Source: Selenomonas sp. AB3002 | GTDB lineage: Bacteria; Bacillota; Negativicutes; Selenomonadales; Selenomonadaceae | DNA length: 64,000 nucleotides | Direction: 5' to 3' | NCBI RefSeq assembly: GCF_000702545.1 | Contig: NZ_JNIO01000008.1 | Coordinates: 744,001 to 808,000, forward strand | Shown: piece by piece, positions 1 to 64,000 of the stretch | Layout: each line of letters begins with the position of its first letter | Position numbering within the stretch: position 1 is the first letter of the stretch | The notes under the pieces: generated by a model | The model's input: only the letters and a program-made list of their open reading frames with translations | Told to the model about the DNA's origin: nothing | The model's database searches: none | Program-made: the position numbers and the translations under genes

Positions 1-26
1 AGCCGCCATCCTTATGGATGGCAGCT
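1..26 (-). terminator. hairpin downstream of the DUF1292 gene, possible terminator
   Basis: GCCATCC and GGATGGC pair around a 4-nt loop, and AGC/GCT extends the stem past one mismatch. It lies just 3' of the minus-strand DUF1292 gene. Any T-tract would fall outside the window, so terminator function cannot be confirmed. Confidence 0.4.
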
Positions 27-44
27 CTCCTACCGTCTTAGCCC

Positions 45-368
45 TTATTCCTTTTCAGCTTCATCTACTAATGCGTTGTAAGCCTTCTCTACAGCTTCAA
101 ACTCTTCGTCAGTGGGCTCAACGTATTCATCTTCACCATCATCGCCTTTGATGATCTTGGCGATAATCACATCCTCATCATCTTCACAGCCACAGCCGCA
201 ACCGCAGCCATGCTCGTGCTCATCATCATGGATGCCTACCAGAAGAGCATATTTCTGGTCACCTACAGGAATGATCATTTCTTCCTGGTAGTAGTACTCG
301 TTGCCATCTTCATCTTCGAAGCAGACAACTTTTTCTTCTTCCTGCATATCTTTTTCTTTATCGGACAT
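45..368 (-). CDS. DUF1292 family protein with a Cys/His cluster
   Basis: A small acidic protein of 107 residues matching the DUF1292 family, which in Firmicutes commonly follows ireB and ruvX, as it does here. Its biochemical role is unknown. A Glu/Asp-rich body flanks a mid-protein segment reading HEHGCGCGCGC, with four cysteines alternating with glycines after two histidines; this looks able to bind a soft metal. The ATG at 368 is chosen because AGGAG/AGGTG lies just upstream. A GTG three codons earlier is in frame but overlaps the ribosome binding site. It is probably co-transcribed with ruvX, about 60 bp upstream. Confidence 0.8.
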   Translation of the reverse strand: MSDKEKDMQEEEKVVCFEDEDGNEYYYQEEMIIPVGDQKYALLVGIHDDEHEHGCGCGCGCEDDEDVIIAKIIKGDDGEDEYVEPTDEEFEAVEKAYNALVDEAEKE

Positions 369-430
369 GATAATCACCTCTCCTATTCTAAATCCAATAC
401 CTGCATTTTAACGTAATCAAAACCTGCTTG

Positions 431-859
431 TCAACCCTTGCGGGCCTGGGGACTGTCAAGGAACCCCTGCAGGATAAACACAGCTGCCATCTTGTCAATG
501 ACCTTTCTGCGCTTTCTGCGGGACACATCTGCCTCAAGCAGGGAACGGGTGGCCGCTACCGTAGAAAGGCGTTCATCCCAGAAAAACACTTCCGTATCGG
601 GGTAAGTCTTCTGTACCTCTGCCATGAATTCTTTCACAAATTCACACCGTTCTCCTTCGGTGCCATTCATATTCTTGGGATAGCCTGAAACCAAGGATTT
701 CGTCTCATACTGCTCCATCAGTTCTCCCAGGCGCCTGATATCCGACTCCATATCCGTACGGCGGATGGTCTCCACGCCCTGTGCCGTAAGCCCTAAGAGA
801 TCACTGGCTGCAATGCCTATGGTACGGTCGCCGATATCAAGTCCTAAATATCTCTTCAT
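431..859 (-). CDS. ruvX: Putative pre-16S rRNA nuclease / Holliday junction resolvase-like RuvX (YqgF)
   Basis: 142 residues, the normal size for YqgF/RuvX. The RNase H-like fold is recognisable from the N-terminal [16 protein letters not shown] strand carrying the first catalytic Asp, and from FWDERLST near residue 95. Family members process the 5' end of 16S rRNA and were earlier proposed as Holliday junction resolvases. The start codon overlaps the ireB stop (ATGA), so the two are translationally coupled. Confidence 0.92.
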
Positions 860-1113
860 TCTTTCTTCTCCAGATAAGCGCGCACCAACTCTTCCAGCAG
901 CTCATCTCTCTCCAGGGAGCGAATCTTGCTGCGGGCATCATTGTGGCTGGTAACATAAGCGGGGTCCCCGGAGAGAAGGTAGCCTACCAGCTGATTGATG
1001 GGATTGTACCCCTTTTCCTCCATGGCGGCACAAGCATTGCGGATAACCGTCTCTGCCTTGTTTTCATCATTGCCGAACTTGAACATCATTGTTTCCTGAC
1101 TAACCATATCCAT
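856..1113 (-). CDS. ireB: IreB family regulatory phosphoprotein (DUF965)
   Basis: 85 residues with the conserved DUF965/IreB core ([27 protein letters not shown]). In Enterococcus IreB is a target of the Ser/Thr kinase IreK and modulates cephalosporin tolerance. In other Firmicutes the gene sits upstream of ruvX, the same order as here. It starts with ATG after a GGAAGG ribosome binding site and ends in a 4-bp overlap with ruvX. It is probably the first gene of its transcript, with a promoter at 1147-1176. The kinase partner is not in the window. Confidence 0.88.
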
Positions 1114-1146
1114 ACCTGCCTTCCTGTCAAAAACACTCTTATGGGT

Positions 1147-1176
1147 ATTTTACCACAAACAGACCGCTTATGACAA
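1147..1176 (-). promoter_or_regulatory. sigma-A-like promoter for ireB-ruvX
   Basis: On the minus strand TTGTCA (1171-1176) is separated by 18 nt from TAAAAT (1147-1152), about 35 nt upstream of the ireB start. The -35 overlaps a CCGCTT/AAGCGG hairpin (1164-1181) that could also act as a weak end for the larC transcript. Confidence 0.5.
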
Positions 1177-1278
1177 AGCGGCCTGAAGAATCTTATAAAA
1201 GAAAATTCCTGCCAGAACAGGTACAAAAATCATCAGCACGTTGTCACAGAAGTTCTCCAAAATACATCCTGAGCACAT
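1168..1278 (-). CDS. Candidate 36-residue hydrophobic peptide overlapping the larC 3' end
   Basis: A frame distinct from larC runs from an ATG inside larC to a TAA 75 nt past the larC stop. The last 21 residues, starting at an internal Met, are strongly hydrophobic and contain PVLAGI. This resembles the single membrane helix and Pro-x-x-[AV]-Gly pattern of Fst/Ldr type I toxins. There is no clear ribosome binding site; re-initiation after the larC stop, which lies about 13 nt before the internal ATG, is conceivable. A chance ORF is equally possible. Confidence 0.25.
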   Translation of the reverse strand: MCSGCILENFCDNVLMIFVPVLAGIFFYKILQAALS

Positions 1279-1996
1279 TTGGGATTTCCAGATCCCAGGT
1301 CCCGGCACCATAGGCGATGCTTTCTGTCTTGAAATTTACCGGCAGGCTTTCCTCATAAGAGGCCAGGCTCTTCAGGAACGCAGCTCCTGTAGGAGTTGTC
1401 AGTTCTCTCTCAGCCCCCTTGTGATAAGTTGGCAATCCTAATAGCAATTCTGCCGTGGCAGGCGCAGGCACAGGTATCAGGCCGTGAGCACAACGCACAA
1501 AACCGCTGCCGGTATTGATGCGTGATACCAGGACTTTTTCAATATCAAGATATTCCAGGCAGATAGCGCTGCCCACAATATCCACGATGGAATCCAAAGC
1601 CCCCACTTCATGGAAAACAACATCATCGACATTCATGCCATGGATCTTTCCTTCAGCCGCAGCCAGAGTCCCAAAGATCCCGCAACTGAGGTCCCTGACC
1701 TTCTCTGTCAAGCCCGACCCTCTTATCAATTTGCAGATTTCCCCCCAGGAATGGTGATGATGCCCATCCTCATGGGATCCGTCCCGCCCATGCTGTTCTT
1801 TCGTCAGCACTTCCACATACACGGCGGCAATGCCGTTCTTGCTCACCGTATTCGCCTTTAGTTCATATTCATCATGAAGCCCCAATTCCTGCAGCTCATC
1901 ATTCAGATATTCAAAAGGGACCCCGCTTTGCAGGAACGCTCCCAGCAGCATATTGCCGCTGATGCCGGAAAAACAGTCCAAATATATCGCCTTCAT
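1244..1996 (-). CDS. larC: LarC-type nickel insertion protein, N-terminal domain only
   Basis: LarC inserts nickel into the pincer nucleotide cofactor of lactate racemase in a CTP-dependent step. This 250-residue protein begins with the family signature YLDCFSGISGNMLLGAF, carries a His-rich stretch (residues about 70-83, HGRDGSHEDGHHHH), and ends right after the PNVLRMYFGE motif that closes the N-terminal LarC1 half. Full LarC proteins run to about 400 residues. The C-terminal half (LarC2), where CTP binding has been mapped in the family, is absent, and only about 130 bp remain before ireB. It follows the PH-domain gene by 3 nt. No larA, larB or larE is present. Its function without LarC2 is uncertain. 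Confidence 0.75.
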   Translation of the reverse strand: MKAIYLDCFSGISGNMLLGAFLQSGVPFEYLNDELQELGLHDEYELKANTVSKNGIAAVYVEVLTKEQHGRDGSHEDGHHHHSWGEICKLIRGSGLTEKVRDLSCGIFGTLAAAEGKIHGMNVDDVVFHEVGALDSIVDIVGSAICLEYLDIEKVLVSRINTGSGFVRCAHGLIPVPAPATAELLLGLPTYHKGAERELTTPTGAAFLKSLASYEESLPVNFKTESIAYGAGTWDLEIPNVLRMYFGELL

Positions 1997-1999
1997 GAT

Positions 2000-2380
2000 T
2001 CACCTGCCTACGCACTCAGCCAAAAGTGCCTGCACACTGTAAACATCGGCATCTTTGCTGAAGGTATACACCAGCGGCTCTGTGCCCATGCTGGCTACCC
2101 AGATCTTCAGTTCCGCCTCCAGGTCGAAGTGGCCTGCTGACTCTACTGCAAAATGACGGATGCTCTTATAGGGAATGGAATGGTATTCCACTTTCTTGCC
2201 GGTGGCTCCCTGTATATCTACCAAAATCAGCCTGAAATCAGTAAAGATCATCAGGTCCCTGACCCATTGGTATGCCTGGAGGACTTCCTCATTCTTCCCC
2301 AACAGTTTGCCGTAGTCTTCCTTTACCTCTTCAACACTTGTCTTAGCCGCGTTGCCCATAAGCCCGCTGAAAAGTCCCAT
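2000..2380 (-). CDS. PH domain-containing protein (bPH, YvbH-like)
   Basis: 126 residues resembling the small bacterial pleckstrin-homology proteins of the bPH_1 type. Visible features are an N-terminal helix (MGLFSGLMGNAAKTS), then beta-rich segments FTDFRLILVDIQG and KKVEYHSIPYKSIRHFAVE, and a C-terminal helix. The function of the family is not established. The start at 2380 is chosen over an upstream extension because it has GGGAGGC in front and matches the family N-terminus. It is the leader gene of a two-gene unit with larC. Confidence 0.72.
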   Translation of the reverse strand: MGLFSGLMGNAAKTSVEEVKEDYGKLLGKNEEVLQAYQWVRDLMIFTDFRLILVDIQGATGKKVEYHSIPYKSIRHFAVESAGHFDLEAELKIWVASMGTEPLVYTFSKDADVYSVQALLAECVGR

Positions 2381-2431
2381 CTTATCTGCCTCCCTTTCTG
2401 TGTATATGGTATGAATTCGCTTCACTAAGGC

Positions 2432-2477
2432 AAAAAACCTGCTCCCTGCCGCGAAATACTCCGGCAGGAAGCAGGTT
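2432..2477 (-). terminator. Rho-independent terminator of the OFA transporter gene
   Basis: AACCTGC and CCTGCCG pair with CGGCAGG and GCAGGTT across a 10-nt loop. On the minus strand the stem is followed by six T (2432-2437). It lies about 25 nt after the stop of the MFS gene. Confidence 0.85.
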
Positions 2478-2499
2478 CTGTCAGGATAGGACCGCCTTC

Positions 2500-3735
2500 T
2501 CAGCAATTATTCTTGCCAACACGAGGCGGGGCAGGAAGAATGACAAAATCCTCCCCGGACTGCCCTCTTGCTTTCAGCAGCAGGGCTATGAGCAAGTTCA
2601 GCACAAAGCAGCCAGCAAAGAAATACAAGGTTGCACCATAACCGCTGGTGCTTTCCCTGAACACAGCAATAAGCGTGGGGCCTGCCAGGCCAGCCATCCC
2701 CCAGGCAGTGAGGATGCGGCCGTGTATGGCGCTGAGCTGACGGGTACCAAAGAGGTCAGAAAGATACGCCGGCATGCAGGAAAAACCACCCCCATAGCAG
2801 GTGATGATCAAAAATACCAAAGCCTGGAACATCAGTGCCTCATTTGTCTGAGCCAAAAGACCAAAAGCCAGGATCTCTATGGCAAAGAACAGGGCATAGG
2901 TAACAGCGCGGCCCAGGAAATCTGAGATGCTGGACCAGAAAATGCGCCCTGCTCCATTGAGGAGGCCGATAATGCCTACCATGGAAGCTGCCTCAGAAGC
3001 CTCCATGCCAACTACCTCCTGAGCCATGGGTGAAGCCACTGCCAAAAGACCGATGCCGCAGGTGATATTCACGAAGAAGATCCACCAAAGTGCCCCAAAC
3101 TGCCAGGTCTTCACAGCTTCCGGAGCAGTAAGTCCATGCTGTCTCTGGCTTATCTGATGCTTCGGAACTTCCAGAACAGGCGGCTTCAGATAAAGGGAGG
3201 AAGCCGCCATCACGACCATATAAGAAAGCCCCATGATGATGAAATTATTGACCAGGCCATAAACTGCGGAAAGGTGCTGCATCAAAGGCCCGGCCAACAG
3301 GGCAGCAAAGCCGAAGCCCATGATGGCAAGTCCCGTAGCAAATCCCCTGTGGCCGGGGAAATACTTCACCAGCGTAGACACTGGCGTGATATAGCCCACT
3401 CCCAGCCCCACACCGCCGATGCAGCCATAAAAAAGATACAGCAGGGGCAGGCTGTGCAGATAAATAGCCAGGGCTGTTCCCAGCATGCCAGCACCAAAGA
3501 AGCAAGTAGCAAGCAGACCGCTTTTCCTGGGACCAATTTTCTCCACGAAACTGCCCAGGAATCCTGCAGAAAGGCCAAGGAAGAGGATGGCAATAGAGAA
3601 CACCCAGGTGACTTCCTTCAAGGTTGCTCCCATTTCCATCATCATGGGCTTGGTGAGCACACTCCAGGCATAGACGCTGCCAATGGAGATGTGAAGACCG
3701 ATGGCAGACAGGGCAATGAGCCAGCGATTTCTCAT
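2500..3735 (-). CDS. OFA-family MFS transporter (oxalate/formate antiporter-like)
   Basis: 411 residues with about twelve hydrophobic segments. The N-terminus IALSAIGLHISIGSVYAWSV and the GGGFSCMPAYLSDLFGTRQLSAIHGRILTAWG segment (about residue 330 on; positions given because of its length) are typical of the OFA family of major facilitator transporters. Family members exchange oxalate and formate or carry other small carboxylates; the substrate here cannot be read from sequence. The ATG at 3735 is preferred because GGAAGG lies just upstream and the first helix begins there. Its leader contains a probable ZTP riboswitch (3809-3904), which supports formate or another one-carbon-related substrate. 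Confidence 0.85.
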   Translation of the reverse strand: MRNRWLIALSAIGLHISIGSVYAWSVLTKPMMMEMGATLKEVTWVFSIAILFLGLSAGFLGSFVEKIGPRKSGLLATCFFGAGMLGTALAIYLHSLPLLYLFYGCIGGVGLGVGYITPVSTLVKYFPGHRGFATGLAIMGFGFAALLAGPLMQHLSAVYGLVNNFIIMGLSYMVVMAASSLYLKPPVLEVPKHQISQRQHGLTAPEAVKTWQFGALWWIFFVNITCGIGLLAVASPMAQEVVGMEASEAASMVGIIGLLNGAGRIFWSSISDFLGRAVTYALFFAIEILAFGLLAQTNEALMFQALVFLIITCYGGGFSCMPAYLSDLFGTRQLSAIHGRILTAWGMAGLAGPTLIAVFRESTSGYGATLYFFAGCFVLNLLIALLLKARGQSGEDFVILPAPPRVGKNNC

Positions 3736-3808
3736 AGGAAACCTTCCTTTCACGAAACTCAAGAAGCTCTGCCCCAAAAACTCAAAGGATTTCTGCCAAC
3801 ACGCAAAA

Positions 3809-3904
3809 GACCGCCTGGGCAGGAACTTCTCGCCCAGACGGTCGGCTTGTAAAGCTTCCCACGGCATGCAGTGAACTCTGCTGAACCGTCAGCCATGGAA
3901 AGCC
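3809..3904 (-). promoter_or_regulatory. Probable ZTP (pfl) riboswitch with its terminator
   Basis: Read on the minus strand, the leader shows in order a UGGCUGACGG block (3895-3886), a small GCAG/CUGC hairpin, a CCGUGGGAAGC block (3864-3854) and ACCGUCUGGGC (3842-3832). These match, from memory, the conserved UGRCUGRCG, CCGGGGAGC and CCGCCUGGGC elements of the ZTP riboswitch. The last block is also the 5' arm of a strong terminator stem, GACCGUCUGGGC with GCCCAGGCGGUC (3809-3843), followed by UUUU. That is the expected ON-switch geometry: ligand holds the block in the aptamer and prevents termination. A covariance-model search was not possible here. Confidence 0.68.
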
Positions 3905-3924
3905 TGTATGCTGTTTTCGCTATC

Positions 3925-3953
3925 AGTATATCATCAAAGGCAAAAAATAGCAA
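3925..3953 (-). promoter_or_regulatory. Promoter of the riboswitch-OFA transporter transcript
   Basis: TTGCTA (3948-3953), a 17-nt spacer and TATACT (3925-3930) on the minus strand put the transcript start near 3918, just ahead of the aptamer. It lies about 30 nt beyond the purD stop, so the transporter can be expressed independently of the purine operon. Confidence 0.6.
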
Positions 3954-3980
3954 TCAAATTTTGCTGCCTGGAAGGGTCAA

Positions 3981-5261
3981 TCACCCCTGCATTCTTTCCA
4001 GGGCCCTGTGGGCGATATCTTTGCGGTACTGCACACCCTGGAAATGGATCTTCTCCACTCCTGCATAAGCCTTATCCACAGCTGCCTTGATATTCTCAGC
4101 CTCTGCCACCACGCCCAGCACACGGCCGCCGCTGGTGACAATCTTGCCGTCTTTTTCTGCCGTACCGGCATGGAAAACCATGGTGCCTGCCGCTTCAGCT
4201 TCCTCCAGGCCATGGATAGGCGCACCCTTCATATAGCTGCCGGGATAGCCGCCGGAAGCCAGCACTATGCAGACAGCCGCCCCGTCGGACCACTGGATTT
4301 CCTGCTGGTCCAGTTTTCCCTCGCAGCAGGCCAGCATGATTTCCGCCAGATCGCTCTTCAAGAGCGGCAGCACCACCTGGGTCTCCGGGTCGCCAAAACG
4401 GGCGTTGAACTCCACCACCTTGGGACCTTCTGCCGTAATCATCAGGCCGGCATAGAGGCAGCCCTTGTAGGGACGACCCTCGGCCTTCATGCCTGCGATG
4501 ATGGGCTTCAGCACCTTCTCAACAGCAATCTCCACCATGTCAGGAGTCATGACCGGTGCGGGAGCATAGGTGCCCATACCGCCTGTGTTGGGGCCCTTGT
4601 CCCCGTCATAGGCCCGCTTGTGGTCCTGGGAGCTGATCATGGGGACGATGGTCTCGCCGTCTGTGAAGGCCAGCAGCGAAGCTTCCTCTCCCACCATGCA
4701 CTCCTCAATGACCACGCGGCTGCCTGCATTGCCGAAGGAATTTCCTTCCATGATATTGTTGACGGCGGAAATAGCTTCCTCCACCGTCTGGGCTACCACT
4801 ACCCCCTTTCCGGCTGCCAAACCGTCTGCCTTGATGACAATGGGAGCCCCCTGATCCTTCACATAGTCACGGGCTTCCTCGGCCTTGGTGAAGACCTTGA
4901 ATTTGGCCGTGGGAATGTGATATTTTTCCATCATGGCCTTGGCAAAGGATTTGGAACCCTCCAGCTCTGCCGCTGCCTGACTGGGGCCAAAGGCGGGAAT
5001 GCCAGCTTCCTCCAGAGCATCCACCAGGCCACGGGTAAGTGGCGCCTCCGGCCCTACCACTGCCATGTCAATAGCTGCCTGCTGGGCAAAGGCCACGATC
5101 ATCTCGTTGTTGTCCAGGGAAATGCCCTCTACGCACTGGGCTACCTTCGCCATGCCAGGATTGCCGGGGATAGCGAAAATCTGCTCCACCCTGGGGCTCT
5201 GGGCAAGTTTCCAGGCCAGGGTGTGCTCACGGCCGCCGCCGCCGATTACCAGGATATTCAT
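3981..5261 (-). CDS. purD: Phosphoribosylamine-glycine ligase
   Basis: GARS joins 5-phosphoribosylamine and glycine with ATP, the second step of IMP synthesis. It has the full 426-residue length, with the N-terminal VIGGGGREH nucleotide-binding loop, an ATP-grasp core ([17 protein letters not shown] near residue 140; [10 protein letters not shown]) and [12 protein letters not shown] near residue 290. Its start overlaps the purH stop by ATGA. It is the last gene of the purine operon; the next transcript downstream starts at its own promoter and carries the ZTP element. Confidence 0.97.
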
Positions 5262-5863
5262 GCCTTCTCCCCCTGTTTGATGACCTTGGCCAGATAATCC
5301 TTGATAGCCGTATCATAGTCGGCAGTATGGGCAAAAGCTTCCTGAGCCAGTTCCATGCGCAGGCTGTCGCTGACTTCGCCGTCGGCTTCCACCTGAGCTG
5401 CCACCTCCTCATAGCGGGCAGGGTTGGTGACAATGGTGACGAACTTGAAGTTCTTGGCAGCTGCACGGATCATGGCAGGACCGCCGATATCGATGTTTTC
5501 AATAGCTTCAGCCAACTCCACACCGGGCTTGGCAATAGTCTCCTTGAAGGGATAGAGGTTCACCACCACCAGGTCGATGCCCTTGATGCCATGCTCCTGC
5601 ATCTGATTGAGGTGCTCCTGATTGTCACGAACAGAAAGGATGCCGCCGTGGATAAAGGGATTCAGGGTCTTGACCCTGCCATCCATGATCTCGGGGAAGC
5701 CCGTCACATCGCTCACATAGGTCACGGGAATGCCCGCTTCCTTGATAGACTTCATAGTGCCGCCGGTGGAGATGATTTCCACCCCTGCAGCATGAAGCCT
5801 TTTAGCCAGTTCCACAACACCATTCTTATTGGAAACGCTGATCAGCGCGCGCTTGATTTTCAT
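5258..5863 (-). CDS. purH: IMP cyclohydrolase, PurH N-terminal domain only
   Basis: 201 residues covering only the MGS-like IMP cyclohydrolase half of Pur[12 protein letters not shown] at the start, then [26 protein letters not shown] and [15 protein letters not shown]. Usual bifunctional PurH is about 510 residues, with an AICAR transformylase half that is missing here. It ends cleanly after a helical tail and is coupled to purD by ATGA, so it looks like a genuine stand-alone gene and not a truncation. The formylation of AICAR must be done by a protein encoded elsewhere. Confidence 0.93.
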
Positions 5864-6490
5864 TTAAGCCTTTTCTCCTTCTATGATATGCACATGACGA
5901 CCTTCAACCTTGAGCCTGCCTTCGCAGTAAAGCTGTACGCATTTGGGGTAGATGATATGTTCCTGTTCCAGCACCCGTGCCCCCAGAGTTTCTTCCGTAT
6001 CCCCCGGCAGCACCGGCACAGCGGCCTGCATGATGATGGGACCCGAATCCGTCCCCTCATCCACAAAGTGCACCGTGCAGCCGCTGACCTTCACGCCGTA
6101 GGCCAGCACATCCCTGTGGGCATGGGCCCCCGGGAAACTTGGCAGGAGTGCAGGGTGTATGTTCATGATGCGCCCTGCAAAATGCCTGACAAAAAGCGGC
6201 GTCAGGATGCGCATGAAGCCTGCCAGCACCACCAGGGTGACTCCGGCTTCCTCCAACTCCTTGATGAGAGCTTCCTCAAAAGGCTCCCGCCCCTCGTAAT
6301 GCTTGCGATTCACACATACCGCCTTGATGCCGGCCTTCCTGGCCCTTTCCAGCGCAAAGGCCTCAGGCTTGTCTGCAAGGACAACGGCAACCTCTGCCTC
6401 TACCTCTCCGCGGCCGATGGCATCAATGATGGACTGCAGGTCCGTGCCCCGGCCTGAGCAGAGGACTCCCAGTTTTTCCTTCTCAGCCAC
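5864..6490 (-). CDS. purN: Phosphoribosylglycinamide formyltransferase
   Basis: 208 residues; transfers formyl from 10-formyl-THF to GAR. Diagnostic motifs are VLCSGRGTDLQSI at the N-terminus, the catalytic region MNIHPALLPSFPGAHAHRD near residue 108, and TVHFVDEGTDSGPII, which together carry the Asn-His-Asp catalytic set. It starts at a GTG that overlaps the purM 3' end by 8 bp; no other plausible start exists. Its stop is directly followed by the purH start codon. Confidence 0.96.
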   Translation of the reverse strand: MAEKEKLGVLCSGRGTDLQSIIDAIGRGEVEAEVAVVLADKPEAFALERARKAGIKAVCVNRKHYEGREPFEEALIKELEEAGVTLVVLAGFMRILTPLFVRHFAGRIMNIHPALLPSFPGAHAHRDVLAYGVKVSGCTVHFVDEGTDSGPIIMQAAVPVLPGDTEETLGARVLEQEHIIYPKCVQLYCEGRLKVEGRHVHIIEGEKA

Positions 6491-7541
6491 GGAACACCCC
6501 GCCTTTGATGGTCACATCGTGATTGCCCTTCACTACCCGGCCAATCTCATAAACCGTCTCGCCCCGGGCAGCCAGGAAAGCTTCAATCTTCTCAGCCTCA
6601 TCTATGCTGGCAATGAGCACCATGCCAATGCCCATGTTGAAGGTACGGTACATCTCAGGCCAGTCCACATTGCCCCACTGCTGCAGCAGCTTGAAAATGG
6701 GAGGCACCTGCCAGGCTTCGGCATTGACTTCCACAGCCAGTCCCTCTGGCAGGGCACGGGGAATATTGTCGTAGAAACCGCCGCCGGTGATATGCACCAA
6801 ACCGTGCAGGTCGAATTCCTTCAGCAGGGGCAGGCAGGACTGGGGATAGAGGCGGGTGGGAGTCAGTAGCTCCTCGCCGATGGTCTTGCCCAGTTCCTCA
6901 ATATACTCATCGCCCTTGAAGCCCTTGTGCTCAAAGACAATCTTGCGCACCAGGGAGTAGCCGTTGGAATGGACGCCAGAGCTGGGCAGTCCCAGCAGGA
7001 TATCCCCTTCTTTGACCTTCTCAGAGGTAATCAGCTTGGATTTTTCCACCACGCCTACGGCAAAGCCGGCAATGTCATACTCACCTTCAGGGTAGAAGCC
7101 GTTCATTTCAGCCGTCTCACCGCCAATCAGGGCGCAGCCGGACTCGCGGCAGGCGCTGGCCACACCCTTCACCACATCTGCCACCTGCTCGGGATCAAGC
7201 TTGCCCACAGCCAGGTAGTCCAGGAAAAAGAGTGGCTCGGCCCCCTGCACCAGGATATCGTTCACGCACATGGCCACCGCATCCTGGCCGATGGTATCAT
7301 GCTTGTCCAGCATGAAAGCCAGGCGCAGCTTGGTGCCCACACCGTCCGTGCCGGATACCAGCACAGGCTCCTTGTAATTTGCCGCCTGCAGGGCAAAAAG
7401 CCCGCCAAAGCCGCCCAAATCCCCCAACACCTCAGGACGATAGGTGGCCTTCACGCTGTCTTTGATAAGCTGTACGCTGCGGTTACCAGCATCAATATCC
7501 ACGCCTGCATCTTTATATGTAAGTTTCTCAGTCATTGGCAA
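6483..7541 (-). CDS. purM: Phosphoribosylformylglycinamidine cyclo-ligase (AIR synthase)
   Basis: 352 residues with the AIRS signatures TYKDAGVDIDAGNR, SGTDGVGTKLR, GGETAEMNGFY and LPSSGVHSNGYSLVRK. It converts FGAM to AIR with ATP. A TTG at 7541 has GAGGAG at a 7-nt spacing; an ATG two codons later (7535) is the alternative start. It overlaps purN by 8 bp. Confidence 0.96.
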   Translation of the reverse strand: MPMTEKLTYKDAGVDIDAGNRSVQLIKDSVKATYRPEVLGDLGGFGGLFALQAANYKEPVLVSGTDGVGTKLRLAFMLDKHDTIGQDAVAMCVNDILVQGAEPLFFLDYLAVGKLDPEQVADVVKGVASACRESGCALIGGETAEMNGFYPEGEYDIAGFAVGVVEKSKLITSEKVKEGDILLGLPSSGVHSNGYSLVRKIVFEHKGFKGDEYIEELGKTIGEELLTPTRLYPQSCLPLLKEFDLHGLVHITGGGFYDNIPRALPEGLAVEVNAEAWQVPPIFKLLQQWGNVDWPEMYRTFNMGIGMVLIASIDEAEKIEAFLAARGETVYEIGRVVKGNHDVTIKGGVFRG

Positions 7542-7594
7542 TCAAAAACTCCTCTAATGCTCAAGTTTCAGCTATCCACGAAAAATCGTCATCC

Positions 7595-9034
7595 TCAGCA
7601 CTTGGGATGCTCAAAGACATATTTGCTGTTGCCAGCGGGCTTTTCCCCATCTTCAATGGGATAAGCCTTGTTGAAGCAGGCATAGCACATATCCTCAGGA
7701 TGCACATCCATCATGCACTTCTTCAACCCCTCCAGGGAAAGGAAATGCAGGGAATCGGCGCCAATGAACTGGCGGATCTCCTCCACGCTCTTGGTGGCGG
7801 CGATGAGTTCCTTGCGAATGGAAGTATCTATGCCATAGTAACAGGGATAACCAATGGGAGGACTGGAAACGCACATGTGCACTTCTTTTGCTCCCGCATC
7901 CTTCAGCATTTTCACGATCTTGCCGCTGGTGGTGCCGCGCACGATGCTGTCGTCCACCATGATGACGGACTTGCCCTTCACAGCAGCGCTGATGGCGTTG
8001 AGCTTCAGCTTCACTGCCGTATCGCGCTTCTTCTGGGTGGGCTGGATAAAGGTGCGGCCGATATAGCGGTTCTTGATGAGCCCTTCCATGAAGGGAATGC
8101 CTGACTCGTAGGCAAAGCCCGTGGCAGCCGTGGTGCCGGAATCGGGCACGGAGATGACCACATCACCCTTGAAACCGGACTCCCTGGCCAGCTGCCTGCC
8201 CATCATGAAACGGGCTTCGTGTACGCTCTGGCCGTCAATGACAGAATCAGGACGGGCAAAGTAGATGTATTCAAAAACGCAGGACGCTTTCTTCTCCTCG
8301 GTGGCAAAGGGGAAGGATTTCACCCCTTCATCATCGATTACCACCATCTCTCCGGGCAGGATATCGCGGATAAACTCCGCCCCCACCACGTCCAGACCGC
8401 AGCTCTCGGAAGAGAGGATATAGCTGCCTTCCTCGGTCTTGCCCAGGCAAAGAGGACGGAAGCCCTGAGGGTCACGAGCCCCGATGAGCTTGGATTCCGT
8501 CATGATGGTAAGGCAGTAAGCCCCCTTGATCTGCTTGAGGCTCTCGATGATCTTTTCCTCAATGGTCTCCTGACGGGAGCGGGCAATGAGATTCACAAAG
8601 ACCTCGGAATCAATGGAAGTCTGAAAAATGGTGCCCTGCTCCTCCAGATCAGCCCGGATAGCAGCAGCATTGGTCAGGTTGCCGTTATGAGCCAGGGCAA
8701 TCTTGCCTCTGGCGTAATTCACCAGCAAAGGCTGGGTGTTGGCCAGCAGGCTGGAGCCCGTGGTGGAATAACGGACATGGCCAATGGCAATGGTCTGATT
8801 CTCCATGTGGGGAACCTGATGGCGGAAAACTTCGTTCACCAGGCCCATGCCACGGGAAACATCCATCCAGGCACCATCCGTAATGGCAATGCCGGCACTT
8901 TCCTGGCCGCGGTGCTGCAGGGCATACAGACCAAGATAGGTCATGGTAGATACGTCTTCTGTGCGTGAATAAACGCCGTAGACACCGCATTCCTCATGCC
9001 ACTGGGGTTTTAATGCGCAGTCATTTTCATACAT
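7595..9034 (-). CDS. purF: Amidophosphoribosyltransferase, Fe-S type
   Basis: 479 residues. First committed step: PRPP plus glutamine gives phosphoribosylamine. The mature nucleophile is Cys16 in EECGVYGVYS, so a 15-residue propeptide is expected to be removed. The PRPP loop VIMVDDSIVRGTTSGKIV is clear. Cysteines in SCVFEYIYFARPDS and in the C-terminal CMMDVHPEDMCYACF cluster match the 4Fe-4S ligands of the Bacillus-type oxygen-sensitive enzyme, consistent with an anaerobe. It lies between purE and purM in the operon. Confidence 0.97.
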   Translation of the reverse strand: MYENDCALKPQWHEECGVYGVYSRTEDVSTMTYLGLYALQHRGQESAGIAITDGAWMDVSRGMGLVNEVFRHQVPHMENQTIAIGHVRYSTTGSSLLANTQPLLVNYARGKIALAHNGNLTNAAAIRADLEEQGTIFQTSIDSEVFVNLIARSRQETIEEKIIESLKQIKGAYCLTIMTESKLIGARDPQGFRPLCLGKTEEGSYILSSESCGLDVVGAEFIRDILPGEMVVIDDEGVKSFPFATEEKKASCVFEYIYFARPDSVIDGQSVHEARFMMGRQLARESGFKGDVVISVPDSGTTAATGFAYESGIPFMEGLIKNRYIGRTFIQPTQKKRDTAVKLKLNAISAAVKGKSVIMVDDSIVRGTTSGKIVKMLKDAGAKEVHMCVSSPPIGYPCYYGIDTSIRKELIAATKSVEEIRQFIGADSLHFLSLEGLKKCMMDVHPEDMCYACFNKAYPIEDGEKPAGNSKYVFEHPKC

Positions 9035-9087
9035 GTTCTACAGTTCTCTCTTTCAAATAATACAAAAACAGTCCGCCAGCGCGCAGC

Positions 9088-9573
9088 TTAAAGCTGTGCA
9101 GCTACACGGGCTGCCTTCTTCTCTACACCTTGTACCATTTCCTCGCGATAATCAGCCAGCTTCTGCTGGAGGGCGGCATCAGCCACAGAAAAAATCTCCA
9201 CTGCCAGGATAGCTGCATTCTTGGCGCCATTGACTGCCATAGTCGCTACCGGCACGCCAGAGGGCATCTGCACAGTGGAAAGCAGGGCATCCATGCCGTT
9301 CAGAGGAGTAGCATTGATGGGCACACCAATAACAGGCCTGGTGGTATAGCTTGCCACCACTCCGGCCAGATGGGCAGCCGCTCCTGCCGCCACAATGAAC
9401 ACACCTACGCCGTCCTCGACAGCCTTGGTGACGAAATTGCGGACCTTGTCCGGGGTGCGGTGGGCAGATGCTACTTCCACCACGGGCTCAATGCCAAACT
9501 GCTTCAGAACCTCTACTGCAGGCTTCAGGATTGGCCAGTCGGAATCACTGCCCATCAGAATAGCTGTCTTCAC
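9088..9573 (-). CDS. purE: N5-carboxyaminoimidazole ribonucleotide mutase
   Basis: 161 residues with class I PurE motifs: LMGSDSDWP at the N-terminus, SAHRTPD, and [23 protein letters not shown]. Class I enzymes normally work with PurK, which is not in this window. It starts at GTG with AGGAGG upstream. It follows purC by 77 nt in the same operon. Confidence 0.95.
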
Positions 9574-9650
9574 TTCGCTCCGCCTCCTTCAATATATGCA
9601 CATACCGCAGGACCGGGTGCCCCGGTCCCACAGTCATTCTCTCAAGTTTC

Positions 9651-10523
9651 TCAGTTGAAATCCTTGCCAGTCAGCATCTTATAGGCTTCCTTGTACTTGG
9701 CAATAGTTTTGTCAATGATGTCCTGGGGAAGCTTATAGCCCTTGTCAGGATTAGCCTTCAGCCAGTCACGAACGAACTGCTTGTCATAGGAAGGCTGTCC
9801 ATGGCCTGCTTCATAGCCTTCAAGAGGCCAGAAACGGGAGCTGTCGGGAGTCAGCATCTCGTCACCAATGACGATGTTGCCCTCCTCGTCCACGCCGAAC
9901 TCAAACTTGGTATCAGCGATGATGATGCCCTTGGACTTGGCGTACTCGGCGCACTTCTTGTAGATGGCAATGGTGTAGTCGCGGATTTTCTCCACATATT
10001 CCTGACCATGGCCGGGGAAGACTTTCTCTACGCAGGCTGCGCCCTGCTCCAGGGTTACGTTCTCGTCATGGTCACCCAGTTCAGCCTTGGTGCTGGGGGT
10101 GAAAATGGGCTCAGGAAGCTGCTGGGACTCTTTGAGACCGGCAGGCAGCTTGATACCGCAGACAGTGCCGTTTTCCTGATAGCTTTCCCAGCCGCTGCCG
10201 GTGATGTAGCCACGCACAATGCATTCCATGGGAATCATCTTGAGTTTCCGGCACTTGGTAGTGCGTCCCTGGAACTCATCCTTCTGGAAGAACTCCGGCA
10301 AATCTGCCGTGTCCGTGGAAAGCACATGGTTCGGCAGGATATCGCTGGTGAAATCAAACCAGAACCTGGACATCTGGGTGAGGATAGCACCCTTGTCCGT
10401 AATATCGTTCTCAAGGATATGGTCAAAGGCCGAAATGCGGTCAGTGGCCACCAATACCAGGCTATCATCCAGGTCATAGATTTCGCGGACCTTGCCGGAT
10501 TTGAACGGTTTGTACTCTTTCAT
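9651..10523 (-). CDS. purC: SAICAR synthetase
   Basis: 290 residues; joins aspartate to CAIR with ATP. Recognised from SGKVREIYDLDDSLVLVATDRISAFD (positions given because of its length, residues about 8-33), VRGYITGSGW, and LTPDSSRFWPLEGYE. The ATG at 10523 is the family start; GGGGAG lies 13 nt upstream, a slightly long spacing. It is the first gene of the purine operon, with a promoter 54 nt ahead and a short untranslated leader without any recognisable purine riboswitch. Confidence 0.96.
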   Translation of the reverse strand: MKEYKPFKSGKVREIYDLDDSLVLVATDRISAFDHILENDITDKGAILTQMSRFWFDFTSDILPNHVLSTDTADLPEFFQKDEFQGRTTKCRKLKMIPMECIVRGYITGSGWESYQENGTVCGIKLPAGLKESQQLPEPIFTPSTKAELGDHDENVTLEQGAACVEKVFPGHGQEYVEKIRDYTIAIYKKCAEYAKSKGIIIADTKFEFGVDEEGNIVIGDEMLTPDSSRFWPLEGYEAGHGQPSYDKQFVRDWLKANPDKGYKLPQDIIDKTIAKYKEAYKMLTGKDFN

Positions 10524-10576
10524 GAGCTTAGATCGTCTCCCCTTCTCTAATGAGTGATTAACTTGGCTACTCTCCC

Positions 10577-10605
10577 ATAATATATGCAAATCCATTCTCT
10601 GTCAA
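10577..10605 (-). promoter_or_regulatory. Promoter of the purine operon
   Basis: A consensus TTGACA (10600-10605), a 17-nt spacer and TATTAT (10577-10582) on the minus strand put the start point near 10570, about 47 nt before purC. Confidence 0.85.
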
Positions 10606-10612
10606 TAAAAAG

Positions 10613-10624
10613 GGACATATGTCC
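10613..10624. promoter_or_regulatory. Perfect palindrome just upstream of the pur -35 box
   Basis: GGACATATGTCC is a 12-bp perfect palindrome whose near edge is 8 bp from the -35 hexamer. The position suits a dimeric regulator. It does not resemble the PurBox of Bacillus PurR. The regulator is unknown. Confidence 0.4.
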
Positions 10625-10663
10625 TTGCATTCAAAAATCGTCTGACAAATAAAACTTTACAGC

Positions 10664-10687
10664 AAAAAAGGACGCCCTCAGGCGTCC
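10664..10687 (-). terminator. Terminator of the rubredoxin gene
   Basis: A 7-bp perfect stem, GGACGCC with GGCGTCC, and a 4-nt loop are followed on the minus strand by six T, about 20 nt after the rubredoxin stop. Confidence 0.9.
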
Positions 10688-10706
10688 CCAGAAAATCATG
10701 ATATTC

Positions 10707-10865
10707 CTACTGTTCTTCAAACTGATCCTTGCCTACGCCGCACAAGGGGCAGACAAAATCCTCCGGCAAATCCTCGAACTTCACGCCGGGAGCCAGGTCG
10801 TAATCCGCATCTCCCTTTGCCTCATCGTAAATCCAGCCGCATACTGAGCAAACCCATACCTTCAT
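10707..10865 (-). CDS. Rubredoxin
   Basis: A 52-residue protein with the two rubredoxin knuckles CSVCG (residues 6-10) and CPLCG (residues 39-43), the conserved WIYDEAKGD segment, and FEDLPEDF between them. It holds one Fe(Cys)4 centre and serves as a cytosolic electron carrier, in anaerobes often for peroxide or superoxide reduction. ATG follows AGGAGGG. It is monocistronic between its own terminator and an upstream inverted repeat. Confidence 0.95.
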
Positions 10866-10882
10866 AACAGGCCCTCCTATTC

Positions 10883-10917
10883 AGATACCATCAACAGACT
10901 TTCTTTAATTGGTATCT
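10883..10917. repeat. Inverted repeat upstream of rubredoxin
   Basis: AGATACCA (10883-10890) and TGGTATCT (10910-10917) form 8-bp perfect arms 19 nt apart in the short gap between the PHP gene and rubredoxin. It has no T-tract, so an operator is more likely than a terminator. Confidence 0.35.
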
Positions 10918-10933
10918 TCTTCATAGAGAGGTC

Positions 10934-11797
10934 TTATTCCTGCCTGGTCAGGGCAGTTATCTGCTCAAAATAACTATAAGGCACCTGCATCCTGCCCTCA
11001 ATCCCTGTTCCCAGTTCAATGCCGGGGCGGTTCGTGCCATGGAAGTCCGTGCCGCCGGTGGGCAGCAGGCTGTACTTGTCTATCATATAGGCGGCAAAAG
11101 CCTCGTCCTCGGCGGTGTAGTTGGGATAAAAACGCTCCATGCCGTCCAGCCCCATCTCATGCAGGCGCAGGATAGCCTGCTCCTGCTCGTGGCGTTCAAG
11201 CCCCTTTAGACCGATAGCCTTATGGAAATGAGCCAGGGACGTAACTGCCCCTGCTTCGTGAAGCAAAGGCAGGGCTTCCTCAGCAGTGATATTGACATTT
11301 ATCCCCAGTTCCCTGGCAGCAGGGTCAAGGAAATTGTCCCAGATGGGCTGGGCCCTTTCATACATGTGCAGAGATACCATGAAGCGCATGAGGGCATACC
11401 TGTCCACATTGCCTCTGGCAAAGGGACGCACTTTCTCCAGGGAAATGTCAATGCCCTTATCCCGGACAAAATCTATCATCTCAGGAATCCTGGCTTCCTT
11501 GATGCCGCGCACTTTCTGATAGAGTTTTCGGAAGGAAGGGTGCTCAGGGTCAAAGCCCAGGCACACGATATGCACCTTATGGCTCTCAAAATCAGCGCTG
11601 AGCTCCATGCCGTTGATAAAGCCCACACCGCAGGAAGCAGCAGCCTCAGCCGCCTCCTGGCACCCCAGCATGCTGTCGTGGTCCGTCAGGGCAAAGGCCG
11701 CCACCCCCCGCTCTTTTGCCAGCTCAGCCAGCCCTGCGGGGCTGTAGCTGCCATCTGAAATATAGGAATGCACATGCAGGTCAATTATCTTCTCCAA
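10934..11797 (-). CDS. PHP domain phosphoesterase
   Basis: 287 residues of the PHP superfamily. The N-terminal metal motif DLHVHSYISDGS (two His and an Asp), ALTDHDSMLG, NGMELSAD, and a C-terminal GGTDFHG are all present, so the trinuclear metal site looks intact. Relatives such as YciV/RNase AM hydrolyse 3',5'-nucleoside bisphosphates or short RNA 5' ends; the exact substrate is not known here. It starts at TTG with AAAGGA 8 nt upstream and overlaps the uvrC end by 17 bp. Confidence 0.85.
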   Translation of the reverse strand: MEKIIDLHVHSYISDGSYSPAGLAELAKERGVAAFALTDHDSMLGCQEAAEAAASCGVGFINGMELSADFESHKVHIVCLGFDPEHPSFRKLYQKVRGIKEARIPEMIDFVRDKGIDISLEKVRPFARGNVDRYALMRFMVSLHMYERAQPIWDNFLDPAARELGINVNITAEEALPLLHEAGAVTSLAHFHKAIGLKGLERHEQEQAILRLHEMGLDGMERFYPNYTAEDEAFAAYMIDKYSLLPTGGTDFHGTNRPGIELGTGIEGRMQVPYSYFEQITALTRQE

Positions 11798-13640
11798 CTT
11801 GATTGTCCTTTCCCTTGCCCTCTATCAGCTTCTGCTGCATGAGGAAAAAATTATGCACGGCCTCTGCTGCAGGCCTGTTCATGCCGGGAGCAGAGGCCAG
11901 TTCCTCCACTCCCGCCGCCTTGATTTTTGCCAAACTGCCGAAATGAGCCCAAAGGGCCTGCCTGCGCTTGGGGCCGATGCCTACGATATGGTCCAGCACA
12001 GACACCATATTGCGCTTGCCTCGAAGTTTCCTGTGATAAGTGATGGCAAAGCGGTGAGCTTCATCACGGATGCGCTGGATAAGGTAGAGTGCCTGGCTGT
12101 GCCGCGGCAGCACCACGGGTTCGCTCTCACCTTCCCTGAATACCAGTTCAAACTGCTTGGCCAGACCTACCACCGGCACCTGCAGATGCCCTGCCTGCTG
12201 CCTGATGATTTCCAAAGCAGAGGAAAGCTGTCCCTTGCCGCCGTCAATGACGATAAGATCCGGCAGTTCTTCCTCTGGCAGCCCCACATAACGGCGGGTG
12301 GTGACCTCCCTCATGGAAAGGAAGTCATCAGGCTTGCCTTCGGTGCTCTGGATCTTGAAGCGGCGGTAGTCCTCCTTTTTGGGCAGCCCGCCTTCGAAGA
12401 CCACCATGGAAGCCACAGTTTCGGAGCCCTGTATATGGGAAATATCGAAACATTCCATGCGGTTGGGCAGCTTCGACAATCCCAGGTACTGCCCCAGTTC
12501 CCGCACCGCTCCCATGGTCTGCTCATTGGCCTGCTTGAGCTTGGCTGCCTCGTCCTGCAGGTATTTCTCGGCATTGCTGGCGGCCATGGAGACGATGTCC
12601 CGCTTGGTGCCGCGCTGGGGACGGATAAGATGCACCTGGGCCTTGCCCTTCTTCTCCGTCAGCCATTCTTCCAGCAGCAGCTGCTCCTCAGCAGGAATCT
12701 CCAAAGGAAGCAGTATCTCCCGCGGCACGAAGGCAGCTCTATGATAATACTGCTGCATGAAAGCCAGCAGTATATCTTCATCCTTTTCTTCCTCGCTGCC
12801 TCCCAGCAGGAAATGCTCCCGGCCTATCATCTTGCCGCTGCGTATGAAGAAAATCTCCACGCAGACACCCATTTCAGAGCGGGCCAGTCCGATGGCATCC
12901 TGGTCCCCCGCCCCCGTGATGATATTCTGCTTTTCCGCCACCTTCTGCACAGCCAGCAGCTGGTCGCGCAGCCTGGCAGCCAGCTCGAAATTATAATCCT
13001 CTGCTGCCTTTTCCATGCGGAAAGTGAGCTCCTTTTCCACCTCATCCGTGCGGCCTTCCAAAAACAGCAGCACCGCCTTGATCATAACCCGATAGTCTTC
13101 TTCAGAGACGTTTCCCACACAGGGAGCCAGGCAGCGCTTGATATGGAATTCCAAACAGGGCCTGTCCTGCAGGTGCTTGCAGGTACGCAGGGGAAACAGC
13201 CTGCGCAAAAGCTTCAGGCTGTCCTTCACAGCCGTGGCATTGGTATAGGGACCGAAATAGCGGGAGCCATCCCTGGTCAGCCGGCGGGTGATGAAAACAC
13301 GGGGAAACTCCTCCTGCACCGTGACCTTCACATAGGGATAGCTTTTGTCATCCTTGAGGCTGATATTGTAATGGGGGCGGTGCTTCTTGATGAGGTTGCA
13401 TTCCAGGATCAGAGCCTCCACCTCAGTGCCGGTCATGATGGTCTCAAAATCCGCAATATGGGATACCATGGCCCGCACCTTGGGAGAGTGGTTCTTATTG
13501 CTCTGGAAATACTGCCGTACCCTGTTCTTCAGCACCACGGCCTTGCCTACATAGATAATCCTGCCCTGTTCGTTCTTCATAAGGTAGACCCCGGGGCTGT
13601 CCGGCAAAAGCTTCAGTTTTTCTTCCACTATTTCAGTCAT
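11781..13640 (-). CDS. uvrC: UvrABC system subunit C
   Basis: 619 residues, full length. Domain order: N-terminal GIY-YIG nuclease (GVYLMKNEQGRIIYVGKA near residue 17), UVR helical segment (residues about 200-235, DEVEKELTFRMEKAAEDYNF), RNase H-like C-terminal nuclease (ECFDISHIQG and PDLIVIDGGKGQLSSA), and a final helix-hairpin-helix pair (VLDHIVGIGPKRRQAL). It makes both incisions in nucleotide excision repair. uvrA and uvrB are not in the window. Confidence 0.97.
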   Translation of the reverse strand: MTEIVEEKLKLLPDSPGVYLMKNEQGRIIYVGKAVVLKNRVRQYFQSNKNHSPKVRAMVSHIADFETIMTGTEVEALILECNLIKKHRPHYNISLKDDKSYPYVKVTVQEEFPRVFITRRLTRDGSRYFGPYTNATAVKDSLKLLRRLFPLRTCKHLQDRPCLEFHIKRCLAPCVGNVSEEDYRVMIKAVLLFLEGRTDEVEKELTFRMEKAAEDYNFELAARLRDQLLAVQKVAEKQNIITGAGDQDAIGLARSEMGVCVEIFFIRSGKMIGREHFLLGGSEEEKDEDILLAFMQQYYHRAAFVPREILLPLEIPAEEQLLLEEWLTEKKGKAQVHLIRPQRGTKRDIVSMAASNAEKYLQDEAAKLKQANEQTMGAVRELGQYLGLSKLPNRMECFDISHIQGSETVASMVVFEGGLPKKEDYRRFKIQSTEGKPDDFLSMREVTTRRYVGLPEEELPDLIVIDGGKGQLSSALEIIRQQAGHLQVPVVGLAKQFELVFREGESEPVVLPRHSQALYLIQRIRDEAHRFAITYHRKLRGKRNMVSVLDHIVGIGPKRRQALWAHFGSLAKIKAAGVEELASAPGMNRPAAEAVHNFFLMQQKLIEGKGKDNQVGEDN

Positions 13641-13702
13641 TTTCTGTTACTCCAGTACATAGGCACGAACAGCAAATACGTGCAAAGCAAGGGCAAAACA
13701 GC

Positions 13703-14779
13703 TTACTTTTCCCTTAGTTCTGCAACGTCTCTTTCCCGATCTGCTTCAGTCTGAGGTCCGGATATGAACATTGCATCACCAAAAGAGAAGAACCGGTATT
13801 TATCTTCCACTGCCGTCTTGTAAGCCTCCAAAATAAATTTGCGGTTCGCAAAAGCACTTATCAGCATAATCAAAGTGGACTTGGGCAGGTGGAAATTGGT
13901 GATGATAGCGTCTACGATCTTGAAGTCATAGCCGGGATAGATGAAGATCTGGGTCCAGCCGCTCTTGCCTGCAATCTCATTTTTGGCCGTGGCGGCAGAT
14001 TCCAGGGTGCGGATAGAAGTAGTGCCCACGGCGATGACACGGTGCCCAGCTTCCTTGGTCTGCTTGATCAGGTCTGCTGTCTCCTGGGGAATGGAATAAT
14101 ATTCCTTGTGCATCTCATGTTCTTCGATTTTTTCCGTGCTGACGGGACGGAAAGTGCCCAGACCTACATGAAGGGTCACAAAGCCCAGGTTGATGCCCAT
14201 GTCCTTCAGTTCCTGCATCTGTTCCTTGGTGAAGTGCAGGCCTGCCGTGGGAGCGGCAGCGGAACCCTCCTCACGATTGTAAACCGTCTGGTAGCGTTCC
14301 TTATCCTCCAGCTTCTCATGGATATAGGGCGGCAGAGGAGTCTCTCCCAGCCTGTCAAGGATCTCTTCAAAAATGCCGTCAAACTTGAATTCCACAATGC
14401 GGCCGCCGAAGTCCGTATGGTCAGTAACCACGCAGGAAAGTTCCTCACTGAATTCAATCTCGTTGCCGGGGCGGGCCTTCTTGCCGGGCTTCACCAGAGT
14501 TTCCCAATGGGTGGCATCTATGCGGCGCAGCAGGAAGACCTCCACCTTGCCCCCAGTCTGGGCACGATGGCCAATCAGGCGAGCAGGCAGCACGCGGGTG
14601 TCATTGAAGATAAGGGTATCACCGGGCACCAAAAATTCCTTGAGGTCGTAGAAATGCTTATGCTGGATAGATTTATCCTGAGGGTTCAGTACCATGAGCC
14701 GGGAGGCATTGCGTGGCTCTATGGGAGTCTGGGCAATGCGCTCTTCCGGCAGGTCGTAGTCAAAATCTGATAATAACAT
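13703..14779 (-). CDS. queA: SAM:tRNA ribosyltransferase-isomerase
   Basis: 358 residues. Adds the cyclopentane ring of queuosine to preQ1 at tRNA position 34. Motifs include [18 protein letters not shown] at the N-terminus, [22 protein letters not shown], and [12 protein letters not shown]. queH, the next queuosine enzyme, is two genes upstream in the same operon. Confidence 0.97.
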
Positions 14780-14809
14780 GCTTAAAATCCTTCTTTTCCG
14801 TGAATCAAG

Positions 14810-15967
14810 TCAGTATAGTTTTTTCAGCGCCGTATGCTGATAGTAATGCTTCAGTATATCCCGATAACCCTTTCCCGCTTCTGCCCATTTCTTTGCTCCC
14901 CATTGGGAAAGTCCCAGGCCGTGGCCCCAGCCATATCCTTCTACCGTGACCTGCTTGTGGCTCATCTTCATATCGAACATGGTGCTGCGCAGCCCCAGCA
15001 GGCTGCGCAGGTCATTGCCGCTGACTGCGGCCCTGCCCTTGCTGCCCACGAAGACCACCTGCTTTACCCTGCCGGAAACGGTGCGGTCCTTGCTGCTCTG
15101 GCCTATCTTGAGGCTGGACAGCTCTATTCTCTTCAAGTCGCCTATGTCCTTATGGCTGCTCTTGCCAGCCAGGGAAGCCACACGCTCAGCTGTGAAGGTA
15201 TTCTTCCAGGGCTTGGTATACTTCTCCTTCTCCTCCACTGCCCGGAGATAGGGCAGTTTGCTGCCCCAGACATCTTCGCTGTTTTCCGTCATGCCGCCGG
15301 AATCAGTATGGAAAAGAGCATCAATGAGCTGGCCTTGATAAGTCAGCACTTCCCCTACCGTAGCTTCAATGGCCTTATCGGCAGCCGCCTTTTCCGACTT
15401 CCGGCCCAGATACTGCTGGCAGTGGTTATTGGCGCAGAGGTCAAAGCCCTCCCCCTCATGGCGCTTGCGATTTTCCAAAGCATAAGTGCGAGCCGCTATT
15501 GCCTGGGCTTTCAAAGCCTCGGCGGGCCAGTCAGTGGGCATTTCCTCGGGAACTACCCCCTTCAGATAATCTTCCGTATCCACCACATTGATGAGGGCCA
15601 GCTTGCCGTGCCTGACCATGATTTTGGCCGTTCCTCTGTAATCTTTTTGGCTCAAAGTAAAAACATAATCTTTCACATCAGGTGCAGCTTTGATGAAAAG
15701 CCCTTCCCCGTTATTCTTCAATTTTTTGCCATTGACTGAAAAATGGCTGCCGCCATGGGTAATGGAAAGCTGGCTTCCTGCGGGCAAGGTCAAAGCTGGT
15801 TTTTTCGCATTCCCCTCAAAAACCTGGCTCTTGCAAGGCAGCTTGAGAGTAAGGGCCTCCTGACCATCTATCAGGCCAATGGAAAGCTGTGGCTGCCAGG
15901 CCGCCTCTGCAGGCGTCAAGGCAAAGCAGGAAAACAGGCAGGCTAAAGCAAGAACATTTTTTTTCAT
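14810..15967 (-). CDS. SpoIID/LytB domain protein, secreted
   Basis: 385 residues with a Sec signal peptide (hydrophobic MKKNVLALACLFSCFALTPA, then AEA). It holds the SpoIID/LytB domain: INVVDTEDYLKGVVPEEMP, AEALKAQAIAARTYAL, LIDALFHTDSGG, and the C-terminal GYGWGHGLGLSQWGA. Characterised members are lytic transglycosylases or amidase modifiers acting on denuded peptidoglycan. Sporulation genes are not nearby, so a vegetative cell-wall role is likely. Its start overlaps the queH stop by 4 bp. Confidence 0.88.
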   Translation of the reverse strand: MKKNVLALACLFSCFALTPAEAAWQPQLSIGLIDGQEALTLKLPCKSQVFEGNAKKPALTLPAGSQLSITHGGSHFSVNGKKLKNNGEGLFIKAAPDVKDYVFTLSQKDYRGTAKIMVRHGKLALINVVDTEDYLKGVVPEEMPTDWPAEALKAQAIAARTYALENRKRHEGEGFDLCANNHCQQYLGRKSEKAAADKAIEATVGEVLTYQGQLIDALFHTDSGGMTENSEDVWGSKLPYLRAVEEKEKYTKPWKNTFTAERVASLAGKSSHKDIGDLKRIELSSLKIGQSSKDRTVSGRVKQVVFVGSKGRAAVSGNDLRSLLGLRSTMFDMKMSHKQVTVEGYGWGHGLGLSQWGAKKWAEAGKGYRDILKHYYQHTALKKLY

Positions 15968-16590
15968 AAGGCTCCTCCTTCTCCCAAAGCAGCAGCGGCT
16001 TCCAGCCGGGCACGTTTTTTGGCCTTGTTTTCCTTTTTCCGTGCCTTGCGGATAGCCTTGGAATATCTCTCTTCTTCAGAAAAAATGCAGCCGCAGTAGG
16101 GCTGGCGGTAAAGCTCCAGTTCCTGGCTGATGTCAATGCCCTCCTGCCAGCCGGGACGGAAATCCTCATAATAGAATTTCACGCCGTAGACATCGGCAAA
16201 ATGCTCTGCTGTGCGGCGCATGAGGTCATGCTGCTGGTAAATGCTGTAAAAAAGCGTGGAGGTAAAGGCTTCAAAGCCCTGCTCTGCGGCAAATTTGGCA
16301 GCCTGCTCCAGACGCCAGGTGTAGCACATGGTACAGCGCCCGTTGGGCTCCGTTTCCGCTATCAGCGCCCTTTTCAGGAAGTCACGCAGGCGGTATTCCT
16401 CGTCTGTATGGATTTCCAGCTGCACTTTTTCCGCAAACTCTTTGGCGGCCTTCAAGCGCATTTCCCACTCTTTGTAGGGGTGGATATTGGGGTTGAAGAA
16501 ATAGCCTACGGGCTCAATGCCCTCTTCCCGCAGCTTCTTCACGGGATAGCAGGAACAGGGACCGCAGCACATATGCAGGAGAAGCCTCAT
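15964..16590 (-). CDS. queH: Epoxyqueuosine reductase QueH
   Basis: 208 residues of the QueH (DUF208) family, which performs the last step of queuosine synthesis without cobalamin. The N-terminal MCCGPCSCYP cysteine cluster, FFNPNIHPYKEWEMR, a central CTMCYTWRLEQ and YCGCIFSEEERY carry the iron-sulfur ligands. It shares the operon with queA. The C-terminus is a Lys/Arg-rich tail. Confidence 0.95.
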   Translation of the reverse strand: MRLLLHMCCGPCSCYPVKKLREEGIEPVGYFFNPNIHPYKEWEMRLKAAKEFAEKVQLEIHTDEEYRLRDFLKRALIAETEPNGRCTMCYTWRLEQAAKFAAEQGFEAFTSTLFYSIYQQHDLMRRTAEHFADVYGVKFYYEDFRPGWQEGIDISQELELYRQPYCGCIFSEEERYSKAIRKARKKENKAKKRARLEAAAALGEGGAL

Positions 16591-16606
16591 CGTCTCACCT
16601 CAATCT

Positions 16607-17632
16607 TTAATCTGTGGGATAGGGAATCCCCAAATGTTCATACCCTGCCCGGGTGACTACACGCCCCCTGGGTGTACGGTTGATAAAACCCAGCTGGATA
16701 AGGAAGGGCTCGTATACGTCTTCGATGGTATCCGTAGTCTCGCTGATGGCAGCAGCCAGGGTATCCAGACCCACAGGACCGCCAGCGAATTTCCTGATCA
16801 TGGTATTCAGCATGCGCCTGTCTGTGTGGTCAAGTCCCACCTCATCCACTTCCAGCATGCGCAGGGCCTTGTCCGCAATCTCATCGGTGATGATGCCCTG
16901 CCCCTCTATCTGCGCCACATCACGGACCCGCTTCAGCAGGCGGTTGGCAATGCGGGGGGTGCCGCGGGAACGGCGGGCTATTTCCAGCGCCCCCTGGTCC
17001 TCGATGGGAATCTCCAAAATCTCAGCGGCCCGCTTCACAATATGCACCAGTGAATCCGGCGTATAGTATTCCAAACGGGAAATGACACCGAAGCGGTCCC
17101 GGAGAGGAGGTGCCAGGGCTCCTGCCTTGGTGGTAGCCCCTATCAGGGTGAAGGGGGCAATATCCAGCCGGATAGAGCGGGCACTTGGCCCCTTGCCGAT
17201 GATGATATCCAGGGCATAGTCCTCCATGGCGGAGTACAACACCTCTTCCACACTGCGGGAAAGCCTGTGGATCTCATCGATAAAAAGCACATCTCGTTCC
17301 TGCAGATTGGTAAGCAGCGCTGCCAGGTCCCCCTGTTTCTCGATGGCGGGACCGGAGGTCTGGCGGAAATTGACCCCCAGCTCATTGGCGATGATGCCGG
17401 CCAGGGTAGTCTTGCCCAGTCCCGGGGGGCCATAGAGCAGCACATGGTCCAGGGCATCCCCACGGTTCAGGGCTGCCCTGATGAAAATATCCAGATTGTT
17501 CTTGGCCTTGTCCTGGCCTATGTATTCACTGAGCTTCCGGGGGCGCAGGCTGTACTGCCAGTCGTCTGCCATCTGCTCCCCCATGGAGACGATGCGGCTG
17601 TCCTCCAGGCTCATATCATTGAAATCTTCCAC
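16607..17632 (-). CDS. ruvB: Holliday junction DNA helicase RuvB
   Basis: 341 residues; AAA+ motor of branch migration. Walker [10 protein letters not shown] near residue 69, Walker B FIDEIHR, sensor GATTKAG, and the winged-helix C-terminus with FINRTPRGR. The GTG at 17632 is chosen because GGAGG lies at a 6-nt spacing; an in-frame ATG six codons later is poorer. It follows ruvA by 11 nt. Confidence 0.97.
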
Positions 17633-17643
17633 TGTTCCCCTCC

Positions 17644-18240
17644 TTAGGCTCTGCTCAAGAATTTAAGGGCCAGCTTGATGATCTCGGCAGAATCCTTGCC
17701 TCTGGCGGCCTGTTTCAGGGCCGGAGTGATCTCCGCCTGAGTATAACCCAGAGAAATCAGGGCCGCCTGGGCTTCTGCCACCTTGTCATCCGCCACCTCA
17801 TCCTCGCTGACCAGCAGCAGTTCCTCTGCTTCGTCGCCCGTGAAGGAAAGCTTGTCCTTCAGCTCCAGCACCAGCCTTTCTGCTGATTTCTTGCCGATGC
17901 CAGGCAGCTTGGTAAGAATGGTGAGCTGCTTGTTTTGGATAGCCCGGCTGAGGCCGTCCAGTGTAATGTGGGACAGTATTCCCAGGGCTACTTTGGGACC
18001 AATGCCTGAAACGGAAATCAGGAGCTGAAAGGTGTCGTATTCCCTTTGGGTAGCAAAGCCATAAAGCTGCAAAGCATCTTCCCTGACGCTTAAATAAGTG
18101 AAAAGCTGTGCTTCCTCATTCAGCCGCAATTCCCTGCGGGTAGCTTCAGAGATAAAGAGCCGATATCCCACGCCATGTACATCCAGGAAGGCATGGTCTG
18201 CCATAAGGTATGCAACTTTGCCTCGTAAATAACCAATCAT
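17644..18240 (-). CDS. ruvA: Holliday junction DNA helicase subunit RuvA
   Basis: 198 residues. N-terminal OB fold ([13 protein letters not shown]), two helix-hairpin-helix motifs ([15 protein letters not shown] and [21 protein letters not shown], residues about 72-130), and the C-terminal domain III after an acidic linker. It holds the four-way junction for RuvB. Confidence 0.97.
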
Positions 18241-18275
18241 AATCTATATCCTTTGCTGAAATACCTGCTAGAAGA

Positions 18276-18773
18276 TCAGCCCAGCTTATTCCGCCAGGTG
18301 ATGCTGTTCATGCAGTGAGTGGTACAGATGGCAATGGCCAGGGCATCTGCCGTATCATCGGGATGGGGCGGCTCCCGCAGGTTCAGGATCTTGGTGACCA
18401 TGTAGATGACCTGCTCCTTGGTAGCCTTGCCATACCCCGTGACAGACTGTTTCACCTGCAGGGGAGTGCGCTCCACCAGCTGCAGGCCATTCTTGGCCGC
18501 CGCCAGCAGCACTATCCCCCTGGCCTGCCCCACGGGAATCGCCGTGGTGATATTGCGGTTGAAGAACAGCTGCTCCACGCCCATCACATCAGGCTTGTGC
18601 TCCTTGATGAGGGCATCCAGCTCATCGTAGAGCTTCATGAGCCTTTCCTCCATGGGCATCTTGGGACTGGTGGTGATGGCGCCGTAGGCACGGGGCACCA
18701 GGCGGCTGCCCACCTGCTCCACAAAGCCGTAGCCGCAGATAGCGGTGCCCGGGTCTATTCCTAATGCTAGCAT
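18276..18773 (-). CDS. ruvC: Crossover junction endodeoxyribonuclease RuvC
   Basis: 165 residues. Resolves Holliday junctions. The RNase H-fold acidic residues sit in LGIDPGTAICG, MGVEQLFF and the C-terminal PHPDDTADALAIA. The ATG at 18773 has GGAG five nt upstream; an upstream in-frame ATG gives a non-family extension. It is the first gene of the ruvCAB-queH-spoIID-queA-uvrC-PHP run. Confidence 0.96.
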   Translation of the reverse strand: MLALGIDPGTAICGYGFVEQVGSRLVPRAYGAITTSPKMPMEERLMKLYDELDALIKEHKPDVMGVEQLFFNRNITTAIPVGQARGIVLLAAAKNGLQLVERTPLQVKQSVTGYGKATKEQVIYMVTKILNLREPPHPDDTADALAIAICTTHCMNSITWRNKLG

Positions 18774-18798
18774 AAAATCTCCGTATATACGCAAGATA

Positions 18799-18817
18799 GG
18801 CGGCCAAACCGGCCGCC
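18799..18817 (-). other. GC-rich hairpin between yebC and ruvC
   Basis: GGCGGCC and GGCCGCC form a 7-bp perfect stem with a 5-nt loop. No T-run follows, so it is not a standard intrinsic terminator; it could tune read-through from yebC into ruvC or stabilise an mRNA end. Confidence 0.4.
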
Positions 18818-18840
18818 CTTCTCAAATATTATGGGGACAA

Positions 18841-19572
18841 TCAGTCCTCATCAATCTCATGGTTGCTGTAGACGTTCTGGATATCATCATTGTCTTCCAG
18901 TGCATCGATGAGAGTCTGCATCTTCTCTGCATCCTTGCCTTCCAGATGAACCGTGTTGTCAGGCACCATGGTAACTTCTGCAGAAGCCGTCTCAATGCCC
19001 TTCTCACCCAGAGCTGCTTCGATAGCATCGAAAGCATCCGGCTCAGCCGTGATCTCGAAGACATCCTCATCGACCTTCATGTCATCAGCACCGGCCTCGA
19101 GGACAATTTCCATCAGAGCGTCTTCGTCATCGAAGGTTTCCTTCTCAACCAGGAACACAGCCTTCTTCTTGAACATCCAGGCCACGCAGCCATCCTGGCC
19201 CAGGTTGCCGCCGTACTTGGAGAAGAGGTGGCGCACATCTGCAGCCGTGCGGTTGCGGTTATCCGTGAGGATATCCAGCATGACAGCCGTGCCGCCAGGA
19301 CCGTAGCCCTCGTACATGAGCTCCTCGTAGTTGCTGCCCTCAGTAGCGCCCAGGCCCTTCTGGATAGCACGGTTGATGTTATCCTTGGGAATATTGTTAG
19401 CCTTGGCCTTGGAAAGGGCCAGCTTCAGGCGCATATTGCCGGTGGGATCCCCGCCGCCCATGCGCACAGCTATAGTGATTTCACGGCCAATCTTCGTGGT
19501 TATCTTGCCGCGGATGGCGTCATTTGCGCCCTTCTTCCGCTTGATGTTGGCCCATTTAGAATGTCCTGACAT
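18841..19572 (-). CDS. yebC: YebC/PmpR family translation or transcription factor
   Basis: 243 residues, the usual length. It begins with the invariant MSGHSKWANIKRKKGA. The family has been described as a DNA-binding regulator and, more recently, as a ribosome-associated factor easing polyproline stalls. It precedes ruvC as in many bacteria. It has its own promoter at 19612-19640. Confidence 0.95.
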   Translation of the reverse strand: MSGHSKWANIKRKKGANDAIRGKITTKIGREITIAVRMGGGDPTGNMRLKLALSKAKANNIPKDNINRAIQKGLGATEGSNYEELMYEGYGPGGTAVMLDILTDNRNRTAADVRHLFSKYGGNLGQDGCVAWMFKKKAVFLVEKETFDDEDALMEIVLEAGADDMKVDEDVFEITAEPDAFDAIEAALGEKGIETASAEVTMVPDNTVHLEGKDAEKMQTLIDALEDNDDIQNVYSNHEIDED

Positions 19573-19611
19573 AAAAGAACACCGCTCCTTCTTTGATTAC
19601 TAAACTTCTTT

Positions 19612-19640
19612 ATTCTAACATTTACCCGTCACTCCGTCAA
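19612..19640 (-). promoter_or_regulatory. Promoter of yebC
   Basis: TTGACG (19635-19640), 17 nt, TAGAAT (19612-19617) on the minus strand, about 40 nt ahead of the ATG. Confidence 0.7.
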
Positions 19641-19660
19641 TGTATAGACGGCCTTTTCTC

Positions 19661-20062
19661 TCAGGACTGAAGGCGTGCAGCGGCCTTGTTCATGAACTTT
19701 TCTTCATTCACAGCAAAGCGCTCATGTGTGCCCTCACCTATCAGTCCGACTTCATCATAAGCCGCAATCCTATAGGTTATTTTGGGTCCTTCCACGTACT
19801 CAACCACAGCCTCAGCCCTGACACGTCCACGCAGGGGCGTAGGTGCTTTATGCAGGATATTGATGGCTCCTCCCACAGAAGTATATCCCTCAGGCAGCAA
19901 GGTCTCAGCCAGCTCTGCTGCTGCCTTTTCCATCAGGCACGACATGGCGGGGGTAGCATAAACCGGCAGGCTGCCGCTGCCCATGACCCTTGCGGTTTTA
20001 TCTTCTGTCACCCTGTCTGTCACTTCATGCTTCATCCCCGGCTTGATTTCCTTTATTTCCAT
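19661..20062 (-). CDS. FlK-like thioesterase (hotdog fold)
   Basis: 133 residues resembling the stand-alone thioesterases related to fluoroacetyl-CoA thioesterase FlK: IKPGMKHEVTDRVTEDKTARVMGSG (residues 6-30, given by position), YATPAMSCLMEKAAAE, and VGGAINILHKAPTPLRGRVRAEA. A single domain covers the whole protein. The substrate is probably an acyl-CoA but cannot be told. It is transcribed divergently from niaP, and the two -35 boxes overlap. Confidence 0.78.
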   Translation of the reverse strand: MEIKEIKPGMKHEVTDRVTEDKTARVMGSGSLPVYATPAMSCLMEKAAAELAETLLPEGYTSVGGAINILHKAPTPLRGRVRAEAVVEYVEGPKITYRIAAYDEVGLIGEGTHERFAVNEEKFMNKAAARLQS

Positions 20063-20114
20063 CTAAAGCACCTCCGCTTTCTGTCAAGTCACTGATATCA
20101 TGCTTACAGAACTT

Positions 20115-20143
20115 AGTATACGCCTGGGGAAATGACTTGACAA
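20115..20143 (-). promoter_or_regulatory. Promoter of the FlK-like thioesterase gene
   Basis: TTGTCA (20138-20143), 17 nt, TATACT (20115-20120) on the minus strand. The -35 hexamer occupies nearly the same bases as that of the opposing niaP promoter. Confidence 0.7.
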
Positions 20144-20165
20144 ATTTTTTATGTCTAAGTACAAT
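20137..20165 (+). promoter_or_regulatory. Promoter of niaP
   Basis: TTGACA (20137-20142), 17 nt, TACAAT (20160-20165). The predicted start near 20172 leaves a leader of about 73 nt that contains the operator at 20188-20197. Confidence 0.78.
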
Positions 20166-20187
20166 GCAAACATGCTGTTTATCTAAG

Positions 20188-20197
20188 TGTCAAGACA
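20188..20197. promoter_or_regulatory. Candidate NiaR-type operator in the niaP leader
   Basis: TGTCAAGACA has the dyad TGTC-NN-GACA. The same core lies at the centre of the large palindrome in front of nadABC (41262-41271). Niacin-responsive repressors of the NiaR family control both kinds of genes in Firmicutes, so this is a likely shared operator. The assignment to NiaR is an inference. Confidence 0.5.
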
Positions 20198-20244
20198 GCA
20201 GGAATGTCATTATTATCCTTATTAACAGAAAGAGGTCTTGGTAC

Positions 20245-21588
20245 ATGATTCTTGAACGCTTGGAAAAGCTCCCGGTGGGGTCCTTCCAGTACAAGCTGCT
20301 GGCAGTGACCGGACTGGGCTGGCTTTTTGATTCCATGGATACGGGGCTTATCGCCTTCGTGCTGCCGGTGCTGGCCAAAGACTGGAGCCTGACGCCTGCC
20401 CAGATGGGCTGGATTGGTTCCATAGGCCTTATCGGCATGGCCCTGGGGGCGGTGCTGGCCGGCACTCTGGCTGACCGCATCGGCCGCAAGAAAGTCTTCT
20501 CCATCACAGTGCTGCTCTACAGCCTTTCCACCGGCATGTGCGCCCTGTCCTGGAGCTATGAGTCTTTGCTTTTCTTCCGTTTCCTGGTGGGCTTCGGCCT
20601 GGGAGGCGAACTGCCGGTGGCAGCCACCCTCATGAGCGAATACGCCCCCTCCCACCTGCGGGGACGTTTCATCGTGCTGCTGGAAAGCTTCTGGGCTTTG
20701 GGCTGGCTGGTAGCCGCCTGCATCGCCTATCTGCTGATCCCCATGTTCGGCTGGAAGATTGCCTTTGTCATCGGCACCCTCCCCGCTCTTTACGTCTTCC
20801 TTATCCGCCTGCACATGCCTGAGTCTGTCCGCTACCTTCTTTCCAAAAACAGGGTAGAAGAAGCCAAGGATATCATCCTCAGCCTGGAGAAGAATCTCTC
20901 TGTAGTGAGCCAGCCCTTTGAAGGCGAACTTACCCCCGTGGAAAAAGGCCAGGTTAAGGAAGAAACTCCTCGCTTCACCAAACTTTGGAACCGCCAGTTC
21001 CGCATGCGGACGCTGATGCTGTGGCTGGCCTGGTTCGGCATTGTCTTCAGCTACTATGGCATCTTCATGTGGTTGCCCTCCATCGTCTTTGCCCAGGGCT
21101 TTGCCGTGGTGAAGACCTTCGAATATGTGCTGATCATGACTCTGGCACAGCTCCCCGGTTACTTTGCCGCCGCCTATCTGGTGGAAGTGATCGGCCGCAA
21201 GTATACCCTGTCCCTTTTCCTGCTCATGAGCGGTGTTTGCAGCTTCTTCTTCGGCAACGCTTCATCCTCTGAGACTCTTCTCGCCTGGGGCGCAGCCATG
21301 AGCTTCTTCAACCTGGGGGCTTGGGGCGTCATCTACACCTACACCCCGGAGCAGTATCCCACCTCCATGCGCGCCCTGGGCAGCGGCTGGGCCGCAGGCT
21401 TCGGCCGCATCGGCGGCATGCTGGCTCCCATGCTGGTAGGCGTCATGATTGCCAGCAGCTTCGGCATGAACACCATCTTCCTGATGTTTGCCTCTGTCTT
21501 TGTCATTATCTCGGCAGTAGTCATTGCCCTGGGACATGAGAGCAAGCAGAAGTCACTGGAGGAGCTTGAAACAGTCCTTGACAACTGA
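20245..21588 (+). CDS. niaP: MFS niacin transporter NiaP-like
   Basis: 447 residues with about twelve membrane segments. It resembles Bacillus NiaP (YceI) over its whole length: LGWLFDSMDTGLIAFVLP, QMGWIGSIGLIGMALGA, ADRIGRKKVF, GLGGELPVAATLMSE, and the C-terminal YTPEQYPTSMRALGSG. The sugar-porter-type DRxGR loop is present. Niacin is the likely substrate; aromatic or sugar acids are alternatives within the superfamily. The ATG at 20245 follows AGAGG and begins at the family start. The presumed NiaR operator in the leader supports the call. Confidence 0.72.
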   Translation: MILERLEKLPVGSFQYKLLAVTGLGWLFDSMDTGLIAFVLPVLAKDWSLTPAQMGWIGSIGLIGMALGAVLAGTLADRIGRKKVFSITVLLYSLSTGMCALSWSYESLLFFRFLVGFGLGGELPVAATLMSEYAPSHLRGRFIVLLESFWALGWLVAACIAYLLIPMFGWKIAFVIGTLPALYVFLIRLHMPESVRYLLSKNRVEEAKDIILSLEKNLSVVSQPFEGELTPVEKGQVKEETPRFTKLWNRQFRMRTLMLWLAWFGIVFSYYGIFMWLPSIVFAQGFAVVKTFEYVLIMTLAQLPGYFAAAYLVEVIGRKYTLSLFLLMSGVCSFFFGNASSSETLLAWGAAMSFFNLGAWGVIYTYTPEQYPTSMRALGSGWAAGFGRIGGMLAPMLVGVMIASSFGMNTIFLMFASVFVIISAVVIALGHESKQKSLEELETVLDN

Positions 21589-21622
21589 CAGCCAGAATCC
21601 AACTTAACAATGCTATTCACCA

Positions 21623-21657
21623 AATCCCGGCTCACGTCTAAGTGCCGGGATTATTTT
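21623..21657 (+). terminator. Terminator of niaP
   Basis: AATCCCGGC and GCCGGGATT form a 9-bp perfect stem with a 12-nt loop, followed by ATTTTA. Confidence 0.75.
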
Positions 21658-21666
21658 ATGTTAACA

Positions 21667-21702
21667 GAAAAAAGCTGCCACACGCTTATTGCGTATGACA
21701 GC
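21667..21702 (-). terminator. Strong minus-strand terminator of the short unit beside recG
   Basis: On the minus strand GCTGTCATACGC pairs with GCGTGTGGCAGC (12 bp including G-U pairs), 5-nt loop, then six T (21668-21673). It lies just 3' of the small ORF 21710-21919 and opposes the niaP terminator. Confidence 0.85.
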
Positions 21703-21709
21703 TCTGCGC

Positions 21710-21919
21710 TCATCCTGCCCTTAAAGATTGAAACTGATGCCTTGCCCTTTGTGCCGTCCTGTCCTCAAAACAAGGAAAAGCCACCTCTCTGTCCTGGAGG
21801 CTCATGCTGGTTCTGCGCCTCCTGACCAGCAAGTACCTGCCTATATGGCAAAGCCTGAACCCAAACTTCAAGACCACATGAATGGAAAGAACAAACAAGC
21901 TGATAAGTATAGCATCCAT
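21710..21919 (-). CDS. Candidate small membrane protein under LexA-like control
   Basis: A 69-residue ORF with a hydrophobic N-terminus (MDAILISLFVLSIHVVL), followed by an Arg-rich stretch with RRRR near residue 34 and a polar tail. AAAGGAG lies 11 nt before the ATG. It fills a complete transcription unit: a promoter with three LexA-like boxes upstream and a strong terminator downstream. No family is recognised. It could be a TisB-like SOS-induced peptide, a YneA-like division inhibitor lacking LysM, or the region could work mainly as RNA. Confidence 0.45.
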   Translation of the reverse strand: MDAILISLFVLSIHVVLKFGFRLCHIGRYLLVRRRRTSMSLQDREVAFPCFEDRTAQRARHQFQSLRAG

Positions 21920-21948
21920 AGCAGTAATATCTCCTTTGTCTATATTTC

Positions 21949-22019
21949 CGTACCTATGTTCTGCTTATATACTACCATACTTATGTTCGCTTGTCTATGC
22001 TTTTTAGAACATTTATTCC
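21949..22019 (-). promoter_or_regulatory. Promoter with three LexA-like boxes
   Basis: Promoter TAGACA (21992-21997), 17 nt, TAGTAT (21969-21974) on the minus strand. CGAACATAAGTATG (21976-21989) lies wholly in the spacer, AGAACATAGGTACG (21949-21962) just after the -10, and GGAATAAATGTTCT (22006-22019) upstream of the -35. The first two each match 11 of 14 positions of the Gram-positive SOS box CGAACATATGTTCG, counted by eye. Confidence 0.45.
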
Positions 22020-24095
22020 TTAAAGTTCTGTTATCCTGGCAAACTGTTCCCTGTACTGGGCAGCCAGCACAGGCAGCACGAAGTCCATATCTTCCCGGTT
22101 CTCCAGGGTAGCGGCTGCTGCTTCCCTGGCTTGCAGCAGGATATCCATATCCCCCAGCACATCGGCAATCTTGAGGTCCGGCAAGCCATGCTGCATGTGG
22201 CCGAAGAACTGGCCGGGGCCGCGCAGCCGCAGGTCTTCCTCAGCCAGTTGGAAGCCATCGGAGGTGCTTTCCATGATTTTCAGCCTCTCCCTGGCATTTT
22301 CCGTCTTGCCCTCGGACACCAATATGCAGTAAGACTTGTACTGCCCGCGCCCGATGCGCCCCCTGAGCTGGTGCAGCTGGGCCAGACCGAAGCGGTCTGC
22401 ATTTTCAATGACCATCATGCTGGCATTGGGCACATTCACCCCCACTTCTATGACCGTAGTGGACACCAGCAGCTTCACCTTGTTCTCATAGAACGCCTCC
22501 ATCACGGCTTCCTTGTCAGTCCCCTTCATGCGGCCATGCACCAGGCCGCAGGGAATGCCGTAAAAGATGCCGTAGCGCAGCTCATCATAGACTTCCTCTG
22601 CCGAAGGCAGGTCACTGTCCTCGCTGCCCTCTATCAGGGGACAGACCACATAGGCCTGCCGGCCAGCTTCTATCTGGGTGCGCACGTACTGATAGATAAG
22701 CTCCCGCCTGTCCGGCTGCCGCAGGAAGGTCCTGATGGGCTGGCGCCCTGGGGGCAATTCCCTGATAAGGGATACGTCCAGATCCCCATACACTGTCAGG
22801 GTCATGGTGCGGGGGATGGGGGTAGCGGTCATGACCAGTACATCAGGGGTAAGATTCCCCTTCTTCTCCAGCGCCGCCCGCTGGTCGATGCCAAAACGGT
22901 GCTGCTCATCCGTTACCACCAGCCCCAGCCGGGCAAAGTCCACCCCCTCCTGTATCAGAGCATGAGTGCCGATGACGATATCGTATTCCCCGGCAGAGAG
23001 GGCTGCATACATTTCCTCCCGCTTCTTTTTCGTCAGCCTGCCGGAGAGGAACCCCACCCTTAGCCCCAACGGTTCCAGCTGCGCCTTGAAGCTCTCGTAA
23101 TGCTGGCTGGCCAGGATTTCCGTGGGGGCCATCATGGCCCCCTGAAAGCCGTTTTCCACCGTCTTTACCAGGGCCAGCATGGCTATCACGGTCTTGCCGG
23201 AGCCCACATCCCCCTGCACCAGCCGCCGCATGGGCAGGGGGCTTTCCATATCCTTGCAGATTTCCTGCCAGGCCTTGTGCTGGTCACGGGTCAGCTTGAA
23301 GGGCAGGCTTGCCAGCAAAGCTCCCACCTTGCGGCTGTTCACCAAATGCCTGATGCCCTTCCCCTTCTGCTGATTCTTCTTCTTCAGCAACATGAGGCCG
23401 CACTGAATCAGGTAAAGCTCCTCAAAGGCCAGAGCGTTCCTGGCTTCTTTGAGCTGCACAAAATCCTCGGGAAAATGTATAGCCTTCAGCGCTGCTGCTC
23501 TGGGCAGCAGCTCATAGTGCCTGCGTATGCCTGCGGGAATCAGCTCAGGCAGCTGCAAATCCGGCAAATCCTTCTCCAACAGCTCGCCCAGAATCTTGCG
23601 GAAGTACTTCTGGTTCAGCTTCTCTGTGGAGGGATATACAGGCAGTATCCCGCACCTTTCCTCAGCGTCCTCTTCCCCCTCCAGCACCTCGAAGGAATGA
23701 ACCTGGCTCATAGCCAGCTGTCCCCGGCCCCCGTAGGCATAGGCGGCCTTGCCCGTCACAAAGAGCCGCTTGCCGGGCTTCAGCTTGTTCTTCAGGAATT
23801 TCTGATTGAACCAGGTAACAGTAAGGAAACCTGTGCCGTCCCCCACCATGGCAGTTAGGATGCTCATGCCCCGCCTGCCTCCCTGCTTTTCCTGCAGGTT
23901 CAGGATAGTCCCCGCCACCGTAGCCTGGACCCCCGGCTTCAGTTTCCCAATGGAAGTCAGGACACTCTGGTCCTCATAGGTGCGGGGATAATAGGTCAGG
24001 AGGTCATAGACAGTATTTATGCCCAGCTTGCCCAGGGCTTCTGCCTTCTTGGGCCCCACGCCCTTGATGTATTTCACAGAATCAGATAATTTCAT
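22020..24095 (-). CDS. recG: ATP-dependent DNA helicase RecG
   Basis: 691 residues, full length. N-terminal helix-hairpin-helix (YIKGVGPKKAEALGKLGI) and OB wedge domain for fork binding, then SF2 motors: GDVGSGKTVIAMLAL, MAPTEILASQHYESF, DEQHRFG, MTATPIPRTM, and the C-terminal FGLAQLHQLRGRIGRG. It remodels stalled forks and recombination intermediates. An ATG at 24095 with GGAAG upstream is preferred to a GTG three codons earlier. A TATAAT element at 24128-24133 is probably its -10 box. Confidence 0.96.
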   Translation of the reverse strand: MKLSDSVKYIKGVGPKKAEALGKLGINTVYDLLTYYPRTYEDQSVLTSIGKLKPGVQATVAGTILNLQEKQGGRRGMSILTAMVGDGTGFLTVTWFNQKFLKNKLKPGKRLFVTGKAAYAYGGRGQLAMSQVHSFEVLEGEEDAEERCGILPVYPSTEKLNQKYFRKILGELLEKDLPDLQLPELIPAGIRRHYELLPRAAALKAIHFPEDFVQLKEARNALAFEELYLIQCGLMLLKKKNQQKGKGIRHLVNSRKVGALLASLPFKLTRDQHKAWQEICKDMESPLPMRRLVQGDVGSGKTVIAMLALVKTVENGFQGAMMAPTEILASQHYESFKAQLEPLGLRVGFLSGRLTKKKREEMYAALSAGEYDIVIGTHALIQEGVDFARLGLVVTDEQHRFGIDQRAALEKKGNLTPDVLVMTATPIPRTMTLTVYGDLDVSLIRELPPGRQPIRTFLRQPDRRELIYQYVRTQIEAGRQAYVVCPLIEGSEDSDLPSAEEVYDELRYGIFYGIPCGLVHGRMKGTDKEAVMEAFYENKVKLLVSTTVIEVGVNVPNASMMVIENADRFGLAQLHQLRGRIGRGQYKSYCILVSEGKTENARERLKIMESTSDGFQLAEEDLRLRGPGQFFGHMQHGLPDLKIADVLGDMDILLQAREAAAATLENREDMDFVLPVLAAQYREQFARITEL

Positions 24096-24127
24096 AGGCT
24101 TCACTTCCGTAATTTTGTTCTATGTAT

Positions 24128-24133
24128 ATTATA
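24128..24133 (-). promoter_or_regulatory. -10 element upstream of recG
   Basis: A perfect TATAAT about 33 nt before the recG start, right after the pckA terminator. The matching -35 is only a T-rich stretch, so the promoter assignment is tentative. Confidence 0.4.
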
Positions 24134-24146
24134 CCCAAGAAAGCGC

Positions 24147-24177
24147 ACAAAAAAAAGAGCCCCAGACTGGGACTCTT
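24147..24177 (-). terminator. Terminator of pckA
   Basis: On the minus strand AAGAGTCCCA pairs with TGGGGCTCTT (10 bp, 3-nt loop) and is followed by eight T. It lies about 20 nt past the pckA stop. Confidence 0.92.
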
Positions 24178-24197
24178 TCCTAAAAGTCGTATTCAGC

Positions 24198-25820
24198 TTA
24201 GAGCTTCGGGCCAGCAGCCACCAGAGCCTTGCCTGCCTCGTTGCCCTCGTACTTGTGGAAGTTCTTGATGAAGCGGCCAGCCAGGTCCTTGGCCTTCGTC
24301 TCCCACTCAGCAGGATCTGCATAAGTGTCGCGGGGATCGAGAACCTTGGAATCTACGCCCTCCAGCTCCGTGGGAACTTCGAGATTGAAGTACGGAATCT
24401 TCTTGGTGGGTGCATTCTTGATAGCGCCGCTGTGGATAGCATCGATGATGCCGCGGGTATCCTTGATGGAGATGCGCTTGCCGGTGCCGTTCCAGCCGGT
24501 GTTCACCAGATAAGCCTTGGTGCCGTTGGCTTCCATCTTCTTCACCAGTTCCTTGCCGTACTTGGTGGGATGGAGTTCAAGGAAAGCCTGGCCGAAGCAA
24601 GCGGAGAAGGTCGGGGTGGGCTCAGTGATGCCGCGCTCCGTGCCTGCCAGCTTGGCAGTGAAGCCGGAGAGGAAGTAATACTGAGTCTGCTCCGGAGTCA
24701 GGATGGAAACCGGGGGCAGCACGCCGAAAGCATCAGCAGAAAGGAAGATAACGCTCTTAGCGGCAGGAGCGGCGCTGCGGTCATTGACCTTGCCCTTCAC
24801 GATGCCGTTGATATGGTCGATAGGATAGGACACACGGGTATTCTCCGTGACCTTCTTGTCAGCGAAATCAATCTTGCCGTTCTCGTCAACAGTGACGTTC
24901 TCCAGGAGAGCGTTGCGCTTGATGGCGTTGTAGATGTCCGGCTCAGACTCTTTGTCCAGGTTGATGACCTTGGCATAGCAGCCGCCCTCGAAGTTGAAGA
25001 CACCCTCGTCATCCCAGCCGTGCTCGTCGTCGCCAATCAGCAGGCGCTTCGGGTCGGTGGAAAGGGTGGTCTTGCCGGTGCCGGAGAGGCCGAAGAAAAT
25101 AGCAGTATCCTTGCCCTCTTTGTCCGTGTTGGCGGAGCAGTGCATAGCAGCAATGCCCTTCAGCGGCAGGAAGTAGTTCATCATGGAGAACATGCCCTTC
25201 TTCATCTCGCCGCCGTACCAGGTGTTGATGATGACCTGCTCCTTGCTGGTGATGTTGAACACCACAGCAGTCTCGGAGTTCAGGCCCAGTTCCTTGTAGT
25301 TCTCAACCTTAGCCTTGGAAGCGTTGTAAACCACGAAGTCAGGCTTGAAGTTCTCCAGTTCCTCAGCGGAAGGCTGGATGAACATGTTGGTGACGAAATG
25401 AGCCTGCCAAGCCACTTCCATGATGAAGCGGACAGCCATGCGGGTATCCTTGTTGGCACCGCAGAAAGCATCCACTACATAGAGCTTCTTGTCGGAGAGC
25501 TCTTTCTTGGCAATCTCCTTCACAGCTGCCCAGGCTTCCTGGGAAGCAGGATGGTTGTCGTTCTTGTATTCATCGGAAGTCCACCAAACGGTATCCTTGG
25601 AGTTCTCGTCCATGACGATGAACTTGTCCTTAGGAGAACGGCCCGTGTAGACGCCGGTCATAACGTTTACTGCGCCAAGCTCAGTAAGCTGGCCCTTGTC
25701 GAAACCGGTGAGGCCCTCTTTGGTCTCTTCCTCAAAAAGCACTTCATAAGAAGGGTTGTGGAGAATTTCTTTCACACCCGTGATTCCATACTGACTCAGA
25801 TCGATGTTTGCCATTGACAT
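24198..25820 (-). CDS. pckA: Phosphoenolpyruvate carboxykinase (ATP)
   Basis: 540 residues. In rumen-type succinate and propionate fermenters this enzyme often runs toward oxaloacetate with ATP gain. Motifs: [10 protein letters not shown] near residue 58, [16 protein letters not shown], the kinase-1a loop [11 protein letters not shown] near residue 250, kinase-2 [18 protein letters not shown], and the adenine-binding C-terminal part. Two in-frame starts exist at 25820 and 25814; the AGAGG sequence sits 4 and 10 nt away respectively. It is monocistronic, with a clear promoter and terminator. Confidence 0.97.
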
Positions 25821-25856
25821 TCAACCTCTTTCATTGGATATTAGGTACTCTTTATT

Positions 25857-25874
25857 TGTGAGATAAATTTCACA
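25857..25874. promoter_or_regulatory. TGTGA-N8-TCACA dyad in the pckA leader
   Basis: TGTGA (25857-25861) and TCACA (25870-25874) are separated by 8 bp, placing the dyad at about +22 to +39 of the pckA transcript. Arms match Crp/Fnr-type half-sites, but the usual centre is 6 bp. A repressing position is implied. Confidence 0.35.
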
Positions 25875-25902
25875 TTTTCATGCAATTCAGCCCACGGCTA
25901 TT

Positions 25903-25931
25903 ATATTAGCTTATTTCTCCATAAATGTCAA
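25903..25931 (-). promoter_or_regulatory. Promoter of pckA
   Basis: TTGACA (25926-25931), 17 nt, TAATAT (25903-25908) on the minus strand. The leader is about 75 nt. Confidence 0.82.
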
Positions 25932-25991
25932 TAATTATTTAGGTCAAATCTTGCAGTTGCCATTTATCTGAATACAATGAATATATCATGT

Positions 25992-26023
25992 GAAAATAAA
26001 GAGCCTCGTACGCAGCGAGACCC
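25992..26023 (-). terminator. Terminator after the TpsB remnant
   Basis: On the minus strand GGGTCTCG pairs with CGAGGCTC (two G-U pairs) across a 7-nt loop, followed by TTTATTTT. It follows the old 3' end of a broken TpsB-type gene. Confidence 0.6.
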
Positions 26024-26031
26024 TTTAGCTT

Positions 26032-26165
26032 AAATCCTGTCAGAACACTTTCCCCGCCATGAACCAGATCCTGCCCTTGCTCTCTGCCTCTCTGGACATG
26101 AGCTCGTCAGAGCCGATGCGCCTTGCGTAGTCCAGGCGGGCGAACCAGCTGCCCGGTTTGGTGTA
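26032..26165. repeat. Direct repeat, copy A (TpsB 3' end)
   Basis: 134 bp that recur in the same orientation at 27113-27246 with about ten mismatches counted by eye. Both copies encode the last residues of a TpsB-type protein. They flank the VapBC module. Confidence 0.9.
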
Positions 26166-26342
26166 GGCTAGGCCTACGCCCCAGCCTTTGAGGGTCATGC
26201 TGCCTTCGTCACCGGAGCGGGCTATTTCTATCATAACGTCAACCCCAAAGACAAGCAAAACCGCAAGCCCCACCTTCGGCAAGCAAATACCTGCCGGAAG
26301 GGACCGCACACTCAACTCTCCTTCATCACCCAGGGAGGACAA
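26040..26342 (-). pseudogene. C-terminal remnant of a ShlB/FhaC-type (TpsB) outer-membrane transporter
   Basis: An open frame of 100 codons whose second half, GWGVGLAYTKPGSWFARLDYARRIG and RIWFMAGKVF at the very end (split for length), matches the last beta strands of two-partner-secretion pore proteins. Such proteins are over 500 residues, so more than 80% is missing. The terminal Phe matches the usual barrel end. The 5' side is degraded and has no ribosome binding site. It implies the organism has or had an outer membrane and TPS exoproteins. Confidence 0.7.
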
Positions 26343-26352
26343 CGCCTCTCCA

Positions 26353-26381
26353 TTGTCTGAACCTTCATTTTATGGTAAAAT
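26353..26381 (+). promoter_or_regulatory. Promoter of vapBC
   Basis: TTGTCT (26353-26358), 17 nt, TAAAAT (26376-26381), about 60 nt ahead of vapB. Confidence 0.6.
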
Positions 26382-26400
26382 AACTCCATAGAAATGGACG

Positions 26401-26418
26401 TTTTCCAGACATGGAAAA
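26401..26418. promoter_or_regulatory. Inverted repeat between promoter and vapB, likely autoregulatory operator
   Basis: TTTTCC and GGAAAA are separated by 6 bp, about 20 bp past the -10 box. VapBC complexes normally repress their own promoter at such dyads. Confidence 0.5.
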
Positions 26419-26447
26419 GCTAAAATCCTGAAAGGAGCGTTTTAGGC

Positions 26448-26651
26448 ATGGCAACAAATTTAGCGCTTGACAGCAACCTGTTAAATCAAGCCGTGCGTGT
26501 TGGCGGCTTAAAAACTCAGCATGAAACCATAACTTTGGCCCTGAAGGAGTTTATTCAGCGCCGTCAGGCAGAGAATCTCATTGCTGCTTTCGGCACCGTG
26601 GATTTTGATGAAACCTATGATTACAAAACAGAAAGGAATCGTCATGTCTAA
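26448..26651 (+). CDS. vapB: VapB-type antitoxin
   Basis: 67 residues resembling the short VapB antitoxins that pair with PIN toxins: MATNLALDSNLLNQAVRVGG, then TITLALKEFIQRRQAENLIAAFG (split at residue about 27), and a C-terminal toxin-binding tail FDETYDYKTERNR. ATG follows AGGAG. It overlaps vapC by 8 bp, so translation is coupled. Base composition is visibly AT-richer than the neighbouring genes, suggesting acquisition. Confidence 0.85.
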   Translation: MATNLALDSNLLNQAVRVGGLKTQHETITLALKEFIQRRQAENLIAAFGTVDFDETYDYKTERNRHV

Positions 26652-27051
26652 GGTTTTAGTTGATACCTGTATTTGGTCGGAGGTTTTAAGGAGAAAGAAT
26701 CCTTCACCGACAATATGTGAGACTCTCACAAAAATGCTCCGTGACCTGCAAGCTGTTATCATAGGACCTATACGGCAGGAAATATTGTCTGGTATCTCTG
26801 ATGAAACTAAGTTTATGGACTTGAAAGACCGACTTTCCTTTTTGCCAGACGTTCCTATACTGACCTCAGACTATGAATTGGCCGCCCAATATTCCAATAT
26901 TTGCAGGCGCAAAGGGATACAAGGCTCGGCTGTGGATTTTCTTATATGCGCCGTGGCTGTCAAAAATGAGTTTGCCATCTACACGGTTGATAAAGACTTT
27001 GAATATTATAAGACTGTTCTCCCCATTTCTCTTTGGACAGAACGGTCTTAG
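26644..27051 (+). CDS. vapC: VapC-type PIN-domain ribonuclease toxin
   Basis: 135 residues. The four acidic PIN residues are visible: Asp7 (LVDTCIW), Glu46 (IRQEIL), Asp98 (AVDFLICAVA) and Asp116 or Asp118 (YTVDKDF), so the nuclease looks intact. Family members cleave tRNA or rRNA and are held inactive by VapB. ATG at 26644 with AAAGGA upstream; a longer frame from inside vapB is rejected. The module is flanked by direct repeats of TpsB sequence. Confidence 0.88.
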   Translation: MSKVLVDTCIWSEVLRRKNPSPTICETLTKMLRDLQAVIIGPIRQEILSGISDETKFMDLKDRLSFLPDVPILTSDYELAAQYSNICRRKGIQGSAVDFLICAVAVKNEFAIYTVDKDFEYYKTVLPISLWTERS

Positions 27052-27067
27052 CAATAACCAAACAAAA

Positions 27068-27111
27068 AGCCTACATGTGCCTAAATCCTGGCTCATATAG
27101 GCTATTTTTTT
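27068..27111 (+). terminator. Terminator of vapBC
   Basis: AGCCTA and TAGGCT, extended by ATG/CAT past one mismatch, are followed by seven T. Located 17 nt after the vapC stop. Confidence 0.75.
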
Positions 27112-27112
27112 C

Positions 27113-27246
27113 AAATTCTGTCAGAGCACCTTCCCCGCCATGAACCAGATCCTGCCCTTGCTCTCTGCCTCTTTGGACATGAGCTCGTCGGAGCCTATGC
27201 GTCTGGCGTAGTCCAGGCGGGCGAACCAACTGCCGGGTTTGGTGTA
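27113..27246. repeat. Direct repeat, copy B (TpsB 3' end)
   Basis: Second copy of the 26032-26165 repeat. Immediately beyond it, ATACCTGCCGGAGGG corresponds to ATACCTGCCGGAAGGG near 26286 in copy A, so copy B has lost roughly 120 bp that copy A retains between these blocks. Confidence 0.88.
27121..27246 (-). pseudogene. Second C-terminal TpsB remnant
   Basis: The last 41 codons of a TpsB-type protein in a frame ending FMAGKVL and TGA. Without a start or upstream body it cannot be expressed as a functional protein. Confidence 0.65.
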
Positions 27247-27303
27247 TACCTGCCGGAGGGAGCCGCACATATTATCTTGTCCGCAGAACTCACCAATTGC
27301 TGT

Positions 27304-27552
27304 TCACCAGTTGTAGCTGCTCTTTATCTGTTCGGGCTTGCAGACAATGGCAATGTCGGGAATGAACTTATTCCTTTCATCAAAGCGCACCTCGGCCCCA
27401 AACATCACTTTGCAGCGCTTGCCTCTGAGAAAGTTACTGATAATGTTGAATAAGTTCCCCTGTATGAATATGTGCTTAGTATGGGCAGGGCTCATATCAT
27501 ACACCACTCCGTCAATCAGCTCAGACTTCTGATAATCTGCCAATGCTTCCAT
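27304..27552 (-). pseudogene. Truncated Uma2 family (DUF820) endonuclease
   Basis: 82 residues. ELIDGVVYDMSP, HIFIQGNLFNIISNFL and FGAEVRFDERNKFIPDIAIVC (residues about 50-70) match the N-terminal half of Uma2 restriction-endonuclease-like proteins. These are usually about 190 residues. The acidic PD-(D/E)xK part stops after IPDIAIVCKPEQ, so the fold is incomplete. Common in cyanobacteria and some Firmicutes; role unknown. Confidence 0.65.
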
Positions 27553-27576
27553 ACGTCCTGCCCCCTTGAATGATTG

Positions 27577-27624
27577 GAAAAAGCCTCCCTATGCCTAAAC
27601 TCTAGCACAGGGAGGCCCTTTTTT
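27577..27624. terminator. Bidirectional terminator between thrC and the accessory island
   Basis: GCCTCCCT (27583-27590) and AGGGAGGC (27609-27616) form an 8-bp perfect stem with A-rich sequence on the left and T-rich on the right. It can end thrC on the minus strand and block entry from the plus side. Confidence 0.7.
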
Positions 27625-27636
27625 CCATGTAATTTG

Positions 27637-29136
27637 TCAGAATACCTTCCCTGCCGCAAACTCCAGCACAGTGTCCTTCATCTCCCCTGCCCTGCAACTG
27701 CCCTGGTGCAGCACTTCGGCATGCCTGAGTTTTGCCAGCCCCTGGGGAATAGCCTGGCCGCTGACTTCGTGGAGCTTGTCCAGCAGCTGGAATTCATCCA
27801 GCCCCTCAGTCTCCGCCCCCAGAGCCTCCAGCACGCTGCCGTTGAACTTGTAGGGGCTGGCGGTGGATACTATCACCATGGGGCACTTATCCTGGGGATT
27901 GGCTTCGGCGTATTTCTCTGCCACCTTGGCCGCTACTGCCGTATGAGTGTCCATGACATACTTATGCTTGCGGTACACAGCATCAATCTCTGCCTTGGTT
28001 TCCGTGTCGCTGACCCAGTCTGCCCAGAACAGCTCCTGGATAGCATTAAGAGTTTCCTTGTCCACCTCATAGCTGCCCTGCCCAGAAAGCTGCTTCATCC
28101 AGCCTGCCACCTTGGCAGAGTCTTCGGTAACATGATAGAGCAGGCGTTCCAGATTGCTGGAGATCAGGATATCCATAGACGGGGTAATGGTCTTGAAGAA
28201 ATCACGCTGCCTGTCGTAGATGCCCGTGCGCAGGAACTCTGTCAGCACGTTGTTGGCATTGGAGGCACAGATGAGCTTGTGCACCGGCAGGCCCATGCGC
28301 TTGGCGTAGTAGGCTGCCAGGATATCACCGAAATTACCCGTGGGCACAGTGAAGTCAATCTCGTCCCCAGCCTTGATGGCACCCTCTGCCAGCAGGTCGG
28401 CATAAGCGCTGAAGTAGTAGACAATCTGCGGCACCAGACGGCCCCAGTTGATGGAATTGGCAGAGGACAGGCGCACCCCCTTCTCCGCCAAAGTCCTGGC
28501 AAATTCCTCATCACTGAAGATAGCCTTGACACCGCTCTGGGCATCGTCAAAATTGCCCTGCACAGCCATGACCTTCACATTGCCCCCCTGCTGAGTGAGC
28601 ATCTGCAACTGCTGGATGCGGCTGACACCATCCTGGGGATAGAAGACCATGATCCTGGTCTGCTCCACATCGGCAAAGCCCTCCAGCGCTGCCTTGCCCG
28701 TATCACCAGAGGTAGCCACCAGGATCAGCACCTGGTCCTGCACCTGGCACTTGGGCAGGGCAGTGCTCAAAAGCTGAGGCAGCAGCTGCAGGGCCATGTC
28801 CTTGAAGGCGCTGGTGGGTCCGTGCCAGAGCTCCAGCACATGGAAATCCCCCATGGAATTCACAGGGGCGCGCCTCTCCGTGTCGAACTTGCCGGAGCCA
28901 TAGGCGCGGCTGACACAGCCTGCCACTTCTTCCTTGGTATAATCCGTCAGGAACAGGGAAAGGACCTTCACAGCCCTTTCCTCATAGCTAAGCGGCACCA
29001 TGGCCTCAATGTCCTGCAGGGAGACCTGCGGGAATGCCTCGGGGACGAAAAGGCCCCCATCTGCCGCCAGCCCCTTGATGATAGCCTCTGCGGAATCACA
29101 AATCTCTGCCTTGCCTCTGGTGCTGCTATACTTCAA
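27637..29136 (-). CDS. thrC: Threonine synthase
   Basis: PLP enzyme converting O-phosphohomoserine to threonine; 499 residues from the chosen start, the longer ThrC type. Motifs: YSSTRGKAE at the N-terminus, ADGGLFVPE, and the PLP lysine in HGPTSAFKDMALQ. A TTG at 29136 is chosen because AAAGAGG lies 8 nt upstream and family proteins start near YxSTRG. ATGs at 29157 and 29154 are in frame but have no ribosome binding site. No T-box or threonine attenuator was seen. Confidence 0.95.
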   Translation of the reverse strand: MKYSSTRGKAEICDSAEAIIKGLAADGGLFVPEAFPQVSLQDIEAMVPLSYEERAVKVLSLFLTDYTKEEVAGCVSRAYGSGKFDTERRAPVNSMGDFHVLELWHGPTSAFKDMALQLLPQLLSTALPKCQVQDQVLILVATSGDTGKAALEGFADVEQTRIMVFYPQDGVSRIQQLQMLTQQGGNVKVMAVQGNFDDAQSGVKAIFSDEEFARTLAEKGVRLSSANSINWGRLVPQIVYYFSAYADLLAEGAIKAGDEIDFTVPTGNFGDILAAYYAKRMGLPVHKLICASNANNVLTEFLRTGIYDRQRDFFKTITPSMDILISSNLERLLYHVTEDSAKVAGWMKQLSGQGSYEVDKETLNAIQELFWADWVSDTETKAEIDAVYRKHKYVMDTHTAVAAKVAEKYAEANPQDKCPMVIVSTASPYKFNGSVLEALGAETEGLDEFQLLDKLHEVSGQAIPQGLAKLRHAEVLHQGSCRAGEMKDTVLEFAAGKVF

Positions 29137-29195
29137 GTCAATCGCCTCTTTCATCATATCAGATACAGTGCTGAAGCACTATTGTTCTACCACAA

Positions 29196-29223
29196 TGTAA
29201 CATCTCCTGTAAATTGTAACATC
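29196..29223. repeat. Two direct repeats upstream of thrC
   Basis: TGTAACATC occurs at 29196-29204 and again at 29215-29223, a 19-bp period near two helical turns. Position upstream of thrC suggests a regulator site. Confidence 0.35.
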
Positions 29224-29260
29224 AGGCGCACAAAAGCGCAATATATTTTGCCCGAAAGTG

Positions 29261-29296
29261 AAAAGAAAATGCCCCACTTCCCGCAGGAAATGGGAC
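29261..29296 (-). terminator. Terminator of the lacZ-alpha-galactosidase operon
   Basis: On the minus strand GTCCCATTTCC pairs with GGGAAGTGGGGC (11 bp, with G-U pairs) and is followed by ATTTTCTTTT. Confidence 0.72.
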
Positions 29297-29308
29297 ATCA
29301 CCTGTCAT

Positions 29309-31564
29309 TTATCTCTGTTTCTTATCAAAGACCCAGCAATAGGCCGCAAAGTCAGTATCAATCTTTTCCACATTAAGACCGCTGTACATCAGCTCATCGC
29401 CATAGAAGCTCCTGCCCTTGATATCCATGCCCGGCTCACCGCCGAAGTCCATGGAGGTGCGCTGGGCTGGCAGGTACTCAGTCAGCTCATACTCTGCCTC
29501 AGGGTCCAGCTCCGTGAGCTTCAGTAGACGGATAGGAGAGGCCGGCTCAGCCAGGGTCTTGAAGTACAGCAGCACCACCTGGCTGCCATCGGGGCTGATG
29601 AACTGCCAGGCCGTCTCGTTCTTCGTGCCTGCAAAGGGCGTCAGCAGGCGATGGAAACTGCCCAGCTGCAGGGTGGGGCGGATTTTCTTGTACAGCTCGA
29701 TCTGGGCCTTCACCTCACGGCGCTCCTCTGCCGTGAATTTGGTGATGTCCAGCTCATAGCCGAAGTCCCCCATCATGGCGCAGAGACCGCGCATCTGCAG
29801 GCTGGTGACGCGGCCCACCTGGTGGTTTGGCACCACGGAGACATGGGCACCCATGGTAATGGGCGGGAACACCAGGCTGGTGCCGCTCTGAATGGAGAGG
29901 CGCTGGACAGCATCAGTATCGTCACTGGTCCAGGTCTGGGGCATATAGTAAAGCATGCCCGCATCAAAGCGCCCGCCGCCCCCGGAGCAGCTTTCAAAGA
30001 GCACCTCCGGGAAAGACTGGGTGATGCGTTCCAGCACCTCATAGAGGCCCAGCACAAAGCGGGTGCGCACCTCTCCCTGCCTTTCAGCCGGCAGCTTGGC
30101 AGAGTAAGCGTCCGTAATATGGCGGTTGAAATCCCATTTCACATAATCGATGGGATTTTCCCTGAGAATCCTGCTCACAGACTCCACCACATAATCCCGC
30201 ACCTCCTGTCGGGAAAGGTCCAGCACCAGCTGATGGCGACCATAAGTAAGCGGATAAGCCGGTGCCTGCAAAGCCCAGTCCGGGTGAGCGCGATACAGGT
30301 CAGAGTCCACGCTCACCATCTCCGGCTCAAACCACAGTCCGAACTTCAGGCCCCGCTTGTGGGCAGAATCTGCCACCCCCTTCAGGCCATTTTTCAGCTT
30401 GGCGGTATTCACCTGCCAATCCCCCAGGGAAGAATTGTCATCGTTCCGCTTGCCAAACCAGCCATCGTCCAGCACCAAGAGCTCAATGCCCAGCTCTTTG
30501 GCAGTCTCTGCCAGCTTGTCCATCTTCTCATCATCAAAGTCGAAGTAGGTGGCTTCCCAGTTGTTCACCAAAATGGGCCGCAGGGCATCGCGGTGCTTGC
30601 CCCTGACAATATGGTGACGCACCAGCTCATGGAAGGACTGGCTCATGCCGTTCATGCCCTCATGGCTGTAGGCCAGCCAGGCCTCAGGAGTCCGGAAGCT
30701 CTCCCCCGGCTCCAGCTGCCAGCTGAAGCCCTGAGGATTGATGCCCCCCACCACGCGCACTGTGCCGAACTGCTCCACCTCGGTCCTGAAGGAGAACTCT
30801 CCGCTCCAAACCAGGCTGAAACCGTAGATTTCGCCACTGGTCTCCCCCGTGTCCGGACGGGCCAGCGCCAGGAAAGGAGACTGCTGGTGGGAGCTGGCCC
30901 CCCTGCGGCTGCTGTTCTCCTGTATCCCCCGCATCAGGCGCACCCGCTCCAGGCTCCGCTCTGCCGCATGGCCGCCGTAAAGAGAAAGGCGGTCAAAATC
31001 ATGGTCGGGGAAATCCAGGGCAAAGCTGGCAGCTCCGGTGAGGGCCAGGGCCTTGTCGCTGGTATTTTCCAATCTGGCACTGCGGGCCAGCACCGGCAGA
31101 CTGGCAAAGATGGTATAACTGAGTTCTGCCGCAAGATTGCCTGCCAAATCCCGCAGCCTGATAATAAGCGTCTCTGCCTCCTGGTCCTCGGCGTAAGCTG
31201 CCGGCAAGCCCGCCAAGGCAGGCTTGCCCTGCCTTATCTCATAGCTGTCATAGCGAAGCTCCGTGGCGGCAGTGCCGTCTGCCAGCTTCACCTCATAGGC
31301 AGGGGTACGGTAGTCAAGATGCCCGTAGGCAGGATATTCCTGAGGCAGCACATCCAGGGAGAAGGTGCGCTCATTCTCATAGTCCCCGGGCTGGGGAGAG
31401 AAGGCGCGGTCAATGGCCTGGAAAGCCCGTCCATCCCGGAATTCCCTGATGGGCCTGCCCCAATAACGGTGCAGGAGATACCTGCCCCTCACCACCTGCA
31501 TGACATAGCTCATCTTCTTGTTCTTGAGATGGAATACTCCTGTCTTTTCATTATATGAAATCAT
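29309..31564 (-). CDS. GH36 alpha-galactosidase
   Basis: 751 residues; hydrolyses terminal alpha-1,6-galactose of melibiose, raffinose and galactomannan side chains. N-terminal beta-supersandwich, then a TIM barrel with VLDDGWFGKRNDD, the nucleophile Asp478 in YVKWDFNRH, the CSGGGGRFD substrate loop and acid/base Asp548 in TWTSDDTDA. These numbers coincide with the catalytic pair known for Geobacillus AgaA/B when counting from the ATG at 31564, which also has AAAGGAG 7 nt upstream. No signal peptide, so cytosolic. It follows lacZ by 13 nt. Confidence 0.95.
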   Translation of the reverse strand: MISYNEKTGVFHLKNKKMSYVMQVVRGRYLLHRYWGRPIREFRDGRAFQAIDRAFSPQPGDYENERTFSLDVLPQEYPAYGHLDYRTPAYEVKLADGTAATELRYDSYEIRQGKPALAGLPAAYAEDQEAETLIIRLRDLAGNLAAELSYTIFASLPVLARSARLENTSDKALALTGAASFALDFPDHDFDRLSLYGGHAAERSLERVRLMRGIQENSSRRGASSHQQSPFLALARPDTGETSGEIYGFSLVWSGEFSFRTEVEQFGTVRVVGGINPQGFSWQLEPGESFRTPEAWLAYSHEGMNGMSQSFHELVRHHIVRGKHRDALRPILVNNWEATYFDFDDEKMDKLAETAKELGIELLVLDDGWFGKRNDDNSSLGDWQVNTAKLKNGLKGVADSAHKRGLKFGLWFEPEMVSVDSDLYRAHPDWALQAPAYPLTYGRHQLVLDLSRQEVRDYVVESVSRILRENPIDYVKWDFNRHITDAYSAKLPAERQGEVRTRFVLGLYEVLERITQSFPEVLFESCSGGGGRFDAGMLYYMPQTWTSDDTDAVQRLSIQSGTSLVFPPITMGAHVSVVPNHQVGRVTSLQMRGLCAMMGDFGYELDITKFTAEERREVKAQIELYKKIRPTLQLGSFHRLLTPFAGTKNETAWQFISPDGSQVVLLYFKTLAEPASPIRLLKLTELDPEAEYELTEYLPAQRTSMDFGGEPGMDIKGRSFYGDELMYSGLNVEKIDTDFAAYCWVFDKKQR

Positions 31565-31577
31565 CACGATGCTCCTT

Positions 31578-34500
31578 TCAGATGCCGCGGATATAGAACT
31601 CAAAATGCTTTGTCTCATTCTGGGGGCGATATTCCTCCAGCACGGGCGCTCCCCAAGTATCATCGCCGCCTACGCCGCACTGGCCCAGGGAAGCCCTGAG
31701 ATAAGTGTGATGCACAGCCGGCAGCTCGTAGCCATGACGGGCATTTTCCAATTCGTGGGCGGTGTAAGGCAGAGCCGAAGCCTCAAAGGGCAGGTCGCCG
31801 TAAATCCTGAGGCCCCTGCCCCGGTTGTCCAGCACCTCGAACCAGCGGATGCCGCCATGGTTGCCGCACTCCTGGGGCATTAGATAAGGCTCCATCTGTC
31901 CTGCCACCGTCTGCTCATAAATGCCCAGCTTCACGCCCTGCTGCCTGTCGCAGTAGTTGTCCAGGGGACCATAGCCATAGAAGCGGATCCTGTCATAGTC
32001 AGCGGGCAGAGCCAGCACCAGCGCAAAGTCCGGCATTTCCGGCAAGCCTTCCACCTTCTCGTAATCCAGCTCTGCCTTTACGATGCCGCCGGCTTTGACC
32101 GTATAAGCAACTGTGCAGGAGGAAATCGGCTTGGTAGCCATTTCCCAGGTGAAACGCAGGCTCACTTCTTCTGCTTCGTATTCCTTCTGCCCCAGCTGGC
32201 CAAACCAATCAAACTCCTGCCACTGCCCGTTGACCAGCATTTCACGCTTCACGCAGCGCTGATAGAGGCTGGCCAGTTTCCACTGGGCCACTTCGAAATC
32301 ACGGCGGCAGCCGTAATCGTTGTTGACGGGAGCACGCCAGAAGCCGGGCTGGGGCATGCGGTCCAGCAGTTCCCTGTCATTTACTTTGTAAGAGGTCATA
32401 TTGCCCTGAGCGCTGGAAAAGAGGATTTCAAAGCCTTCTCCCTGCACCCCCAGATTGATGTCTCCGCGCACCACCTTGAGCTTTTCCGTGCTCTCCAAAG
32501 GCAGGCGTGGCACAAAATGGACAGGCAGGCTCTCAGGTGCCTGCACAGCTTCTGCCTCCTGCTGCCATACACCCTGGCCAAAGGCAATTTCAAAACCTGC
32601 CTGTGCCCAGGCAGTCTCCTCCTTCAGGCAAAGGGAAGCGGTCAGCGCATATTCCCCGGCCCCGAAGTCCGGCAGGGCAAGCTCGACAGTGCCCTTCCCT
32701 CCTGGCAGGACGGAAGGAGCTGCCATTTTCCTTGTCCAAACCTCTTTGCCATCCAGCAACAGGGCAAGGCGCAGGTCAAAATCCTTCGTATCCGTGAAGA
32801 GTGATTTGTTGGCGATGGTCACACTCTCCTTGCCGGGCAGCAGGGTGAAGTTCTGATAATTGAACTTCACTTCCTGCAGTTTGGTGGTGGGACGGCGGTC
32901 AGCAAAGAGAATGCCATCCCCGCTGAAATCATAGTCCGTGGGCCTGTCGCCAAAGTCCCCGCCATAGCCCAGGGCTTCCTTGCCATACCTGTCCTTATGC
33001 CAGAGAGCCTGGTCCACGAAGTCCCAGATAAAGCCCCCCTGATACAAGGGCTCTGTCTCCGTCAGTTCTGTGTACTTGTGCATGCCGCCATTGCTGTTGC
33101 CCATGGAATGGGTGTACTCGCAGCAAAGGAAGGGCTTGTCACGATGCTCAGAGAGGAACTTCTCAATCTCAGCTGCTTTCGGGTACATCTGGCTTTCCAT
33201 ATCGCTGGTATCATTGTAGCGGCGGTCCCAGAAGGTGCTCTCATAGTGCACCAGCCGAGAAGGGTCGCGCTGGCGAAAATACTCGCTCATCTCATAGACG
33301 TCCCTGCCGCCGCAGGACTCATTGCCACAGGACCAGATGATGATGCTGGCGTGATTCTTGTCGCGCTCCAGCATGGATTTGGCCCGGTCAAGGATGATCT
33401 CCAGCCATTCCTCATGGTCGTTGGGCAGTGTGTACTCATCAATGGACAGCTGCCCGTTCTTCTGCCAGCTGCCGTGGGTCTCCAGATTGGTCTCATCGAT
33501 GACATAAAGGCCGTATCTGTCACAGAGCTTGTAAATATAGCTGGAATTGGGATAATGGGAGCAGCGCAGGGCGTTGATATTGTGCCGCTTCATGGTGATG
33601 ATGTCCTGCTCAAAGGAAGCCTGCTCCATGGCCCGGCCGCGATAGCAGTCGAACTCATGGCGGTTGGTGCCCTTGAAGACAATGCGCTGACCGTTGATCT
33701 TCATGAGCTTGTCCTCAGGATCCAGCTTGAATTCCCTGATGCCTATTTCCTGGGGCACCACTTCCTGCAGTTCCCCTGCCCCGTCATAAACGAATAGGAC
33801 AGCCCTGTAAAGGTTCGGTGCCTCGGCACTCCAAAGTTTTGCCTCTTTCACAGAGAACATGACGCTTGATTCTTCTGCCCCTTCCACTGCCTGCCTTTCT
33901 TCGGCCAGCAGTTCCCCTTGCGGGTCGAAGAGCTTCACCTGCAAGGCTTTAGAAGCAGGGCTGTTCCACTTGACTTTGAGCTCGATTTCCCCGTCTCTGT
34001 ACTCGTGGACAGGAACAGCTTTAACCTCCACATCTTCAATGTGGACTTGGGGCTTGGTGTAGAGCAAAACTTCACGGAAAATCCCGGAGAAGCGCCAGAA
34101 ATCCTGATCCTCGATCCAGCTGCCGGAGGTGAAGCGGTAGACCTGCAGGGCCAGCTTATTCTCCCCCTGTACCAGATATGGGGTCAGGTCGAAATCTGCG
34201 GGGGTGAAGCTATCCTCGCTGTAACCCACATAGTGTCCGTTTAGCCATACTGCTACTGCAGATTCCGTGCCCTGAAGGGAAATGTAAGCGTTTTCCCAAT
34301 TGGCCGGCAAAGAGAAGTACTTGACGTAAGAACCTACAGGGTTTTCACGCTCCGGAATCTCCCCAGGCCTCACTACCTCATGGCCGTCCCAAGGATAGGT
34401 CTGGTTGGTGTACTGGGGGCGGCCATAGCCCTCCAGCTGCCAGTGGGCCGGCACCCTGATGGTGTCCCAGGCACGGCAATCATAACTCTCTGCCTCAAAT

Positions 34501-34697
34501 CCCACGGGCCGCAGGGCAGGATTCTTGGCATGGTGGAAGTACCACAGGCCGTCCAGGCTGTGGCAGAAGCCAGAAATGCCCCGGGACATTTCCTCCCCAT
34601 TGCGGAAATACTCATGATCGCTGTGAGCCTCCAGACGATTTTCCTGGAAAAAAGCCGGGTCGCCCAATTTTTCTAAAGTGAAATTAGCAGTAACCAT
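31578..34697 (-). CDS. lacZ: GH2 beta-galactosidase
   Basis: 1039 residues, the large LacZ architecture: jelly-roll (RVPAHWQLEGYGRPQYTN), Ig-like domain, TIM barrel with acid/base Glu460 in WSCGNESCGG and nucleophile Glu527 in LCCEYTHSMGN, and a C-terminal small-chain domain ending in a beta sandwich. Cleaves lactose; cytosolic. The ATG at 34697 has GGAGG 8 nt upstream; an earlier in-frame extension covers the promoter and is rejected. No lactose permease is present in the window. The cre box implies carbon catabolite control. Confidence 0.96.
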   Translation of the reverse strand: MVTANFTLEKLGDPAFFQENRLEAHSDHEYFRNGEEMSRGISGFCHSLDGLWYFHHAKNPALRPVGFEAESYDCRAWDTIRVPAHWQLEGYGRPQYTNQTYPWDGHEVVRPGEIPERENPVGSYVKYFSLPANWENAYISLQGTESAVAVWLNGHYVGYSEDSFTPADFDLTPYLVQGENKLALQVYRFTSGSWIEDQDFWRFSGIFREVLLYTKPQVHIEDVEVKAVPVHEYRDGEIELKVKWNSPASKALQVKLFDPQGELLAEERQAVEGAEESSVMFSVKEAKLWSAEAPNLYRAVLFVYDGAGELQEVVPQEIGIREFKLDPEDKLMKINGQRIVFKGTNRHEFDCYRGRAMEQASFEQDIITMKRHNINALRCSHYPNSSYIYKLCDRYGLYVIDETNLETHGSWQKNGQLSIDEYTLPNDHEEWLEIILDRAKSMLERDKNHASIIIWSCGNESCGGRDVYEMSEYFRQRDPSRLVHYESTFWDRRYNDTSDMESQMYPKAAEIEKFLSEHRDKPFLCCEYTHSMGNSNGGMHKYTELTETEPLYQGGFIWDFVDQALWHKDRYGKEALGYGGDFGDRPTDYDFSGDGILFADRRPTTKLQEVKFNYQNFTLLPGKESVTIANKSLFTDTKDFDLRLALLLDGKEVWTRKMAAPSVLPGGKGTVELALPDFGAGEYALTASLCLKEETAWAQAGFEIAFGQGVWQQEAEAVQAPESLPVHFVPRLPLESTEKLKVVRGDINLGVQGEGFEILFSSAQGNMTSYKVNDRELLDRMPQPGFWRAPVNNDYGCRRDFEVAQWKLASLYQRCVKREMLVNGQWQEFDWFGQLGQKEYEAEEVSLRFTWEMATKPISSCTVAYTVKAGGIVKAELDYEKVEGLPEMPDFALVLALPADYDRIRFYGYGPLDNYCDRQQGVKLGIYEQTVAGQMEPYLMPQECGNHGGIRWFEVLDNRGRGLRIYGDLPFEASALPYTAHELENARHGYELPAVHHTYLRASLGQCGVGGDDTWGAPVLEEYRPQNETKHFEFYIRGI

Positions 34698-34727
34698 ACT
34701 CCATGCCTCCAAATATATGCAGGATTC

Positions 34728-34741
34728 TGTAAACGTTTTCT
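34728..34741. promoter_or_regulatory. Catabolite-responsive element (cre) in the lacZ leader
   Basis: TGTAAACGTTTTCT matches the CcpA/LacI-family consensus TGWAARCGYTWNCA at all but one position on the opposite strand. It begins about 14 nt downstream of the -10 box, a position that blocks initiation or elongation. Confidence 0.7.
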
Positions 34742-34754
34742 TTATGTAATTTAC

Positions 34755-34783
34755 ATTATACGGTATGAAACAATAAAAAGCAA
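34755..34783 (-). promoter_or_regulatory. Promoter of the lacZ-alpha-galactosidase operon
   Basis: TTGCTT (34778-34783), 17 nt, a perfect TATAAT (34755-34760) on the minus strand. Confidence 0.82.
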
Positions 34784-34795
34784 GTCTTTTGCCAT

Positions 34796-34829
34796 AAAAA
34801 TCCCGCCCAAGTCTGAAACCTGGGCGGGA
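34796..34829 (-). terminator. Terminator of nrfHA
   Basis: TCCCGCCCA and TGGGCGGGA form a 9-bp perfect stem; on the minus strand it is followed by TTTTT. It lies about 35 nt beyond nrfA. Confidence 0.9.
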
Positions 34830-34865
34830 CATGCCAAAGACTGATTCACTTTTTCTTCTTTAATC

Positions 34866-36188
34866 TTACAAAGAACCTTTTATCAAAGCATTGGCCTCTT
34901 CAATGACCTGATGGCCAAGGTCGATGGCCTCGCCGCTGATGCGCATGCATTTGTCGGGGTTGTGGAAGCCGTTGCCGTTCTCTGCTGCTACCCAGTCCCA
35001 ATACCACTGTGCTTCGCGGAGCTTCAGGCGGATGCCTGCCAGCTGGTCATCAGTAGCGCCTGCATCCATAGCTGCCTTCACAGCCAGATGCGCCCGGGCC
35101 ACAGTCTGGCCTGCAGTGCGCTGAAGCTTGTAGTTGTTGTCATGGATGGTCTTGACCCGGGCGATAAGGGTTTCCTTGCTCTCATCATGGCACTTGAGGC
35201 AGGATTCCTCCACCGTCTTCAATGGGCTGGTCATCCAGTGAGAAGTGTACTTCTTGCCGCTCTCACGCATGTAAGGCATGTGGCAGTCCACACAGGTCAC
35301 GCCAGCATCTGCATGGACGCTGGTCTTCCAGATCTCGAAATCAGGATGCTGGGCCTTCAGCATGAGGGTCTTGGAGTCGGGATGCACCCAGTCCTGGGTA
35401 AAGCCGCCAGCCTGGCCGCTCTGATACCACTGGAACTGTTCCTCCGGCTCCCAGCCGCCGATGAAGGGATGGCGGACCCTGCCGTCTTCCTTCATGAAGT
35501 AATACTCATTGTGGCACTGGCCGCAGACATAGCTGCGCATCTCGTTGTGAGAAGCCTGGCTGATGTCGATGCCCTTCATAGCCATGGATTCCACAAAGCC
35601 CTGCTGATAGACCCGCAGTTCCATGGTGTCAGGATCATGGCAGGAAGAGCAGCCAAAGTAGAGGTCCGTGCCCTCCACCGTGTCCTTGTTGGTGAAGGGA
35701 GGCGTAGCATCCATAAAGGGCTTGGAGGCGAAATCCCAGCCGCTTTCCTTATACCACTTGTCATACATCCAGGAACCCTTGCAGACTATGCAGTTGCCCT
35801 TCTGGGGCGGGATGCGCTGGGAATTGAGCTGGTCAACCCCTGCCCAGGTATGGCCCCGGGCCACATCATACTGGACGGAGAACTTGTAGCCCTTGAAATT
35901 CTCCAGGATTTCCGGCTGCATCTCTATGTAGGACTTGCCCGGGTCGCTGCCGCCGTAGCCGGTAGGCGAAGCACCGCCCAGATTGTTCTTCATGTAAGAA
36001 TTGTATTCCAAAGGATAGGCATCTTTGTAGGCCTCTTTGCCCAGATGGGCGTAGTTCTCATGGGAAATCTGCGCCAGCTTCACGCTATTGTCGTTGGGCT
36101 GGGCGATGCCGATGCGCACGATGACGAACCCGAAGAAGAGCACGCATGCGGCTGCAATCCCAATCAGATATTTCTGCATCTTACTCAA
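34866..36188 (-). CDS. nrfA: Ammonia-forming cytochrome c nitrite reductase, catalytic subunit
   Basis: 440 residues. Six-electron reduction of nitrite to ammonium on the outside of the cytoplasmic membrane. One N-terminal hydrophobic helix, then five haem sites: the active-site CIVCK (133-137) with lysine ligand, CSSCH (180-184), CGQCH (222-226), CVDCH (299-303) and CLKCH (330-334). The TTG at 36188 has GGGGGG 7 nt upstream and overlaps nrfH by 8 bp; an ATG at 36179, one base after the nrfH stop, is the alternative. Redox partner is NrfH. The CxxCK haem needs a dedicated lyase; ccmF lies 5 kb away. Confidence 0.96.
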   Translation of the reverse strand: MSKMQKYLIGIAAACVLFFGFVIVRIGIAQPNDNSVKLAQISHENYAHLGKEAYKDAYPLEYNSYMKNNLGGASPTGYGGSDPGKSYIEMQPEILENFKGYKFSVQYDVARGHTWAGVDQLNSQRIPPQKGNCIVCKGSWMYDKWYKESGWDFASKPFMDATPPFTNKDTVEGTDLYFGCSSCHDPDTMELRVYQQGFVESMAMKGIDISQASHNEMRSYVCGQCHNEYYFMKEDGRVRHPFIGGWEPEEQFQWYQSGQAGGFTQDWVHPDSKTLMLKAQHPDFEIWKTSVHADAGVTCVDCHMPYMRESGKKYTSHWMTSPLKTVEESCLKCHDESKETLIARVKTIHDNNYKLQRTAGQTVARAHLAVKAAMDAGATDDQLAGIRLKLREAQWYWDWVAAENGNGFHNPDKCMRISGEAIDLGHQVIEEANALIKGSL

Positions 36189-36666
36189 CTTTTATCCCCC
36201 CTTCAAGGTGATTCGAACCGTGTGCAATACGGCTGTGGCACTTCAGGCAGTCGCCGCCGGTGTCCATGGCCTCTTTGGTGGCGTGAACCTCACCCATGGT
36301 GGCACTGTGGCAGCGCAGGCAGTTGTCATTCACCATCTTGTGGGCATCCTGCGACAGCTTGATATGTGCCGGATAATCCCGCATGAGCTCATGGTACATA
36401 TCCACCATGCCCGTGCGTCCCTTCTCCATTAAGTAGACCACCGTGTTGTCATGAGGCAGGTGGCACTCCACGCACTGCTGGTTCTTGTGGGATGATTCCA
36501 TGAAGCTGGCCGCTTCTCCCTTCATGGCATGGCAGGTGCCGCAGAACTCAGGGGACCCAGAAATAGAATTGAAGGCCGCCCCAATCCCCAGGACAATGAC
36601 CCCAAGGGCAAAACCGCCTGCCAGACAAGCCAGGGTGTGTTTCTGAAACAGGTCTTTTGCTTCCAA
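36181..36666 (-). CDS. nrfH: NrfH, membrane quinol-oxidising tetrahaem subunit
   Basis: 161 residues of the NapC/NirT family. One N-terminal membrane helix (residues about 12-32), then haem sites CGTCH (42-46) followed by Met48, CVECH (65-69), CLRCH (116-120) and CLKCH (140-144). It takes electrons from menaquinol and docks to NrfA. Start is TTG with AGGAGG 8 nt upstream. First gene of the two-gene operon. Confidence 0.95.
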   Translation of the reverse strand: MEAKDLFQKHTLACLAGGFALGVIVLGIGAAFNSISGSPEFCGTCHAMKGEAASFMESSHKNQQCVECHLPHDNTVVYLMEKGRTGMVDMYHELMRDYPAHIKLSQDAHKMVNDNCLRCHSATMGEVHATKEAMDTGGDCLKCHSRIAHGSNHLEGGIKVE

Positions 36667-36729
36667 ACCGCTTCCCTCCTCTCCTGCTTCGGTATTGCTA
36701 AAATTTTCACACCAATCCGATTTGTCTAG

Positions 36730-36735
36730 ATTATA
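36730..36735 (-). promoter_or_regulatory. -10 element of nrfHA
   Basis: A perfect TATAAT on the minus strand about 65 nt before nrfH, with no good -35 at the normal distance. That suggests an activator-dependent promoter. No FNR or NarL consensus site was recognised. Confidence 0.45.
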
Positions 36736-36778
36736 TCACCTAAACACAAATGTATATGTTGCCCCAGCAACGCATATA

Positions 36779-36806
36779 AGAAAAAACCAGCCAAAATCGG
36801 CTGGTT
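36779..36806 (-). terminator. Terminator after the GH9 remnant
   Basis: AACCAGCC and GGCTGGTT form an 8-bp perfect stem with a 6-nt loop followed by six T on the minus strand. It is the intact end of an otherwise broken gene and insulates nrfHA. Confidence 0.85.
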
Positions 36807-36827
36807 CAAGAAAAATGTTTTGTTGGC

Positions 36828-37083
36828 TTATTTAGTTATACTTGGAAACTCACGCTGAAGCTTCAGGTCCTGGGCCTGCATGTCAGCCTCCACCTTGGCA
36901 AACCAGGCGAGGGCATAGGCTGCCGTGCCCGTATAGTCGATGGCATACTCATTGGTGGACCAGGAGGAAAGCACATCAAGATAGGACTTGGCCGTGGGAA
37001 CATGACCGCTTTCCAGATACTTGGTCTGGTCCGGGTCGCCGCCGATGACAGCGTTGGGGCCGCCTACCAAGAGACAGGGCACT
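36828..37083 (-). pseudogene. C-terminal remnant of a GH9 endoglucanase
   Basis: About 85 codons matching the end of family 9 cellulases: LLVGGPNAVIGGDPDQ, SWSTNEYAIDYTGTAAYALAWF (residues about 60-81; the Glu is the catalytic acid in this family). Everything upstream of VPCLLVGGPN is gone, replaced by part of an IS4 transposase in the opposite orientation. It suggests past plant-polysaccharide degradation. Confidence 0.7.
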
Positions 37084-37749
37084 TTTGTCAAAAGCCTTTC
37101 CGACCTGGGGCAGGATGTCATTGGAATGGTCAAGGACCTGAAGCAGCGCTACTATTACAATGGGCATTTGTACACCTTGCCGCAACTGGCAAAAATCGCC
37201 ATGTACAGGAGCAATAACAGGCTGTACCGTTCCCTCATGGTAAGGACGAGGAAACATTACCTTCCTGTTCGCATTGTTTTTGTCAGGAACCGCAACAAAA
37301 AGAGCGAGCTGCTATATATCCTGTCTACGGACAATGCGCTGTCAGAGGATGAGATCATTCGCATATATGGGATGCGATGGAACATTGAAACCTTCTTTAA
37401 GGCAAGCAAATCCCTGCTGAAGCTTGGCATGGAGTTCCAGACCCGTAGCTATGACTCTGCTGTGGCACATATGGCAATTGTCTTTGCTCGCTATACATTT
37501 CTCGAATGGCTGCGCCGTCAGGAAAACAACCCCAAAACCTATGGAGGCCTGTTCTTTGCACTCTGCGAGGATGTGCAGGATATGGAGCTTTCAGATGCAC
37601 TACGGTCACTTATGAGTCTCTTCATGGAAACCATTAACGGCTACGGAACTGAGGATACAGAAACCATAAAAAGTAAAGTGAGCAATTGGATTGCCAGCCA
37701 GAGCAGGTATATCAAGGGATTGTTCCAAAATTTATGCTGGGAAAGTTGA
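37078..37749 (+). pseudogene. IS4-family transposase, 5'-truncated
   Basis: About 223 codons beginning TFVKSLSDLGQDVIGMVK. The IS4 signature Y-x2-R-x3-E-x6-K is exact in YGMRWNIETFFKASK and carries the third catalytic acid. The N-terminal part with the first catalytic Asp is missing because the reading frame runs straight into GH9 DNA at about 37080. Thus the element cannot move by itself. Terminal inverted repeats were not identified. Confidence 0.75.
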
Positions 37750-37785
37750 GACTGTTACATTTTTATGGAACAGGAAATGCGTAGC

Positions 37786-38625
37786 TTATTTTATCCTGCC
37801 GATGTCCATGCTGATATCCAGGGCCTTGACGCTGTGTGTCAGGGCCCCCACGGAAATCACATCAACACCGCTTTCAGCCGCGGCTGCCAGAGTGGTTTCG
37901 TCAATGCCTCCGGAAGCTTCCACCACGGCCCGGTGGTCAATGAGGCGTACTGCCTCCGCCATCATGTCCGGCGCCATATTGTCCAGCATGATGACATCGG
38001 CCTTCCCTGCCAGGGCTTCCTCCACCCCGGCCAGGTCCTCCACTTCAATCTCGATCTTGGTCATGTGGGAAGCATACGCTCTGGCCCGCTCCAAAGCCGC
38101 CCTGATGCCACCAGCCACTTTGATATGGTTATCCTTGATGAGCATGGCATCGTAAAGACCCAGGCGATGGTTGGCGCCGCCGCCCACTTTCACGGCATAC
38201 TTATCAAGCAGCCGCATTCCCGGAGTGGTCTTGCGGGTGTCCACCAGCCTGGCCCCATAAGGCGCGGCGATGGCCGCCAGCTTATGGGTGCGGGTGGCCA
38301 CACCGGATAAATGCTGCAGGAGATTCAGGGCCAGCCGCTCTCCGGTGAGAATGCTCCGGGCATTGCCGTCCAGCGTGACAATGACGGAACCGGGTGCCAG
38401 CTTAGCCCCATCTGTCAGGACACTGGCAAACTCAACCTCTTCATCCAGCAGGCCAAATACCCGCCTGGCCACTTCCACACCGGCCAAAATGCCAGCCTCC
38501 TTGGCGTGGATGACAGCATGGGTCTTTGCTCCTGCCGGCACAGTGGCCAGGGTGGTAATATCCCCGCTGCCAATGTCCTCCTGCAGCCAATCCGCAATCT
38601 TTTTGTCCAGTCCTAATATATCCAT
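37786..38625 (-). CDS. nadC: Nicotinate-nucleotide pyrophosphorylase (quinolinate PRTase)
   Basis: 279 residues. Converts quinolinate and PRPP to NaMN. Motifs: LQEDIGSGDITT, LVDTRKTTPGMRLLDKYAVKVGGG (split, residues about 125-150), HRLGLYDAMLIKDNH, and VEASGGI. It is last in nadABC. The IS4 fragment begins 36 bp beyond its stop, and no terminator is visible between them. Confidence 0.96.
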   Translation of the reverse strand: MDILGLDKKIADWLQEDIGSGDITTLATVPAGAKTHAVIHAKEAGILAGVEVARRVFGLLDEEVEFASVLTDGAKLAPGSVIVTLDGNARSILTGERLALNLLQHLSGVATRTHKLAAIAAPYGARLVDTRKTTPGMRLLDKYAVKVGGGANHRLGLYDAMLIKDNHIKVAGGIRAALERARAYASHMTKIEIEVEDLAGVEEALAGKADVIMLDNMAPDMMAEAVRLIDHRAVVEASGGIDETTLAAAAESGVDVISVGALTHSVKALDISMDIGRIK

Positions 38626-38661
38626 TATCTTATCCTTCTCCTTATGACGATGATGTTTCAG

Positions 38662-40311
38662 TTATGCCAGGCCCCAGGCCAAAACAGCCGCTGTGGCCGT
38701 ATTTTCTTCTTCTTGCTCCCCTGCCTCTTCGTTTACCCTCCACTGGTCACCGAAATGCTGGGCAAAGGCTTCATCCTTCTCAGGATAATCTGCCCGATAA
38801 TGGGCGCCGCGGCTTTCCTTGCGGCGCCTGGCCCCCCTGAACATCATGGCGCCGCAGGTTAGGGCGGCACACAGGTCAAGCTCTGCCGGGGAATCCGCAC
38901 TGCAGCCTGCATAGACACTTGCCAGACGGCGCAGTTTTTCCTCGCCCGCAGCCAAATCCTCTTCACTGCGGACGATGCCCAGATAGCGGCTCATAAGCTG
39001 CCTGCTTTGGGCTATGTCAGCCTGTACCTCACCCTGCTTCTCCTCTGCCAGGCTTTCCTCCCGCCACCTGAGGCCTGCTTCCGCCTGGGGCAGCCTGGTC
39101 TTGCCTATGATGACAGCCACCCGGCGGCCGAAGACCAGCCCCTCCAGCAGGCTGTTGCTGGCCAGGCGGTTGGCTCCCTGCAGGCCGGTGCAGGCTGCCT
39201 CACCGCAGGCGTACAGGCCTTCAATGTCAGTGCGCCCCCAAATATCCGTGTGGATGCCCCCCATCATGTAATGGGCAGCAGGGGCAATGGGAATCAGGTC
39301 TTTGGCCATGTCTATCCCATAGTCCCGGCAGGTGGCAGCAATCATGGGGAATTTTTCCGTCACCTTTTCGATATGGCGTGCATCCAGCCAGATATGGCTG
39401 GCTTCAGCCCTGGTCATCTCCCGGAAGATGCGGCGGGCTACCACATCCCTGGGAGCCAGCTCTGCCATGGGATGATAACCCGGCATGAAGCGTCTCCCTT
39501 CAAGATCCAGCAGGTGGGCGCCAGCCCCACGCACCGCCTCGGAAATCAGGAAATTGGGACAGCCGGGCAGAGCCAGGGCCGTGGGGTGGAACTGCACGAA
39601 TTCCATATCTGCCAGTGCTGCCCCGGCCCGCAAGGCCATGGCCAGGCCGCTGCCGGTGGCACCATCAGGATTGGTGGTGTGCTGAAAGAGGCGTCCCAGG
39701 CCGCCGGCAGCCAGGACCGTATGCTCTGCCCGCAGACATATCTTCCTTCCATGCCAGAGGGCTGTAACCCCATAGCAACGGCCCCGATGGGTCAGCAAAT
39801 CTACCACATAGCAGCCCTCCATCGTCCTGATGTTTGGCTCTTTGGCTGCCATATCATTGAGGGCCCGGGCCACCTCTGCCCCGGTGGCATCACCATGGCT
39901 GTGTACAATGCGCTGGCGGCCATGGCAGCCCTCCCGCCCCAAGGCTAGACTGCCATCTTCATTCCTGTCAAACTCGGCGCCGTTTTCTGCCAGCCAGCGG
40001 ATTTCCTCCGGCCCTTCTGTCACCACCATGCGGGAGACGGATTCATTGCTGAGCCCGGCTCCTGCCACCAGGGTATCCTCCAAATGCAGCTGCGGATTGT
40101 CATCTTTTCCCAAAGCGGCGGCAATGCCCCCCTGAGCCTTGCTGGTATTGCTGTCCTGCAGAGTGTCCCGCACCACCAGCAGCACATGATGGCCATGACG
40201 GGCCAGCTGGCAGGCGGCAGTGAGGCCGGCCACGCCGCTGCCGATCACCAGGCATTCTGTCCGGCGGTTCTCCATCCGTTTGGTGTCGAAATTCATCAGA
40301 TAGCGCTGCAT
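38662..40311 (-). CDS. nadB: L-aspartate oxidase
   Basis: 549 residues. Flavoprotein giving iminoaspartate for NadA. N-terminal dinucleotide-binding motif CLVIGSGVAGLTAACQLARH (residues 20-39), SNTSKAQGGIAAA, HSHGDATG, and C-terminal helical domain. In anaerobes fumarate is the usual acceptor. It overlaps the nadA end by 16 bp. Confidence 0.96.
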   Translation of the reverse strand: MQRYLMNFDTKRMENRRTECLVIGSGVAGLTAACQLARHGHHVLLVVRDTLQDSNTSKAQGGIAAALGKDDNPQLHLEDTLVAGAGLSNESVSRMVVTEGPEEIRWLAENGAEFDRNEDGSLALGREGCHGRQRIVHSHGDATGAEVARALNDMAAKEPNIRTMEGCYVVDLLTHRGRCYGVTALWHGRKICLRAEHTVLAAGGLGRLFQHTTNPDGATGSGLAMALRAGAALADMEFVQFHPTALALPGCPNFLISEAVRGAGAHLLDLEGRRFMPGYHPMAELAPRDVVARRIFREMTRAEASHIWLDARHIEKVTEKFPMIAATCRDYGIDMAKDLIPIAPAAHYMMGGIHTDIWGRTDIEGLYACGEAACTGLQGANRLASNSLLEGLVFGRRVAVIIGKTRLPQAEAGLRWREESLAEEKQGEVQADIAQSRQLMSRYLGIVRSEEDLAAGEEKLRRLASVYAGCSADSPAELDLCAALTCGAMMFRGARRRKESRGAHYRADYPEKDEAFAQHFGDQWRVNEEAGEQEEENTATAAVLAWGLA

Positions 40312-41225
40312 GCTGCTTCCCCCTTTACAGCCAGCATCTTTTCCAAAGCCGCCACAGACTTCAGGCGGATTTCCTCCGGCACCACCACCCGGGGTTCCAT
40401 GTTCTTCAGGGCGTCACGCACCTTCTCCAGAGAGGTCTTCTTCATATTGACGCAAAGGAGCTTCCTGGATGCCAGATGGAATTTCTTGCTTGGACAACGC
40501 TCTGTCAATTCGTACATGACCCCTTCCTCCGTGGCGATGATGAATTCCTCTGCCTGGCTTTTTTGCGCAAAATTGACAATGCCCGTGGTGCTGCCGATAT
40601 AATCTGCCAGTTCCCGCACCTCAGGACGACATTCCGGGTGCATCAGCACAAGGGCTCCAGGGTGCTCTGCCCTGGCCCGGCGCACATCTTCCACCGTGAG
40701 CCGTCCATGGATGGGACAGCCCCCCTGCCACTTCAGGAGTTCCCGGCCGCACTGCTCCTCGGCCCAGGAGCCAAGGTTGGCATCGGGAACAAAGATGACC
40801 TCCTGTTCCCGGGGCAAAGAAGCCACCACGGCAGCAGCATTTGATGAGGTGCAGCAAATGTCACTCATGGCCTTGACAGCTGCAGGGGTGTTCACATAGG
40901 AAACCACCAGCGCTTCCGGGCGCTCGGCCTTGGCCCTGCGGACCTCTCCTGTAATAGCATCGGTGAACATCTGGCAGCCGGCATCCACCGCAGGCAGCAG
41001 GGTAATCTTGTCCGGGGACAGGATATTGGCGGTCTCCGCCATGAACCGCACTCCGCAGAAGACGATGACTTCCGCATCAGTGGCGGCAGCCTGCTGGGAC
41101 AAGCCAAAGGAGTCCCCTGTGAAATCGGCAATTTCCTGAATCTCTTCCGGCTGGTAGACATGGGCCAGGATTACGGCCTTGCGCTGCCGCTTCAGTTCCA
41201 TGATTTCCTCAATGATATCTTCCAT
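40296..41225 (-). CDS. nadA: Quinolinate synthase
   Basis: 309 residues. Condenses iminoaspartate with DHAP on a 4Fe-4S cluster. Motifs: AVILAHVYQPEEIQEIADF, CGVRFMAETANILSP, SDICCTSSNA, PDANLGSW, HPECRPEV, and a C-terminal LLCVNMKKT; the cysteines in the first, third and last thirds fit the cluster ligands. The ATG at 41225 follows AGGAG. It is first in nadABC, directly after the palindromic operator. Confidence 0.96.
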   Translation of the reverse strand: MEDIIEEIMELKRQRKAVILAHVYQPEEIQEIADFTGDSFGLSQQAAATDAEVIVFCGVRFMAETANILSPDKITLLPAVDAGCQMFTDAITGEVRRAKAERPEALVVSYVNTPAAVKAMSDICCTSSNAAAVVASLPREQEVIFVPDANLGSWAEEQCGRELLKWQGGCPIHGRLTVEDVRRARAEHPGALVLMHPECRPEVRELADYIGSTTGIVNFAQKSQAEEFIIATEEGVMYELTERCPSKKFHLASRKLLCVNMKKTSLEKVRDALKNMEPRVVVPEEIRLKSVAALEKMLAVKGEAACSAI

Positions 41226-41246
41226 AAACAAACTCCTCACATAAGA

Positions 41247-41286
41247 AATAGCATTGTCTACTGTCTTGACAGCAGACAATGCTATT
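41247..41286. promoter_or_regulatory. 40-bp palindromic operator of nadABC
   Basis: Two 19-bp arms with one mismatch, AATAGCATTGTCTACTGTC and GACAGCAGACAATGCTATT, meet at TT, so the centre is TGTCTTGACA. It overlaps the -10 box and the start point. The same core is in the niaP leader, which points to a NiaR-type niacin-responsive repressor. A transcript covering it would fold into a long hairpin too. Confidence 0.65.
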
Positions 41287-41312
41287 CTAACTTTATTTTC
41301 CCCATCTGGCAA
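41284..41312 (-). promoter_or_regulatory. Promoter of nadABC
   Basis: TTGCCA (41307-41312), 17 nt, TAGAAT (41284-41289) on the minus strand. Confidence 0.75.
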
Positions 41313-41342
41313 GTACGAACAACAAACTCCGCACATAATAAT

Positions 41343-41376
41343 GTACCGCCCCGTTCATATATGGACGAGGCGGCAC
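41343..41376 (-). terminator. Terminator of the crp-ccmF unit
   Basis: GTGCCGCCTCGT pairs with ACGGGGCGGTAC (12 bp with two G-U pairs) and is followed by ATTATTAT on the minus strand, 12 nt after the ccmF stop. Confidence 0.6.
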
Positions 41377-41387
41377 ACTATTCTTGC

Positions 41388-43499
41388 TTATTTCTTTGCT
41401 GCCAGCAGACAGCCGCAAGTCACGGCTGTGCAGGCAAGCCAGAGCAGCCAGATATAGGGCTTTGTGCTGACGGAAGCGGTGACTGCAGCTTTTTCAGCCT
41501 CTTCCAGGGAAGGCAGGATTTCCAGGCGCACCTTCTTGTAATCTTCAGTCATGCCTGTCAGCCGCACGCGCTTCCTGCCCTCCAGCACGCTCACCGGCTG
41601 GGAATTTCCCGTGCGGTTTTGAGATACCTCTATAACGGGCCTTATGGTATCAACCACATCCCCGTCGGTCACGGAAATCTCCGCCGTAAGCCTCAGGCGT
41701 CCCCCGGGCTCCTCCTCGGCCTCCACATCTTCCAGCAGATATGCCTCCTCTCCTGCCAGGGCAATCTGCTTCTTTTTCAGGGTCAGTTCCTCCACCCCCG
41801 TTTCCTGGGGCGGCGTGGGAGCGATATAGATATCCCCTGTCAAGGATTTATAGATGGCTGGCTCCCTGGCGGCATCAGAACCATTTGAGTGCAGCTTGGT
41901 GTGGGCGCGGACTTCCTGCCCGTCCACCTCATACACATAGGCCTTCCCTTTGCCATCTTCTGAAAAGTCCTGTCCCCTATAAGTTATTTCATGACCCAGC
42001 AGGCTCCTGGTCTCTCCTGCCTGGAACTCTTCCGAAAGAGTCTGGCTGCCGCTGCCGGAAAGCACGATGGCCAGAAGCCCCAGCCCCAGCCCCACATGAG
42101 CAATGGTTCCTCCCAGTCTGAGGCCGCTGCGGGGATATCCCAGGACAGAAGCTCCCACTCCCAGCAAGGCTGTCCCCGCCAGAAGCAAGGGCAGGATTCC
42201 CCTGACACCTGCTGCCAGGGCCAGGACCGCTCCCAGCACGAAGCATCCGGCCAAAACCATTTTCACCTTCTGCCCCTGCAGCAGACGGCTGCCGCCATAG
42301 CCCCGCATAGAGCAACAGGTCAGCACCGCCAGCATGGCCACGGCCAAAGGCAGGGTCGTCCTGACATAGAAATTCGTATCCACCGCCGCAGGTTTGCCTG
42401 CCAGTTGGGTGAGCAGGGGCATGGACATGCCCAGGAAGATGATCACCGCCATAAAGACCAGGAGCAGCATGCCAAGGGAAAGCAGGAATTCCCGGTTGCC
42501 ATAGCCCTCATAGATTTCCCCCTGGGGCAGTTCCTTCAGCTTCCAAATAAGCTGGCAAAGGGCGGCCATCAGCACCAGGGCATTCACCACCGCAATCAAT
42601 AGGCCGATGCTGGTGCCGCTGAAGGAGTGGACGGAAAAATCCCCCAGGATGCCGCTGCGGGTCAAAAATGTGCCATAAAGCACAAAAGAGTAAGTGAAGA
42701 TGGCAGCCAGGTGTGCCATGACGCGCACATTGGGACGAACCTTGGCCACCTTCAGCAAATGCAGCAGCACAGCCGCCAGCAGCCAGGGCACCAGGGATGA
42801 GTTCTCCACCGGGTCCCAGCCCCAGTATCCTCCCCAGCCCAGCACTTTGTAGGCCCAGTAGCCGCCAATGAAAATGCCCGCTCCCAAAAAAGCCCAGGCT
42901 ATGAGGGTCCATTTCCTGGCAGGCTCCAGCCAGCCATCATCCTTCGGGTCCTGCCAAAGGGCTCCTGCCCCGTAGGCAAAGGGCACTGCCAAAAGGGCAT
43001 AGCCAATGAAGATAATGGGCGGATGAATGGCCATCCAGGGGTCCTGCAACAGGGGATTCAGCCCCACCCCATCTTCCATGAGTTCCGCCACAGGCAGGAA
43101 GGGACTTTTCCCCAGCACCAGTACAGCCAGCAGGGCCTGCAGCAGCATATACACCGCCATGCCCTGGGGCGCCAGCTTCTTCCTGCAGGCCAGATACCCG
43201 CCCACCAGGGCGTGGATCAGCAGCCACAGTAGGAAGGAGCCCTGCTGCCCTGCCCAGAAAACAGAAAACTTGTACAGCGGATCCAAATCCTTTGACGAGT
43301 AATTTGCCACATACTCCAGACCGAAGTCATTTTGGAAGATGGCAGCCATCAGGAGGACACTAGCAACAGCCGTTCCTCCCAAGGCCCCACAGGCCAGATA
43401 AGCCCCCCACTTCTCCCCGGCCTTCCTGCGGAAGGCACACACGAACACGGCCAGTAAGGAAAAGGCCAAAGTAAATCCCAGGCTCGCAGCCCCTGCCAT
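41388..43499 (-). CDS. ccmF: CcmF/NrfE-type cytochrome c haem lyase
   Basis: 703 residues with many membrane helices. The haem-handling WWD segment reads GWGGYWGWDPVENSSLVPW near residue 220, with flanking conserved histidines (HPPIIFIGY). The C-terminal third has a periplasmic domain and a final helix. It attaches haem to CxxCH or, in the NrfE branch, to CxxCK of NrfA. It starts at ATG with GGAGG 7 nt upstream and follows the Crp/Fnr gene by 57 nt. CcmE, CcmH and the haem exporter are not in the window. Confidence 0.9.
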   Translation of the reverse strand: MAGAASLGFTLAFSLLAVFVCAFRRKAGEKWGAYLACGALGGTAVASVLLMAAIFQNDFGLEYVANYSSKDLDPLYKFSVFWAGQQGSFLLWLLIHALVGGYLACRKKLAPQGMAVYMLLQALLAVLVLGKSPFLPVAELMEDGVGLNPLLQDPWMAIHPPIIFIGYALLAVPFAYGAGALWQDPKDDGWLEPARKWTLIAWAFLGAGIFIGGYWAYKVLGWGGYWGWDPVENSSLVPWLLAAVLLHLLKVAKVRPNVRVMAHLAAIFTYSFVLYGTFLTRSGILGDFSVHSFSGTSIGLLIAVVNALVLMAALCQLIWKLKELPQGEIYEGYGNREFLLSLGMLLLVFMAVIIFLGMSMPLLTQLAGKPAAVDTNFYVRTTLPLAVAMLAVLTCCSMRGYGGSRLLQGQKVKMVLAGCFVLGAVLALAAGVRGILPLLLAGTALLGVGASVLGYPRSGLRLGGTIAHVGLGLGLLAIVLSGSGSQTLSEEFQAGETRSLLGHEITYRGQDFSEDGKGKAYVYEVDGQEVRAHTKLHSNGSDAAREPAIYKSLTGDIYIAPTPPQETGVEELTLKKKQIALAGEEAYLLEDVEAEEEPGGRLRLTAEISVTDGDVVDTIRPVIEVSQNRTGNSQPVSVLEGRKRVRLTGMTEDYKKVRLEILPSLEEAEKAAVTASVSTKPYIWLLWLACTAVTCGCLLAAKK

Positions 43500-43556
43500 A
43501 TATATTCCTCCAATGCTGAATTGATATATTGCTGAAATTTTTCTGATGCTCTTGCT

Positions 43557-44243
43557 TCAAACGATATCCCGCCCCAGTACCCGGGACTTTATGAGCCGCA
43601 GCCAGTCCGGACCTGTTTCCAGCAGCCCTTCTTCCTGCATCAGGCCGATTTCCCGGGTCAGGGCGCTGCGGTTGCAGTCAAGTTCTTTGGCCAGCTGCAC
43701 CCGTCCGGGCACCGCCACCTGCTCATTTTTCTGCCGCTTTTCCCTCTGCAGGAGATAGATGATGATGCGCTCCCGCAGGGATTTCTTCGACAACACCTCC
43801 ATCTTCTCCACCATGAGGAAGTTCTTCCTGGCCAAGGCTTCCAGGATATGCTTCATGACAATGCCATGGATGCGCCCCAGTCGCGGACCGGCAATCAGCA
43901 GGGACTTGTAAGGAATCCAGAGAACTTTCATCTCATTGATGGCCTCCACAGCACTGCCACTGTACTCCGAAGACAGGATGGCAGAGGTCACCCCCACCAG
44001 GGCTCCCCGCTCCAGGCTGTGCCCCACGTTCTCATTGCCCAGCCAGTCTTCCGTGAGGATCTGGGCCTTTCCCGTCACGATAACCCCCAGCTGATCATTT
44101 TTCTCGTAGGCCTCCAGCAGTCTTTCCTTCTTGCCATAATGCTTCAGCACTGCCGACGTATGCTGGATGAACTCCTGTATTTCCCCCATGGTCAGGCCGG
44201 AGAAAACAGAAAGCTCCGCCAAGTGCAGATCCTTCATGTTCAT
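43557..44243 (-). CDS. Crp/Fnr family transcription regulator
   Basis: 228 residues. N-terminal cyclic-nucleotide-like beta barrel (residues about 10-120), dimer helix, and C-terminal winged helix with the recognition region RVQLAKELDCNRSALTREI near residue 185. Only one Cys, located in the HTH, so an Fnr-type iron-sulfur cluster is excluded and the effector is unknown. Its position directly upstream of ccmF suggests it controls cytochrome c maturation or nitrite respiration, perhaps sensing NO or haem. Confidence 0.88.
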   Translation of the reverse strand: MNMKDLHLAELSVFSGLTMGEIQEFIQHTSAVLKHYGKKERLLEAYEKNDQLGVIVTGKAQILTEDWLGNENVGHSLERGALVGVTSAILSSEYSGSAVEAINEMKVLWIPYKSLLIAGPRLGRIHGIVMKHILEALARKNFLMVEKMEVLSKKSLRERIIIYLLQREKRQKNEQVAVPGRVQLAKELDCNRSALTREIGLMQEEGLLETGPDWLRLIKSRVLGRDIV

Positions 44244-44327
44244 AGGCAGCTCTCCCTTGCGTAAATTTCATCATAGTTACTATTTCTATCATTCCCGAAA
44301 ATTCCCTGCAATTTATTTGCACATAGT

Positions 44328-44365
44328 AAAAGCCTGCTCCTGACCATTCAGGTCAAGGGCAGGCT
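44328..44365 (-). terminator. Terminator of greA-lysS
   Basis: AGCCTGC and CCTTGACC pair with GGTCAGG and GCAGGCT around a small loop, followed by a short TTT on the minus strand. It lies about 30 nt past lysS. Confidence 0.7.
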
Positions 44366-44394
44366 CTCTTTCAGTCAGCCTTATGCAATTTGCC

Positions 44395-45912
44395 TTACTC
44401 TGCCACCGGCTTCATAGTCGGGAACAGCAGCACGTCGCGGATGGAAGGTGCGTCGGTAAGCAGCATCACCAGACGGTCCACGCCTATCCCTAAGCCGCCC
44501 GTGGGGGGCAGGCCATACTCCAGGGCGGTGATGAAGTCGCGGTCCATGACATGGGCCTCATCGTCACCAGCCTCACGCTGCTTCAGCTGCTCAAGGAAGC
44601 GGCCTTCCTGGTCGATGGGGTCGTTGAGCTCCGTGAAGCCGTTGGCCAGCTCACGGCCATAGATGAAGAACTCGAAGCGGTCCGTAATGCGGGGATCCTC
44701 CGGATTGCGCTTGGCCAAAGGAGAGATCTCCGTGGGATGGCCGGTGATGAATGTGGGCTGCATCAGGCTCTCCTCCACCTTGGCCTCAAAGGCCTCGTTG
44801 AGGATGCCGCCGATGCCGTGGCGCTCCTCGTAGGCCACGCCAATCTCATCAGCCAGCTTGCGGGCTTCTTCCACAGTCTGGCAGGCCATGAAATCCTTGC
44901 CCGTGGCTTCCTTCACCGCATCATTCATGCTGATGCGCTTGACATTGGCAAGGTCAATATCCACGCCCTGATAGTTGATCCTGGTAGTACCCAATACAGC
45001 CTGTGCTGCGTTGCAGACAATGCCCTCAGTGATGTCCATGAGGTCAGTATAGTCAGCGAAAGCCTGATAGATCTCAATGGAGGTAAACTCAGGGTTATGA
45101 CGCACGTCCATGCCCTCGTTGCGGAAGACACGGCCCATTTCGTACACACGGTCCATGCCGCCCACCACCAGGCGCTTCAGGCTGAGCTCCGTAGCAATGC
45201 GCAGGTAGAGATCGATGTCCAGGGCATTGTGATGGGTGACGAAAGGACGGGCTGCAGCGCCGCCGGCAATGGTGGAGAGCACCGGGGTCTCCACTTCCAG
45301 GAAGTCGCGCTCATCCAGGTAGCTGCGGATGGACTTGATGATCTGGCTGCGCTTGCGGAAGGTGTCCCGGACCTCGGGATTCACGATGAGGTCCAGATAG
45401 CGCTGACGATAACGCACATCCACATCTTTCAGGCCGTGGAACTTCTCCGGCAGGGGACGCAGGGACTTGGACAGCAGGTCGAAGTCCTCCACACGCACAG
45501 TGACTTCACCACGGCGGGTCTTGAACACATGGCCCTTGACGCCGATGATGTCGCCCATGTCAAGGCGCTTGAACTCTTCCTTGTACTTCTGCTCACCCAG
45601 CACATCCAGCTTGAAGTAAATCTGGATGTTGCCGGTGCGGTCATTCAGCACGGAGAAGGAAGCCTTGCCATGGCCGCGGATAGCCATAAGACGGCCGGCG
45701 ATGGTCACTTCCTCTTCGCCTTCTTCATCCTCCTGGAGGTAATCATACTTATCCTTCAGGGGCTGGGCGTAAGCGCTCACCTCGAAGCGGTGGCCGAAGG
45801 GGGCCACCCCCATCTCCCGAAAAGCCTCCATCTTGTCACGGCGCACCTTCATGAGGGCGCCGATATCCTGAGTAGACTCATTTGCCTGAGCCTGCTGGTT
45901 CTTGTCTGACAT
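44395..45912 (-). CDS. lysS: Lysyl-tRNA synthetase, class II
   Basis: 505 residues. N-terminal OB anticodon domain, then class II motifs 1 (residues about 190-220, including [10 protein letters not shown]), 2 ([18 protein letters not shown] near residue 275) and 3 ([12 protein letters not shown] near the end). Follows greA by 21 nt, a pairing common in Firmicutes. No T-box leader was found. Confidence 0.97.
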
Positions 45913-45933
45913 ATGCTCAAATGCTCCTATCTA

Positions 45934-46404
45934 TTAGCCCTTGATTTCCACGATCTGATACTTGATGACGCCTGCGGGAGCGTGGACATCCACGGTAGCT
46001 CCTACCTTCTGGCCCAGCAAAGCGCTGCCCAGGGGAGACTCATTGGAAATCTTGCCCTCATCCGGGTCTGCCTCGGTGGAGCCCACCAGCATGAAGGTGT
46101 CCTCCTCGTCATACTCCAGGTCCTTCACCACGACCTTGCTGCCCATCTGCACCACGTCGCCGCTGCCAGCCTTGATGATCTCAGAGTTGCGAATCTTGTT
46201 CTCCAGCTCCTGGATCTCGCCTTCCAGGAAAGCCTGCTCGTTTTTCGCATCATCATACTCGGAGTTCTCGGAAAGGTCGCCCAGAGCGATAGCTGCCTTC
46301 AAGCGGTCAGCCACCTCCATGCGGCGCACTTCCTTCATGTATTTGAGCTTTTCTACCAGTTTATTATAACCGTCTTCGGTCAGCATGACTTTCTTGTCTG
46401 CCAT
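45934..46404 (-). CDS. greA: Transcription elongation factor GreA
   Basis: 156 residues. N-terminal coiled coil with the catalytic acidic tip GDLSENSEYDDAKNEQ near residue 42, and C-terminal FKBP-like domain (SPLGSALLGQKVGATVDV). Rescues backtracked RNA polymerase. Confidence 0.97.
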   Translation of the reverse strand: MADKKVMLTEDGYNKLVEKLKYMKEVRRMEVADRLKAAIALGDLSENSEYDDAKNEQAFLEGEIQELENKIRNSEIIKAGSGDVVQMGSKVVVKDLEYDEEDTFMLVGSTEADPDEGKISNESPLGSALLGQKVGATVDVHAPAGVIKYQIVEIKG

Positions 46405-46442
46405 GTTTAACGCCCCTTTTTCTAATATAGATTAACTTATTT

Positions 46443-46471
46443 AGTATACGGAGTTTATTTGGCCTTGTCAA
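46443..46471 (-). promoter_or_regulatory. Promoter of greA-lysS
   Basis: TTGACA (46466-46471), 17 nt, TATACT (46443-46448) on the minus strand. The -35 box is inside the 3' end of the upstream GIY-YIG gene. Confidence 0.82.
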
Positions 46472-46703
46472 TGAGTGCCAGCTTTTGCTTGTGGGTAAGG
46501 CGCTTCAAATGCCACTCCCTGCTCATGGCCGTGTGCCTATCCGGCAGTTCCTCGAAATATGCCAGACGGACAGGCAGGCGGGACCGGGTGTACTTGCCTC
46601 CCTGCCCCGCCTGATGGGTCCTGATGCGTTTTTCCAGGTCATTGGTCCAGCCCACATATAGGCTGCCGTCCCCGCATTCCAGCATATAAGTGAAGGCCGG
46701 CAA
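46455..46703 (-). CDS. GIY-YIG nuclease superfamily protein (UPF0213/YhbQ-like)
   Basis: 82 residues: one GIY-YIG domain with TYMLECGDGSLYVGWTND, the catalytic Arg in LEKRIRTHQ and Glu in YFEELPDRHTAMSRE. Function of these short proteins is unsettled. Starts at TTG with GGCGGAG upstream, directly after the PPIase stop. Confidence 0.88.
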   Translation of the reverse strand: MPAFTYMLECGDGSLYVGWTNDLEKRIRTHQAGQGGKYTRSRLPVRLAYFEELPDRHTAMSREWHLKRLTHKQKLALIDKAK

Positions 46704-47270
46704 TTACTCCGCCTCTTTGATGGTGACCTTCTGCATCACCACGTCCTCCAGGGGGCGGTCGGAGAAGTCAGTCTTGACCTTGCCAATCTTCTTCACCACA
46801 TCCATGCCCTTCACGACCTTGCCGAAGACTGCATGATGGCCGTCCAGCCAGGGAGTCTTGTCCAAAGTGATGAAGAACTGGCTGCCGCCGGTGTTGGGGC
46901 CTGCATTGGCCATGGAGAGGATACCCTCGCTGCTGTGGCGGAGGCCGTCACCGAACTCATCATCAATGGTGTAGCCAGGGCCGCCCATGCCGGTGCCCGT
47001 GGGGTCGCCGCCCTGGATCATGAAGCCGTCAATGACGCGGTGGAAGATAATGCCGTCATAGAAGCCCTTCTCCGTCAGGTCAATGAAGTTCTTGGTGGTC
47101 TTCGGTGCCTTGTCCTCAAAAAGCTCGATTTCAAAAGTTCCCAGATTGGTTTCAAAAACTGCGATGCGGTTTGCCACTTTCTTCGTGCCTCCATTATTGT
47201 CCGCCTGGGCCAGGCACCCGCCAGTCAGCAGGAGCATGAGCGCCAGGGCCAAAATCATTATCTTTTTCAT
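46704..47270 (-). CDS. Cyclophilin-type peptidyl-prolyl isomerase, exported
   Basis: 188 residues. Signal peptide with a possible lipobox LTGGC at residues 15-19, so probably membrane anchored outside the cell membrane. The cyclophilin domain has [29 protein letters not shown] (residues about 62-90), [31 protein letters not shown] and [14 protein letters not shown]. Catalytic Arg in FHRVI is present. It assists folding of exported proteins. Confidence 0.93.
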
Positions 47271-47311
47271 TTTACCTTACCTCCTGAGGTTTTTTCAATA
47301 GTTTCCCTAAA

Positions 47312-48556
47312 TTAGTCAAGAACTCCGGGGGCAAAATTGCCGTTTCTGAAAATCTCCACTTTCTCCCCCTCACGGGTAATGCCCACAATGGAGAGGTCAG
47401 CGGTGCCTATCATGAAGTCCTCGTGGACCAGGGAATCGTTCACTCCATGCTGCAGCAGTGTCACGCTGTCCATCTTCTCCCCGCCCTCCAGGCAGGTGGG
47501 ATAAGCCTTGCCCAGAGCCAGATGGCAGGCGGCGTTCTCGTCGAAGAGGGTGTTGTAGAAGAGGATGCCGCTGTTGGAGATGGGTGAATCATATGGCACC
47601 AGGGCCACTTCGCCAAGATAATGGGAACCCTCGTCCATATTGATAAGTTCCTTCAGAGTTTCCTCTCCAACTTCTGCCCCGAAGTCCACCACACGACCCT
47701 CCTTGAAGGTCAGGTGGAAATTCTCAATGCGGTTGCCGTTGTAAATCAAGGGCTTGGAGGCGTAAACCGTGCCGTTCACCCCCTCCCGCAGGGGCAGGGA
47801 GTAGACTTCCTCCGTAGGCATATTGGCGGCAAAAGTCACTCCCGTGGCGGCTTTCTCCGCTCCCCCTGCCCAGATATGGCCCTCCGGCAGTTCCACCGTA
47901 AGGTCTGTGCCCAGGTTGTTCTTGTAGTGCAGGGCCTTGAAGTTCTGCTTGTTCAGGAACTCAGCCGCTTTTTGCAAAGTAGCGATATGCTCCTTCCAGG
48001 CCTCAGCCGGGTCTGTCTCTGGCTCAATGCGCACCGTGCGGAAGATTTCCTGCCAGAGACTGGCCTTGGCCTCTTCCTCACCCAATTCCGGGAAAACCTT
48101 CTTCGCCCAGCCTGCCGTAGGCACGGACACCACGCACCAGGTGTTCTCATTGTTCATAAGGCGCGCGCGATACTCCAGGAGCGCAGCCCCCGCCGCCTGG
48201 GCGGAAAGAGTTAGCTTTTCCTGCTCTATATCCTTGAAAATCTCAGGATTGCGGGCAGCAATGGACACAAAGGCCGCTCCCTGCTCTGCGTAATCCTGAT
48301 AGAAGCGCACTCTCCACTCAGGGAACTCCGCGAAGATTTCCTTCCTGCCACCCGCATAACGGATGCGGGCCAGTTCTTCATCTCCCCAGCTCACCACCAC
48401 ATCATGGGCGCCTGCCGCAAAGGCCTCGGCCGCAATGAGGCGGGCAAACTCTGCACACTCCAGGGGGGAATTGATGACCAGGATCTGGTCATCCTGCAGG
48501 TTCACCCCTACTCTGACCACCAGCCTGGCATATTTTTTCAGCAGTTCCTGTTCCAT
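47312..48556 (-). CDS. M29 family aminopeptidase
   Basis: 414 residues of the thermophilic-type metallo-aminopeptidase family (AmpS/PepS/AmpT). Metal-binding residues lie in the conserved C-terminal block: Glu in the NMPTEEVYSLP segment, and EVALVPYDSPISNSGILFYNTLFDENAACHLALG (residues about 310-345). Cytosolic. It begins right after the YitT stop codon. Confidence 0.92.
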   Translation of the reverse strand: MEQELLKKYARLVVRVGVNLQDDQILVINSPLECAEFARLIAAEAFAAGAHDVVVSWGDEELARIRYAGGRKEIFAEFPEWRVRFYQDYAEQGAAFVSIAARNPEIFKDIEQEKLTLSAQAAGAALLEYRARLMNNENTWCVVSVPTAGWAKKVFPELGEEEAKASLWQEIFRTVRIEPETDPAEAWKEHIATLQKAAEFLNKQNFKALHYKNNLGTDLTVELPEGHIWAGGAEKAATGVTFAANMPTEEVYSLPLREGVNGTVYASKPLIYNGNRIENFHLTFKEGRVVDFGAEVGEETLKELINMDEGSHYLGEVALVPYDSPISNSGILFYNTLFDENAACHLALGKAYPTCLEGGEKMDSVTLLQHGVNDSLVHEDFMIGTADLSIVGITREGEKVEIFRNGNFAPGVLD

Positions 48557-49492
48557 CTATTGCTTCCTTTCTGCGCTTTTCAGCGCCTCCTGCTCCATTT
48601 TCTTCTTCCTGCGCTTCAGCATTTCTTCGATGTCCACCCCCGGCGTGCTGAAGCCCCGGCCCATGACCTCGTTGGCAGAAATGACAATCATGAAGGCCCC
48701 GGGGTCAAAGAGGTTGGCTATCAGCTTTATCTTGGATACCTGGGTAAGATTCACTACCACGAACACCACATTCCGTTCCCGGCGGGTAAAGGCCCCCTGA
48801 CCGTGCAGGAAGGTGACCCCCCGGCCCACCTCCGTGATGATGCCCTCGGCTATATGCTGGGCCTGGTCGGAGATGATGAGCACTGCCTTGCGCTTATTGA
48901 AGCCCGCTATGACCTTGTCAGTCACATTGGCATTCATGTACATGCAGATCAGGGTGAACATGGCCGGCGCCACGCCAAAGAGGAAAGCCGCCGCCGCCAT
49001 GATCAGGCAGTTGAAGGCAAAGATCACGCCTCCCATATTCAGGGAGTAATACTTCTTCACAATGGCGCCGATGATGTCAAAGCCGCCGGTGCTGCCGTTC
49101 ATGCGGAAGACAATGCCGTAGCCGATGCCGTTGAAGACACCGCCGAAAATGGCTGAGAGCATGATGTCATTGACAGGCGCATAGGCATTCAGCGGCTTGG
49201 TGAAATCCAGGAAGAAGGAAAAGATAGCCGTGCCTATGATGACGTCGAAGGTATAGCCCCTGCCCAAGGTCTTCCAGGCCGCCAGAAGCAGCGGGATATT
49301 GTAAAGAAAGGTCTGCAAGCCTATGGGCAGATGGCTCAGGTAGTAGACAATGATGGCAATGCCCGTGGCGCCGCCTGTCAGCAGGTGCGCAGGCACCAGA
49401 AAGAGGTTGATGGAACAGCTGGCAATAAGGCAGCCCAGGGAGATACCAAGATACCGCAAAAGCCGGTGTTCGAGCATCTTCAGCTGTATCAT
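48557..49492 (-). CDS. YitT family membrane protein (DUF161 + DUF2179)
   Basis: 311 residues. Five or six membrane helices in the first 200 residues with HLLTGGATGIAIIVYY and MNGSTGGFDIIGAI, followed by the cytosolic DUF2179 domain (AEGIITEVGRGVTFLHGQGAFT) and a charged tail of Lys, Arg and Glu. Function unknown. Overlaps the upstream gene by 4 bp. Confidence 0.9.
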   Translation of the reverse strand: MIQLKMLEHRLLRYLGISLGCLIASCSINLFLVPAHLLTGGATGIAIIVYYLSHLPIGLQTFLYNIPLLLAAWKTLGRGYTFDVIIGTAIFSFFLDFTKPLNAYAPVNDIMLSAIFGGVFNGIGYGIVFRMNGSTGGFDIIGAIVKKYYSLNMGGVIFAFNCLIMAAAAFLFGVAPAMFTLICMYMNANVTDKVIAGFNKRKAVLIISDQAQHIAEGIITEVGRGVTFLHGQGAFTRRERNVVFVVVNLTQVSKIKLIANLFDPGAFMIVISANEVMGRGFSTPGVDIEEMLKRRKKKMEQEALKSAERKQ

Positions 49493-50169
49493 TCAGCCTT
49501 TCCTCCTATTCTGAGTTGAGGGACTTCCTCCTGTGGCAGCGCTGAAATGTCAATTTCCTTCGCTCCCAGCTTCTCAGCCAAGGCTGCATCTTCCAGCCCC
49601 TCTTCAATGTCAGCGCCCTCGATGGCCATGCGGTCTGCTTCCTCGTCCGTAAGCGGCAGAGCCGTAATACGGGCGCTCACCAGATGCCACGTCTCCACAT
49701 CCAGTTCAAAGAGCAAATGCTCATGGGCATGACCAGGCCGTTCATAGATGAAATATGGCACGCCCCCGTGCCACTGACGCTCCGTCTCGCCATAGGTTTT
49801 CTCCAGCCAGTAGGAAGTCGCCCCCTGACGCACATTATGGCGCAGGGTATAATCCTTGCCAGACAGGGCAATATCTGCCACTTTGCCTGTGGCTTTAACA
49901 ATCCCCACTCTGACCTCAGGATATTCGTAGATGGTCAAAGGTACTCCCTGTACCGTCTGTTCTTTATCAAACAGAGGTTCCCCCAGGATATCAAGCATCT
50001 GGGAGATTTCGTCCCCCAATTTCAGTCCTTTGTAGCCAAAGTCGCTGTCCTGCAGGGAAGACTTGGCCGCTTCAGCTGCGCCAAAGCAGGCAGGATTGGC
50101 AATCTCAGATGGTGCAGCTATCCCCAGGCAGGCTGCCACAGCAAGAATTGCTACCAACTTTTTCATCAT
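49489..50169 (-). CDS. Exported protein of unknown function
   Basis: 226 residues with a clear signal peptide ([19 protein letters not shown]). The mature part starts with [21 protein letters not shown] and alternates beta-like segments ([23 protein letters not shown]), ending in an acidic segment (residues about 185-205). The opening resembles the SmpA/BamE-like pattern of LGDxxxxVLxxLGxP proteins, but this is weak. It lies between dtd and yitT in one operon with 4-bp overlaps on both sides. Confidence 0.8.
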
Positions 50170-50624
50170 TTCTTCTTATTCCTCATTTCCTCAGTGTCAA
50201 AGATAAGAGTAACGGGCCCGTCATTGATGGACTCCACCTGCATATCCGCTCCAAAGCTGCCATGCTGGGGTGGGAACCCCAATTCCTCCAGCTTTGCCAT
50301 GAAGTAATTGTACAAAGGCTCTGCCAAGGAGGGCGGCGCCGCATGAGAAAAGCCCGGGCGACGGCTGCTGAGGTCAGCATAGAGGGTGAACTGGGAAATG
50401 ACCAGGATTTCTCCCCCCACCTGCTCGATGTTCAGGTTCATCTTCCCCTGCTCATCCTCAAAGACCCGCAGGTGCACTATTTTCTCTGCCAGATAATCAG
50501 CCTCAGCCTCAGAGTCCTCCGGGCCTACCCCCAGCAGCACCAGATAGCCCTGGCCGATGGCCCCTTCTACTTTTCCCTCAATGGTGACAGAGGCTGACTT
50601 CACCCGTGTAACTACTGCTTTCAT
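50166..50624 (-). CDS. dtd: D-aminoacyl-tRNA deacylase
   Basis: 152 residues. Recycles D-amino acids from mischarged tRNA. The two active-site motifs are visible: SQFTLYAD near residue 77 and the C-terminal NDGPVT. Normal length. Confidence 0.96.
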
Positions 50625-50627
50625 CTC

Positions 50628-51584
50628 TTATCCTTTCGTCATATAGGGCTTGACAAAATCCCTGATGGTCTTGAAATACTGCTCCTGTCCAGTCTGGCTG
50701 GCAGCCCCATGGACAGCCTCCTCGATGAAGAGGATTTCCTTGCGGGGAGCCACAGCCGCATCATAAAGTTCCTGCGCCATGGCAGGAGGTACCAGAGTAT
50801 CCTTCAGCCCGTGGATAAAGAGCATGGGCACCTTGGAATTTTTCACCGCCTGGACAGGCACCGCCTGATTGAGGCTGAAGCCGGCCACTTCCCTGCAGCG
50901 CCAGTCCAGGAGGTTCATTGCCGGGAAGGGCGGCAGGCCGAAGGAATCCTTCATCTGATGAGCCAGAAGGTCAAAGGCGCTGGTATAGCCGCTGTCCTCC
51001 ACACAGGCCACTACCTGAGCCGGCAGGTTCTCGTCATCAGAGGCCAGCATCACCGTGGCGGCTCCCATAGAAACGCCATGCAGCACGATATGGGCCTCAG
51101 GATAGCGCATGGCTATCAGCCCTGCCCAGGCAGTCACATCCGCACTTTCTCTATACCCCATAGTGAGAAACTGCCCCTGGCTTTCCCCGGAAGCCCTGAG
51201 GTCAGGCGTCAGCACATGGTACCCCATCATTAGATAGTTTTCTGCTATATAATATGAATTAGTCTGGTTGCAGCCATAGCCATGAGCCACGATTACCCAC
51301 TTATTGGAACTTTCCTCCGGTGAAAAATGAGTGGCGGTGAGGTGCAGCCCATCCTCAGACTGCAATTCCCAGGGTTCGCTGAGGTAATCCGGCCTGTCAT
51401 ACTTGCGGCTCTCCGGCGGCATCAGCAGGGCAAAGGCCCGGGGCGGCTCCGTATGTCCACCAAAGGTACCCCGTTCCAGGCCAAAAGAAACCAGATAATT
51501 GCCAATAAAATAACCTGCCCCCAGCACAAAAGAAACGGTCATGACCACGGCTGTCAGCAGGCAGGAAATCAATATTTTCTTCAT
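50628..51584 (-). CDS. Alpha/beta hydrolase, membrane anchored
   Basis: 318 residues. One N-terminal hydrophobic anchor (ISCLLTAVVMTVSFVLGAGY), then a hydrolase fold with the oxyanion loop VIVAHGYGCN, nucleophile in HGVSMGAAT, acid in HGLKDTLVPP and His in EAVHGAA. Similar to Bacillus YqkD-type hydrolases. Substrate unknown. First gene of the operon that runs through dtd, yitT and the M29 peptidase to the GIY-YIG gene. Confidence 0.88.
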   Translation of the reverse strand: MKKILISCLLTAVVMTVSFVLGAGYFIGNYLVSFGLERGTFGGHTEPPRAFALLMPPESRKYDRPDYLSEPWELQSEDGLHLTATHFSPEESSNKWVIVAHGYGCNQTNSYYIAENYLMMGYHVLTPDLRASGESQGQFLTMGYRESADVTAWAGLIAMRYPEAHIVLHGVSMGAATVMLASDDENLPAQVVACVEDSGYTSAFDLLAHQMKDSFGLPPFPAMNLLDWRCREVAGFSLNQAVPVQAVKNSKVPMLFIHGLKDTLVPPAMAQELYDAAVAPRKEILFIEEAVHGAASQTGQEQYFKTIRDFVKPYMTKG

Positions 51585-51613
51585 CCATCCGCCCCCTTTC
51601 GTCGATAGTACAC

Positions 51614-51642
51614 ATTATAACGCAAATAGGGATGTTTAACAA
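51614..51642 (-). promoter_or_regulatory. Promoter of the hydrolase-dtd-yitT operon
   Basis: TTGTTA (51637-51642), 17 nt, perfect TATAAT (51614-51619) on the minus strand, 30 nt before the start codon. Confidence 0.78.
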
Positions 51643-51654
51643 ATAGACGAGCAT

Positions 51655-51685
51655 TAAAAAGCCTTCCTCGCCAGAGGAAGGCTTT
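51655..51685 (-). terminator. Terminator of the polyamine operon
   Basis: AAAGCCTTCCTC and GAGGAAGGCTTT form a 12-bp perfect stem with a 4-nt loop, followed by T on the minus strand. Confidence 0.93.
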
Positions 51686-51697
51686 ACTCATTGCTCT

Positions 51698-52573
<876 letters not shown>

Positions 52574-52583
52574 AGTTTCACCT

Positions 52584-53705
52584 CTATTCCTTCTGCCCTG
52601 CCAAGGGAATCTGCTGGGTCAGGCAGTGGAAGTTGCCGCCCCCCACTATGACAGAACGCGCCTGCAGGGGCACCACCCTGCGCTCCGGAAAACAATCCTG
52701 CAGGATACGCAAAGCTTCTTCGTCCCTCACATCACCAAACTGCGGCACGATGACCTTGCCATTGCAAAGATAGAAATTCACATAGCTGGCCGCCAGTCGC
52801 TCACCCGGCTCCCGCCTGTCCTCGCCTTCCTCAAAGGCAAAGCTATTGGCTTCTTCCTCCGTGATGCAGACAGGCTTTTCAGGGATAGGCAGCTTATGGA
52901 TCCTGAACTTGCGCCCTTTGGCATCTACAGCCTGCTCAAAAACATCCAAGTCTGCCCTGCTCAGCTCATACTGCGGGTCAGACTTATCATCTGTCCAGGC
53001 CAATACAACTTCGCCCGGCTTCACAAAGGCAAAGACATTGTCCACATGCTCATTGGTCTCATCGTTGTAAATGCCCCTGGGCAGCCAGATGACTTTCTCC
53101 GCGCCCAGATAGTCCAACAGCTTCGCTTCAATCTGCGCCCTGGTGAGCTCTGGATTGCGTCCCTCTGACAGCAGGCAGGCTTCGGTCACTACTACCGTGC
53201 CTTCCCCGTCCACATGGATGGAGCCGCCCTCCAGCACGAATCCACCTGCATCGTAAATATCATCGCCCAAGGCCGCGCACATCTGCGCCGCCGCCGCATC
53301 ATCCAGCTCATAATCAGGGTAAAGGCCGTCAAAATCGCCCCCCCAGGCATTGAAGCGCCAGTTGATGCCACGGCGCTGGCCCTGCCCATTGACCACATAG
53401 GTAGGCCCCATATCCCTGGCCCAGGCATCATTGGTGGGAATCTCCAGATAATGGATATGCTCCTGAGTCAGGTCTTTCAGCATGGCCTCTGCCTGGGTGC
53501 GGTGCGCCCCCTCCACCAGCAGGTAAAGCTCCTCCACAGCGGAAATCTCCCGGATCAGCTCCACAAAGACGGGCTGCACATCTGCGCCACCATTGGTCCA
53601 GGAGCCTGGACGCACAGGCCAGATCAGGAAGGTTCCCTCATGGGGGGCAAACTCTGCCGGCATATGGAATCCATCTGCCTTTGGTGTGGTATCGGTAATC
53701 ATCAT
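52584..53705 (-). CDS. aguA: Agmatine deiminase
   Basis: 373 residues of the guanidino-group-modifying superfamily. Converts agmatine to N-carbamoylputrescine. Motifs: NDAWARDMGPTYVV near residue 92, EGGSIHVDGEGTVVVTEACLL (residues about 160-180), HVDNVFAFV, and the nucleophile Cys361 in GGGNFHCLTQQ. Overlaps nspC by 4 bp. Confidence 0.96.
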   Translation of the reverse strand: MMITDTTPKADGFHMPAEFAPHEGTFLIWPVRPGSWTNGGADVQPVFVELIREISAVEELYLLVEGAHRTQAEAMLKDLTQEHIHYLEIPTNDAWARDMGPTYVVNGQGQRRGINWRFNAWGGDFDGLYPDYELDDAAAAQMCAALGDDIYDAGGFVLEGGSIHVDGEGTVVVTEACLLSEGRNPELTRAQIEAKLLDYLGAEKVIWLPRGIYNDETNEHVDNVFAFVKPGEVVLAWTDDKSDPQYELSRADLDVFEQAVDAKGRKFRIHKLPIPEKPVCITEEEANSFAFEEGEDRREPGERLAASYVNFYLCNGKVIVPQFGDVRDEEALRILQDCFPERRVVPLQARSVIVGGGNFHCLTQQIPLAGQKE

Positions 53706-54877
53706 GACAATCTTCCCTTGAAATCCTCATAGCCAAACTTCTTCACCAGGGTACAGTCCCCTGCAGCATCCATCTTCCAGATGGCGGGCAGGGCCATGCC
53801 GTTGAAGGTGTTGTTCTTGACCATGGAGTAAATGGCCATATCCTCAAAATAGAGCCTGTCGCCCGGTTCAATGGCCTTATCAAAGGAATAGTCTCCGATG
53901 ATATCCCCTGCCAGGCAGGTGCAGGAGGAAAGCCTGTAGGTGTACGCCTTCTCCCCTGCTTCGCCAGAATCCTTCAGGGGCGGGCGATAGGGCATTTCCA
54001 GCACATCGGGCATGTGGCAGGCAGCGGAGGCATCAAGAATCAAGGTCCTGATATCATGGTTCTCAACTATATCCATCACCTCGGTGACAAGATAACCTGC
54101 ATTGAGAGCCACCGCCTCCCCGGGCTCCAGATAGACTTCCACCGCATACTTGTCCTTCACTGTCCTGATAAGGTCAATCAGCAACTGCCGGTCATAATCC
54201 TTGCGGGTGATATGATGGCCACCTCCCATATTGAGCCAGTGAATAGAATCTGCCTGCAGCCAGCGGCCAAAGCGCTCCTGCACGGCCTTGAGGGTTTCAG
54301 CCAGAGCATCGCTGTCCTGCTCGCAGAGGGTGTGGAAATGGAGGCCGTCAAGTTGTTCAAACAGCTCAGGCTCGTCTTCCACTGCCCTCTCAAAGTCCTC
54401 TGACGTCACGCCCAGACGGGAACCGGGAGCACAGGGGTCATAGATAGCATGGTCCTGGGTGGAGCACTCAGGATTGATGCGCAGGCCAATGCCCTGCTGA
54501 ACACCGCGCTTTGCCTGTATTTCTTTTACCCTGGCCCCAAAGCGGCGCAGCTGGGCAAAGGAATTGAAGATGACATGATCGCAGAGGGAGGCGATTTCCT
54601 CAATTTCCTCTGGACGATAGGCCGGGGAAAACACATGGTTCTCCCCCCCCATTTCCTCGTGGCCCAGCCGGGCCTCATAGAGACCGCTGGCGGTGGCGCC
54701 GTCCAGGTATCTGGCAATCAAGGGATACTCGGCAAACATGGAGAAACACTTTTGGGCCAGCAGAATCTTGCAGCCTGCCACCTCTTTGACTTCCTGCAGG
54801 ATTTTCAGGTTGGCTTCCAGTGCCTGCTCGTCCACCACATAGGCAGGAGTTGGCACCTTGTCTAATTTCATTGCCAT
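53702..54877 (-). CDS. nspC: Carboxynorspermidine/carboxyspermidine decarboxylase
   Basis: 391 residues, fold III PLP decarboxylase. PLP lysine in LLAQKCFSMFA near residue 43, HFHTLCEQ, LNMGGGHHITR, EPGEAVALNAG, and the C-terminal catalytic Cys region SSCTCLAGD. It yields spermidine from carboxyspermidine, or norspermidine from carboxynorspermidine. It lies directly after the dehydrogenase that makes its substrate. Confidence 0.95.
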   Translation of the reverse strand: MAMKLDKVPTPAYVVDEQALEANLKILQEVKEVAGCKILLAQKCFSMFAEYPLIARYLDGATASGLYEARLGHEEMGGENHVFSPAYRPEEIEEIASLCDHVIFNSFAQLRRFGARVKEIQAKRGVQQGIGLRINPECSTQDHAIYDPCAPGSRLGVTSEDFERAVEDEPELFEQLDGLHFHTLCEQDSDALAETLKAVQERFGRWLQADSIHWLNMGGGHHITRKDYDRQLLIDLIRTVKDKYAVEVYLEPGEAVALNAGYLVTEVMDIVENHDIRTLILDASAACHMPDVLEMPYRPPLKDSGEAGEKAYTYRLSSCTCLAGDIIGDYSFDKAIEPGDRLYFEDMAIYSMVKNNTFNGMALPAIWKMDAAGDCTLVKKFGYEDFKGRLS

Positions 54878-54880
54878 AAA

Positions 54881-56140
54881 TCAGTCCACCAGCACCGGGT
54901 TTTCATCCACCTGCCAGGGCAGGCCCCACTTGTTCAGGGCTTCCATGTACGGGTCCGGATCGAACTCGTCAGTGGTGAAGACACCGGGTTTCTTCCACTG
55001 GCCGGTAACCACCAGCATGGCGCCAATCATGGCAGGCACGCCCGTGGTGTAGGAGATAGCCTGGGAACCAACTTCCTTGAAACACTCCTGATGGTCGCAG
55101 ACATTGTAAATGTAGATGGAGCGTTCCTTGCCATCCTTCTTGCCCGTGAAGATGCAGCCGATATTGGTCTTGCCCTTGGTACGGGGACCGAGGGAAGCCG
55201 GATCCGGCAGCAGGGCCTTGAGGAACTGGATAGGCACGATTTCCTGGCCGTTGTAATTGATGGGCGTAGTGGAGAGCATGCCCACATTCTCCAGACAGCG
55301 CATATGGTCTAAATAACTCTGCCCGAAGGTCATGAAGAAGCGGATGCGCTTGACTTCCGGCATATTGCGGCCCAGGGCCTCGATTTCCTCATGGTGCAGC
55401 AGGTACATGTCCTTCTTGCCCACACCCTCGAAATCGTACTCGCGCTTGATGCTCATGGCAGGAATCTCAATCCACTTGCCATTTTCCATATAGGAGCCGG
55501 GGGCGGAAACCTCCCGCAGGTTGATTTCCGGATTGAAGTTCGTAGCAAAGGGATAGCCGTGGTCACCGCCATTGCAGTCCAGGATATCAATGGTATCAAT
55601 GGTATCGAAATACTGCTTCTTGGCATAGGCGGCAAAGACCGAAGTCACACCCGGGTCAAAGCCCGTGCCCAGCAGAGCCGTGAGGCCTGCCTGCTTGAAC
55701 TTCTCCTCATAAGCCCACTGCCAGGAATAGTCAAAATAAGCGGAGAACCCCAGCTCCTGGCAGCGCTTCTCATAAATCTTGCGCCACTCCGGGTCTTCCG
55801 TATCCTCCGGCTCGTAGTTTGCCGTATCGATGTAGTCCACCCCGGCAGCCAGGCAGGCATCCATGATGGTGAGATCCTGATAGGGCAGAGCCACATTGAG
55901 CACAGCATCGGGCTGATATTCCTTGATGAGTTTGGTAAGTGCCTCCACATCGTCAGCATCAATCTGGGCCGTGGTGATCTTGGTCTTAGTCTGCCCTTGT
56001 AACTTCTCTTTCAAAGCGTCACACTTGCTGACCGTGCGGCTGGCAATCATCAGTTCGTCGAAGACACCGTCATTCTGGCACACCTTGTGGATAGCTACGC
56101 TGGCCACGCCGCCGCAGCCGATAATCATCAGTTTGCTCAT
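54881..56140 (-). CDS. Carboxynorspermidine/carboxyspermidine dehydrogenase (CANSDH)
   Basis: 419 residues, saccharopine-dehydrogenase-like. N-terminal Rossmann motif IIGCGGVASVAIHKVC, then ALPYQDLTIMDACLAAGVDYIDTANYE (split, residues about 83-110), GTGFDPGVTSVFAAYA, and a C-terminal catalytic domain. Reductively couples aspartate semialdehyde to putrescine or diaminopropane. Its place between speE and nspC makes the polyamine role firm. Confidence 0.93.
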   Translation of the reverse strand: MSKLMIIGCGGVASVAIHKVCQNDGVFDELMIASRTVSKCDALKEKLQGQTKTKITTAQIDADDVEALTKLIKEYQPDAVLNVALPYQDLTIMDACLAAGVDYIDTANYEPEDTEDPEWRKIYEKRCQELGFSAYFDYSWQWAYEEKFKQAGLTALLGTGFDPGVTSVFAAYAKKQYFDTIDTIDILDCNGGDHGYPFATNFNPEINLREVSAPGSYMENGKWIEIPAMSIKREYDFEGVGKKDMYLLHHEEIEALGRNMPEVKRIRFFMTFGQSYLDHMRCLENVGMLSTTPINYNGQEIVPIQFLKALLPDPASLGPRTKGKTNIGCIFTGKKDGKERSIYIYNVCDHQECFKEVGSQAISYTTGVPAMIGAMLVVTGQWKKPGVFTTDEFDPDPYMEALNKWGLPWQVDENPVLVD

Positions 56141-56997
56141 TTCTTCATTTCCTCCTCTGAAAGAATATCCTCCACATACTTGGGCAGCATGAAGGCTCCC
56201 TTATGCAAATGAGTCGTATAATACCAGGTAGTGAGATTCCTCTCATTCCAGCGCTTGGCGTTGAAATCCTTCAACGGGTGATACTTCTTGGACGCAAAGC
56301 CAAACATCCAGAGCCCTGCAGGACAGGTGGGAATGCCCGCCTGATAGACGCGGCTCACGGGAAAGCTCTGATAGGCCTTGCGGTGCATGGCCCGGAAGGC
56401 TGCCTCATCCTCATCATAAAAGGGGCTGCCATGCTGATAGACCATGATGCCGTCATCATGCAGGGCACGATAGCAGTTGCCATAGAACTCCCGGGTAAAA
56501 AGCCCCTCCGTATGGCCGAAGGGGTCCGTGGAGTCGTTGATGATCAGGTCATACTTGTCACGGCAGCGGCGCAGGAAACGCAGGCCGTCCATATTCGTGA
56601 TCTTGACCCGCTCGTCATCAAAGCCCTTGGCAGTCTCAGGGAAATACTCCCGGGAAACCTCGATGAACATCTCATCAGGCTCCACCACATCAATGGACTC
56701 GATTTCCGGGTACTGGGTGAGAACTTTCGCCACGCCCCCATCGCCACCGCCGATGATCAGCACATTCTTCACCTGGGGGTGCACTGCCATGGGCACATGC
56801 ACCACCATCTCGTTATAGATGAATTCGTCAGCCTCCGAAAAGATGATTTCGCCGTCCAGCACAATCATCCTGCCAAACTCCCGGGATTCAAACACATCTA
56901 TGCGCTGATACTCGCTCTGTTTGGAGAAAAGCTGCTTGTCCACTCGCACAGATGTCTTGACGTTTTCCGTATCCATCTGTGAAAACCATATTTCCAT
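56137..56997 (-). CDS. speE: Polyamine aminopropyltransferase (spermidine synthase)
   Basis: 286 residues. Motifs: LIIGGGDGGVAKVL (co-substrate site near residue 80), VEPDEMFIEV, NDSTDPFGHTEGLFT with the acidic catalytic residues, YQAGIPTCPAG. It needs decarboxylated SAM, but no speD/speH is present here, so the aminopropyl donor supply is open. Overlaps the downstream dehydrogenase by 4 bp. Confidence 0.94.
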   Translation of the reverse strand: MEIWFSQMDTENVKTSVRVDKQLFSKQSEYQRIDVFESREFGRMIVLDGEIIFSEADEFIYNEMVVHVPMAVHPQVKNVLIIGGGDGGVAKVLTQYPEIESIDVVEPDEMFIEVSREYFPETAKGFDDERVKITNMDGLRFLRRCRDKYDLIINDSTDPFGHTEGLFTREFYGNCYRALHDDGIMVYQHGSPFYDEDEAAFRAMHRKAYQSFPVSRVYQAGIPTCPAGLWMFGFASKKYHPLKDFNAKRWNERNLTTWYYTTHLHKGAFMLPKYVEDILSEEEMKK

Positions 56998-57001
56998 TAG
57001 G

Positions 57002-58456
57002 TCAAACCTCCGTCAAAATGCGCATTTCCCGGCATTCAGGATCCTGGGTTCCCTGCAGGGAGCAGCCCTTTTCCCTTGCGTATTCGATGTACTCAAGAAT
57101 CTCCTCTGTGATGCGCTCCCCCGGAGTCAGGATGGGGATTCCCGGCGGATAGCACATGAGCATCTCCCCGGCGATGCGCCCCACGGTTTCCTGCAGGGGC
57201 ATTTTCTCTCCCTGGGCATAAAAGGCCTCCCGGGGACTCATGACCAGTTCCGGCGCAATGAATTCGCCGCAGTACAGCTCCCGCTTGTCCTTGGCGAAGC
57301 GGTCGGCAATGTCCTCCAGTGCCCCCACCAGGCGCTCGATATCCTGGATGCGGTCACCGATGGAAATATATGCCAGGATATTGCCGATATCCCCAAACTC
57401 AATCTGGATATCGTACTCATCCCTGAGCATGTCATAGACCTCGATGCCCGTCATGCCGATGCCCTGAGTGAAGATGGACAGCTTGGTCACATCAAAGTCA
57501 AAGACGCTATCCCCGTCGATAAGCTCCCTGCCATAGGCATAGAAGCCCTCTATCTCATTGATTTCCGTACGGGCATATTCCGCCATGGAGCTGACCTTTT
57601 CAAAAGATTCCCGGCCATGTAGAGCCAGATTCCGGCGGGAAAGGTCCAGGCTGGAAATCAGGAGATAGGACGCGCTGGTGGTCTGGGTGAGGTTGATAAT
57701 CTGCTGCACGTATTCCGCATCCACGCCTTTGCCGCAGAGCATGATGGAGCTCTGGGTGAGGCTTCCGCCGGATTTGTGCATGGACACCGCAGCCAGGTCT
57801 GCCCCGGCTGCCATGCCAGAGATGGGCAGATTATCCCCGAAATACAGGTGGGTGCCATGGGCCTCATCCACCAGCACCTTCATGCCGGCTGCGTGAGCCA
57901 GATTCACGATGCCCTGCAAATCGGAGGCGATGCCATAGTAAGTGGGATTGTTGACAAAGATGGCCTTGGCCCTGGGGTGCTCTTTGATAGCCCGCTCCAC
58001 ATCAGAGAGCGCCATACCAGTGGCAATGCCGATGGTGTGATTGACCCGCACCGGCACATACACGGGTATGCCGCCGCATAACACCAGCGCATTGATAACG
58101 CTCTTATGCACATTGCGGGGCAGCAGGATTTCCTCCCCTGCCCGCACAGTGGCCAGCACCATGGCCTGCACAGCGGAGGTGGTGCCGTGCACCATGAAAA
58201 AGGCATGCTGGGCGCCGAAGGCATCTGCCGTCAGTTCCTCTGCCTCCCGGATGACCGAGACGGGATGGCTCAGGTTGTCCAGCATCTTCATGGAATTGAC
58301 ATCCACGCCCACGCATTTCTCACCCAGGAAATCCACAAGTTCGGGATTGCCGCGGCCGCGTTTATGCCCGGGCACATCGAAAGGAACCACACGCCTTTTG
58401 CGAAGTTCCAGCATCGCCTCGTAAACCGGCGCTGTATGTTGCTTGATACGATCCAT
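57002..58456 (-). CDS. speA: Arginine decarboxylase, fold I (Orn/Lys/Arg family)
   Basis: 484 residues. PLP lysine in AAVSMHKSGGSLTQSS near residue 220, N-terminal VPFDVPGHKRGRGNPEL, VHGTTSAVQAM, VLVDEAHGTHLYF. It resembles Bacillus SpeA. Arginine is the likely substrate because aguA and aguB follow; lysine or ornithine activity cannot be excluded by sequence. The ATG at 58456 has GGAGGG upstream. First gene of a six-gene operon. Confidence 0.9.
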   Translation of the reverse strand: MDRIKQHTAPVYEAMLELRKRRVVPFDVPGHKRGRGNPELVDFLGEKCVGVDVNSMKMLDNLSHPVSVIREAEELTADAFGAQHAFFMVHGTTSAVQAMVLATVRAGEEILLPRNVHKSVINALVLCGGIPVYVPVRVNHTIGIATGMALSDVERAIKEHPRAKAIFVNNPTYYGIASDLQGIVNLAHAAGMKVLVDEAHGTHLYFGDNLPISGMAAGADLAAVSMHKSGGSLTQSSIMLCGKGVDAEYVQQIINLTQTTSASYLLISSLDLSRRNLALHGRESFEKVSSMAEYARTEINEIEGFYAYGRELIDGDSVFDFDVTKLSIFTQGIGMTGIEVYDMLRDEYDIQIEFGDIGNILAYISIGDRIQDIERLVGALEDIADRFAKDKRELYCGEFIAPELVMSPREAFYAQGEKMPLQETVGRIAGEMLMCYPPGIPILTPGERITEEILEYIEYAREKGCSLQGTQDPECREMRILTEV

Positions 58457-58525
58457 TTTTCCCTCCAGAGATGAATACCCTGACAATCATTACTTCTTTA
58501 CATTACTGCGTTAATCGCTCTTAAA

Positions 58526-58554
58526 ATTTTACAGTTTCTCAACATATTAAGCAA
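58526..58554 (-). promoter_or_regulatory. Promoter of the polyamine operon
   Basis: TTGCTT (58549-58554), 17 nt, TAAAAT (58526-58531) on the minus strand; leader of about 65 nt. It diverges from the promoter at 58608-58636. Confidence 0.7.
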
Positions 58555-58607
58555 GCATAAATATACATGCGTTTTATCTCTCCATAAAAATTTTTCCTCA
58601 CCAGTAG

Positions 58608-58636
58608 TTGACAAAGTTACACTTCTTGGATAAAAT
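58608..58636 (+). promoter_or_regulatory. Promoter of the leader RNA and ATP-grasp operon
   Basis: TTGACA (58608-58613), 17 nt, TAAAAT (58631-58636). Start point near 58643, more than 200 nt before the first gene. Confidence 0.82.
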
Positions 58637-58661
58637 TATCTCATCAATAGCGAGGCAAAGG

Positions 58662-58698
58662 AGCCCAAACGGATTGTGATGATTCGTTTGGGCTTTTT
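58662..58698 (+). terminator. Terminator 1 in the leader
   Basis: AGCCCAAACG and CGTTTGGGCT form a 10-bp perfect stem with a 13-nt loop, then five T. It lies only about 20 nt into the transcript. Confidence 0.85.
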
Positions 58699-58774
58699 CT
58701 CTCCTTCACAATGTTATTTCACAAAATGTTTTCACACGCACACGCTATTGATGCAAATCTGTCGAAGGCAGGAC

Positions 58775-58824
58775 AAAGGCGTCCAGCAGCAGGGGTATAT
58801 CCCCAGCTGCCTGGCGCCTTTTTT
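58775..58824 (+). terminator. Terminator 2 in the leader
   Basis: A long stem (AAAGGCG, CAGC and GGGG on the 5' side) closes on TATAT and is followed by TTTTTT. One A-A and one 2x2 internal mismatch interrupt it. Located about 37 nt before the first gene. Confidence 0.85.
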
Positions 58825-58860
58825 CTTGCCGAAATTTCCCGCCAGAAAGGAATTGGTAAT

Positions 58861-59256
58861 ATGCGCTCATTCCCTTTATTCTCCGAACTTGAAGCACACC
58901 GTGACAAAGCCAATGAGGCCTTTCATCATAATGTGAAGCCCGTGCTGATGGAACGCCTGCAGGAGTTCGGCTTCGCCCCAGCCAGTGAAGCCTCCCCTGG
59001 CATCCTGCAGCTGACTGAGGCAGCCACTGATAACTGTTACATCCTGGCCATCCATCCCTACGAGCTTGACATACACTTCCAGCATGTCAAGACAGGTGAG
59101 CAGATTCTCATCTGCTCCATCAGCAATCTGGAGCTCAGCGCCCATGTCATGATGGAAATCATCATCGACTCCATCGACAGCTGGCTGCAGTACGGAGTGA
59201 TTTACGACTATACCAAAGCCCAGCTGCTGGAAGAACGTGCCAAGGCCAGGGCCTGA
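58861..59256 (+). CDS. Small protein of unknown function, first gene of the ATP-grasp operon
   Basis: 131 residues, no signal peptide. Predicted mix of N-terminal helix (FSELEAHRDKANEAFHHNV), a beta region (YILAIHPYELDIHFQHV, QILICSISNLEL) and a C-terminal helix ending in a Lys/Glu/Arg tail. No family recognised. ATG with AAAGGA 10 nt upstream; a longer in-frame ORF from 58711 runs through terminator 2 and is rejected. Its stop is 28 nt before the ATP-grasp start, so a role in the same process is likely. Confidence 0.8.
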   Translation: MRSFPLFSELEAHRDKANEAFHHNVKPVLMERLQEFGFAPASEASPGILQLTEAATDNCYILAIHPYELDIHFQHVKTGEQILICSISNLELSAHVMMEIIIDSIDSWLQYGVIYDYTKAQLLEERAKARA

Positions 59257-59284
59257 CAAAATACCGCCGGGAGGAGGGAGATTC

Positions 59285-60595
59285 ATGGAAGCATTGCTGG
59301 CACACAAAGACGAAATAAATGAACAACTGGCCCGCTATGGCGTGAAATTCGGGATTTACAAGGAGGGCAGCTTCAACGAACGGCTTTTTCCCTTTGACCC
59401 CCATCCCCGCATGATCGGGGCAGAGGAGTTCCGGCAGCTGGAGCAGGGACTGGCCCAACGGGTGGTGGCCCTAAACAATTTTCTCTACGACATCTACCAT
59501 GAGAAGAAAATCATCAAAGACCAGGTAGTGCCGGAGGAATTTGTCTACCGTTCCCCGGGGTATCTGGCCCAATGCGAGGGCATCACCCCGCCCCACGGCT
59601 GCTACAGCCATATTTCCGGCATCGACCTGGTGCTGGGCAAGGATGGCGAGTGGTATGTGCTGGAGGATAATCTGCGCATTCCCTCAGGAGCCTCCTATCC
59701 CCTGATAGCCAGGGCTCTCTGCCGCCGCTGCAGCCCCGCCACCTTCCAGCAGCACAGGGTACTGGACAACCGGGACTACGGCAAACTACTGAAGCACACC
59801 ATGGACCATGTCAACACGGGAGGCATCAATGTCATTTTCACCCTCGGCAGGTACAACGCCGCCTACTTCGAGCATGCCTATCTGGCAGAACAGGCGGGAG
59901 CTGTGCTGGCAGAGAGCAACGACCTGTTCGTGGAAAACCGCAGACTTTACTGCCGCACCAGCTGCGGCGCTACTCAGGTGGGAGCCCTTTACCGCCGGGT
60001 CAGCGACGAATATCTCGACCCGCTGTTCTTCGAAGCCTCCTCCCTCATAGGCATACCAAACCTCATGGATGCCTATATGGCAGGCAACGTGGCCATCATC
60101 AATGCCCCTGGCAACGGCGTGGCAGATGACAAGGGCATTTACTACTTCGTCCCCCGCATGATTTCCTATTATCTGGGAGAGGAGCCCATCCTGCATAACG
60201 CCCCCACTTACCTGCCCTATTTCCCGGAGGATTTCGCCTATGTCATGTCCCATGCCCACCAGCTGGTCATCAAGGATGTGGCAGAGGCCGGCGGCTATGG
60301 CGTCATCTTCGGCAGCAACCTCACTCAGGAAGAGCTGGAGGAACTGAAGAAGGCCATCAAGGCTGCGCCCCGCCGCTTCATCGCCCAGGAAGTAGTGGAC
60401 TTCCAGGACCTGCCGGTTTCCGAAGGAGAAACGACAGTCGAACGCAAGGCAGACCTCAGGGCCTTTGTGCTCACGGCAGAAAGCCCCGTTGTCTGGCCCA
60501 GCGGCCTGACACGTTTTTCCCGCAATCCCGACAGCTTCGTTGTCAACTCGTCACAAGGAGGAGGTTTCAAGGATACATGGATTCTATGCCACTGA
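59285..60595 (+). CDS. Circularly permuted ATP-grasp amidoligase-type protein (DUF404/DUF407)
   Basis: 436 residues of the circularly permuted type 2 ATP-grasp group. Recognised from GIDLVLGKDGEWYVLEDNLRIPSG (residues about 115-138; the ELN-like acidic metal motif is EDN), PGNGVADDKGIYYFVP, and AGGYGVIFG with KAAPRRFIAQEVV. Relatives form amide bonds to peptides or polyamines (glutathionylspermidine synthetase is in the same clan). ATG 59285 follows AGGAGG at 7 nt. It overlaps the alpha-E gene by 19 bp, the usual partner. Confidence 0.88.
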   Translation: MEALLAHKDEINEQLARYGVKFGIYKEGSFNERLFPFDPHPRMIGAEEFRQLEQGLAQRVVALNNFLYDIYHEKKIIKDQVVPEEFVYRSPGYLAQCEGITPPHGCYSHISGIDLVLGKDGEWYVLEDNLRIPSGASYPLIARALCRRCSPATFQQHRVLDNRDYGKLLKHTMDHVNTGGINVIFTLGRYNAAYFEHAYLAEQAGAVLAESNDLFVENRRLYCRTSCGATQVGALYRRVSDEYLDPLFFEASSLIGIPNLMDAYMAGNVAIINAPGNGVADDKGIYYFVPRMISYYLGEEPILHNAPTYLPYFPEDFAYVMSHAHQLVIKDVAEAGGYGVIFGSNLTQEELEELKKAIKAAPRRFIAQEVVDFQDLPVSEGETTVERKADLRAFVLTAESPVVWPSGLTRFSRNPDSFVVNSSQGGGFKDTWILCH

Positions 60596-61248
60596 GCAAA
60601 GCCTCCCGGCTCTTCTGGCTGGGACGCTACTACGAACGGGTCGCTACCACTCTCACCTATCTATGGGATTGGTACGACAAGATGATTGACGGCGTGCCGC
60701 CGGACTGCAAGAACTTCTGCCGGGCCCTGGAAATCTCCTGCCCCTATCTCAGCACGGAGGAATTCTTGCAGGATTATGTCTTTGACGGAACCAATCCCGA
60801 ATCGTTGCGCACCGCCGCAGACAATATGCTGGGCAACGGCATGATGCTCCGGGAGACCATCGGCAGCCGCACCCTGTCCTACCTGGAGCTGGCTGTGACT
60901 GCCATGGAAAGCGGCGTCAGCAGCCTCTCCCCCACCCTGCCCCTGCAGCGTACCATCGACTACATCATGGCCTTCCGGGGCTGCTATGATGACTGCATTG
61001 CCGATATCGAAGTGCGGAACATCATCAAATGCGGTGCCAGCGTAGAAAGGCTGAGCCTGTATCTGCGCCTGGGCTGGCATCTGGAGCGGGTTCCCACCGA
61101 AGTGGGCCGCCTGCTCTACCGCACCAGGAGGGCCAGGCTTTCCGCTTTCCCCGGCTGCCTGCAGGTGCTGGAAAACCTGTCCGAGCCCTATAATGACTCA
61201 GACAAGCAGAAGCTGCTGGCAGCTGCAGAGCAGCTTTTCTCACTATGA
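60577..61248 (+). CDS. Alpha-E domain protein (DUF403)
   Basis: 223 residues, all-helical. The characteristic LSKASRLFWLGRYYERV at the N-terminus and SVERLSLYLRLGWHLER near residue 155 define the alpha-E family, which nearly always accompanies circularly permuted ATP-grasp and transglutaminase genes. About 100 residues shorter than many members. Presumed scaffold or peptide-substrate binder; no enzyme activity known. Confidence 0.9.
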   Translation: MDSMPLSKASRLFWLGRYYERVATTLTYLWDWYDKMIDGVPPDCKNFCRALEISCPYLSTEEFLQDYVFDGTNPESLRTAADNMLGNGMMLRETIGSRTLSYLELAVTAMESGVSSLSPTLPLQRTIDYIMAFRGCYDDCIADIEVRNIIKCGASVERLSLYLRLGWHLERVPTEVGRLLYRTRRARLSAFPGCLQVLENLSEPYNDSDKQKLLAAAEQLFSL

Positions 61249-61279
61249 TTTCGTAGCAAAAGAAAGGAGGCGAACTGCC

Positions 61280-62056
61280 ATGGGGCGTTCTCTGGATTTT
61301 TACTTTGACACCGAACTGAAATTTTCCCAGCCTGTCGCGGAACATGAGTTCCTCCTGCGCTGCCTCCCTGCCGAAGCCCCGGAGCAGCAAATCGAGACGC
61401 AAAACCTGACCCTTCTGCCCCACTGCGCCGTGACCAGCCGGGGGAAAGATGCTTTTGGCAATGCATACTGCGCAGGCAGGATAGATGAAAAGCATGAGGT
61501 CTTCCGCTACACTTTGGAAGGCCGGAGCTGTCGTGACGATTCCCTGCGGGAGAAGTCGGAGGCTTCTCCCTTTTATCTCTATCCTTCTCCCCTCACCCAG
61601 CCCACCAGGGAAATAGAAGAATTCTTTGCCGCCCTGCCTAAAAAGGGCAGCCCCTTGGCTACGGCGCAGCTGTTCTCTGCCCGTGTTCACCAGCATTTCA
61701 CCTATGTGCCGGGCCATACCAATGTCTCCACCTCCGCAGGGGAAGCCTTCCGGCTGGGACTGGGAGTCTGCCAGGATTATGTGCATGTGCTCCTGGCCCT
61801 CTGCCGCCTGGCAAAGATTCCCGCCCGGTATGTCAGCGGCCTGCCCATAGGCGAAGGGGCCAGCCATGCCTGGGCTGAAGTCTGGGAAGACGGCCTCTGG
61901 TACGGCCTTGACCCCACCCGGGACTGCCCCGCAAATGAGAGCTACCTGAAATTCTGCGTGGGACGGGATTACAGTGACTGTCCCCTGGAACGGGGCATGT
62001 TCACAGGCGGAGCCGACCAGACGCAGACTGTATTCATGAAAGTGACGGTGGCATGA
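61280..62056 (+). CDS. Transglutaminase-like cysteine protease/amidase
   Basis: 258 residues. N-terminal beta domain (about 1-110), then the transglutaminase core with Cys164 in GLGVCQDYVHV, His196 in ASHAWAEVW and Asp211 in LDPTRD, so the triad is intact. No signal peptide, so cytosolic. In such operons it is thought to cut or transfer the amide product of the ATP-grasp enzyme. ATG 61280 with AAAGGAGG upstream. Confidence 0.9.
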   Translation: MGRSLDFYFDTELKFSQPVAEHEFLLRCLPAEAPEQQIETQNLTLLPHCAVTSRGKDAFGNAYCAGRIDEKHEVFRYTLEGRSCRDDSLREKSEASPFYLYPSPLTQPTREIEEFFAALPKKGSPLATAQLFSARVHQHFTYVPGHTNVSTSAGEAFRLGLGVCQDYVHVLLALCRLAKIPARYVSGLPIGEGASHAWAEVWEDGLWYGLDPTRDCPANESYLKFCVGRDYSDCPLERGMFTGGADQTQTVFMKVTVA

Positions 62057-62988
62057 ACATGATAGAGGAAGTGGTATCTGCCCACCTGCCTGTGGGCGAG
62101 ACCCTGAGGATACAGAAGAACCGCATCGAGGGCGCAGAACCCAAAAAGCGCCGCCTGGCTATCGTGACCGGCACCCACGGCGATGAGTTGGAGGGCCAGT
62201 ATGTAGCCTGGCAGCTGGCCAGAGTGCTGAAGAAAAGGCAGCCGCTCCTGCGGGGCACGGTGGACATCTACCCTGCCTTGAACCCACTGGGCATCAGCAC
62301 CATTTACCGGGGACTGCCGGGCTTTGACCTGGACATGAACAGGATTTTCCCCGGAAGCAGCGAGGAGACCATGTACGAATACATCGCTGGCGGCATCATC
62401 GAGGATATCGCCGGGGCTGACCTCTGCATTGACATCCATGCCAGCAATATCTTCCTGCGGGAGATACCCCAGGTGCGCATCAATGAGCAAAGCGCCGAAA
62501 TGCTGCTTCCCCTGGCGAAGTTCCTGAACATGAATTTCCTCTGGGTACACAGTGCAGCCACGGTGCTGGAAAGCACTCTGGCCTACAGTCTCAACTCCCT
62601 TGGCACCCCCACTCTCGTGGTGGAAATGGGGGTAGGCATGAGAATCACCAAAAGTTACGGCGACCAGCTCATCACGGGCATCCTCTCTGTCATGTCCCAG
62701 CTTTTCATGCTGGAGGAGCCCTGTCCCCCGGTAGCGCCTCCCATCGTCAGCACAGACGGCAACGTGGCCTTTGTCAACGCCAACGCCTCGGGCATCTTCA
62801 TTCCCCGGGTACGGCACGAAGAGCGGGTGGAAGAGGGACAGCTCCTGGGACTTATCGCCGATCCCTTGAGCGGCGGTGTCAGGGAGGAATTGCACAGTCC
62901 CGCCAGCGGCCTCATCTTCACCCTGCGGGAATATCCCGTGGTCAATGAAGGCTCACTGATTGCCAGGATCCTGGGAGGCGCCCTATGA
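62053..62988 (+). CDS. Succinylglutamate desuccinylase/aspartoacylase family protein (intact zinc site)
   Basis: 311 residues of the AstE/AspA branch of M14 metallopeptidases. Zinc ligands His42 and Glu45 (GTHGDELEG) and His129 (IDIHAS), general base Glu191 (VVEMGVG), and the carboxylate-binding Asn-Arg in DMNRIFPG. C-terminal beta domain (residues about 230-311) resembling a biotinyl-like barrel (GIFIPRVRHEERVEEGQLLG). Expected to hydrolyse an N-acyl amino acid or amide. Overlaps both neighbours by 4 bp. Confidence 0.87.
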   Translation: MNMIEEVVSAHLPVGETLRIQKNRIEGAEPKKRRLAIVTGTHGDELEGQYVAWQLARVLKKRQPLLRGTVDIYPALNPLGISTIYRGLPGFDLDMNRIFPGSSEETMYEYIAGGIIEDIAGADLCIDIHASNIFLREIPQVRINEQSAEMLLPLAKFLNMNFLWVHSAATVLESTLAYSLNSLGTPTLVVEMGVGMRITKSYGDQLITGILSVMSQLFMLEEPCPPVAPPIVSTDGNVAFVNANASGIFIPRVRHEERVEEGQLLGLIADPLSGGVREELHSPASGLIFTLREYPVVNEGSLIARILGGAL

Positions 62989-63917
62989 AGAGAAAAACCT
63001 TATTCACCATCGACGCCCAGCCCTACCGCCAGCCCATCCCGGTTTATGGCTATTTCTTCGGCTCAGAGGAAAAGACCTTAGCGGTCATGGGCGCCATCAG
63101 GGGCGATGAGTTCCAGCAGATGTATACGGCTGCCAAACTGGTGCAGGAACTCACCCGCCTGGAAGCAGAGGGGAAAATCATCGGGGACTGCGGCCTTTTG
63201 GTCATTCCCTGCGCCGGACAGTTCTCCATGAATGTCAGCCGGCGTTTCTGGCCCTTGGACAATACGGATATCAACCGCATGTTCCCGGGCTATGACAAGG
63301 GCGAAACTACCCAGCGGCTGGCCTGGCGAATCTTTGAGGCCCTGAAGGGCTATACTTACGGCATCCACCTGACCAGCCTTTACCTGTCGGGAGATTTTAT
63401 CCCCCATATCCGCATCATGGATACGGGCTGGCAGGAAAATGCAGAAGGACTGGACTTCGGGCTGCCCTACCTCATCACCAGGAAGCCCCGCCCCTACGAC
63501 ACAACCACTTTGAACTACAACTGGCAGGTCTGGGAAACCCGCACTTTTTCCCTTTACACCAAAGCCACGGATTTCATAGATGAGAAAAGCGCCCAGGAAG
63601 CTACCGACAGCATCCTGCGCTTCCTCACCCGGCACGGCTTCCTGAAAGACGTGCCTCTGCCCGAAGGCGAAGCCACCCAGGCCGTCAGTGAGAAAAACCT
63701 CGTCACCATCAGGAACACCTGCGGCGGCATCCTGCTGCACTGCCGCCCCACTTCAAGCCAGGTACAGGCTGGCGAAATCATTGCCAACATCGTCGATCCC
63801 TATACGGCAACGGTGCTGGAAGAAATACGCGCCCCCCAGAAGGGCACCATCTTCTTCGCCCGCCACGCCCAGATCATAGCCGCCCAGACCATCGTCTTCC
63901 GACTGATTCCCGGCTGA
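62985..63917 (+). CDS. Aspartoacylase family paralogue with altered zinc site
   Basis: 310 residues, same fold as the preceding gene: Asn-Arg in DINRMFPG, His128 (YGIHLT), Glu184 and a C-terminal barrel (LLHCRPTSSQVQAGEIIANI) are kept. The first zinc ligand is changed: GTHGDE of the partner reads AIRGDE here (Arg39 for His). It may be a non-catalytic partner or have a different activity. Coupled to the first paralogue by ATGA. Last gene of the operon. Confidence 0.82.
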   Translation: MKRKTLFTIDAQPYRQPIPVYGYFFGSEEKTLAVMGAIRGDEFQQMYTAAKLVQELTRLEAEGKIIGDCGLLVIPCAGQFSMNVSRRFWPLDNTDINRMFPGYDKGETTQRLAWRIFEALKGYTYGIHLTSLYLSGDFIPHIRIMDTGWQENAEGLDFGLPYLITRKPRPYDTTTLNYNWQVWETRTFSLYTKATDFIDEKSAQEATDSILRFLTRHGFLKDVPLPEGEATQAVSEKNLVTIRNTCGGILLHCRPTSSQVQAGEIIANIVDPYTATVLEEIRAPQKGTIFFARHAQIIAAQTIVFRLIPG

Positions 63918-63931
63918 ATTTCACTATCACA

Positions 63932-63982
63932 TATATGACAAAAGAGGAGCTGCTTGCTGAGCAGCTCCTCTTTTGTCATATA
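63932..63982. terminator. Long perfect hairpin ending the ATP-grasp operon
   Basis: A 22-bp perfect stem (63932-63953 with 63961-63982) and a 7-nt loop. The GC-rich core GAGGAGCTGC/GCAGCTCCTC is followed by TTTTG on the plus strand and likewise on the minus strand, so it should end transcription both ways. Confidence 0.88.
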
Positions 63983-64000
63983 CACTATATTGTTTATCAC

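Follow-up and report, generated by a model that had tools for sequence, protein, structure and literature searches.

A ZTP riboswitch in front of a probable formate transporter gene in Selenomonas sp. AB3002

The stretch of DNA analysed here, hereafter the window, comprises 64,000 nt of the genome of Selenomonas sp. AB3002 (NZ_JNIO01000008.1 of assembly GCF_000702545.1, positions 744,001 to 808,000). On its minus strand, a purine operon ending with purD is followed by a promoter-like site, a ZTP riboswitch aptamer, an intrinsic terminator and an MFS gene encoding a probable monocarboxylate transporter (Table 1). A longer ORF of 455 aa opens at 3867, within the aptamer, but this is unlikely to be the start used. 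Downstream of the transporter gene, larC follows at 0.5 kb. PurH is split in this organism, i.e., the window carries the IMP cyclohydrolase half only, and the AICAR transformylase is encoded separately (L003 7002-8198) with a ZTP riboswitch of its own. Separate matches of both PurH halves recur among the rows listed for our sample of 151 genomes of the order.

Table 1. Features of the riboswitch-transporter locus, in window coordinates.
Feature	Positions	Strand	Remarks
Stand-alone IMP cyclohydrolase half of PurH	5258..5863	-	
purD, last gene of the upstream purine operon	3981..5261	-	Stop at 3981; TIGR00877 594 vs cut-off 288
Sigma-70-like promoter, TTGCTA-17-TATACT	3925..3953	-	9/12 matches, TG before second hexamer
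ZMP/ZTP (pfl) riboswitch aptamer, RF01750	3825..3906	-	42.5 bits vs gathering 39
Aptamer P1	3904-3895/3862-3853	-	
Aptamer pseudoknot	3890-3886/3841-3837	-	GACGG/CCGUC, complete
Aptamer P2	3881-3878/3871-3868	-	
Aptamer P3	3846-3832	-	
Intrinsic terminator	3805..3843	-	Stem 3843-3809, U4 3808-3805; -26.4 kcal/mol, z -6.1 vs 200 shuffles
Ribosome binding site, GGAAGG	3742..3747	-	6 nt before ATG; direct sequence reading
MFS monocarboxylate (probable formate) transporter, 411 aa, regulated gene	2500..3735	-	ATG at 3735

The preliminary description of this DNA had underlined that the transporter comes right after the purine operon. This is correct for the window, but it is not a recurring context: tblastn with the PurD, IMP cyclohydrolase, PurN and PurE proteins of the window gave no match beside any of 64 related loci, whose flanks extended over 1.5 or 3 kb, or less where a contig ended. 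We thus rejected this adjacency as a meaningful context, and the purine operon next to the transporter looks like a local accident. Similarly, larC and the PH-domain neighbours were found beside the transporter in 0 of the 64 related loci and were dropped as a clue to lactate. The arrangement that recurs is the aptamer followed by the transporter.

The aptamer was identified by cmscan as the only Rfam family above its gathering score in the whole 64-kb window. The match covers the full RF01750 model (1-86 of 86), with an E-value of 0.0013 for 64 kb and 4227 families, and P1, P2, P3 and the pseudoknot with the conserved GCCGACCGnCUGGGC block are all present. The preliminary description had proposed a ZTP riboswitch from three consensus-like blocks in the right order, the last one being a terminator arm followed by UUUU, with a promoter directly upstream. 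Each of these elements is found in the sequence, and the covariance search that it had suggested returned a score above, and not below, the gathering threshold. We then aligned 27 aptamers, i.e., 25 from transporter leaders of other genomes, that of the window and that of the AICAR transformylase gene of the same genome, in a chosen set from which several near-duplicates were left out. In this alignment, 94.7% of the cells are paired, versus 32-38% when the partners are slid by 1-3 columns, and none of 500 shuffles reached any of five measures. Both sides have changed in 14 of the 23 pairs, a type of count that is inflated by the kinship of the sequences. The pseudoknot varies little; in the most distant row (L057), it reads GGCGG/CCGCC, a compensatory change at one pair, which is A-U in the 26 other rows and G-C in this one. 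The window aptamer is predicted to bind ZMP/ZTP.

The P3-side block of the aptamer also takes part in the terminator, whose U-tract is short (4 U). Indeed, the 5' arm of the terminator consists of P3 and of the 3' strand of the pseudoknot, so the aptamer fold and the terminator are mutually exclusive. Such an overlap is the published layout of ZTP ON switches (PMC10085676; PMC7337938). By its layout, the expression platform is of the transcriptional ON type, and ligand binding would be expected to promote expression; an OFF direction has been proposed for ZTP riboswitches as well, e.g., in the tandem moeA case (PMC9481103, review). A hairpin made from the same 5' arm folds in the leaders of all 34 relatives considered (L008-L041), and in 29 of them a U run follows the stem immediately (not in L017, L022-L024 and L039). 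The terminator rule of the promoter scan (at least 5 T in eight bases, loop of 3-8) missed the 3843-3805 terminator and picked up nothing but a weak stem of 5 pairs at 3775-3763. As for the promoter-like site, with 9 of 12 matches, shuffling of the region yields 0.3 on average, and inspection by eye of the L008-L011 leaders shows a similar pair of hexamers. The window element therefore shares with the ZTP riboswitch class the full-length covariance match, all helices, the pseudoknot and the overlapping intrinsic terminator, but its target is a transporter, which is not among the common targets given in the pfl section of PMC2864571.

We looked for the same arrangement in the 151 genomes of the order. 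ZTP matches occur in 74 of them (135 in total, four below the cut-off), and transporter matches, 68 in number, in 61. An RF01750 match is located 46-145 nt upstream, on the same strand, in 59 of these 68 cases, and it passes the cut-off in 56 of the 59, the sub-cut-off aptamers being those of G024, G046 and G141. Two further leaders (G103 and G132) were judged by eye to carry an aptamer interrupted by an insert, the former reaching 27.6 bits with an E-value of 0.97. When the 59 aptamers recognized by the Rfam model and these two interrupted ones are taken together, a ZTP-linked copy exists in all 61 genomes having the transporter. No aptamer was found before the second copies of G002 and G005 (63% identity), and the rest of the nine unlinked matches are two fragments in G037, the second half of a broken copy in G002 and two weak hits of 34-35%. 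In genus g15, an insert of about 150 nt with hairpin-like repeats splits the ZTP aptamer in two transporter leaders, L098 (1276-1504, minus strand) and L099 (about 440-673), but not at the same place in both. Mitsuokella multacida (L040 3001-4120) and G002 (G002:C6:811005-812118) each have their ZTP-linked transporter copy in two pieces, the latter genome possessing also the full-length 63% copy that lacks an aptamer.

Among 35 transporter relatives in named genome records, which belong to Selenomonas, Anaerovibrio, Mitsuokella, Veillonella and other genera, 30 have an RF01750 match over the cut-off just upstream; the remaining five are the four nearest relatives of the window, with lower scores, and the broken copy L042, with none. 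In a sample of 299 genomes of the phylum, 52 of the transporter matches listed were compared with the ZTP sites, mostly the best-ranked ones, with some second copies and weaker rows omitted. Among these 52, an aptamer lies upstream in 9 of the 11 with at least 60% identity and in 1 of the 41 below 60%. This single case (G241, L057) has 40% identity and an aptamer of 39.4 bits. Hence, the link between the ZTP riboswitch and this transporter is a feature of the present clade within one class, by the record titles the Negativicutes, with this one case seen outside.

The other genes preceded by ZTP riboswitches show the company in which the transporter stands. The second ZTP riboswitch of the genome (contig 2, 57.9 bits) lies before a stand-alone AICAR transformylase gene, and the same is true of 53 of the remaining 76 ZTP sites in the order sample, 58 AICAR transformylase rows of the PF01808 table having been compared with the ZTP sites. 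The other 23 sites, assigned by HMM for 11 of them and by reading of the translation for the other 12, precede pfl (10), xpt-pbuX (6), an FNT channel gene (3), fhs (2) and tatC/ubiD (2). At the last two sites (G019 and G111), fhs follows 4-5 kb further on the same strand, and the G111 site is below the cut-off. The xpt-pbuX sites, all from genus g2 (L082, L083, L085, L087, L093, L095), place the riboswitch before a xanthine phosphoribosyltransferase and a xanthine permease, i.e., before purine salvage and not synthesis. Among these targets, pfl, fhs and AICAR transformylase appear also in the published gene list of the pfl motif (PMC2864571).

On the protein side, the regulated gene had been described as an OFA-family transporter. 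A small-carboxylate transporter it appears to be, but we rejected its membership of the OFA/OxlT group. Indeed, the 411-aa protein scores 190.2 with the OFA model TIGR00890 (cut-off 374.85) and 144.9 with the oxalate/formate model TIGR04259 (cut-off 335), and it passes the cut-off of 320 of the SfMCT L-lactate model NF049980, with 355.2; its relatives L047 and L048 reach 391-393 with the latter. L-lactate transport by the window protein would thus be the annotation given by model score. The closest solved structures by sequence are those of SfMCT, the L-lactate transporter of Syntrophobacter (PDB 6g9x, E 1.8e-30), and then OxlT (PDB 8hpj, E 9.8e-29). The carboxylate-binding residues Arg264, Asn260, Tyr115 and Tyr314 are kept at the substrate site of these two proteins, whose residues are named in PMC10070484 and PMC9814091.

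The window protein shares with SfMCT the equivalents of Arg280, Asn276, Tyr119, Tyr331 and Phe335, but the pocket is not the same: L28, C57, L145, F359 and C362 are replaced by V, I, F, L and W, the last three being F141, L342 and W345. The two differ as well in that the window gene is preceded by a ZTP aptamer. From the oxalate:formate antiporter OxlT, it retains the equivalents of Arg272 and Asn268, but not the basic pair formed by Arg272 and Lys355, as Arg264 is present and Trp345 stands where OxlT has Lys355 and SfMCT Cys362. In OxlT, both basic residues are required for oxalate, and Lys355, conserved in the OFA family, is essential for oxalate transport (PMC10070484). With this lysine absent, the substrate is expected to be a small monocarboxylate rather than oxalate. 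Trp345 is found in all the ZTP-linked relatives aligned (the pocket table excludes L040, L041 and L042, which are short), but several homologues that lack an aptamer have it too, so it is no mark of ZTP control.

The best-fitting curated model is the L-lactate one, and this counts against formate. We nevertheless retain formate, proposed from the start as the substrate, as our best guess, on comparative grounds and no longer on the OFA label. In three genomes of one genus, a gene of the FNT family (formate/nitrite channel) takes the transporter's place behind the ZTP aptamer and the MFS transporter is absent, even though this family, that of FocA and NirC, is unrelated to it (PF01226 vs PF07690). 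Within that genus, the ZTP-FNT arrangement occurs in 3 of 5 genomes without the MFS gene versus 0 of 11 with it (Fisher p 0.018); the exclusion does not reach significance when all 151 genomes sampled in the order are counted (p 0.27), and the three cases probably represent one event. No ZTP-FNT adjacency was seen outside the order in a by-eye comparison of the phylum tables. The two ZTP-preceded FNT proteins that we scored reach neither the FocA nor the FNT-subfamily cut-offs, so that their own substrate is uncertain. A separate locus (G136:C34:13381-15880) has fhs immediately before an FNT gene, both genes being on one strand.

Some neighbours also point to formate. In G081, fhs immediately precedes the ZTP-transporter unit; in G047, it is located 4.5 kb downstream of the transporter, on the same strand; and in G017 the order is folD, ZTP-fhs, one gene of opposite strand and ZTP-transporter. 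Such adjacency is rare, as none of the 64 related loci gave a match to Fhs in its flanks. The genome of Selenomonas sp. AB3002 has Fhs itself. It also encodes an FNT protein away from any ZTP site, by which formate may already be able to enter this cell. For nine more distant or unlinked homologues, wider flanks were fetched and part of the neighbours scanned. A formate dehydrogenase alpha gene lies upstream of the G412 homologue, with one unassigned ORF between; an FdhF/YdeP-family gene (329.6 vs the formate dehydrogenase alpha cut-off of 666) directly follows that of G288; and folP-folBK directly precede that of G193. The G377 homologue is followed by a malate:quinone-oxidoreductase (Mqo) gene, which suggests malate or lactate there. 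Sporulation sigma factors are encoded near the G318 homologue, and the ORFs tested around those of G330, G241, G368 and G002 revealed nothing telling.

From the aptamer with its pseudoknot, the overlapping terminator, the promoter-like site, the conserved linkage and the company of ZTP-preceded genes, we consider it fairly probable that the locus is a ZTP ON riboswitch raising import, most likely that of formate, when 10-formyl-THF is short. In such a shortage, AICAR would remain unformylated and ZMP/ZTP would rise. ZMP/ZTP would bind the nascent aptamer and stabilize the P3/pseudoknot strand; with this strand held, the overlapping terminator would not form and the transporter would be transcribed. 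The cell would then most likely take up formate, or in any case some small monocarboxylate, through the transporter, and formate-THF ligase would convert formate into 10-formyl-THF for the AICAR transformylase. We propose more tentatively, and with real hesitation, that the MFS clade with Arg264 and Trp345 could be a dedicated formate importer, a kind of carrier different from both FNT channels and OxlT antiporters, which ZTP, the alarmone of one-carbon deficiency, would switch on in the Negativicutes.

The same ON switch could serve the import not of formate itself but of L-lactate or pyruvate, from which pyruvate formate-lyase would make formate (after oxidation in the case of lactate). We find this rather unlikely, though it deserves serious weight. 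It agrees with the SfMCT equivalog score of the window protein and of L047 and L048, with the ZTP riboswitches that precede pfl at 10 sites of the order, with the Mqo gene behind the G377 homologue and with larC in the window. The last of these is weakened by the finding that larC does not accompany any of the related loci. Moreover, the replacements of SfMCT L145, F359 and C362 suggest a different, perhaps tighter, cavity, and the FNT gene that replaces the transporter and some of the neighbours favour formate.

As transport direction is unreadable from sequence, and as formate is physiologically released by OxlT (PMC10070484), the protein might instead export an acid, formate or another, accumulating when one-carbon metabolism stalls, the riboswitch turning on efflux. 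This is very improbable in our opinion, since most enzymes of the regulon produce or consume formyl groups or purines, and a loss of formate under a shortage of 10-formyl-THF would presumably be counterproductive. Finally, the aptamer of the window could be decaying, its regulation having been lost in this genus. Its score is near the cut-off (42.5 bits, vs 44.0-66.5 for the transporter-linked matches over the cut-off, with the exception of L057 at 39.4), the two other members of the genus having the transporter in the order sample are below it (38.0 bits in G024 and 34.3 in G046), and the four nearest relatives (L008-L011) have their match at the same place, just under it (34.3-38.9 bits). 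On the other hand, the P3 block, the pseudoknot strands, the terminator and the promoter-like site are kept in the window and in L008-L011, and such a decay seems to us very improbable.

The riboswitch class is already known, and the responses described for it in the sources consulted (among them PMC2864571 and PMC9481103) involve mainly enzymes from purine and folate metabolism. The transporter may be a target unreported so far: in the literature searched, we found no report of a ZTP riboswitch with a formate, oxalate/formate or MFS transporter. The ligand of the riboswitch provides a functional clue to a group of transporters now named 'L-lactate' or 'oxalate/formate' by curated models. If our preferred reading, formate import under ZTP control, is true, it would give a name to a formate importer in common anaerobes of the rumen, the gut and the mouth, where Selenomonas, Anaerovibrio, Mitsuokella, Veillonella and others live. 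It would also tie cross-fed formate to purine synthesis and add uptake to the known ZTP responses, the scavenging of formate from neighbours being then part of the bacterial folate-stress response. This suggests that, in many gut and rumen bacteria, cells may import formate when purine synthesis stalls.
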